Assembly: GCA_017960845.1 (NCBI GenBank)
Contig: JAGCYK010000012.1
Span: forward strand, 1-33,158
From: Clostridia bacterium
GTDB taxonomy: Bacteria > Bacillota > Clostridia > Christensenellales > Pumilibacteraceae
Direction of reading: 5' to 3'
Length of the DNA stretch: 33,158 nt
The notes under the pieces were generated by a model. The model was given only the letters and a program-made list of their open reading frames with translations, was not told the DNA's origin and ran no database searches. Shown piece after piece: positions 1 through 33,158 of the stretch (positions are counted from its first letter, which is position 1; each line of letters begins with the position of its first letter). Position numbers and translations under genes: made by a program.

Positions 1-56
1 ACGGAGAATGACAATAACCATTTTTAGTCTATTATTCCTTTTTTCAAGTCAGTTAG

Positions 57-1244
57 TTAGTTTAATTTTTTTGAAAACTTTTTCTCTTCTAAGGCTCTTT
101 TTTTACAAAGCTCTTCCCAGCTGGGAATATCCGGGATTATTTCAACAAACTTTTCCAGCGCTTCAGATATTTTTATCCCCTGCGGACACATTTTTTCGCA
201 GGAACGACATTTAAGACAATCAGATGGTTTCTTTCCCTCTTGAATTGCACTTAGCTGCATATCTACTATAACGCTTGGCTGAATCATTGCATCATTATAT
301 AAATTAAGGAGTTTTGGTATATCCAGTCCCATAGGACAATACTCCACGCAGTAATGACAGCCTGTGCAAGGCACGCCCCTTTTCAGCAATTCGGCTGTTT
401 TAAGTAAATATTCTCTGTTTTCTTTTGAGAATGATTTGTAATTAGAAAAAATACCAATGTTATCTTTAAGCTGCTCTAAACTGCTCATTCCACTTAGGAT
501 AACTCCAACATTATCCGTATCTAGAAGAAAATCAAAAGCCCACTCTTGAGGCGATGCATTAGGCCGAGCTTTTTTAAGCGTCGAAACAATATTTTCACCT
601 GGATTAGCAAGTTTTCCGCCTCTTAGCGGCTCCATAACCCAAACTGGAATTCCGAATGCTTTAAGCATCTCTACTTTCTTAAAAGCAGATTGCTGGGTCC
701 AATCAAGATAGTTAAGTTGGATCTGACAAAACTCCATTTCGCTTCCAAATAATGAAAGCGCCTCGGCAAGATTCGGAAGCATACCGTGACTAGAAAAACC
801 TAAATGTTTTATTCTGCCCTCTTGTTTTTGTTTTACAAAATACTCGACAATTCCATAATCCGGGTTCGAGTAAACGGGAAACGATTGCTCGCTAACATTG
901 TGCAAAAGATAAAAATCAAAATAATCCGTTTTGCATTTATTTAGTTGCTTTTCAAACGTTTCTTTTGGGTTATAAGTTTTCGCAACCTGATGTCCAGGAT
1001 ATTTGTCTGCTAAATAGTATTTTTCTCTTGGATATTTGCCGAGAAGCTCCCCTGCAACAATCTCGCTCATCCCGCTATGGTAAGGCGCTGCAGTATCAAA
1101 ATAATTGATTCCGCTATTCATTGCTTCATCAATCATTTCTGCAGTTTTATCTCGATCTATTTCGCCGGATGAAAGCAAAGGCAGCCTCATTAGACCAAAA
1201 CCCAGCTTCGATATTTTCTTCCCTTTGAAATCAAAATACAACAT
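57..1244 (-). CDS. Aldo/keto reductase with C-terminal 4Fe-4S ferredoxin domain
   Basis: Predicted cytosolic NAD(P)H-dependent oxidoreductase; the substrate cannot be told from sequence. The N-terminal barrel shows the AKR tetrad: D50 and Y55 (in FDTAAPY), K81 (ADKYPG) and H115 (LLHN). It also has the late-barrel stretch that ends in VILSGMSS. The C-terminus adds two cysteine clusters, C293/C296/C299/C303 and C343/C346/C349/C353, of the CxxCxxCxxxCP type that binds 4Fe-4S clusters. This matches the 'Fe-S AKR' family common in anaerobes, and 395 aa is a normal length. The start is supported by GAGGTAG six bases or so upstream and by a promoter further up. It is divergent from rdgB. No clear terminator lies between its stop and the window edge. 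Confidence 0.92.
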   Translation of the reverse strand: MLYFDFKGKKISKLGFGLMRLPLLSSGEIDRDKTAEMIDEAMNSGINYFDTAAPYHSGMSEIVAGELLGKYPREKYYLADKYPGHQVAKTYNPKETFEKQLNKCKTDYFDFYLLHNVSEQSFPVYSNPDYGIVEYFVKQKQEGRIKHLGFSSHGMLPNLAEALSLFGSEMEFCQIQLNYLDWTQQSAFKKVEMLKAFGIPVWVMEPLRGGKLANPGENIVSTLKKARPNASPQEWAFDFLLDTDNVGVILSGMSSLEQLKDNIGIFSNYKSFSKENREYLLKTAELLKRGVPCTGCHYCVEYCPMGLDIPKLLNLYNDAMIQPSVIVDMQLSAIQEGKKPSDCLKCRSCEKMCPQGIKISEALEKFVEIIPDIPSWEELCKKRALEEKKFSKKLN

Positions 1245-1260
1245 ATCTACCTCAACAATA

Positions 1261-1288
1261 ATTATATATCATTGAAGCGTTGTGTCAA
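1261..1288 (-). promoter_or_regulatory. Sigma-A-like promoter for the aldo/keto reductase gene
   Basis: On the minus strand TTGACA (1288-1283) and TATAAT (1266-1261) are separated by 16 bp. They lie just upstream of the ribosome binding site GAGGTAG and the start at 1244. It is arranged back to back with the rdgB promoter. Confidence 0.7.
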
Positions 1289-1339
1289 TGTTGATTTTTA
1301 AAATATACATGCATTTAATAAATAAAAAACGAGCTTGTT

Positions 1340-1369
1340 TTGACATTCTAAGTTGATAGGAATTATAAT
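1340..1369 (+). promoter_or_regulatory. Sigma-A-like promoter for rdgB (leaderless arrangement)
   Basis: TTGACA (1340-1345) and TATAAT (1364-1369) are perfect consensus hexamers with an 18-bp spacer. The rdgB ATG begins at 1379, only 9 bases after the -10 box. Transcription should therefore start within a few bases of the start codon, leaving no room for a ribosome binding site. Confidence 0.75.
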
Positions 1370-1378
1370 AATTTAGAT

Positions 1379-1966
1379 ATGTTATTAGTAGTTGGAACAC
1401 ATAATAAAGGAAAAATACAAGAGATCCGGCAAGTCCTTGGAAAAGAAGCTGAAATTAAAAGCGTAAGTGAGTTCTCAAATGAAGAGCCTATAGAAGATGG
1501 AAATTCATTAAAGGAGAATGCACTTATTAAGGCTAGACATGCTTATTATGCGTCTCATTTGCCATCATTTGCAGATGATTCAGGGCTTTTCGTGCAAGCA
1601 CTAAACGGCGCTCCTGGCATTCACTCTTCGCGTTATGCAAAAACTGATGAAGAAAGAATTGCCAGATTATTAAAAGAACTCGGCAATGAGCCTAATAAAG
1701 ATAGAACGGCATATTTTGGATGTTGCATTGCCTACTATGATGGGAAAAATGAATTTACCGTAGAAGGCAGATGCTATGGAACCATAATAACACAAAAGAA
1801 AGGTCACTCCGGATTCGGATATGACCCAGTATTTGTGCCTAATGGCTTTGACAGTACTTTTGCTGAACTAGGAGAAGAAGAAAAGAATAAAATATCTCAT
1901 AGAGCTTTAGCACTTGAATTATTCAAAAAAGAACTTTTAAAGAGAAATCTATTTGCAAATCAATAA
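1379..1966 (+). CDS. rdgB: RdgB/HAM1 family XTP/dITP pyrophosphatase
   Basis: Hydrolyses non-canonical purine triphosphates (dITP, XTP) to monophosphates plus pyrophosphate, cleaning the cytosolic nucleotide pool. The family landmarks are all present: THNKGK at 7-12 for phosphate binding, SFADDSGLFV at 63-72 with the catalytic aspartate D67, GFGYDP at 145-150, and SHR at 173-175 near the end. The length of 195 aa is normal. The start is firm because residues 1-10 already form the first conserved strand and phosphate loop. No Shine-Dalgarno sequence precedes it, and the -10 box sits 9 bases upstream, so the mRNA is probably leaderless. It is a single-gene unit ending at a strong terminator. 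Confidence 0.95.
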   Translation: MLLVVGTHNKGKIQEIRQVLGKEAEIKSVSEFSNEEPIEDGNSLKENALIKARHAYYASHLPSFADDSGLFVQALNGAPGIHSSRYAKTDEERIARLLKELGNEPNKDRTAYFGCCIAYYDGKNEFTVEGRCYGTIITQKKGHSGFGYDPVFVPNGFDSTFAELGEEEKNKISHRALALELFKKELLKRNLFANQ

Positions 1967-2011
1967 ATTGTTTCTTAAATAAAACTTGACGCTATGACCT
2001 TAAATACGAAT

Positions 2012-2039
2012 GCTAATCCCCTTTCGGATTAGCTTTTTT
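2012..2039 (+). terminator. Rho-independent terminator after rdgB
   Basis: A perfect 8-bp stem (GCTAATCC at 2012-2019 with GGATTAGC at 2026-2033), a 6-nt loop, then six Ts. It lies 45 bases after the rdgB stop. It could also slow transcripts of the minus-strand gene that stops at 2063, but the T-run is only good on the plus strand. Confidence 0.85.
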
Positions 2040-2062
2040 CTTGCGCCTAGGCCACTAAAGCA

Positions 2063-5000
2063 TTATTTCAAACAATCATTTATTTCCTTTAAAATGTTAA
2101 TAAATATTACGTTTTCCTTTTCTTCGCGTGTTAAAGAGTGCAAGAAAAGATTATTGGCCTTTTCCACGGTTTCTTTAAGTTCGTTAAGCATACCAAGTGC
2201 CTTAAATGAATTAGATTCTGCTAGCAAAACATTCATTTCACATTCGTGGTTGTTAAGTTTGTTCTTATCCTGCATTCCACGGATATATTCTTCCATCTCG
2301 GCTTTAGCCGACAAAGCACCCTCTTTATCGCCGCAAAGCGCAAGATTCTCCATTTTACGGTAAAAAGCTCCTACTGCATCGGGAATAAAGAAAGGCACAT
2401 CACTATCAAAGCAGATTTCGTATGCTTTTATAGCCTTTTGATATAGTACGACTGCTTCTTTGTAATTATTTAAGCGAGAGCTAATAATACCCCGGCATAA
2501 ATATGTAAATGCCTTCAAACGCGGAGCCCTTATCTTGTCAGAGCATTCAGGAAGACGACTTATTACCATATCCAATATTTTGACAACCTCTGAATATCTT
2601 CCACATTCACGGTAAACATTGGACAAACAAACATGCTCGGACAAGTAGTATTCTAAAGAAGCATATGAACTTTTCTCCTCATAAAGCTTGCGAACTATAT
2701 TCATTGAAGTCTCATATAAGTCTAGAGCTTTTTCGTTTTCATTTACCTTAAGTGCATATGTAGCATAATATGTAAGCGCATTGTCGTATTGATACAACTC
2801 TTCATCATTTAACAGCTCATAGTATTTTTTGAATATTTTTATAGCTTTTTCGAAATAAAAAACGCATATACCGAAAACATTGGAGATCATAGCATTTAAT
2901 CCCATTATCGTAAATAGATACGCTATTCTGATTCTGGTTTTATCTGAAAAATCCGATTCGTTTTTTATATAGAATTCATCAATCGTTTGAATTAAGGCAT
3001 TCTCGCGAAGTGCCTCGTCTCTGGTCTTTGCCCAAGTTGCTTTAAACGGAATTTGCAGTAGCAACTTAAAAAGGTCTTTTGCCCGGCTCGTTTCACCTTT
3101 CTTTTCTAGTAAAGCGAAAACACTTTCAGTCAGAGCAAATGTTGAATATTCAACGCCGTCCAAAATGTCATTTGAATTAGCGACAGATTCAATCTGCCCA
3201 ATCATATTTTCTAGATATTCTTCATTTTCTTTTTCAAAATATTTTTTTATTGCCTTCTTTTGTTCTAAATGCGCCAACTCAAAAACCGTTCCATCAAAAG
3301 ATCTTTTTGTGGACAAGAATATTTTTATATTATTAATAAAACCTAGGAAGGCAAAGCAAGGTGCTTCGTTCCCTGACAAATATGCCAGCTCATATATGCT
3401 AAGAGCACGAGAAGAAAGTGCAAGAGGATTTAAAACATTTATGAACTTTTTGTAGTATCTTTCCCCTATTACATTCCTTATATTTTCGAAATATTGGATA
3501 TATATGTTTTCATTCAATTCTAGTACATTTTCCGGTTTATACTTGCTGATAGAATCAATTCCAGATAATCTAACTGTTAGAATTTCTTTTAATAATGTCA
3601 GAAACAAAATATTCTTTTCAGGCAAGTTGTCAAAATATCTTTTTAAATACTCATCTGAAAAAACAAAATCTTTTAACTTTTTCCTAATAACTATTCGATT
3701 AACCTCGCCCATAACCTTTTCGACAAAAAACTTGTACGCAAAATCCTTATATACTGGCATATCTGAGGTCAAAAGAAGCCTTTTACCCTTAAAAGAATGA
3801 AGAATGTTTAATATAAAGGGATTGACTGCATCATTAATTCTTTCCGTTCTTGATGTAACTAAGACTACGACGCCATCGTCAAGCATATCTTCGTCTGGTA
3901 TGAAGTCCGAAATGTTTCGTCCTTTTTTAACTGCTATTTCATCCAATCCGTCAAAGATGAACAAAAGTGTTTTATCTGGATAGTGATACTTTTTAAATGA
4001 ATTAAGAACGGAAGCAAATTCGGTTTTTGGATTATCAGCGTTAACATTTAACTCTTTAAGATTGTTTGCCGCAGTAAATCCCGGACTTACGCGCCGCAAG
4101 ATATCCGAAACGGCAACTGAAAAATCATCAACCCTGCTATTATAAGTGGAATTGATATAAAAAGCTCTCGGAGCAACTCCTTCAATTTCGATTTCATTCA
4201 ATGAAAAAGGATCTAGTGCGCGTATAAATGTACTTTTGCCCATACCAGCTTCCATTTGAAGGAGCAAAAGTTTCTCTCCACTTTGAATCGAATCATTAAG
4301 CCAATTCGTAATAAATTTCGGTTCAAAGTATTTAATCCTATCAAAAATACTTTCGCATAATGCTCTCTCTTCTATGCTGTAACTTTGTGCTTCAACACTA
4401 TGCGAGGTTTCATCAATTAAATCACAAAACAGATTATTAAACTCGGGAATAATAATGCTTTCTTTTTTGCTTCTAAGATACTCGATTATATCAGTCTTGC
4501 TATATTTAGCGATATGCCTATCAAAGAAAAAGATTCCTTCCAAATTTACTTTAAAAAATGGACTTGTTTTATAGACAATCTTTGTAGAATTAATTCTTAA
4601 AAACAAATCTCCGTTTAGTGTGCTGAAGTCAAGATTTGACCCTTCAAGAATATCTCCTTCTTTAGTAATAAACTCTATTTCTGTGAAATACTCCTTTTTG
4701 TTTTGAAGGAATTCAGTTATTGCACTTATATGCGTTGCGACATCTTCATATAGAGATCTGTCGTTCATTAGTTTTAAAGCACCATGAGCGATTGTATCGT
4801 TTCGCCAAAAAACAATATCGCCGTGTTTATTGCTATTCACGAATCCCTTGACCGCTTCAGTCAAGTTTAGAATATTCTTATCAATCTGATTGCAACTGCG
4901 AAGAAGAGCACTTGCTTTAGATAATGCTGCGCGCCAATCACCGAAAGATAGCGGTTTAGACATTAGAAAGCGAAAAAAATCATTAACGCCATCATTTCTC

Positions 5001-5296
5001 AGTGCCGGATTATTGAAAAAGAATGAGGCTGTAATTAGAACCGGAATACGCGTTATAACCTCGTATACATCTTTTACCTGAAACAGAAGTCCATAAATCT
5101 GTTTGTTTTTTATTAAATCCTTGAAAATTGCATATTCATAAGCAATTATAGAGTTATATTCCCTTTCAATAGCACTATCGTAGTACTTATTTCCGTCTAG
5201 TAAAATCTCAGACCAGTCCCTGCCGCAAACAGGACAGCAAAAAACTCCACCCGAAAATGATAACTCTTCTTGGCAATTAGAACATATGATTTCCAT
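2063..5296 (-). CDS. HEPN - STAND NTPase - TPR protein with N-terminal zinc ribbon (putative defence sensor/effector)
   Basis: Not recognised as a named gene. Domains in order: a zinc ribbon at 5-24 (C5xxC8 and C21xxC24); a helical region of about 40-200 with an RN-x4-H motif (R165, N166, H171; context FWRNDTIAHG) typical of HEPN ribonucleases; a beta-rich linker at about 205-300; then a STAND/NACHT-like P-loop NTPase. The NTPase shows EAGMGKST (Walker A, K354), LLFIFDGLDE (Walker B, D449/D452/E453) and TSR (482-484). A winged-helix-like arm follows at about 615-690, then TPR-like helical repeats at about 805-1050. The known logic of STAND proteins is that the C-terminal repeats sense a trigger, the NTPase oligomerises and the N-terminal domain acts. 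RNA cleavage is inferred. It begins 4 bp after the upstream membrane gene, with an AAGGGA site overlapping that gap. No terminator is obvious other than the rdgB hairpin. Confidence 0.8.
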   Translation of the reverse strand: MEIICSNCQEELSFSGGVFCCPVCGRDWSEILLDGNKYYDSAIEREYNSIIAYEYAIFKDLIKNKQIYGLLFQVKDVYEVITRIPVLITASFFFNNPALRNDGVNDFFRFLMSKPLSFGDWRAALSKASALLRSCNQIDKNILNLTEAVKGFVNSNKHGDIVFWRNDTIAHGALKLMNDRSLYEDVATHISAITEFLQNKKEYFTEIEFITKEGDILEGSNLDFSTLNGDLFLRINSTKIVYKTSPFFKVNLEGIFFFDRHIAKYSKTDIIEYLRSKKESIIIPEFNNLFCDLIDETSHSVEAQSYSIEERALCESIFDRIKYFEPKFITNWLNDSIQSGEKLLLLQMEAGMGKSTFIRALDPFSLNEIEIEGVAPRAFYINSTYNSRVDDFSVAVSDILRRVSPGFTAANNLKELNVNADNPKTEFASVLNSFKKYHYPDKTLLFIFDGLDEIAVKKGRNISDFIPDEDMLDDGVVVLVTSRTERINDAVNPFILNILHSFKGKRLLLTSDMPVYKDFAYKFFVEKVMGEVNRIVIRKKLKDFVFSDEYLKRYFDNLPEKNILFLTLLKEILTVRLSGIDSISKYKPENVLELNENIYIQYFENIRNVIGERYYKKFINVLNPLALSSRALSIYELAYLSGNEAPCFAFLGFINNIKIFLSTKRSFDGTVFELAHLEQKKAIKKYFEKENEEYLENMIGQIESVANSNDILDGVEYSTFALTESVFALLEKKGETSRAKDLFKLLLQIPFKATWAKTRDEALRENALIQTIDEFYIKNESDFSDKTRIRIAYLFTIMGLNAMISNVFGICVFYFEKAIKIFKKYYELLNDEELYQYDNALTYYATYALKVNENEKALDLYETSMNIVRKLYEEKSSYASLEYYLSEHVCLSNVYRECGRYSEVVKILDMVISRLPECSDKIRAPRLKAFTYLCRGIISSRLNNYKEAVVLYQKAIKAYEICFDSDVPFFIPDAVGAFYRKMENLALCGDKEGALSAKAEMEEYIRGMQDKNKLNNHECEMNVLLAESNSFKALGMLNELKETVEKANNLFLHSLTREEKENVIFINILKEINDCLK

Positions 5297-5300
5297 CTTT

Positions 5301-6710
5301 TTATCCCTTCAATTGCTTTTGAGACCAGCGCTCAAGCTTTTTCATTTCCTTATATTTCAAAACCATTTGTATTCCTACACCGATTGCATACACCAAAGTA
5401 ACTGCTATGGGGATAATCATAAACAATAGATTTTCATGGATTGAGATATTAAATACCTTTTCAACAATATCCCACATGGATTTAAATATGGTTATTGAGC
5501 CTATAATCTGCGCAATCAAAAAAACATAAAACTGCCATTTTACTCGCCTATAATTCTCAAAAACTTCAAGGCGTTTTTTTGATTCTTCAGTGATTCGAAT
5601 AAGAGTTTGCGTTTTTTCGGTTAATTCTTTTTCATAAATGTCAACCTGCTGCATCGTCAGGATGTAATCGTAATATTTATTTATATGCGAAACTGAAGAG
5701 GGTCTATAAAACTTGCATCTTATTTCATATAACTGGGATTTCAAAATAGCATCTGACAAAGCCTCGTTTTGCAATCGTAGTTGTTCTTCATCTAAAATAG
5801 CAGACTTAGGATTTAATTTATTGATTTGATGCAAGCGTTTCAAAAGGGTAAATTTTCTATTCAGTATTAGGAGAAATAAATAAAAGTATCCCATTCGTGC
5901 ATTGCTAAGAAATTGTGTTTGAAAAAATTTATCCGTAACCTCATCACCTACTAGCCATGCTACATTTGTCATTGTTGTATCGGAACCTACCCATTTACTG
6001 TTTTCGAATAATGAACAGATATCCGTTTTTTCAGTTTTATATGATGACTTATCCCCACTAGCTAATTTGTGGAGGTCGTTTTCTAATTCATCATATTCTT
6101 TATCCAGTAATATGGCCGAATAAGCTATAGGCTTTAAATCATAGAATGAAACGTTTTCATCTATATCAAAACCTGTGACATTATCAAATAAACAAAGGAT
6201 ATTTTCTATGACTTCCTTTAAATGCACTTCTGCAATATCATCTTTACCTGTTTGAACATTTAAAACATTTTTATCTGATTTTAATTCCGAAAGAAAATAA
6301 TTAGCATTAACAAAATCGGACATATCGCCATCCACATATTCCCAGTCAAAATCAAGAAAACCAATATGAGTTTCAAATAAATAAAGGTTAATACTGCGAA
6401 GTTTCACCTTTAGTTTTTTACCAGCCTGGTTTCCTCTGGTAGAAAGCTCCATAAGTGAATTAGCACCTCTAAGGCCGAACATAGCACGTGCTCCATCACT
6501 CATACTTAATGCTCTCATAATGCTATTGCTGTCTGAAAGATTACATTTATCGTTTATGTAATCAAAGAGATGATTGGTTGAAAAGCTAAATTCGTTCCAT
6601 ATTTTGATATCTTTTCCTTCAGCTTTCTTTTGGAAAAAAGCCTCTCTATTTTCTAAATAATAAGAGAATGGTACTATGATTTTACTAAACTGCTTTATGA
6701 TCTTTGACAT
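5301..6710 (-). CDS. Membrane protein with soluble N-terminus, coiled coil and two C-terminal TM helices (CorA-like topology)
   Basis: No family is recognised with certainty. About 390 soluble residues, rich in charged and aromatic residues, lead into a helical/coiled-coil stretch at about 305-390. Two hydrophobic helices follow at about 394-411 and 428-451, and a short basic tail ends the protein. This is the topology of CorA-type channels (large cytosolic domain, long helix, two C-terminal TMs), but the GMN selectivity motif after TM1 is missing, so magnesium transport is not supported. It overlaps no gene but ends 4 bp before the HEPN-STAND gene, so the two are almost surely co-translated and functionally linked. 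A role as membrane effector or partner of the STAND protein is inference. A GAAAGGA site precedes the ATG. A TATAAT box in the 48-bp gap upstream may give it its own promoter. Confidence 0.75.
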   Translation of the reverse strand: MSKIIKQFSKIIVPFSYYLENREAFFQKKAEGKDIKIWNEFSFSTNHLFDYINDKCNLSDSNSIMRALSMSDGARAMFGLRGANSLMELSTRGNQAGKKLKVKLRSINLYLFETHIGFLDFDWEYVDGDMSDFVNANYFLSELKSDKNVLNVQTGKDDIAEVHLKEVIENILCLFDNVTGFDIDENVSFYDLKPIAYSAILLDKEYDELENDLHKLASGDKSSYKTEKTDICSLFENSKWVGSDTTMTNVAWLVGDEVTDKFFQTQFLSNARMGYFYLFLLILNRKFTLLKRLHQINKLNPKSAILDEEQLRLQNEALSDAILKSQLYEIRCKFYRPSSVSHINKYYDYILTMQQVDIYEKELTEKTQTLIRITEESKKRLEVFENYRRVKWQFYVFLIAQIIGSITIFKSMWDIVEKVFNISIHENLLFMIIPIAVTLVYAIGVGIQMVLKYKEMKKLERWSQKQLKG

Positions 6711-6747
6711 TTTCGTTTATTTCCTTTCGCTTAATTAATCATCTTTA

Positions 6748-6753
6748 ATTATA
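6748..6753 (-). promoter_or_regulatory. Possible -10 box ahead of the membrane/STAND pair
   Basis: A perfect TATAAT on the minus strand lies in the 48-bp gap between the ABC permease stop and the membrane-protein start. No good -35 hexamer is present at 16-18 bp, so this is weak evidence that the pair can be transcribed apart from the ABC genes. Confidence 0.3.
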
Positions 6754-6758
6754 GTTCT

Positions 6759-7511
6759 TTATTTAGAAACCATTTTTCTCCTAAATAGTATTATTGCCAC
6801 TACAAATGAAACAACTGTATACGCTAAAACAATAATAAGCGGCAAAATGAAATCTTGAAAAGAATCATTGATTCCATTCATTATGTTTTGCACAAGTCTT
6901 GTAGCATTTCTAAACGGCAATGCATCCATAAGCGCAACTATTCCTTCATTTAATCCCTCAATAGGAAACCACATGCCAGAAAGAACAGACTGGCCTGCAA
7001 TAACAATTGAAGAAATGCCACCTATTGATTTTTCATTACAAATAGTTCCCAGTAAAATACCTATCCCTATATAAAACAACGAAGGAATGATGCTTATTAG
7101 TATTGCAAGAATCATACCAATGCCAAATATTGAAGAGTCAATGATTCCTCCAACTAAGAAGAATAATAGTGATTGTATAATAACAATAGGAACTATTGAT
7201 AATGCATATGAAAATATAAATTCGTAAGGCTTAGCTTTAGATACATAAAGTCTAGTTAGAAAAGATGTGGACCTATCTAAGGCAATTAGCAACCCAACAA
7301 ATAAAGATAAAAAGCTTTCTGCAAACACCACAATTCCAGGAGCTAGATATTTCATTTCGAATTGTGAAGTAAGATTATGGAATATAAAATAGAATAATAT
7401 TTCCATAAATAACGGCATTCCCAAGGTGAACACGAGCGAAAGCGGATCCCTTAAGATTTCTTTGAAATTTCTTTTTGTCAAAATAATTGTTCTGGATAGT
7501 GATTTTTTCAT
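6759..7511 (-). CDS. ABC-2 type transporter permease
   Basis: Membrane half of an ABC exporter. The 250-aa protein has about six hydrophobic segments. There is an N-terminal cytosolic start (ILTKRNFKEILRDPLSLVF, the usual ABC-2 connector region), TM1 near 25-45, TM2 near 57-80, then helices near 100-120, 130-158, 168-185 and 220-243. Its stretch IAGQSVLSGMWFPIEGL is the family's typical loop before the final helix. The ATG overlaps the stop of the ATPase gene by one base (TAATG), so the two form one translationally coupled exporter. The cargo is unknown; drugs, lipids or peptides are possible for this family. Confidence 0.9.
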   Translation of the reverse strand: MKKSLSRTIILTKRNFKEILRDPLSLVFTLGMPLFMEILFYFIFHNLTSQFEMKYLAPGIVVFAESFLSLFVGLLIALDRSTSFLTRLYVSKAKPYEFIFSYALSIVPIVIIQSLLFFLVGGIIDSSIFGIGMILAILISIIPSLFYIGIGILLGTICNEKSIGGISSIVIAGQSVLSGMWFPIEGLNEGIVALMDALPFRNATRLVQNIMNGINDSFQDFILPLIIVLAYTVVSFVVAIILFRRKMVSK

Positions 7512-8242
7512 TACAGTGCACCTCCAGATACAATTTCTATAAACGCGTCCTCTACGTTTTCCTTATTAGTCTTTAAAAATAGCTCTTCTTTTGTTCCAAC
7601 AAAAAGTAATTTACCATCTTTCATTATACCGATTCGGTCAGACAATGCCTCTGCTTCCTCCATATAATGAGTTGTTAAAATTATTGTCATTTTACCTTTA
7701 AGCTCATTTATTGTTTTCCATAATTCTCTTCTTGCTAAAACATCCAGGCCTAATGTCGGTTCATCTAAAAATAGAATCTTAGGATTGGATATTAATGCTA
7801 GAGCAATCGATAACTTCCTTTGCCAACCCCCTGAAAGTTTTGATGCTTGCTTTTTTAATACTTTATCTAATTCAAACGATTTGCATATTTTTTCTTTAGA
7901 AGCAATAATCTCTTCGTCTGTTTGGCCTGAAAGCTTAGCATAAAATACAATATTTTCTTCTACCGTAAGTTTTCTTGCAATAGCAGTTTCCTGCATGGAA
8001 ATATCAATTACTTCTTTGATTTTATCTTCATCTTTTAAAATAGAATAATCAAATATGGCAGCATCCCCATTTGTTGGTCTAGTGAGCGTAGCAAGCATCT
8101 TTATTGTTGTTGTCTTCCCTGCGCCATTTACACCTAAAAGTGAAAATAACTCGCCTTCATAGATTTCTAGATTTAAATTATCTACAGCAATAACATCTTT
8201 GTATAATTTAGTTAAATTATTAATTTTGATTGCCCTTTCCAT
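7511..8242 (-). CDS. ABC transporter ATP-binding protein (ABC-2 exporter partner)
   Basis: Powers the permease encoded just downstream. With the start at 8242 the protein is 243 aa. It has Walker A GVNGAGKTT at 37-45, a Q-loop near Q84, the signature LSGGW at 136-140, Walker B ILFLDEP at 156-162 and the H-loop H192. It fits the CcmA/drug-exporter subfamily. The open frame runs 35 codons further up, but the family's normal N-terminus (a strand reading AIKINNLTKLY) begins right after this ATG. A GGAGGGG site lies 12 bases upstream, a somewhat long spacing. It follows the wreck of a DUF4143 gene, so its present promoter may be new. Confidence 0.9.
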   Translation of the reverse strand: MERAIKINNLTKLYKDVIAVDNLNLEIYEGELFSLLGVNGAGKTTTIKMLATLTRPTNGDAAIFDYSILKDEDKIKEVIDISMQETAIARKLTVEENIVFYAKLSGQTDEEIIASKEKICKSFELDKVLKKQASKLSGGWQRKLSIALALISNPKILFLDEPTLGLDVLARRELWKTINELKGKMTIILTTHYMEEAEALSDRIGIMKDGKLLFVGTKEELFLKTNKENVEDAFIEIVSGGAL

Positions 8243-8270
8243 TATAAAGCCATTCCCCTCCGTGTTTTTA

Positions 8271-8299
8271 AACATAACACATATCCGCAATTTTTCCAA
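8271..8299 (-). promoter_or_regulatory. Weak candidate promoter for the ABC exporter genes
   Basis: TTGGAA (8299-8294) and TATGTT (8276-8271) are spaced by 17 bp on the minus strand, upstream of the start at 8242. The hexamers match consensus poorly. Read-through from the promoter of the broken ATPase gene is an alternative. Confidence 0.3.
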
Positions 8300-8306
8300 T
8301 TTGATT

Positions 8307-8510
8307 TTAAAGAAGTAATAATGATGGTTTTGTATTTGCAGTTTCAAAATGATTTAATCTTCTATCCAGATCTTGTAAATCTAATATGCTTTTAGCTTGT
8401 CTAGATTCAGTAGTAGTCTTGCCGCACCATTTAGACCCGATAATTAACGTTGCACCAAAAGCACTTAATCTAAGCTTTAGTTCCTCATCTGCAAATCTAT
8501 TGTAATACAT
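8307..8510 (-). pseudogene. 5' fragment of a DUF4143/AAA_14-type ATPase gene
   Basis: Only 67 residues remain of a family that normally has about 400. The piece is the family's N-terminus: a YYNRFAD start, then a P-loop GSKWCGKTTT at about 25-34, AKSILDLQD, and the stretch ending TKPSLLL. In family members TKPSLLL is followed by the Walker B segment (LIDEWQ-type), but here the frame stops at once and the ABC exporter sequence begins. An AAAGGTG site precedes the ATG, so the 5' end is intact. This is seen as a truncation; a frameshift is less likely, because no further family sequence is visible downstream. Confidence 0.72.
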
Positions 8511-8631
8511 AGTAACACCTTTAAACAGATATCTGAAATATGATAATTATTTTTATAATAAATTTTTGTTTTATTATCCCGAAATAAATGAAAAGATTCT
8601 CTCTTAAATATGTATGGATAAAGAGATTACA

Positions 8632-9045
8632 TTACTTAATCACCTTCCAATAACCTTTAGTACCACCTACTCTATTTATAACTCCTATTTCTTTTAATCT
8701 AGCTAATGATCTTTGAATTGTTCTTGAAGATTTATTAATTTTAATTCCTATTTTCTCGGCAGATATATATGGATCATTTTTTATTAATTCTATTATTATT
8801 TTTTCCACATCAGTAATAGTGCCATTTACGACATGGCGTTTAAAAATAAATGTGAATCCTTCTTGCGATATAACATAATCTAATGCAACATCATTATCAT
8901 TGCATTCTTTGAATACGGGGTTTATTATCCCCATATTAAAAGGGCTATATGCTTTGATTATATGTTTCCGCCTAAATTGAGTCAATATGTTTCCGCTAAC
9001 CTTTTTATTAAAAACAAGTAAATAACACGATTGACACGAAAGCAC
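8632..9045 (-). pseudogene. 3' fragment of a Schlafen/AlbA_2-type winged-helix regulator, fused to IS-end sequence
   Basis: The open frame gives 137 aa. Residues from about 31 on look like the C-terminus of the AlbA_2/Schlafen DNA-binding regulators (COG2865-like). There is a stretch with the FTFIFKR strand near 64-70, then a winged helix at about 75-137 (ISAEKIGIKINKSSRTIQR, then a GYWKV wing). The N-terminal AlbA_2 domain, about 300 aa, is absent. Residues of about 17-29 are a translation of the 25-bp-spaced repeats at 8961-8996. The start lies beyond that repeat, so the break is at the IS-like end. It is probably non-functional, though a free DNA-binding fragment cannot be excluded. Confidence 0.65.
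8961..8996. mobile_element. Solitary IS21-like terminal repeat
   Basis: The 11-bp unit TATGTTTCCGC occurs at 8961-8971 and again at 8986-8996, a period of 25 bp. IS21-family ends carry several such transposase-binding repeats of the GGCGGAAACATA type on the opposite strand; this comparison is from memory. No transposase (istA/istB) and no second end are in the window, so this is a remnant that truncates the regulator gene. Confidence 0.5.
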
Positions 9046-9082
9046 ACGACTGCTAACCTATCGTGCTAAAATACACGAAAGC
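9025..9082. repeat. Cluster of short ACACGA direct repeats
   Basis: ACACGA occurs at 9025, 9034, 9044 and 9073. The copies at 9034-9043 and 9073-9082 extend to the 10-mer ACACGAAAGC. An inverted TCGTG at 9061-9065 allows AGCAC (9041-9045) to pair with GTGCT (9063-9067). This may be part of the mobile-element remnant or a protein-binding array. The 9046-9330 gap otherwise holds only the hairpin at 9120-9172 and small inverted repeats. Confidence 0.4.
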
Positions 9083-9119
9083 CTTACTTGCGCATTTAAT
9101 AATCTTGGATTCATAGCAT

Positions 9120-9172
9120 AAAAAACAGGCAATTTCATCGATAACGGGACTTGAACCCTACCAAAATTGCCT
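9120..9172 (-). terminator. Possible terminator hairpin enclosing a tRNA T-arm-like motif
   Basis: A perfect 9-bp inverted repeat (AGGCAATTT at 9127-9135, AAATTGCCT at 9164-9172) is followed on the minus strand by G and a run of Ts (9125-9120). It would end the operon that stops at 9331, although it lies 160 bp away. The 28-nt loop is long for a terminator. It contains GGGTTCAAGTCCC on the minus strand, which looks like a tRNA T-loop, but no complete tRNA folds here. Confidence 0.4.
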
Positions 9173-9330
9173 AAAAATATAGAAAAAGTGCTGATTTAAG
9201 GAAAAATCCTTGTATCAACACAGTTGTTCTTTAGTGAAAAGAATATATATTACTGATACAAAATGTTTTTTGAACAGTAATGCTTTACTAAGCCTATATT
9301 ATTTGTTTTATCATTCAAATTATTAAAATA

Positions 9331-10506
9331 CTATAGTGTAAAGCCTATTTCTTTGAGCTTACGGCAGTTATATTCAATAATTGAAATAAGATTCATTATT
9401 ATCTTTTTTGCTTCCACTTTATCCGGAATACTTCTAGAAAGATCAAGCGCACTATTTTCCGAATGAGTATAATAATTTCTCGTTTTGAAATATTCTATAT
9501 ATAAAGACACCATTATTTCCGCATAAACAACAGAACCTATTCTTTTTTGATAGCTTCTTTTCAGAATATAATTTCCTTCCTTATCCTTATCATAAGCCTG
9601 CCCTATCATTTTTACGGAAATGTTTTTGGCTTTTTGAAGATCGAATATGAACTTCTCAAGGGCCCGGTATGGTCCAATTAACAAAAATGAATAGTCAGAA
9701 AGGCCTTGAACCTTTTCGATGTCAGATAGCCCATTATACAGGTCTATAAGCGAAGCTTCACTGAGGTACGCCATTCCAACGGGAAAATATTTCTTCATCA
9801 GCTTTCTATCGTACTTCTCGGTAAACTGCGATACAAGACTATCAAAGAGAGAACTCTTTTTGCCTTGCACCGATAGCGTTCCGTTTACCGCGAAAATAAT
9901 GGAAGCTTTTTCTTTTGCTGCGTTCGAAACAGAATAAACAGTTTCTCCTTGATTACTACTAGATGAGCGGACCTTACAGCCACTATCTTTAAGAACTTTA
10001 ACTGCCCAGTCAACGCGTGTTTGCTTAACTTCTTGAAGAACGAATGGTTTTGCCACTTCATGTTTGCTACTTTTTGCCGGTTTCTTAGTGCTATCTTTTT
10101 CGGCGCTAAGTTCATCTTTAGCAATCAGCTTTTTTGCCTTCTTTCCTTTCCTTTTGGTTCGACTCGGCTTTTTTTCTTTTATTGCGCCTTCCTTTTTAGG
10201 ATTCTCTTCCTTTTTTTCGGTTAGTTTTAAATTGAGCTCATTTAGTTTTGGATAGACACTAATAATCCTGTCTATTACTTCACGTTTAGCGTCCGCAGTA
10301 ATGATTGCTGCTTTAGTGTCATAAACAACACTTAAGTGGCTTCCACTACCATCTATGAAATGATAGCGGTCTAAGTGGCTTTTGTCTTTAGGTGGGACGT
10401 GACTTTTAACCGAAAAACCACTGCTTATAATGACAGCAAAAAAGTCCTCTGCTAAAAGAGGCTCACATTTTTCTGCCCTAAGTCTTGTTGTAAGTTTATC
10501 CGGCAT
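9331..10506 (-). CDS. RnlA-like HEPN ribonuclease candidate (two TBP-like domains plus HEPN)
   Basis: The 391-aa protein has an N-terminal alpha/beta domain (about 15-90), a Lys-rich linker (about 95-155), a second similar alpha/beta domain (about 160-232), and a helical C-terminal domain (about 240-391). This repeats the layout of E. coli RnlA (RNase LS toxin): NTD, repeated domain and a HEPN Dmd-binding domain. The key residues fit what is recalled for RnlA (R255, E258, R318, H323). Here R281 and E284 sit in YRALEKF, and R343 and H348 in RNYYTHSE, giving the same 3- and 5-residue spacings and nearly the same gap between pairs. It starts 7 bp after the DUF1667 gene, so it is likely co-transcribed with the redox operon. 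No RnlB-like antitoxin is visible. RNase activity is inferred; a housekeeping RNA-processing role is possible. Confidence 0.65.
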   Translation of the reverse strand: MPDKLTTRLRAEKCEPLLAEDFFAVIISSGFSVKSHVPPKDKSHLDRYHFIDGSGSHLSVVYDTKAAIITADAKREVIDRIISVYPKLNELNLKLTEKKEENPKKEGAIKEKKPSRTKRKGKKAKKLIAKDELSAEKDSTKKPAKSSKHEVAKPFVLQEVKQTRVDWAVKVLKDSGCKVRSSSSNQGETVYSVSNAAKEKASIIFAVNGTLSVQGKKSSLFDSLVSQFTEKYDRKLMKKYFPVGMAYLSEASLIDLYNGLSDIEKVQGLSDYSFLLIGPYRALEKFIFDLQKAKNISVKMIGQAYDKDKEGNYILKRSYQKRIGSVVYAEIMVSLYIEYFKTRNYYTHSENSALDLSRSIPDKVEAKKIIMNLISIIEYNCRKLKEIGFTL

Positions 10507-10513
10507 TTTTCTT

Positions 10514-10870
10514 CTACCCTATACTAATGTCAGATGTAACCATTAGCCTTATACCGAGAGTATCCTCGCAAACGATGTCTCCTTCTTTTAAAGGAGCTTT
10601 TAGCTTAACTCTCTTAATCTTCTTTGCAATTTCAAGTATACTGCTAACCGGCATCGGTTGGGTAGTCTTTACGGCCACTATTTTTTTTGATGATCCTTCA
10701 ATTCGCATATTAAACGTTGCATTTCGCACCGGATTTAGAAGTTCGCTCACTCCGTATTCTTTTCCACGAGCGCACGAATTTCCACTTACCTGTATCGCGC
10801 CGTCAATTTCTTCAGCGTTTAATTGACATCCACGGGGGCAAACTATGCATGTAAATTCCATCTTTTTCAT
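10514..10870 (-). CDS. DUF1667 family protein of the GlpA-like redox operon
   Basis: Small (118-aa) cysteine-containing protein that nearly always accompanies the two FAD enzymes encoded upstream. The N-terminus has CIVCPRGC (C8, C11, C15) and a fourth cysteine at C33 (SCARG), a pattern that suggests a metal or Fe-S site. The C-terminal half, including ITKIKR-like basic and AxLKEGDIV segments, is typical of the family. The ATG overlaps the preceding stop (TAATG) and has a strong GGGAGG site, which favours this start over the internal methionine at residue 4. Its biochemical role is not established. Electron transfer for the flavoenzymes is an inference from context. Confidence 0.88.
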   Translation of the reverse strand: MKKMEFTCIVCPRGCQLNAEEIDGAIQVSGNSCARGKEYGVSELLNPVRNATFNMRIEGSSKKIVAVKTTQPMPVSSILEIAKKIKRVKLKAPLKEGDIVCEDTLGIRLMVTSDISIG

Positions 10871-12099
10871 TATGCCTCCCCGCTTGCGTCTATTATTATG
10901 TTATCGTAGCTAATTCCGCTTAAAGCTGGAAGTTCAAGAGAAATAGTCTCATTTGGAGCAAACGCAAGTCTTTTTATGCTCTTTATAATCGTCCCGTCAG
11001 GCCTAGCAGCGAAAAGCATCGCATTCTTTATTTTCTTTTTTACCCTTATATATATAACTGACGGACTACCTTCTTTAATGAACTGCGGAACTACGGAGGC
11101 AATACTATTGCCACAGTTTACCTTAACGCTGTTCTCGCTTCTAAGTTTACCAAGCGCAAAAAGGGCTGCATTCTTACCGGCATTTTCAGATTCATATGTC
11201 ACATTGTCAACAAGGTCATGAACGTGAAGTGCATTTCCGCATGCAAAGTAACCACTGACTTCGCACTGGCCTAAGTTATCCGTAAAAGGCCCCTTTGTTC
11301 TTCTATCTAATGTTAAAAAGCCGAATAGATCGTTTTCAGGAATAAGCCCAACGGAAAGAATGAGTGTGTCGCAAGGAATAGTCTGCTCCGTGCCCTTAAT
11401 AGGACGGATATTTTCATCTACCTGCGCCGTCACTACTCCTTCTACGCGCTTTTGCCCGAGCACTTCCACTACTGTAGTAGATAGCCTTAAAGGAATGTTA
11501 AAATCCTTCAAGCACTGGGCGATGTTTCTATTTAATCCTCCAGGAGTAGGCATTGCTTCTAAAACGGCTTCAACTTTTGCACCTTCTAGAGTGAACCTTC
11601 TTGCCATTATAAGGCCGATGTCCCCAGAGCCTAGAATAACTATTTTCTTTCCTACGCATAGACCGTCTATGTTTATAAGCCGCTGCGCGGTTCCGGCAGT
11701 GAATATCCCGGCCGGATGACCACCGGCTATATTCAGCGTGCCAGCAGGGCGCTCGCGGCAGCCCGTAGCAATTACAACGGCCCCCGCGCTTATGCTCTCG
11801 TAACCGCTTTCCGTAGCTATCTCGCAGCACCTATTTTTATCTGCGCAGATTACGCTCCCCTTAATAATGCTAATATTTTTTTCGGCAGCGACTTTCCTAA
11901 CAAACCTAGAAGCGTACTCAGGGCCTGTTAGTTCTTCTCCGAAATATCTGAGACCAAAGCCTGAATGAATGCATTGGTTTAAGATGCCCCCGAGATTATC
12001 TCTTTCGGCAATTATAACCTTTGCACCCTCTTTTGCTGCAGATAAAGCGGCCGATAGACCCGCCGGACCTCCGCCTATAACAAGCACATCAGTCTTCAT
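10870..12099 (-). CDS. NAD(FAD)-dependent oxidoreductase, GlpB-like partner
   Basis: Two-dinucleotide-fold flavoprotein of 409 aa that likely passes electrons between the GlpA-like dehydrogenase and NAD or another carrier. The N-terminus reads DVLVIGGGPAGLSAA (FAD-binding GxGxxG). A second GxGxxG lies in KIVILGSGDIGLIMARR for NAD(P). ATG-type segments VVIATGCRERP and, near the C-terminus, GYFACGNALHVHDLV complete the fold. The start at 12099 is chosen because it overlaps the preceding gene's end, has GGAGG six bases upstream, and opens directly into the first beta strand. The 17 extra codons upstream belong to the end of the previous gene in another frame. Confidence 0.92.
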   Translation of the reverse strand: MKTDVLVIGGGPAGLSAALSAAKEGAKVIIAERDNLGGILNQCIHSGFGLRYFGEELTGPEYASRFVRKVAAEKNISIIKGSVICADKNRCCEIATESGYESISAGAVVIATGCRERPAGTLNIAGGHPAGIFTAGTAQRLINIDGLCVGKKIVILGSGDIGLIMARRFTLEGAKVEAVLEAMPTPGGLNRNIAQCLKDFNIPLRLSTTVVEVLGQKRVEGVVTAQVDENIRPIKGTEQTIPCDTLILSVGLIPENDLFGFLTLDRRTKGPFTDNLGQCEVSGYFACGNALHVHDLVDNVTYESENAGKNAALFALGKLRSENSVKVNCGNSIASVVPQFIKEGSPSVIYIRVKKKIKNAMLFAARPDGTIIKSIKRLAFAPNETISLELPALSGISYDNIIIDASGEA

Positions 12100-13501
12100 A
12101 CATCGCCTCCGGTTTAAACAAGTAGTTGCTACCTCTTTCCTTTCTGACAATGCTTTCCGGGCTAACGTCTAGTTCCCTGGACAATATCTCTATTATTCTC
12201 GGAAGACAAAAACCGCCCTGACAGCGTCCCATACCGGTTCTAAGCCTCTTTTTTATTCCGTCTACATTTCTAGCCCCGCGCCTAATAGCCTCTATTATCT
12301 CAGCTTCTGAAACAACCTCGCATCTACATACGATATTGCCGTACTTTTTGTTTTTTTCAATTGCTAGCTTTTTTCCTTCTGAGGTTAAGTGAGAAAACTT
12401 AACTATGCCCGTTCTAATTGGGTTAAAGTCAGTACGCCTATTTAGGTTAAAGCTTTCCGCAACATACTTTGCAATTGCAGGCGCTGAGCTTAGTCCGGGC
12501 GAGCATATCCCTATAACGTTATATAGATACTTAGATGCTTTGCTTTTACCAATTACAAAATCTCCGCTTTTGCTAAGCGTTCTTATCCCGGCAAATGACG
12601 TTATTTTCTTATCTAAAGAAATGCTGCTTACTGACTTTTTAACAGCCTCTAAAAGCTCATCTTCTGCGCTACGTCTAATTCGAGAGCTCGGCTCGTCCAT
12701 ATTTATTGCCGTAGGCCCGACAAACCAGTTGTCTGAAGTAGTCGGGCAAATAAGCACTCCCTTGCCTTTCTCGCTTGGAGTTTGAAAAATGGGCATAGCT
12801 ACAGGCGAAGGATGATCAAATAGTATATATTCGCCCTTTCTATATGTTAATTTCGCTTCTTCGCCGAATAGTTTTGATACACTTCCGCTGCCTACGCCAG
12901 CTGCATTAATAAAGCACTTCGCTTCAACTGTCTTTCCGTCAGCGCTTGTTAGTAGCCCACTTTCCCCATTTTCCTTAAACTCACTTGCAAAGAAATCGAA
13001 AATGAATTTTACGCCGTTTGCTTCTGCGTTTTCCTTAAAAGCATAAGTTAGCTCAAACGGATTTACTATTCCAGAGTTTTCTACGTAAAGTGCCTGTTTA
13101 ACTTTTTCGCTTACACCCGGGAATTTTTCAATCACCTCGCTTCTTGAAATTATTCGAAGCGATTTTACTCCGTTTTGTTTTCCGCGGCAAAGAAGCACTT
13201 CTAGCTGGGCGCTTTCCTCATCACTAGTTGATATTACCATTGACCCTGTTTTTTTGTATGAAAAATCAAGGTCTCTAGATAGTTCATCGAACAAACTAGC
13301 ACCCTCGACATTAAATTTTGCCATTAGCGAGCCTACCGGGGCATCAAAACCACCATGGACAATGCCACTATTCGCACCGCTTGTCCCTGCGCAAACATCC
13401 ATTTCCTTTTCTACAAGTACTACGCTAGATTCATATTTAGATAACTCTCTAGCTATTGCGCAGCCTATAACTCCGCCGCCTATAACGCAAAAATCATACA
13501 T
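12089..13501 (-). CDS. GlpA-like FAD-dependent glycerol-3-phosphate dehydrogenase family protein with BFD-like [2Fe-2S] domain
   Basis: First gene of the redox operon. The 470-aa flavoprotein opens with FCVIGGGVIGCAIAREL (FAD fold) and has the DAO-family core SGANSGIVHGGF. Its C-terminus carries a BFD-type domain with CRCEV and GRCQGGFC cysteines, as in anaerobic GlpA. With the next two genes it forms the GlpA-like/oxidoreductase/DUF1667 set seen in Clostridia and Thermotogae. Oxidation of glycerol-3-phosphate or a related alpha-hydroxy substrate is the expected role, but no glpK or glpF is in view. There is no ribosome binding site: TATAAT ends 6 bases before the ATG, so translation is probably leaderless. 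The start is fixed because residue 3 already begins the FAD strand. Confidence 0.9.
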   Translation of the reverse strand: MYDFCVIGGGVIGCAIARELSKYESSVVLVEKEMDVCAGTSGANSGIVHGGFDAPVGSLMAKFNVEGASLFDELSRDLDFSYKKTGSMVISTSDEESAQLEVLLCRGKQNGVKSLRIISRSEVIEKFPGVSEKVKQALYVENSGIVNPFELTYAFKENAEANGVKFIFDFFASEFKENGESGLLTSADGKTVEAKCFINAAGVGSGSVSKLFGEEAKLTYRKGEYILFDHPSPVAMPIFQTPSEKGKGVLICPTTSDNWFVGPTAINMDEPSSRIRRSAEDELLEAVKKSVSSISLDKKITSFAGIRTLSKSGDFVIGKSKASKYLYNVIGICSPGLSSAPAIAKYVAESFNLNRRTDFNPIRTGIVKFSHLTSEGKKLAIEKNKKYGNIVCRCEVVSEAEIIEAIRRGARNVDGIKKRLRTGMGRCQGGFCLPRIIEILSRELDVSPESIVRKERGSNYLFKPEAMYED

Positions 13502-13507
13502 GAGAAT

Positions 13508-13536
13508 ATTATACTCTTCGGCGCGTATTAATTCAA
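13508..13536 (-). promoter_or_regulatory. Promoter of the GlpA-like operon (leaderless arrangement)
   Basis: TTGAAT (13536-13531) and TATAAT (13513-13508) are spaced by 17 bp on the minus strand. Only six bases separate the -10 box from the ATG at 13501, so the predicted first transcribed base coincides with the start codon. Confidence 0.65.
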
Positions 13537-13566
13537 GAGCGATATGAGCAAAGAGAAGCGAACATT

Positions 13567-13597
13567 AAAAAAGGCAGGTATCAACTTACCTGCCTTT
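13567..13597 (-). terminator. Rho-independent terminator after the surface-protein gene
   Basis: A perfect 11-bp stem pairs AAAGGCAGGTA with TACCTGCCTTT around a 6-nt loop (13581-13586), and a T-run follows on the minus strand. It lies 24 bp after the stop at 13621 and shields the GlpA-like operon from read-through. Confidence 0.9.
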
Positions 13598-13620
13598 AAA
13601 TAGTTAAATTTTATTACTTA

Positions 13621-16600
13621 TTAAGACTTTCTCTTTCTGAATCTGATGAAGTAAATCACTGCGCCAGCAATTACGATTACGCCTACGATAATAAGCACGA
13701 TTGCAAGTGTCTGGATAGCTTCACTAGATACATTTGAAGAAGATGTTGTAACAGTGATGTAGTACTTAATAGTAGTTGTGTTACCAACGTTATCTGTTAC
13801 TTTGTATACTACTGTATATGTTCCGGCAAGAGTTAGTTCATAAGATGTTCCGTTGTTCTTACTTGCGTTGTCAGTAACTTTAGAGTCTGATACTTCTTCG
13901 TTCTCAGGAGTAAGAAGAGTCTTGGAATATGTATATCCTGTTGAATCTTCATCATCTACCTGAATAATAGCAAAGTCGAATAGATCATTAACTGTTGCTT
14001 CAGGTGTGCCGTCTGCAGATCTCTTAAGTGAAGAATTGATGTATCCAATATCTACAGTGAATTCAGGAGGAGTGATGTCTCCGCAAGCAATTGTGTAAGA
14101 TGTTGAACTCTCATTGTCATTAATGATTGCAGTATAAGAAACAGTGTAGTTACCGTCTTTTGTTGCTCTGAATGAGAACTCATTCGGGCCTAATGTATTG
14201 TCTCTTGAACTATCTATTACTTCAACGGCGTTTCCATCTTTATCTGTTACTTTGCAAGTAATAGCAGTTGACTTGCCGTTAGCACTTGATGCGCTTACTG
14301 CAGGAAGTCTAACTACATCGTTCTTTGCTGCATAAGTAGGCATTACGCCAAGAGTCTGGAATACGGGCTTTTCTTTGTCATCTACTCTTGAGCTGTAACT
14401 TCCGGATTTTGCATAAACGTTCAGTACATTGTAATTAGCATCATACTGAGCAATATTTCCGGTTGTTGAATACTCGAATACGTAATCAACGAAGCTGAAT
14501 GAGCAGCACTGAAGAGCGGTAAATTCTGTTCCCATGAGTTGCATTCTTCCACCTGTTATAGCGCGAAGTACGCCGGCTTCAGCAACGCCGCTGTAGTAGT
14601 AATCATTAGGAAGTGAATATGTCTCGCCGTAGTTAAGTTCGTCTGAAAGAATTGATGATACTATAACGCTACCTGCTCCGGTATAAATATCGATATCAAC
14701 GAAAGATACGAGTGTTGCGCTGTCTCCGGATACATTGAATCCACGTGTAACGATCATATATTTTCCGGAAGCGCTTACCTTGAAGCGGATGTTGTCAACG
14801 TACAAACGATGTGTTCCGCCAGGTCTATTGTCGCTATATGTTTCGAAAGAAACTGTGCTGAGCGGAGCCTTGTCTACAGCTCTACCATTCTTGTCATAAA
14901 CCTGCTTAACATAGAGCTCGAATCCTGTATAATTTCTATTCTCGAATGAACCGAAATCAATATAGAATGAACCGAATGTGTAATATCCGTTTGCATCTGT
15001 AACTGCAGGTGTCTCACCTACATATGTATAAACGGGAGTTACATCATAGGTTGCAGCAACTGTTCCGTCAATTATCTGGATTTCTTCAACAAAGAATTTG
15101 AAGTTTCCAACAGAGTCTATTGCTCTGATTGCAAGATATGCGGACTTTGTTACGTCAACTGATATTTTGTGCTCGTCGCCGTATGCATCTTCGATAGTTG
15201 CGATGTACTCGCCATTATCTATTTTAAGACGAATGTCGTTGTAACCGAGCATACTGTCAAGTTCAACGATGTCATCACCATATCCAAGAACTGCTGCCTC
15301 TTCGAAAGCATCGAATGTGCCATCCATAGCAATGGTGTTGTTGAAGAGAATGTAATACTCAACAGCAAGACGTGTATCGTTTGCATCAGTTGCAGTTACG
15401 TTTGTAATTGTTTCAATGCTCTCATAGTTTCTGAAAGCAATGTATTTAGGTGCAGTAAAGTCTACGCTAGGAAGATCAGTATCTCTATATGAATCCTGAA
15501 GAATAAGTTCAAATGATCTGCTTGAAGATGTTCCCTTATCATCTTTGAGACGGTATGTTACTGTATATGTTCCAAGATAGTCGGTTCTATCAGCAAGAAA
15601 GTCGAAATCAAAAAATCCTTTTGAACCATTTGCGGGGTCGTAGTAAACAAGAGATATTGCGTTTCCTGTGATTCCAGGACCGGTTATAGCACCGGTTGTG
15701 GGGTTAACGGTATAGCCTGTTCCTTCCCAGTATTTGAAGAAATAATAAGAGGTTTCGGGCTCTCCGCGAAGTTTTCCTGTAGAAGACTTTGAACTATCCG
15801 AAGCAGATGTAGCAAGAATGTTTTCAAAAGAAAGAATCTGCTTGGAGTTGTTGTCTGTTAATGTGAATGCACACTTGATATTTTCAGTTGCTGTAGCGTT
15901 GTCGAAAGCCTCAGGGATAGGAAAACGAATTGCCTTGCTGTCAATCTCGATTGCATCATCAAATTGTCCGTTTCCGTTTGAATCATCGTAATCAAGTCTC
16001 TTAACCGAACTCATGCCCCACCTTGTAGGAATAAGGCTATCTTCAAGTTTGTCAATAACCGGAGCTGTTGTATCTGATACTTTAATAGTAAAGGACTGTT
16101 CCTTTGTCTTGTTTGCATCGCTGTCAAGAACTTTTCCGGTGTTATCCATAGCCGCATAAGATACTTTGTAAATACCTTCTTCGGTAGGAATGAAATCCAT
16201 AAATTTGTCATTGTCAAATACAGCTTTAACTGCATTTGCTATATTTGTCGTATAAACATAATCGCCATTTGCATCTACTTTGTAAGAACCATCTGCATTT
16301 GCTTCATAGTAAAGAATCTTTCCGCTGTCGTCTTTAGCGGCAAATCCTGTCTTCTTGTCGATTACTACATCAGGAACGTCCGTTTCAGCTGCTCCCTCTC
16401 CGAATGCATGAGTTACTTTGATAGTAACATTTACGCGCTCGTCGTAGTCATCTGTAAGAGTTGCTTTAGGAAGAGTATTCTTAACATTTACTGAAGAAGT
16501 AGAGCTTACTCCAGAGATACTCATTGTAGGAGCCTTTGCATCATTGAAAGTATTCTGAACCTGAACTGTGAACTGCTCAGAAAGAATCTTTCTTCCGCCA

Positions 16601-17268
16601 TAAAGCTCCGCATAGTATGTTACATAATAAACACCCTGCGCGCCGGTTGAGTAAAGCTTTTTGCCAGATGCAAGTTCTGCAGCGCTGTAAGTAACTGTAG
16701 TTCCATCAGGTGCGGTTACTTTGCAGTTAACCGTGCTAAGTCTTCCGGGATCATCTTTAAGTCCGGAAGGAAGATATTTCTCTTCGTCTTCGTCGTAATA
16801 GTAAAGCTTAGCTCCAGGAAGTGTAGGCGCAGTGTTGCTGCTCTTCCAAACTGAAGGAAGCCCAGCTCCGTATCCGTCTACGATAAGATAATACTCATAT
16901 TCCATATATGATTCCACATTATATGAATAAACTGCGAAATCATTATTCTCGTCTGCATAATATGTGACTACATAGATACCAACCTGTGCTGCAGTGATAT
17001 CTTCATCTGCTGCAAGCACTTGCTTATCTAATACCAAACTTCCGTCGGGGGCTTCTACGGAAACTTTATAGCTTCCAGCCTTTCCTACGGTAAATGTTTT
17101 TCCATAGATAACGTAATTGGTAACATTTGTATTTACCAATGCTAGCTCGTCAGGCGCTGCGGCCGAAGCCGTGAGTCTAACGGCGGTGAAGGCACCACTA
17201 AAAACAAAAGCAAGAATTAAAAGTAATGATGCCAAAACAGCCAAAGGCTTTTTAACCTTATAATACAT
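13621..17268 (-). CDS. Large secreted, membrane-anchored Ig-like-repeat surface protein
   Basis: The 1215-aa cell-surface protein has a signal peptide at about 1-37: basic MYYKVKKP, a long hydrophobic core and an ASAAA cleavage site. The body is built of many beta-rich modules of about 90-110 residues. Several end with motifs such as YTVVYKVTDNVGN or YKVSYAAMDNTGK, typical of bacterial Ig-like/DUF5011-type domains. A single TM helix at about 1185-1208 and a basic RFRKRKS tail anchor it to the membrane; no LPXTG motif is present. No enzymatic domain is recognised, so adhesion or a structural role is inferred. It is transcribed alone from a near-consensus promoter, with AAGGAG before the ATG. 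Confidence 0.82.
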   Translation of the reverse strand: MYYKVKKPLAVLASLLLILAFVFSGAFTAVRLTASAAAPDELALVNTNVTNYVIYGKTFTVGKAGSYKVSVEAPDGSLVLDKQVLAADEDITAAQVGIYVVTYYADENNDFAVYSYNVESYMEYEYYLIVDGYGAGLPSVWKSSNTAPTLPGAKLYYYDEDEEKYLPSGLKDDPGRLSTVNCKVTAPDGTTVTYSAAELASGKKLYSTGAQGVYYVTYYAELYGGRKILSEQFTVQVQNTFNDAKAPTMSISGVSSTSSVNVKNTLPKATLTDDYDERVNVTIKVTHAFGEGAAETDVPDVVIDKKTGFAAKDDSGKILYYEANADGSYKVDANGDYVYTTNIANAVKAVFDNDKFMDFIPTEEGIYKVSYAAMDNTGKVLDSDANKTKEQSFTIKVSDTTAPVIDKLEDSLIPTRWGMSSVKRLDYDDSNGNGQFDDAIEIDSKAIRFPIPEAFDNATATENIKCAFTLTDNNSKQILSFENILATSASDSSKSSTGKLRGEPETSYYFFKYWEGTGYTVNPTTGAITGPGITGNAISLVYYDPANGSKGFFDFDFLADRTDYLGTYTVTYRLKDDKGTSSSRSFELILQDSYRDTDLPSVDFTAPKYIAFRNYESIETITNVTATDANDTRLAVEYYILFNNTIAMDGTFDAFEEAAVLGYGDDIVELDSMLGYNDIRLKIDNGEYIATIEDAYGDEHKISVDVTKSAYLAIRAIDSVGNFKFFVEEIQIIDGTVAATYDVTPVYTYVGETPAVTDANGYYTFGSFYIDFGSFENRNYTGFELYVKQVYDKNGRAVDKAPLSTVSFETYSDNRPGGTHRLYVDNIRFKVSASGKYMIVTRGFNVSGDSATLVSFVDIDIYTGAGSVIVSSILSDELNYGETYSLPNDYYYSGVAEAGVLRAITGGRMQLMGTEFTALQCCSFSFVDYVFEYSTTGNIAQYDANYNVLNVYAKSGSYSSRVDDKEKPVFQTLGVMPTYAAKNDVVRLPAVSASSANGKSTAITCKVTDKDGNAVEVIDSSRDNTLGPNEFSFRATKDGNYTVSYTAIINDNESSTSYTIACGDITPPEFTVDIGYINSSLKRSADGTPEATVNDLFDFAIIQVDDEDSTGYTYSKTLLTPENEEVSDSKVTDNASKNNGTSYELTLAGTYTVVYKVTDNVGNTTTIKYYITVTTSSSNVSSEAIQTLAIVLIIVGVIVIAGAVIYFIRFRKRKS

Positions 17269-17317
17269 TATGGATTTCTCCTTACAAAAGTATATAGTTG
17301 TTTACACTAACCTAACC

Positions 17318-17346
17318 ATTATAAAAAATGGCCGATGTCTTGTCAA
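17318..17346 (-). promoter_or_regulatory. Near-consensus promoter for the surface protein
   Basis: TTGACA (17346-17341) and TATAAT (17323-17318) with a 17-bp spacer on the minus strand give an ideal sigma-A promoter. The leader to the ATG at 17268 is about 43 nt. High expression is inferred. Confidence 0.8.
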
Positions 17347-17408
17347 ACAAAACATAGCCATTATAAATAAAACTGCCATTAAAGGTTAAATGCCAATAAA
17401 GCGCATAA

Positions 17409-18689
17409 TTAGTTTTCAAGAACCCTTATCATGCTTATTACTCTATTGCTCTTATCAAGTTCCGAAAACTCAGAAATTGCTCGTCTTATTTCGCTTTCTT
17501 TTGCTGCGTGAGTGAGGAATCTAATGAAAGCAATGCCATCTTTTCCTTTTTGAACCACGCTCTCAATGCTGACATTATTCGATGCGAAAATGCCTGCTAT
17601 GGATGATAAAACCCCAGGGATGTCTTTTACAGAAACCGAAATATAGAAGTTACTGGTCAAGTCTCCTGAAATATTAACTGAGCCGTCAAGTTTACCATTA
17701 TTTTCAAAGGTGGTGTAAAGAGGACTAGTGCGCTTAGAAGCATAAACTATATCACTAACGATTGCACTTCCCGTCGGACGAGCGCCGGCGCCTCTTCCGT
17801 AAAACATAAGTTCGTCTACGAAATCACCTTTTACAAATACTGCATTGAATGAACCGCCAACTGAAGCGAGCGGGTGTGAAACAGGAACGAAAGCCGGATG
17901 AACTCTCACTTCAACGTCAGTACCGTTCTTCTTTCCAATTGCAAGAAGTTTAATGACATAACCAAGTTCTTTTCCTGCAGCTATGTCCTCTACAGTAATT
18001 CCGGTTATTCCCTCTCTATAAACTGAAGTAATGGGAATACATGTATTGAAAGCCAAAGATGACAGAATGGAGAGTGTATAAGAAGCATCGAAGCCGTCAA
18101 CATCTGCAGTAGGATTGAATTCAGCAAAGCCAAGATTTTGAGCTTCTTTTAAAGCTGCAGCATATGACATATTCTCTTCTGTCATTTTCGTAAGGATATA
18201 GTTCGTCGTTCCGTTGATTATACCTATAATTTTTTCTATGTTGTTTGCCTGCAAGCCCTCTTGAAGTGCCCTTATAATAGGAACTCCGCCCACGCAAGAC
18301 GCTTCAAAATATAGTCCAGCCTTACCTTTTTTAGCAGCCTGCTCTAAAGAAGGCCAGTGTTTGGCGATCAGCTCTTTGTTTGCAGTGACTATGCTCTTTC
18401 CCGAAAGCAATACTTTTTCTATAAAAGTCTTTGCAGGCTCTACTCCGCCCATAGTTTCCACAACAACGGATATCTCGTCGTCGCTGATGATATCTTCTAT
18501 GCTGCTTGCAAAAGCACTCTCCGGAATTCCAAACCTTTTTATGCGAGAAATGTCTTTATCCAGGACTTTTTTGACTTTAAAATCTATTCCCTGCGTTTTA
18601 AGCAAAAGGTCGTGGTTTTCGGTAAGAATTTCGTACGTTCCTCCGCCTACAGTTCCTATTCCCATAATTGCTACGTTAACTGTTTTCAT
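17409..18689 (-). CDS. hom: Homoserine dehydrogenase
   Basis: Reduces aspartate semialdehyde to homoserine with NAD(P)H, on the branch to threonine and methionine. The N-terminal Rossmann motif GIGTVGGGTYEIL is at about 11-23. VTANKELIAKH near 100 holds the family lysine. The catalytic-domain stretch EASCVGGVPIIRAL and the homoserine-binding segment GFAEFNPTADVDGFDA follow. A C-terminal ACT domain (about 345-426) suggests allosteric feedback control. The length of 426 aa is normal. The ATG overlaps the coaX stop (ATGA), so the gene is translationally coupled at the end of the ECF transporter-coaX operon. No terminator is evident before the surface-protein promoter. Confidence 0.95.
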   Translation of the reverse strand: MKTVNVAIMGIGTVGGGTYEILTENHDLLLKTQGIDFKVKKVLDKDISRIKRFGIPESAFASSIEDIISDDEISVVVETMGGVEPAKTFIEKVLLSGKSIVTANKELIAKHWPSLEQAAKKGKAGLYFEASCVGGVPIIRALQEGLQANNIEKIIGIINGTTNYILTKMTEENMSYAAALKEAQNLGFAEFNPTADVDGFDASYTLSILSSLAFNTCIPITSVYREGITGITVEDIAAGKELGYVIKLLAIGKKNGTDVEVRVHPAFVPVSHPLASVGGSFNAVFVKGDFVDELMFYGRGAGARPTGSAIVSDIVYASKRTSPLYTTFENNGKLDGSVNISGDLTSNFYISVSVKDIPGVLSSIAGIFASNNVSIESVVQKGKDGIAFIRFLTHAAKESEIRRAISEFSELDKSNRVISMIRVLEN

Positions 18690-19474
18690 GCCTGTTTCTC
18701 CATGTTTTTAGCATTCATATTATATATTATACTGAGCCCCTTTAGTGTGAGCCGTCTGTCTAGAATATCTATTACGTCGCTTTCCTTTTTTACTATCTCG
18801 GCAATTCCGCCGGTCGCGATTACTTTTACTTCAGAAAAACCGGTTTCCTCTTTTATGAGGCTGACTATTCTCTCAATCATTCCTATATAACCTTGAATTA
18901 GTCCTGCCTGCATATTCGTGATTGTGCTCTTGCATACTACGCTATCAGGCATATTGAGTTCTATTTTAGGAAGTTTTGCTGCCGAGTTAGAAAGTGCTTC
19001 AGCTGCATTTTTAAGACCATATCCTATGCAGCCGCCAAGAAAGTCACCTCTTTCATTTATAACATTAAAAGTTGTCGCGGTTCCGCAGTCTACCACAATG
19101 CATGGCCCGCCGTACATATTATACGCAGCCACCGAATTGACAATTCTATCCGAACCAACCTCTTTGGGGTTATCGTACTTTATATTCAGCCCTGTTTTTA
19201 CGCCCGGGCCGATTATTATTGGCTTAATTCCGAGGAAATAGTCGCAGGCGTGCTCTAAAGTATAGTTTAGATTAGGGTTAACAGAAGACATAATCGCTCC
19301 CGTTATTTCCTCTTTTTTTATTCCTTTCGTTGCAAGCTGCGAGATAATATCAAGGCCATATTCGTCCCCGGTTCTTCCCTGCATTGTCGAAAGACGGAGG
19401 GAATGAACAAGATTGTTCTTTTCAAATACGCCTATCTTTATATTAGTGTTTCCTATATCTATTGCTAGTAACAT
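18686..19474 (-). CDS. coaX: Type III pantothenate kinase
   Basis: Phosphorylates pantothenate, the first step of CoA synthesis. The 262-aa ASKHA-fold protein has the N-terminal phosphate loop DIGNTNIKIGVFE at 5-17, the central GSDRIVNSVAAY stretch, VVDCGTATTFNVI with the catalytic aspartate, and ATGGIAE near residue 226. These are the hallmarks of CoaX rather than CoaA. A GGAGG site lies before the ATG. It stands between an ECF S component and hom, and the upstream neighbour is likely its substrate importer. CoaE, the last step of CoA synthesis, is also in the window at 28231. Confidence 0.95.
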   Translation of the reverse strand: MLLAIDIGNTNIKIGVFEKNNLVHSLRLSTMQGRTGDEYGLDIISQLATKGIKKEEITGAIMSSVNPNLNYTLEHACDYFLGIKPIIIGPGVKTGLNIKYDNPKEVGSDRIVNSVAAYNMYGGPCIVVDCGTATTFNVINERGDFLGGCIGYGLKNAAEALSNSAAKLPKIELNMPDSVVCKSTITNMQAGLIQGYIGMIERIVSLIKEETGFSEVKVIATGGIAEIVKKESDVIDILDRRLTLKGLSIIYNMNAKNMEKQA

Positions 19475-19492
19475 AATCTTGATCCTCCGCTA

Positions 19493-20143
19493 TTATGCAT
19501 CCGCCTCAGCTTTTTGCGTAGCAGCAGCCTCGTTAGGCGGGCTCTCTTCTTTTCTCGCTTTAGCCGTTCCGTCGATATTGAGTCTTAAACCGTGTCTTAC
19601 GCCTAGAACAACGAAAGGAGTCAGACCCATTGCTATTCCCATTTCGGGCAAAATGTTCGTTAGAAAGTTTACCGCAAAAGCAGTGAAAGTGGGGCTACCC
19701 TGAGCAAAAACCCAAAGACAAGTCAGCGTAAAAACCGTATTAGCTAGCGCAGTCACTCCGCCCCCTATAAGAAGGGAAACAAATTCTCTAATGCGCTCGT
19801 TTTTAATGAATAGTCCAAACAAATAATCCGCCGCAAAGTAGAAAAGAATCGCCGCAAGGCCAACGAAAGCTCTCGGCAAAACAGCAACTAGCGGATTGTA
19901 GAAAGCTTCCTTTCCGAACATAAATGCGGTAATAAGTGAAGCAACTCCAAAGAAGAACCCCGCACCGAAAGCATCTAATACTCTTCTTCTTGTTAAAGCG
20001 AATGTCGCAGTAGCAGCTACTGAGGCGATTGCAAAGCTTATAGGCAAAGCTACCGATAGCGCTCTGTCTATACTCATCGAAACAAACAGAACCGCCAGCA
20101 TAACTCCGTAAAGAGCTACAATTCCGGATATTTTGTTTTTCAT
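19493..20143 (-). CDS. ECF transporter S component, likely for pantothenate
   Basis: Small integral membrane protein (216 aa) with about six TM helices, starting GIVALYGVMLAVLFVSM. It has a glycine/alanine-rich middle and a hydrophilic, charged C-terminal tail (about 190-216). This is the size and pattern of the substrate-binding S subunits of energy-coupling factor transporters. The closest clue to substrate is position: it is the first gene of an operon with pantothenate kinase, which points to pantothenate (PanT-like). That assignment is inference. The shared EcfA/EcfT energising module is not in this window. AAGGAGAG precedes the ATG. Confidence 0.75.
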   Translation of the reverse strand: MKNKISGIVALYGVMLAVLFVSMSIDRALSVALPISFAIASVAATATFALTRRRVLDAFGAGFFFGVASLITAFMFGKEAFYNPLVAVLPRAFVGLAAILFYFAADYLFGLFIKNERIREFVSLLIGGGVTALANTVFTLTCLWVFAQGSPTFTAFAVNFLTNILPEMGIAMGLTPFVVLGVRHGLRLNIDGTAKARKEESPPNEAAATQKAEADA

Positions 20144-20241
20144 TTTTCTCTCCTTGTCGAGTCGGTTTCCCCCGTACCCGCCGGTATTAATCTATTAACA
20201 TATGCTAGGCTTTATATAAAAATAGCCTGCAGCAATTTGCT
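20144..20241 (-). other. Structured-looking ~98-nt leader of the ECF-coaX-hom operon
   Basis: Between the predicted transcription start and the ATG lie several short inverted repeats: AGGCT/AGCCT around an AU-rich loop, TTAAT/ATTAA, and a G-rich segment (ACGGGGGAAACC) just before the ribosome binding site. No known riboswitch consensus was recognised. Confidence 0.3.
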
Positions 20242-20248
20242 TTAGAAA

Positions 20249-20278
20249 ATTATATCACAGCACTTTTGTTTTTCGCAA
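20249..20278 (-). promoter_or_regulatory. Promoter of the ECF-coaX-hom operon
   Basis: TTGCGA (20278-20273) and TATAAT (20254-20249) are spaced by 18 bp on the minus strand. It is divergent from the glyQS promoter at 20303-20330. Confidence 0.55.
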
Positions 20279-20302
20279 CTTGATTGCATAGCAATGGCTT
20301 GC

Positions 20303-20330
20303 TTGACAATAGTTTTACAAAAACTGTAAT
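20303..20330 (+). promoter_or_regulatory. Promoter of the glycyl-tRNA synthetase gene
   Basis: TTGACA (20303-20308) and TGTAAT (20325-20330) with a 16-bp spacer. The leader is only about 25 nt and carries AGAAGGAG at 20344-20351, so there is no room for a T-box leader. Confidence 0.6.
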
Positions 20331-20360
20331 ATTTTACCTATAAAGAAGGAGTATTAACCA

Positions 20361-21728
20361 ATGAAAGCAACAATGGAAAAGCTTGTAAATCTTTGCAAAG
20401 GCCGTGGAATCATCTTCCCCGGTAGCGAAATATATGGGGGAATGGGAAACACATGGGACTACGGCCCTGTCGGCGTAGAAATAAAGAACAATTTAAAGCG
20501 CGCCTGGTGGAAGAGATTCGTTCAGGAAAGCGACAATTCATTTGGCGTAGACGCAGCAATTCTAATGAACTCAAGAGTTTGGGAAGCAAGTGGACATACG
20601 ACTTCGTTCACTGATCCTAAAATGGACTGCAAAAACTGCAAAACTCGCCATAGAGCGGATAATCTTATAGAAATGCATTCTAAAGGTGCCGTTAATCCAG
20701 ACACAATGACGAATGAAGAAATGGAAAAATACATTAAGGATAACCACGTTTGTTGCCCGAAATGCGGAAAAAGCGACTTTACTCCGATTAGAACATTTAA
20801 CTTAATGTTTGAAACGTCAAGAGGCGTAACCGAAGAAGGACAAAACAAGATTTATCTTCGTCCCGAAACTGCTCAAGGCGAATTCGTAAACTTTTTGAAT
20901 GTTCAGCGTTCTAGCCGTGCAAAAGTGCCTTTTGGAATCGCTCAAATAGGAAAAGCTTTCAGAAACGAAATAACTCCCGGCAATTTCATATTCAGAACAA
21001 TTGAGTTTGAGCAAATGGAGCACCAATGGTTTTGTAAAGAAGGCACGGACGTTGCCTTTTATGAGGATTTCAAGAAAAAAGCATACGACTTCCTATTAGA
21101 CCTTGGCTTCAATGCAGAGCATCTTAGATTTAAAGACCACGACAAACTAGCTCACTATGCTAAATGCGCATGTGATATTCAGTATCTATTCCCCATTGGC
21201 TGGAGCGAGCTCAACGGCATACACAACAGAACAAATTACGATCTATCGCGTCACAGTGAGTTCTCAGGAAAAGCAATGGAGTACTTAGACCCCGTTACAA
21301 ACGAAAAATATGTCCCCTATGTTGTTGAATATTCAATTGGTGCAGATAGGCTTATGCTTGCAACTCTAACTGAAGCCTACGACGAAGAGACTCTTGAAAA
21401 TGGCGAGATTCGCGTAGTAATGCACTTCCACCCTGCAGTAGCAGCATATAAAGCAGCAGTTCTTCCCCTTCAAAAAGCACAAGGAGAAAAAGCAAGACAG
21501 GTATATAAGCTCCTATCTAAATCATTTATGTGTACATATGACGAAGCGGGCTCTATCGGCAAAAGATACCGTAGACAAGATGAAATAGGAACTCCATTCT
21601 GCATCACGATTGATTTCGATACGCTAAATGATGAAACCGTTACGATTAGAGACAGAGACTCTATGCAGCAGATTAGGCTTCCGATTTCCGAGCTTACTTC
21701 ATATATCTCTTCAAAAATAGCTTTCTAA
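20361..21728 (+). CDS. glyQS: Glycyl-tRNA synthetase, dimeric (alpha2) type
   Basis: Charges tRNA-Gly with glycine in the cytosol. The 455-aa class II synthetase starts with MEKLVNLCKGRGIIFPGSEIYGG, followed by WDYGPVGVEIKNNLKRAWW. A small zinc-type insert has CKNCKTRH and CCPKCGK. Motif 2 (FRNEITPGNFIFRTIEFEQMEHQWF) precedes motif 3 (SIGADRLMLATLTEAY), and a C-terminal anticodon-binding domain begins near 350. This is the archaeal/eukaryote-like homodimer form found in many Firmicutes, of normal length. It is a single-gene unit with its own promoter and terminator. Confidence 0.96.
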   Translation: MKATMEKLVNLCKGRGIIFPGSEIYGGMGNTWDYGPVGVEIKNNLKRAWWKRFVQESDNSFGVDAAILMNSRVWEASGHTTSFTDPKMDCKNCKTRHRADNLIEMHSKGAVNPDTMTNEEMEKYIKDNHVCCPKCGKSDFTPIRTFNLMFETSRGVTEEGQNKIYLRPETAQGEFVNFLNVQRSSRAKVPFGIAQIGKAFRNEITPGNFIFRTIEFEQMEHQWFCKEGTDVAFYEDFKKKAYDFLLDLGFNAEHLRFKDHDKLAHYAKCACDIQYLFPIGWSELNGIHNRTNYDLSRHSEFSGKAMEYLDPVTNEKYVPYVVEYSIGADRLMLATLTEAYDEETLENGEIRVVMHFHPAVAAYKAAVLPLQKAQGEKARQVYKLLSKSFMCTYDEAGSIGKRYRRQDEIGTPFCITIDFDTLNDETVTIRDRDSMQQIRLPISELTSYISSKIAF

Positions 21729-21761
21729 TCGGCTTTCTTAATACTGATATTTAAAACAATA

Positions 21762-21797
21762 TGAGCGGTTCAACCAAAAATTGAATCGCTCACTTTT
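21762..21797 (+). terminator. Rho-independent terminator after glyQS
   Basis: A 12-bp stem (21762-21773 with 21781-21792, one G-T pair) closes a 7-nt loop, and a T-run follows on the plus strand. It lies between convergent glyQS and dapB and may work weakly in both directions. Confidence 0.85.
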
Positions 21798-21828
21798 TCA
21801 TTTTAGTTAGTAGCAAATAAGTAGTGAT

Positions 21829-22569
21829 TTATCTACTATTAGTTAGGTCTGACATATCAAATAGCCCGAACGGCCTATTCTTTAAATAGATAGCAGCTTT
21901 TATTGCGCCATCAGCAAGAATCTTTCTAGATAGAGCCGTATGCTTGATCTCAATCATTTCGTCTTCCCCTGCAAATAGAACAGTGTGCTCTCCTACAATA
22001 GTGCCGCCTCTTATGGCATGCATTCCTATATCTCCCTTTTCCCTTTTATCTTGTCCGCATCTACCGAACTTAAGATGAGGCGCATAGTCTAGCCCTTTTT
22101 CTACCGACTTTTCAAGCATTAATGCAGTGCCAGAAGGCGCATCTTTTTTAGTATTATGGTGAGCCTCTATTATTTCTATGTCGTAGCCGTTTAAAATGCG
22201 CGCAAGTTCAGGAAGAATAGCATTGACAGCATTTACGCCAAGACTCATATTTGCAGACTTAAATACAGCAACCTTTTTTGACAGCGCCTCTATTTTTTTA
22301 ATATCTTCATCGCTATATCCGGTTGTAGCAAGTACTACTGGGGCTTTTCTGCTTAAAGCAAGTTCTATCGTTTGTCCAAGAACGCTTGGGTGAGAAAAAT
22401 CTACAATTACGTCAAAATCAACATTAACTTCCTTTGCTTCATCAAAAACCGGATAGTCTCCCCCTTTAACCTTATCAATTCCGCCTGCTATTTCGCAACC
22501 GAAGATTTCAGCTCTTTGGGATATCATTTTTCCCATGCGTCCGTTTATTCCTATTAAAAATAACTTCAT
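21829..22569 (-). CDS. dapB: 4-hydroxy-tetrahydrodipicolinate reductase
   Basis: Reduces the dihydrodipicolinate-derived intermediate in the lysine/diaminopimelate pathway, feeding cell-wall synthesis. The N-terminal GINGRMGKM (7-15) binds NAD(P)H. VDFSHPS (56-62) and ATTGY (81-85) are the family's central motifs. EAHHNTKKDAPSGTA contains the catalytic H137 and K141 and the substrate-binding SGT. The length of 246 aa is normal. A weak AAGGATAA site precedes the ATG. It lies 17 bp after the GH95-like gene and seems to depend on that gene's promoter, an unusual pairing. Confidence 0.95.
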   Translation of the reverse strand: MKLFLIGINGRMGKMISQRAEIFGCEIAGGIDKVKGGDYPVFDEAKEVNVDFDVIVDFSHPSVLGQTIELALSRKAPVVLATTGYSDEDIKKIEALSKKVAVFKSANMSLGVNAVNAILPELARILNGYDIEIIEAHHNTKKDAPSGTALMLEKSVEKGLDYAPHLKFGRCGQDKREKGDIGMHAIRGGTIVGEHTVLFAGEDEMIEIKHTALSRKILADGAIKAAIYLKNRPFGLFDMSDLTNSR

Positions 22570-22586
22570 CTTTATTATCCTTAAAT

Positions 22587-24977
22587 TTAAATTTTAATGT
22601 CTAGCGATACTGTTTTGCCGGCGCCTATGGATAGATTGGATATAACTCCGGTCTCAGGGCTGAAAGACTCGCCGCTCTTACCTGCGCGGTATGAGGCCCC
22701 TGCAGGAAGTTTAACCGAAATCTTGACAGCTTTTTTAGCCTTTAGCTTAACGTTCGCTACGCCCTTTCTCTTATTCCAGTTAAGGCTTACCACGCTTACG
22801 CCGGCTCTAGTAAGAAGCCCGGTAACACTTCCTGACTTAATGTCGTCTGGAAGAGCTGGAAGAACGCTGATTGAATCTGAATCAGACTGCATAATCATTT
22901 CCTGGAAAGCGCCTGTTATTGCCATATTTGCCTCAAGTGAATATGTCGCCCAAATATCCTCAGTGCCTATTCCCATGCCTCTCCAGTCATTTGTAGCAAG
23001 AACTAAGTTGTTCATTGACATTCCACGAACGGCTTCGGAAATGGTCGTTAAAGCAGCATTCCCATTGCCAAGTCTTGCAAAAACGGAAGCAAATCTAGCT
23101 AAAGAGCCGCTTGTATTTGCTTTTTTAGACTGAGTATACCTCTTCGTAGCAGTTGACTCGAATTTTTTGAGAGTATCAGGATTGCTCTTAAAGTTTATTT
23201 CAGTTCCTGGGAATACCGGATAGAAAACAGCGGTGGATTTTGATTCGACTTTATCGTCATACTTTTCTGAAATATAGTTCTTTATCGTTCCATCGTCATT
23301 TGAAGCATATTCTGGAATTCCGCTGAGCATATATTCCCAGGTCGCTATATCGTCTTTATATACATTGCATTGCTTGCTTCCCGCAATAAGGTTTTTCAGT
23401 AGCTCTTTTAACACCGCGAAGTCTAGAGTTGAATTTGCAGCCACTCGAATGTTTCTGCCGCCTATTGCATTTTCAGGGATTGCATCAGGGATAATTGACG
23501 GACATATCTCGTAATAATCCCCATTTTTCTTTAGATACTCACTATAAAACATTGCAACATCCTTCATAAAAGGAAGCGCTTTAGTTTTCAAGAACTTTTC
23601 ATCCCCTGAGAATAGATAATAGTCATAAAATAGCTGGCAAATCCAACCTGCTCCGGATATAAAGTGCAAAACTTCAGGGTCAGTAACTCCAAATGAGCCT
23701 GTTCCATGGGCTACAACAGAAGGAATCATTATTCCTCTACAGCCATATATTCTGCTCGCATTCTTTTTCAAATCGTCAATTTGCGTAGAATAGAAATTAT
23801 ATATGCTAAGCAGGTATTCGCATAGATTACCCGAGAAAATTTGACCATACATAGATTGAAGCTGACCGGATGCGTCTATATTTGACATATTTGCCCTGAA
23901 ATCTCCGCACCAAAGTCCATAAGGAGGACACGGCTGAGACTCAGGAGAAGTTGAACTTATCATTAAATATCTTCCGTACGCCCAAAGCTTTTCAGCTAGA
24001 GCCAGGCTTATATCCCCAGACGAATATGCTGAATCCAGTAAACTTTCTATCGTATCGTTTCTTCCATCCGCCTCAAAATCCAGTTCTGCTGATGAGAATA
24101 GTTTTGAGTGAATTGCTGTGTGTTCTTTAATGAGTTTGTCGTATGTGAGTTTAACCGAGGTCAGTTCCTGTTTTGCGGCTTTCCACTCTTTTTCTTTCTG
24201 GCTTTCCACAAAAGTTTTAATTAAAACTAGTATTTTTTCTGCACCTTTAATGCGAATTCCGTTTAAATTGTCTACGATTTGAGAGCCACCCATAAAAGTG
24301 ATCTTGGCAACACATCCAAATTCTCTACCACTATCGCTCCTTCCACTAAAATACATAAAATGGTTTTCATATTTTTTATCTATTCCCTCTGGAAGTTTAC
24401 TTATTGCCTGTGGCGTTCTCGCATTGAATTTATCATGAATGTCAAAAGAGAACGATACGTCTATGTTCTTATTGCCGGATTTGTTTATCTCATAACATAT
24501 AAGGTTATTAGCTCGAGAAACAAAGACGGATCTTTCGTACCTAGTACTTCCATCTTTGAAAGAAACCGAAACTTCCCCATTTTCCATATTAAGAACCCTT
24601 TGGTATTCTCTAACTGGCTTTTCAATGGGCATGCTAATCTTAAAATCACAAAGAGGAAGCGGATACGACATTGTAGGGCGGTATCCTTTTGAGATGAGCG
24701 CATTCTGCAAAATTACGTCAGCAAGGTCTTGTCTACCTTCATTTGTTTTTTTTCTGACATCATTTATTTTATCCGCAACATCCTGCAAAACTCCTACGTG
24801 TCCTTGCCACCATAAATCGCCGTGATTAATCATTACCACGTCGTTTGCAGCTCCTCCGTAAACGGCAGCGCCTATCTTTCCATTACCGCAAGGAAAAGCC
24901 TCGCGCCAGGTTGAGCCCCACCACGAAGCCGGTTTAAGTGATCTCAAAGCATTCTTTGGTTTTCGGATAGTTATCAT
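22587..24977 (-). CDS. Divergent GH95-like glycoside hydrolase, no signal peptide
   Basis: The 796-aa protein resembles GH95 (alpha-L-fucosidase/galactosidase) in overall order. The N-terminal beta domain begins WREAFPCGNGKIGAAVYGG; an (alpha/alpha)6 barrel and a C-terminal beta domain follow. In the barrel, PSIIPDAIPEN (about 493-503) matches the SPEN site of the general acid, so E502 is the candidate. The later segment YSLEANMAITGAFQEMIMQS matches the FQIDGN region, but with Glu (E682) where an Asp that activates water is expected. No signal peptide is present, so the enzyme should be cytosolic. The start at 24977 has a GGAG site about 11 bases upstream; the 27 earlier codons are hydrophobic but read through the leader. 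The substrate is unknown. It shares a transcript with dapB. Confidence 0.75.
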   Translation of the reverse strand: MITIRKPKNALRSLKPASWWGSTWREAFPCGNGKIGAAVYGGAANDVVMINHGDLWWQGHVGVLQDVADKINDVRKKTNEGRQDLADVILQNALISKGYRPTMSYPLPLCDFKISMPIEKPVREYQRVLNMENGEVSVSFKDGSTRYERSVFVSRANNLICYEINKSGNKNIDVSFSFDIHDKFNARTPQAISKLPEGIDKKYENHFMYFSGRSDSGREFGCVAKITFMGGSQIVDNLNGIRIKGAEKILVLIKTFVESQKEKEWKAAKQELTSVKLTYDKLIKEHTAIHSKLFSSAELDFEADGRNDTIESLLDSAYSSGDISLALAEKLWAYGRYLMISSTSPESQPCPPYGLWCGDFRANMSNIDASGQLQSMYGQIFSGNLCEYLLSIYNFYSTQIDDLKKNASRIYGCRGIMIPSVVAHGTGSFGVTDPEVLHFISGAGWICQLFYDYYLFSGDEKFLKTKALPFMKDVAMFYSEYLKKNGDYYEICPSIIPDAIPENAIGGRNIRVAANSTLDFAVLKELLKNLIAGSKQCNVYKDDIATWEYMLSGIPEYASNDDGTIKNYISEKYDDKVESKSTAVFYPVFPGTEINFKSNPDTLKKFESTATKRYTQSKKANTSGSLARFASVFARLGNGNAALTTISEAVRGMSMNNLVLATNDWRGMGIGTEDIWATYSLEANMAITGAFQEMIMQSDSDSISVLPALPDDIKSGSVTGLLTRAGVSVVSLNWNKRKGVANVKLKAKKAVKISVKLPAGASYRAGKSGESFSPETGVISNLSIGAGKTVSLDIKI

Positions 24978-25017
24978 TTTCGAGCTAACTCCTTTTTTAA
25001 AGCCATTTATAAAAAAA

Positions 25018-25046
25018 ATTATAACAATGTGCCTTTGTTTTTGCAA
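25018..25046 (-). promoter_or_regulatory. Promoter of the GH95-like/dapB operon
   Basis: TTGCAA (25046-25041) and TATAAT (25023-25018) with a 17-bp spacer on the minus strand. The predicted transcript starts near 25011, inside the longer open frame, which supports the shorter start at 24977. Confidence 0.6.
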
Positions 25047-25152
25047 TAGAAAAGCCAATTTTAGACCGCAAGAAACTATTATTTGCCTTCTAAAATATCC
25101 TTTTTTGCCTTTTCAGGCCTTAAATAGCACTTTTTTGGGCTACAAGCAAAAG

Positions 25153-25187
25153 CTAAAAAAGGACGAAAGAAATTTCCTTCGTCCTTT
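25153..25187 (-). terminator. Rho-independent terminator after the M28-like gene
   Basis: A 10-bp stem pairs AAAGGACGAA (minus strand, 25187-25178) with TTCGTCCTTT (25167-25158). It is followed by a T-run ending near 25155 and lies 30 bp after the stop at 25217. Confidence 0.88.
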
Positions 25188-25216
25188 ATGGCTATTACAA
25201 ACAAACTTAGCTTAGA

Positions 25217-27964
25217 TTATTTTGTGGATTCAATGATGTAATTGAACTGAATATCGTCAATACCTATTCCACTGAAATAATTCCTCATGTCTTCAATTCT
25301 TTCATATGCATCGTTGTTAATTGCGTTTTCAGAAGTTATATATTCAGAAGACTTTATGGTGATGGATGAATCACTCTTAATAGTAACTTTGCAATTTCCA
25401 AAACCATAAGGCAAAGCAAGTTTGCATTCTTTTGCAGGATTATCTATTGAATATGAGAAATATGTCTCGCCGTCCTTTTCAACTAAAATTGAGTTGTCTC
25501 TAGCAAGGTTGATAAATGTCAAGAATACCTGGCTTGCATTTCCCATCTCCGGCGTTACTTCTAAGCTGTGTACTCCATCCACAGACTCGAGAGTAAGCAC
25601 TGTATTTGCGCTCGGAGCATTTCCGGTATTGATGGTTCTTGTATACTCATTCTTCGTTTCGTCGTATTTCCACTCCCAGTACTCATAGCCTTTAAGATAT
25701 CTGAGTCTGCGATAAACAGCATCATCCCTTATAGTCCACTTGTAAGAAGAGAATCCTACGGTTCTTGTGCAAACTATAGCGTCATCGTAAATGGTATGCT
25801 CTATTCCATTATTTAAATCAGAATAGCTGTATGTCGAATTCACTCCAATAGGCATAGCGAATGCGCTGATTGTTTGGCATATGATTATTGCAACCAATGC
25901 TATCGTTGAAAGTGCTGTTACTCCAAACCAAGTATGGTACTTCCAAGCAACTTTCTCATTTTCAACGACAGTTTGCTTAACTTCTTCGAACTTACCTTTT
26001 TTAGCTTCGTCCTCTACTCTTGTAACTACTTCTCTTTGCACAACAATCGTATGCTTAGGAAGCTTTTCAAAGAGATCTTCTAGAGCTGGCGTTAACTTGC
26101 TAAAGTATGGAGTAATTGTTGCAAGCATTATGCTGATTGGCATCAACATAAGTGGAAGATAAACTGCCGCATAGAAATTACATATTGTAAGTAGTGCCTG
26201 AATTGCAAAAGGAAGGAATAGCACGGTAGCTGCGAAATATAGGAAGAGTTTTCCTAAGTTCTGAACGTCAGTCTTTTTAAGAAGGCTGATTACGATTGTA
26301 ATGATGTTATATACTATTCCGACTATAACTAGAGCGAATGCCATTCTTGAAAAAGCAAAACCCATGAAAATGCCGGCGATTGAAACTAAATAGCTTGCGC
26401 CGCGAACGCAGTCTTTAGCTTTGATATGCAAAAGCCTCTTAAAGATAGTATAGAAACCAAACGAAAGTGCAACATTTAATAATAGTGCAGGAATTATAAC
26501 GAGAGGCGAAACAACTGAACTTGTAAACACCTGATTCATTGTATATCCGCCAAATGCACTGACTAAAAGAGAAATAAGGAAATATAATCCGTATTCAATT
26601 CCCGCTGCGCCTAAAGCTGCAAGAAGAACAAGGCCTATGCCCTTAACCAGTTCAATGGGATTAATCACTCCTGATTTAGTTCCTATGACAATAGAGCCGC
26701 TGGAAAGAAGCAAAAGAAGAACTGCAAGAATAATCATCCATAGGCCGCTTACGCTTAATCCTAGACCAAGCCATGTATTTCCACTACCTAAAACCAATCC
26801 ACCAAGAGGAAGATCTATATTTCCAAAATGATTTGCTATAGCTTCCATCGCAACAGAATACTGCATGCATATGTTATCTATATCAATATTATCTATGGTG
26901 TCATACTGACTTCCTGCCTTATATGTTCCGGCAACAGTCATTATGTCAGCAGAAGGGACAGTCCAAAGATCCTGTGAATAGTCATAAAAGATTTTTGAAT
27001 CTGCTCTGAAGGACTTGTCTAAGAACTGAGGAACTAAAGTATCGTTTCTTATTCCGGAAAAAGAATTGGATATCTCACCTATTATGTCTCCGGGAACTTC
27101 CATATTAGGAAGAGATGACTGAACGAGTGCAAGCGAGCCGCCTGCAGTTATTGCATCGAAGTTAATTGCTGCTTTTATTCTGCTATTAACATTATTGAAT
27201 CCTGAGAACTGATATCTAAATGCATATGCTCCAATGCTGTTTTCATATCTACCATCAGTAATTACAAATACCAATTCGTTTTTAAATGTAGTATTGGATT
27301 CCACGATTGACTTAATCGTACCAATCATAGCAGCAACTCCGGCAGCTCCCGTAGCTCCGTAAGAGCCTATTTCTGAGTCAAAGTGCGTCATTAAAAGAAC
27401 GGCATCCGAGTCTACTGACTCTCCTGGGATGTCTATAATAAAGTTCTTTATCTGACGTGAATAAAGTTTGTTTTCTCTTCCGAGATACTCTAGGTCATCG
27501 CCCATTGCTTTGAACGAAGCTCTGTCTAGAGTGTAGTCAATATTTGACTGACTGAAATCTTGAATTGTATATGTAGGACCTGCGCCAAGTGTTGCAGTTA
27601 TTTTTTGAATAGCCGCTGTTTTGTCAACAGCTTCGCTTGCGCGTCTTGAAAGAACCTTGGTAAGTCCATTAACTGAGCCAAGCATTCCGTCTATTTCATT
27701 TATTGTCTTTGCGTAACCGCTGTTATTGATTTCATAATAATTACCCTCTTCTAGAGCGTTTCGCTGGTATCCGGATAAAGTAACAGCATTAGCCGAAACT
27801 TCATTGCTGTCTACCGAAGTAAACCCTGAAGGAGTAAAGAAATAATATGAAGCAAATGAAAGAACCAGAATAACCGCCGTAACAATAGTCAGCATTATAT
27901 AATAGATTTTTAACCCTGCTCCGGATTTACGGCCTATATCTGTCTTAATCTTTTCAGTAGTCAT
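25217..27964 (-). CDS. Polytopic membrane protein with degenerate M28 peptidase-like domain
   Basis: The 915-aa protein begins with one TM helix (about 20-42). An extracytoplasmic domain follows that has the M28 fold signature: VLLMTHFDSEIGSYGA (188-204), ELVFVITDGRYENSIGAYAF (230-249) and AINFDAI (266-272). A block of about eight TM helices (about 395-660), a cytosolic loop (about 620-680), another TM (near 688-710) and a beta-rich C-terminal domain of about 200 aa complete it. The layout resembles the ERMP1/Fxna type of membrane M28 proteins. H194, D196 and D270 remain, but the metal-bridging Asp of the usual GADDNASG loop is gone (GATGAAG) and the catalytic Glu-Glu pair is replaced by Arg-Tyr. 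It is therefore probably not an active peptidase. GAGGAA precedes the ATG, and a promoter lies at 28013-28041. Confidence 0.75.
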   Translation of the reverse strand: MTTEKIKTDIGRKSGAGLKIYYIMLTIVTAVILVLSFASYYFFTPSGFTSVDSNEVSANAVTLSGYQRNALEEGNYYEINNSGYAKTINEIDGMLGSVNGLTKVLSRRASEAVDKTAAIQKITATLGAGPTYTIQDFSQSNIDYTLDRASFKAMGDDLEYLGRENKLYSRQIKNFIIDIPGESVDSDAVLLMTHFDSEIGSYGATGAAGVAAMIGTIKSIVESNTTFKNELVFVITDGRYENSIGAYAFRYQFSGFNNVNSRIKAAINFDAITAGGSLALVQSSLPNMEVPGDIIGEISNSFSGIRNDTLVPQFLDKSFRADSKIFYDYSQDLWTVPSADIMTVAGTYKAGSQYDTIDNIDIDNICMQYSVAMEAIANHFGNIDLPLGGLVLGSGNTWLGLGLSVSGLWMIILAVLLLLLSSGSIVIGTKSGVINPIELVKGIGLVLLAALGAAGIEYGLYFLISLLVSAFGGYTMNQVFTSSVVSPLVIIPALLLNVALSFGFYTIFKRLLHIKAKDCVRGASYLVSIAGIFMGFAFSRMAFALVIVGIVYNIITIVISLLKKTDVQNLGKLFLYFAATVLFLPFAIQALLTICNFYAAVYLPLMLMPISIMLATITPYFSKLTPALEDLFEKLPKHTIVVQREVVTRVEDEAKKGKFEEVKQTVVENEKVAWKYHTWFGVTALSTIALVAIIICQTISAFAMPIGVNSTYSYSDLNNGIEHTIYDDAIVCTRTVGFSSYKWTIRDDAVYRRLRYLKGYEYWEWKYDETKNEYTRTINTGNAPSANTVLTLESVDGVHSLEVTPEMGNASQVFLTFINLARDNSILVEKDGETYFSYSIDNPAKECKLALPYGFGNCKVTIKSDSSITIKSSEYITSENAINNDAYERIEDMRNYFSGIGIDDIQFNYIIESTK

Positions 27965-28012
27965 GAAACTGAATTCCTCGCTTTAAAGGGCACAATCACC
28001 CACTATCGGTTA

Positions 28013-28041
28013 ATTATATCAAACAAAAAAATATTTTACAA
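28013..28041 (-). promoter_or_regulatory. Promoter of the M28-like gene
   Basis: TTGTAA (28041-28036) and TATAAT (28018-28013) with a 17-bp spacer on the minus strand. The leader to the ATG is about 42 nt. Confidence 0.55.
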
Positions 28042-28077
28042 ATTATTTTCTATGAATTTTTCGTTATTGAATGACTA

Positions 28078-28125
28078 GTAAATTCCCAAAGTTAATTCCA
28101 CAGTGGAATTTAAAATGGAATTTAC
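28078..28125. repeat. 48-bp nested palindrome
   Basis: An outer inverted repeat, GTAAATTCC (28078-28086) with GGAATTTAC (28117-28125), encloses an almost concentric inner one, AATTCCAC (28094-28101) with GTGGAATT (28103-28110). It lies 37 bp upstream of the M28-like gene's -35 box and about 105 bp after the queH-coaE stop. No T-run follows, so it is not a classic terminator. An operator or a structured RNA is possible. Confidence 0.6.
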
Positions 28126-28230
28126 GCTTAAAAAATAAAATGAGTCAATCTTTGGTAGTTTTGATTGTTTGGACTATTTACCGTGTCAGAAAACACGCAG
28201 CTTCGACAAGCGTCTGGCTAACAAGGCAGT

Positions 28231-29409
28231 TTATTGTTTTGCTTCGACTTTTAAAACTATGCACTCATATATTGAGCGTGCTTTTTCCTTTAAAACAGCT
28301 TCACCAGAATTGTTTTCGATGGTTATATCTGAAAGTCGGGACCGCTGCTCATCACTTTTTTGAGATGCGGCGAATTTGTCAAAATCTTCGTCGCTGCCTC
28401 CCCTTTCTTTAAACCTATCCTTTCGGATTAGTGAACTCGACTGAATATTAATGACATAATCGAAATAACGCTCTAGTCCTGTTTCAAATAGCAGCGGCAC
28501 TTCTACAAATGCCGGGCCTTTTTTTGACTGAAGCCAGATAAGTATGCTACGGATAATTTCAGGATGCAACAAGCCCTCCAGTTCTTTTCTTCGCCCAGGA
28601 CTGTTTAGAACTATCTCTCTTAATTTGTTCCGGTTTAATGCGCCGTTTTCAAAACACTCGGGAAATAACAATTGCTGTTTTTTTAGAAAATCGCCTTTAG
28701 ATTGTATTTTCGCAGCTACCTCGTCTGCGCTTATAACATCGGCCCCTAGTTCTTTTAAATAAGAACAAAAGAGACTTTTTCCGGATGCGATTCCACCGGT
28801 AACCGCAACGGCATAGCCGCCTACTGGCGTGCAGCCGCAGTAGTTTTGTCTATAAATGCCAAGCTGATTACATTTTTCTTTTGAAATAAGCTGACCATTT
28901 TCCTTTTTGAAGTCTGACGGAAGATACTTTACATTATAAATGGACGCATATTCTTTCATTAATTCATTTATTCTCTCTGCATCCTTAAGAGGGCTTGCCG
29001 AAAGAGTGGTGCAAAAATAGTCAAAGCCATGTTCTGCGCCAAAGACAGCTGTTTTCCTTATTCTAAGAGATATGCATCTATCGCACTTTTCCCCGTGCTC
29101 TGCCGAGCCAAGAAGCTCTTTAACACATCCCACATATTCCGAAAAATCAGGTTCGGTTTCTACAATCTTTATTCCCGGATAAGTCTCTATTAACCGCTTT
29201 ATCTCTAAGAGTCTTAAATAATGCTCTCTATCGGGATGAATATTCGGATTGTAATAATAAAGGGTAATGTCAAACTTTGAATAAAGGCGATCAAGACACG
29301 CAGCAAGACAAGGCGCGCAGCAAACATGCAAAAGAAGTTTCGGCCGACCGGTTAATGCCGACAAAACATCTTTAAATGCTTGGTTTAGATTTTGCCTTTC
29401 GTTTTTCAT
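28231..29409 (-). CDS. queH-coaE: Fusion of epoxyqueuosine reductase QueH and dephospho-CoA kinase CoaE
   Basis: Residues of about 22-193 are QueH, which reduces epoxyqueuosine to queuosine in tRNA wobble bases. Seen are LLLHVCCAPC (C30, C31, C34), YYYNPNIHP, CDRC (C109, C112), TTLSASPLKD and a terminal YCGC (C191, C193) that would hold the Fe-S and metal sites. Residues of about 199-392 are CoaE, the last step of CoA synthesis. It has Walker A TGGIASGKS (204-212), SADEVA, LLHPEI, and EVPLLFE with the usual adenosine-lid segment after it. The joint is only about five residues long. Both halves keep their key residues and near-normal length, so both are probably active. The ATG abuts the prfA stop (TAAATG). 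Confidence 0.92.
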   Translation of the reverse strand: MKNERQNLNQAFKDVLSALTGRPKLLLHVCCAPCLAACLDRLYSKFDITLYYYNPNIHPDREHYLRLLEIKRLIETYPGIKIVETEPDFSEYVGCVKELLGSAEHGEKCDRCISLRIRKTAVFGAEHGFDYFCTTLSASPLKDAERINELMKEYASIYNVKYLPSDFKKENGQLISKEKCNQLGIYRQNYCGCTPVGGYAVAVTGGIASGKSLFCSYLKELGADVISADEVAAKIQSKGDFLKKQQLLFPECFENGALNRNKLREIVLNSPGRRKELEGLLHPEIIRSILIWLQSKKGPAFVEVPLLFETGLERYFDYVINIQSSSLIRKDRFKERGGSDEDFDKFAASQKSDEQRSRLSDITIENNSGEAVLKEKARSIYECIVLKVEAKQ

Positions 29410-30480
29410 TTAATCATTTGCCTCGCTTAGTTTCGCCGTAATGTCAGCAAGCCTTAAAGCCCCCAGCATTTCATCTAAATCCCCATTCATAAAATTGCCT
29501 ATTGAGTAAAGCGATAGACCTATTCTGTGATCGGTCACTCTTCCCTGAGGAAAGTTATATGTACGGATTCGCTCACTTCGGTCGCCGGATCCTACCTGGC
29601 TTTTTCTTTCCTGAGCATATTCTTTTTCAGCAATGGAACTATAATAGTCGTAAACTCTTGCTTTTAAAACGCGCATTGCCTTTTCCTTGTTCATGGTCTG
29701 GCTTCTTTCATCTTCGCAGCATACGACTATGCCGGTTGGCAGGTGCGTCATTCTAACTGCAGAGTCAGTCCTATTGACATGCTGGCCTCCTGCACCGCCA
29801 CTTCTATACGTATCTATCTTTAAATCCTTATCTAGGATTTCAACGCTAACATCCTCTGCTTCCGGAAGAACTGCAACAGTAGCCGCAGATGTATGAATTC
29901 TGCCTTGGGTTTCGGTTTCAGGCACTCTTTGAACGCGGTGCACTCCTGACTCATATTTTAGCTTTCCATAAACTCCCGCTCCGGATATCATGAAAATCTC
30001 TTCTTTCACTCCGCCAAGCTCTGTTGCGTTTATGCTGATTTCTTCAACCTTATAGCGGCACTTGTCCGCATACATTTTATACATTCTAGCAAGTTCGGCT
30101 GCAAATAGGGCCGCTTCTTCTCCGCCGGTTCCTCCGCGGATTTCTATTATGACGTTCTTGTCGTCATTCGGGTCTTTGGGAAGAAGCAGTATTTTTAGTT
30201 CTTCTTCAAGTGCCCTAATGTGCTCTTTTTCGCGAGATATTTCTTCTTCAGCAAGGAGTTTCATTTCTTCATCATCACCTAAAAGAAGATCTTCTGCCTC
30301 TTTTATGTTATTTTCAACTTTAAGATACTCTCTGTATTTCTCCACAATCGGTTGAAGAGATGTGTGCTCTTTGCAAAGCTTGCTCCATTTTTTAGTATCC
30401 GAAATTACCAAAGGATCGGCAATTTCTTTGCTCAGCCCTTCGTATTTTAAAGCTATTGAATTCAGTTTTTCTGTATTCAT
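29410..30480 (-). CDS. prfA: Peptide chain release factor 1
   Basis: Recognises UAA and UAG stop codons and triggers peptide release on the ribosome. The 356-aa protein has the PxT codon-reading motif in [16 protein letters not shown] (P187, T189). The GGQ motif is at 231-233 in [17 protein letters not shown]; its glutamine is the target of PrmC, which is encoded just upstream. The N-terminal coiled-coil domain and [16 protein letters not shown] (112-127) are canonical. The ATG follows an AAAGG site that overlaps the end of the prmC fusion gene, six bases away. Confidence 0.97.
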
Positions 30481-30486
30481 CTAATA

Positions 30487-32352
30487 TTAACCTTTAAATG
30501 CAACCACCATCCGGTCAGACCCGGACATATCCTTAAAAACAGATATTTCCTTCCAGCCGCCAGCATCAAAAATTGCTTTGACGCTAGAAGCCTGGTCATG
30601 GCCTATTTCTACGACTATAGCGCCGCCATCACTAAGATAATTTTGAGCTACTAACGCAATCTTTTTGTAATAATCCAGTCCGTCCTCGCCGCCGTCAAGC
30701 GATATTAAAGGCTGACATTTCACCTCATTTGCTAGAGTGCTGATCTCACCGGAGCGAATATACGGAGGATTGCTAACTATAATGTCATAGATACCGGAAA
30801 TATTATCAAGCAACTCACTTTTAACGAGTGTTGCCTTCCCCTCAAGATTTTTTTTCGCAACTTCAAGTGCTTCATCTGAAATATCTGATGCAGTGATATC
30901 TATACCCGTTTCAGTTTTAAGCGCAAGTGCAATACAGCCACTACCGGTCATTAAATCCAGCCCGCTTTTATATCCCTTTTCTTTTATTAATTCAATTGCT
31001 TTAAGCGCAACTTGCTCCGTTTCCATTCTCGGCAGGTGAACCGCATTAGATACAAATAGTTTATTGTTTAAAAAGAAGCTTTCTCCGGTAACATAATCAA
31101 GAGGCATTCCATCAGCTCTTTTTTTAGCGCATTCTTTTAGTTTTTGGGTTTGCTCTTTTGAAAGTTTGACTACAGTTCTTAGTTCGTTTCTTTTTTTCTC
31201 TAGAACGTAGCAAAGCATCCAGTCCACTTCACTCTCATCATCTATTCCTGCCTTTTCATAGCAGTCCAAAAGCCACTTTCTTGCCTCGGGATAAAGCATC
31301 TCATAAAAATCTTTTTCCGGTATATTTGAATCTGCGTCCATTTCTATAACGGTTTTGAATGCTTTTATAGCTGCATCAACCATTTCATCTTCCGGTTCTT
31401 TAGTCGTAAGAGCCTGAAGTGCAAACCCGGGCGCTTTGAATATAAGGAAAAACTTATTGTCGGGAGCCTTTGCAACAAGTTGAAGCAGTTCATAGGATAT
31501 TCCGGCCATTATGGGCACACACAAAATGCTTATTCCTATGTTGATGATATTGTAAAGCAAGGTTCCGAGGATATCATTGCCGGTAATGCTTTTCATCAGC
31601 TCAACATTAAATCCGGTAAATGAAATGCCCCAAAGCACAAGCGTAATCACAATAATGCTGACAATAATCGTATAGAACAAGAATGTCGTTCCGCATCTAT
31701 CATGACGTGTAGAACAAGATTGAACATTTTCGACAGTAAGCTCTAAATTATGCTCGTAGCAATTAATAGTCTTATGCTCTGCTCCGTGGTACATATATGT
31801 TCTTTTTATGTCTTTATTAAGACTTGTAAGCCACATATACGCAATTAGCACCAGCACCTTTATTAAGCCATCGGTCAGACTAATAATAAGGATGTATATG
31901 GAGTTTTCTACTAAATTTGAAAGACCGACTAAAACATCCCAAACAAGCCAGTGTATAAGTCTAGGAAGTGCAATGAAAAGTGCTATTGCAAACACGAATG
32001 AAATAAGCACGGTAAGGAGCATTCCGATAGGCCCTATTTTGCTCTCCTCATCTTCTCCAGCATATACATCAGCGCTTTTGGTGATATATTTTACTCCGCT
32101 GAAAAGAGAAATGAAAAAACTGATAATGCCTCGAAGTATGGGCATTTTATATTGAATACCTGTTCTAGGCTTATTTCTCTCGGTATAAAGAAGAGTTTCT
32201 CCCTTTTCATTGCGGCAACAAATAGCGGTGCTTTTTTTGCCTCTCATCATCACGCCCTCTAAAAGAGCTTGCCCGCCTATTCCACAAGGAGTATAGCACC
32301 CCGGATTATCCCATTTGGATTTTTTTGTTGACTTGTTGTTTTCTTTTCCCAT
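30487..32352 (-). CDS. prmC: Fusion of DUF1385 membrane protein and release-factor methyltransferase PrmC
   Basis: With the ATG at 32352 the protein is 621 aa. Residues of about 15-320 are the DUF1385 membrane domain. It opens with GIGGQALLEGVMMRGKK, has TM helices near 110-130, 145-180 and 225-250 and another pair near 265-290, and carries the conserved YHGAEHKTINCYE at 188-200. Residues of about 350-621 are PrmC: a helical N-terminal domain, VTGESFFLN, a GSG SAM loop (LDLMTGSGCIALAL, from 465) and the NPPY motif at 528-531. PrmC methylates the GGQ glutamine of release factors, and prfA follows directly. The substrate-side motif reads HLPRMETE instead of the usual IPRPETE. The ATG has a GGGGGTGG site; a TTG 17 codons up is also open but has no good site. 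Confidence 0.88.
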   Translation of the reverse strand: MGKENNKSTKKSKWDNPGCYTPCGIGGQALLEGVMMRGKKSTAICCRNEKGETLLYTERNKPRTGIQYKMPILRGIISFFISLFSGVKYITKSADVYAGEDEESKIGPIGMLLTVLISFVFAIALFIALPRLIHWLVWDVLVGLSNLVENSIYILIISLTDGLIKVLVLIAYMWLTSLNKDIKRTYMYHGAEHKTINCYEHNLELTVENVQSCSTRHDRCGTTFLFYTIIVSIIVITLVLWGISFTGFNVELMKSITGNDILGTLLYNIINIGISILCVPIMAGISYELLQLVAKAPDNKFFLIFKAPGFALQALTTKEPEDEMVDAAIKAFKTVIEMDADSNIPEKDFYEMLYPEARKWLLDCYEKAGIDDESEVDWMLCYVLEKKRNELRTVVKLSKEQTQKLKECAKKRADGMPLDYVTGESFFLNNKLFVSNAVHLPRMETEQVALKAIELIKEKGYKSGLDLMTGSGCIALALKTETGIDITASDISDEALEVAKKNLEGKATLVKSELLDNISGIYDIIVSNPPYIRSGEISTLANEVKCQPLISLDGGEDGLDYYKKIALVAQNYLSDGGAIVVEIGHDQASSVKAIFDAGGWKEISVFKDMSGSDRMVVAFKG

Positions 32353-32426
32353 TGTATAAAAAAAGCCACCCCCTAGAAAGGCAAAGCATTGGCAAAAAAC
32401 CAAACCTATAAACCTTGGGTATGGCG

Positions 32427-32453
32427 AAAAATCTTAAACTATTTGTTAAGATT
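32427..32453 (-). terminator. AU-rich terminator overlapping the rpmE stop codon
   Basis: An 8-bp stem (AATCTTAA, 32453-32446, with TTAAGATT, 32437-32430) and five Ts follow on the minus strand. The 5' arm is made of the last rpmE codons and the stop lies in the loop. The stem has few GC pairs, so read-through to the prmC fusion gene is likely. Confidence 0.45.
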
Positions 32454-32651
32454 AGCGTATCTTTTGTTAAATTTGTCTATTCTGCCACCGGCTTCAACTC
32501 TCTTCTGCTTACCGGTATAGAAAGGATGGCATTTTGAGCAAACATCAACCTTTAAAATATCTACTTTTTTTGTTGTTCCGGTAACAAATTCAGCTCCGCA
32601 TGCACAAACACATTTAACTTCATGATAATCTGGATGTATTTTCTCTTTCAT
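32439..32651 (-). CDS. rpmE: Ribosomal protein bL31, zinc-binding (C+) form
   Basis: A 70-aa component of the large ribosomal subunit. It starts [12 protein letters not shown]. Cysteines C16, C18, C38 and C41 (CACG, then [13 protein letters not shown]) mark the zinc-containing paralogue. The length is typical. The start at 32651 is chosen over a 27-codon upstream extension because it matches the family N-terminus and follows GGAGAT at good spacing. It opens the rpmE / DUF1385-prmC / prfA / queH-coaE cluster, with its own promoter. Confidence 0.96.
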
Positions 32652-32684
32652 CGATATTATCTCCTTCACTTTTAACGCTAGAAA

Positions 32685-32714
32685 AGTATACACTTGATTA
32701 TTTTTCAATGTCAA
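32685..32714 (-). promoter_or_regulatory. Promoter of the rpmE cluster
   Basis: TTGACA (32714-32709) and TATACT (32690-32685) with an 18-bp spacer on the minus strand, about 34 bp before the rpmE start. Confidence 0.65.
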
Positions 32715-32756
32715 GCAAAAATTATAAGACACGAATAATCTAGAGATGTTGTATTT

Positions 32757-33158
32757 TTAGATTATTAAACCTTTTTCTAAAAACTGCTCCGGACTATTAA
32801 TAAATACCTTTCCACCAACATCCATTAACTGCTCTTTCGTCCTAAAACCCCATAAAACGCTAATACTGTCCATTCCAATGCTTTTCGCCATTATTACATC
32901 AGGCTCGCCATCTCCGACCATAACGCAGTCTCTTTCGCTAGCGTTAAGCAGACGCAGGGCTTCTTTAAGCATTGCCGGATTAGGTTTTTTCGGAATTCCT
33001 TCTTTAACGCCTATATAGGTGCTAATGTGAGGGTAAAAGAATTTACTGCAAAGTCTCTTTACTTCTTTATCCCCTTTGTTCGACACTATTGCCATTTTAA
33101 TATTTTGCTGAAATAGTTTGCTAATAGCGTTTAAAATGCCTGGATATGGGGAGGTGTA
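32757..33158 (-). CDS. HAD-family phosphatase (phosphoglycolate phosphatase-like), N-terminus beyond the window
   Basis: Partial gene: the frame is open to the right edge, 21 codons beyond the first internal ATG, and those codons (YPGILNAISKLFQQNIKMAIVSNK) are real family sequence. The visible 133 residues hold motif II (the serine in VSNKGD), the motif III lysine in KKPNP, and motif IV in VMVGDGEPDVIMAK with its acidic pair. The N-terminal DxD motif with the catalytic nucleophile lies outside. It matches the Gph/PGP-like small-molecule phosphatases; the substrate is unknown. No terminator separates it from the rpmE promoter. Confidence 0.88.
   Translation of the reverse strand, partial: YTSPYPGILNAISKLFQQNIKMAIVSNKGDKEVKRLCSKFFYPHISTYIGVKEGIPKKPNPAMLKEALRLLNASERDCVMVGDGEPDVIMAKSIGMDSISVLWGFRTKEQLMDVGGKVFINSPEQFLEKGLII

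Follow-up and report, generated by a model that had tools for sequence, protein, structure and literature searches.

A solitary RnlA-type HEPN protein, apparently domesticated, at a fixed chromosomal locus in the family Pumilibacteraceae

The locus raises the question of what an RnlA-like gene is for when it stands behind redox genes and without its usual antitoxin. An initial annotation of the 33,158-nucleotide stretch of Pumilibacteraceae DNA analysed here (the window) had described such a gene at the end of a redox operon and had offered three readings of it: an unpaired toxin, a defence gene riding a metabolic promoter, or a domesticated RNA-processing enzyme. The open reading frame is real, begins with ATG and encodes 391 amino acids. 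It is separated from the upstream DUF1667 gene by the 7 bases that had been annotated (10507–10513). The gene and its protein are designated RNL below.

9331..10506, minus strand: RNL, solitary RnlA/LsoA-type HEPN ribonuclease, 391 aa (Pfam, profile, AlphaFold2 and Foldseek)

A Pfam search with the single sequence revealed PF15935 (RnlA_toxin) at residues 155–229 (E=9e-5), followed by PF19034 (RnlA-toxin_DBD) at residues 267–348 (E=1e-4); both matches were slightly below the 27-bit cut-off and stood in the correct RnlA domain order. When the family alignment was added, PF19034 was matched by all 41 of 41 family members, with a best E-value of 4e-11. In the PDB, the RNL family profile hit LsoA, the plasmid toxin of E. 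coli O157, with E=1.4e-13 and, less strongly, E. coli RnlA; the profile comparison of the HEPN part with LsoA gave E=2e-11. LsoA was thus the best PDB sequence match of RNL and has the same HEPN active site; unlike RNL, it is plasmid-borne and has LsoB adjoining. PADLOC and NCBIfam provided no name for the RNL protein, which is uninformative because E. coli RnlA was likewise unmatched.

The AlphaFold2 model of RNL had a mean pLDDT of 86 and comprised two beta-alpha-beta4-alpha domains (residues 1–100 and 153–232), a disordered basic linker and a helical C-terminal domain.

10207..10506, minus strand: N-terminal alpha/beta domain, residues 1–100 (AlphaFold2; full-length RnlA alignments 4i8o/6y2q)
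10051..10206, minus strand: disordered basic linker, residues 101–152 (pLDDT; family charge and length)
9811..10050, minus strand: second alpha/beta domain, similar to the RnlA NRD, residues 153–232 (PF15935 at 155–229; 7aex; 4py5)
9331..9810, minus strand: HEPN ribonuclease domain (the RnlA “DBD”), residues 233–391 plus stop (PF19034, LsoA profile, structure)

RnlA and LsoA accounted for each of the top ten Foldseek matches in the PDB (E 6e-12 to 1.5e-8), so that the structural resemblance expected from the annotation was found. The NRD-HEPN part of RNL aligned with that of RnlA (7aex) with Z 17.6 over 229 residues (VIA), and the alignment with full-length RnlA (4i8o/6y2q) reached Z of about 16 across 293–298 residues (VIA); the domains differ in their relative placement, which makes the global rmsd to full-length RnlA large. 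A resemblance to the N-terminal domain of RNase H3 (4py5) was seen for the second alpha/beta domain as well, with Z 7.2, a value that is weak if taken alone. This resemblance agrees with the excerpt of the HEPN survey used here, in which RNase LS proteins carry a TBP-like domain resembling the one in RNase HIII (PMC3710099). RNL is similar in this respect to the RNase LS proteins of Bacillota in the same excerpt, for example that of Geobacillus, where the HEPN domain follows the TBP-like domain (PMC3710099).

In the window's RNL, pLDDT fell below 50 at linker residues 102–111 and 115–143, and the linker had a net charge of +12 (54 residues scored). A net positive linker was found in 63 of 66 members, with a length ranging from about 50 to 283 aa; the basic character of the linker that had been noted as Lys-rich is therefore real, and its length is variable. 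In genus g18 (e.g., L051, 7352–9397) the RNL proteins reach 600–681 aa through long Pro-rich basic linkers, and one of them contained an AT-hook motif at a sub-threshold score.

The four residues that the initial annotation had picked out as the active site, R281, E284, R343 and H348, are the correct ones, since they align one-to-one with R255, E258, R318 and H323 of E. coli K-12 RnlA (b2630). Their conservation was counted over 66 Pumilibacteraceae RNL sequences.

9664..9666, minus strand: R281 (RnlA R255), 62 R and 4 K of 66
9655..9657, minus strand: E284 (RnlA E258), 66/66
9478..9480, minus strand: R343 (RnlA R318), start of the Rx4H motif, 66/66
9463..9465, minus strand: H348 (RnlA H323), end of the Rx4H motif, 66/66

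Variation at these four positions was thus confined to lysine in place of arginine at position 281. The titles of PDB entries indicate that R255A and R318A mutants of RnlA have been solved, which marks R255 and R318 as sites of mutation; all four residues matter for catalysis in RnlA. Taken together, RNL has each of the RNase LS protein-family features examined, namely the HEPN domain, the active-site set and the repeated N-terminal alpha/beta domains, and it is almost certainly an RnlA-family HEPN protein, as first annotated. It shares with E. coli K-12 RnlA (RNase LS), the toxin of the RnlAB pair, the order of three domains, the HEPN fold and the one-to-one R/E/R/H set, and endoribonuclease activity can be predicted from the conserved active site. 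Unlike RnlA, RNL has a long basic linker and invariant residues of its own (K299, Q303, Y319, Y379 and N380). I301, G302, G311, K316, E330 and K383 are invariant as well, and most of these extra positions are absent from RnlA where compared; a partner may contact a surface made by them.

The lack of a visible antitoxin was borne out by a search of family genomes. RnlA of E. coli K-12 lies in the prophage CP4-57 with rnlB behind it, and the excerpt of the HEPN survey lists the RNase LS family in an operon with RnlB (PMC3710099), whereas RNL is fixed on the chromosome and has no RnlB. No match to RnlB (PF15933) was above the cut-off in 45 family genomes (that of the window and 44 further ones), although the same search recovered the RnlB of G074, a genome from another family, as a control. 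Weak matches within the family (E 0.009–0.07, below the cut-off, in long ORFs) were taken as chance. The gap between RNL and the downstream pyrG is usually shorter than 80 bp and that between RNL and its usual upstream neighbor c1 mostly 30–400 bp; with such short gaps, no shared RnlB-sized gene adjoins RNL. As regards RNA antitoxins, no Rfam family reached the gathering threshold in the window or in any of six related loci, and this candidate was set aside for these seven loci.

In E. coli, RNase HI associates with the NRD of RnlA and activates RnlA, rnlB could not be deleted in the wild type, and RnlA without RnlB is harmful (PMC5308261). As control of the E. coli protein depends on RnlB, RNL must be controlled otherwise. 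The dependence of E. coli RnlA on both RnlB and RNase HI leaves room for RNL being the toxin of a toxin-antitoxin system in which the antitoxin has escaped recognition, be it a protein that is diverged or unlinked, a small RNA, or a recruited host protein such as RNase H. RNA-regulated HEPN systems do exist, AbiF being an example (PMC12373285). However, the PF15933 search was negative with a working control, no conserved neighboring gene or Rfam RNA was found beside RNL, where the gaps are short and the neighbors variable, and an unlinked antitoxin would be unusual where the toxin is inherited with one locus. A hidden antitoxin is therefore regarded as unlikely.

The distribution of RNL was examined in three samples. 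Among 151 genomes around the window, a plain protein search found RNL in 65 of 74 Pumilibacteraceae genomes (42 of the 43 that were at least 90% complete) and in none of 77 genomes of other families. A profile search of the order sample (347 genomes) detected RNL or RnlA in 27 of 28 family genomes and in 1 of 319 others (G074), and the class sample (391 genomes) gave three matches, G000, G074 and G642. The only two RnlA genes outside the family in the order and class samples, those of G074 and G642, both adjoin rnlB. These two (L191, 5730–7139, and L210, 182–1711, respectively) are ordinary rnlA-rnlB pairs from other families of the class. Named relatives with RNL are Pumilibacter muris, P. 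intestinalis, Anaerocaecibacter muris and “Candidatus Protoclostridium”; in the NCBI taxonomy, Pumilibacter belongs to Pumilibacteraceae, Clostridia. These names suggest that the window's GTDB family corresponds to Pumilibacteraceae. In G073 (L057, 2265–3775) RNL is apparently split into ORFs of 122 and 377 aa, and a second copy lies on contig L058; this genome has a listed contamination of 7%, and each copy may therefore stem from a different organism.

No RNL match was found in phages, viral contigs or PHROGs, and the plasmid search gave one weak RnlA match; RNL as a present-day mobile-element or phage gene was rejected on these grounds. RnlA/LsoA-like and RnlB/LsoB-like genes were each frequent on plasmids, with 93 and 75 records, respectively, mostly small E. 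coli LsoA-LsoB plasmids. Thus, RNL lacks two features of the RnlAB type II toxin-antitoxin system: an adjacent RnlB/LsoB-type antitoxin, and mobility, since RNL is near-fixed at one locus and not distributed in the mobile, patchy manner expected of RnlAB. Family-wide fixation of an RnlA-type gene without RnlB is a feature not described in the excerpt of the HEPN survey (PMC3710099).

Comparison of the loci demonstrated a common gene order in the family: c6, coaX, hom, the exported Ig-like protein gene c1, RNL and, in most genera, pyrG. In part of genus g17, RNL is followed by murB-PHP-whiA-dnaE instead of pyrG.

10514..13501, minus strand: GlpA-like / Pyr_redox_2 / DUF1667 genes directly upstream of RNL, probably incidental neighbors (window's genus only)
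13621..17268, minus strand: large exported Ig-like protein c1, the usual upstream neighbor of RNL (family synteny)
17409..19474, minus strand: hom (homoserine dehydrogenase) and coaX (type III pantothenate kinase), the anchor of the locus (synteny)

The c1 protein has Ig-like repeats and a C-terminal membrane segment, and its gene adjoins hom/coaX both in the family and in the sister family f19; no Pfam family was above the cut-off in it. The spacing of 7 bases, and the same gene order in several members of the genus, could be taken to mean that RNL is a partner of the redox genes, for example a redox-controlled ribonuclease. Against this, the window's genus is the only one in which the GlpA/GlpB/DUF1667 block separates c1 from RNL, while in dozens of family genomes RNL is not preceded by these genes. 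In f19, moreover, the block lies behind c1, and RNL was not found there. The block is therefore likely to be ancestral, with its proximity to RNL being incidental. A partnership with the redox genes is largely refuted by this synteny comparison and was rejected as highly improbable. The readings of RNL as a stray unpaired toxin and as a defence gene riding a metabolic promoter also fit poorly, as the gene is fixed at one housekeeping locus across the family and the redox genes are in front of it only in this one genus.

The HEPN domain of RNL is under purifying selection. Its median dN/dS was 0.14 (126 pairs with dS below 1.5), and its median identity was 0.56–0.59, compared with 0.55 for pyrG (CTP synthase), 0.58 for hom and 0.62 for coaX over the same genome pairs. 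The Spearman correlation of the HEPN identities was 0.63 with those of pyrG, 0.72 with hom and 0.36 with coaX. The median identity of the N-terminal domain within the family was about 0.25.

The gene is not retained everywhere. In g17, RNL lies between what appear by eye to be its own promoter and terminators, and in G049, a g17 genome sister to the c1-RNL-murB loci, a terminator is all that separates c1 from murB, RNL having been lost cleanly. This loss indicates that RNL can be dispensed with. The genera g3, g6 and g7 include genomes with c1 and without RNL. In the c1 tree the RNL-bearing genomes group together with g3, g6 and g7 outside, the support of the decisive node being weak (0.52), a topology compatible with a single gain of RNL after these genera split off.

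The evolutionary pattern bears on whether RNL serves against phages. RnlA and LsoA are anti-T4 ribonucleases (PMC5308261; also the excerpt of PMC3710099), and in E. coli the decay of RnlB after T4 infection frees RnlA (PMC5308261). By analogy, RNL could be a solitary abortive-infection ribonuclease, held inactive by its N-terminal domains until a phage product or host shut-off released it to cut phage and host mRNA, in parallel with the action of RnlA against T4 but without RnlB. A fast-evolving N-terminal half and linker set against a constant catalytic half would suit such a role, as would the loss of RNL in G049 and the proximity of the window's copy to a possible defence pair at 2063–6710. 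However, RNL is near-fixed, mostly single-copy and confined to one housekeeping locus, its HEPN domain evolves at a housekeeping rate, and no association with defence genes was seen at the other family loci. Defence genes are typically gained and lost. We consider this reading possible but rather doubtful.

Among the three readings initially offered, a domesticated RNA-processing enzyme fits best as the putative function. RNL is apparently a solitary, vertically inherited, domesticated relative of RnlA: a gene that is nearly family-wide in these gut bacteria, highly conserved and without a recognisable antitoxin suggests conversion to a regular, self-controlled cell component. With moderate confidence we favor the view that RNL is an intrinsically controlled ribonuclease that cuts the cell's own RNA, rather than one in anti-phage use. 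Several observations count against domestication, namely the loss in G049, the c1 loci of g3, g6 and g7 without RNL, and the rapid N-terminal evolution (about 25% identity), a pattern that a sensor engaged in an arms race with phages would show as well. The harm done by E. coli RnlA without RnlB (PMC5308261) counts against it as well.

Under the domesticated reading, the gene would have been acquired by the family ancestor or an early branch, behind the c1 gene or the glp-like block and without rnlB, and would have been kept since then as a cell component. RnlA alternates between two HEPN dimers, one resting and one active. Two HEPN domains of RNL may pair as in RnlA, such that R343 and H348 of the Rx4H motif, together with R281 and E284, would make up a site close to the dimer interface that cuts RNA independently of metal; RNA or a partner may be bound by the basic linker and the two N-terminal alpha/beta domains. 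The protein would most likely be restrained from within, by low expression, an inactive resting dimer, or N-terminal domains gating the HEPN pair; our best guess is intrinsic control by HEPN dimer switching. RNL would then be used for regulated cleavage of the cell's own RNA with no protein antitoxin.

RNases Y and J were above the cut-off in 41 of 41 genomes. RNase III was matched in 39 of these, but neither in the incomplete genome of the window nor in G033. Since these enzymes are present, RNL is no stand-in for them, and replacement of a standard ribonuclease was rejected. In its fullest form, which we put forward more tentatively, the proposal is that an RnlA-type toxin was captured once, free of its antitoxin, and is now a near-core, self-regulated ribonuclease shaping the cell's own RNA across the family besides RNases Y, J and III. 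If true, this would clearly exemplify a toxin ribonuclease preserved, together with its active site, at a housekeeping pace despite the loss of its antitoxin. RNL makes the question of how RnlA can be safe without RnlB testable, and both cultured isolates (Pumilibacter and Anaerocaecibacter) and one natural clean-loss lineage exist for comparison.

Two further features were observed downstream of RNL in the window. A GTG-start gene at 8632–9045 (minus strand), lying between RNL and an ABC transporter pair, encodes a winged-HTH protein of 137 aa with an uncharacterised N-terminal half; it did not cluster with genes of at least 3 other loci. In the region downstream of RNL that holds pyrG in most relatives, the window has a gene pair at 2063–6710 (minus strand). 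One gene encodes a 1077-aa protein with a zinc-ribbon-like N-terminus, a NACHT-like NTPase and TPRs, and 4 bases separate it from the other, which encodes a protein of 469 aa that CorA-like entries of PADLOC match weakly (E 1e-4). The two may form an NTPase/membrane-protein defence pair.
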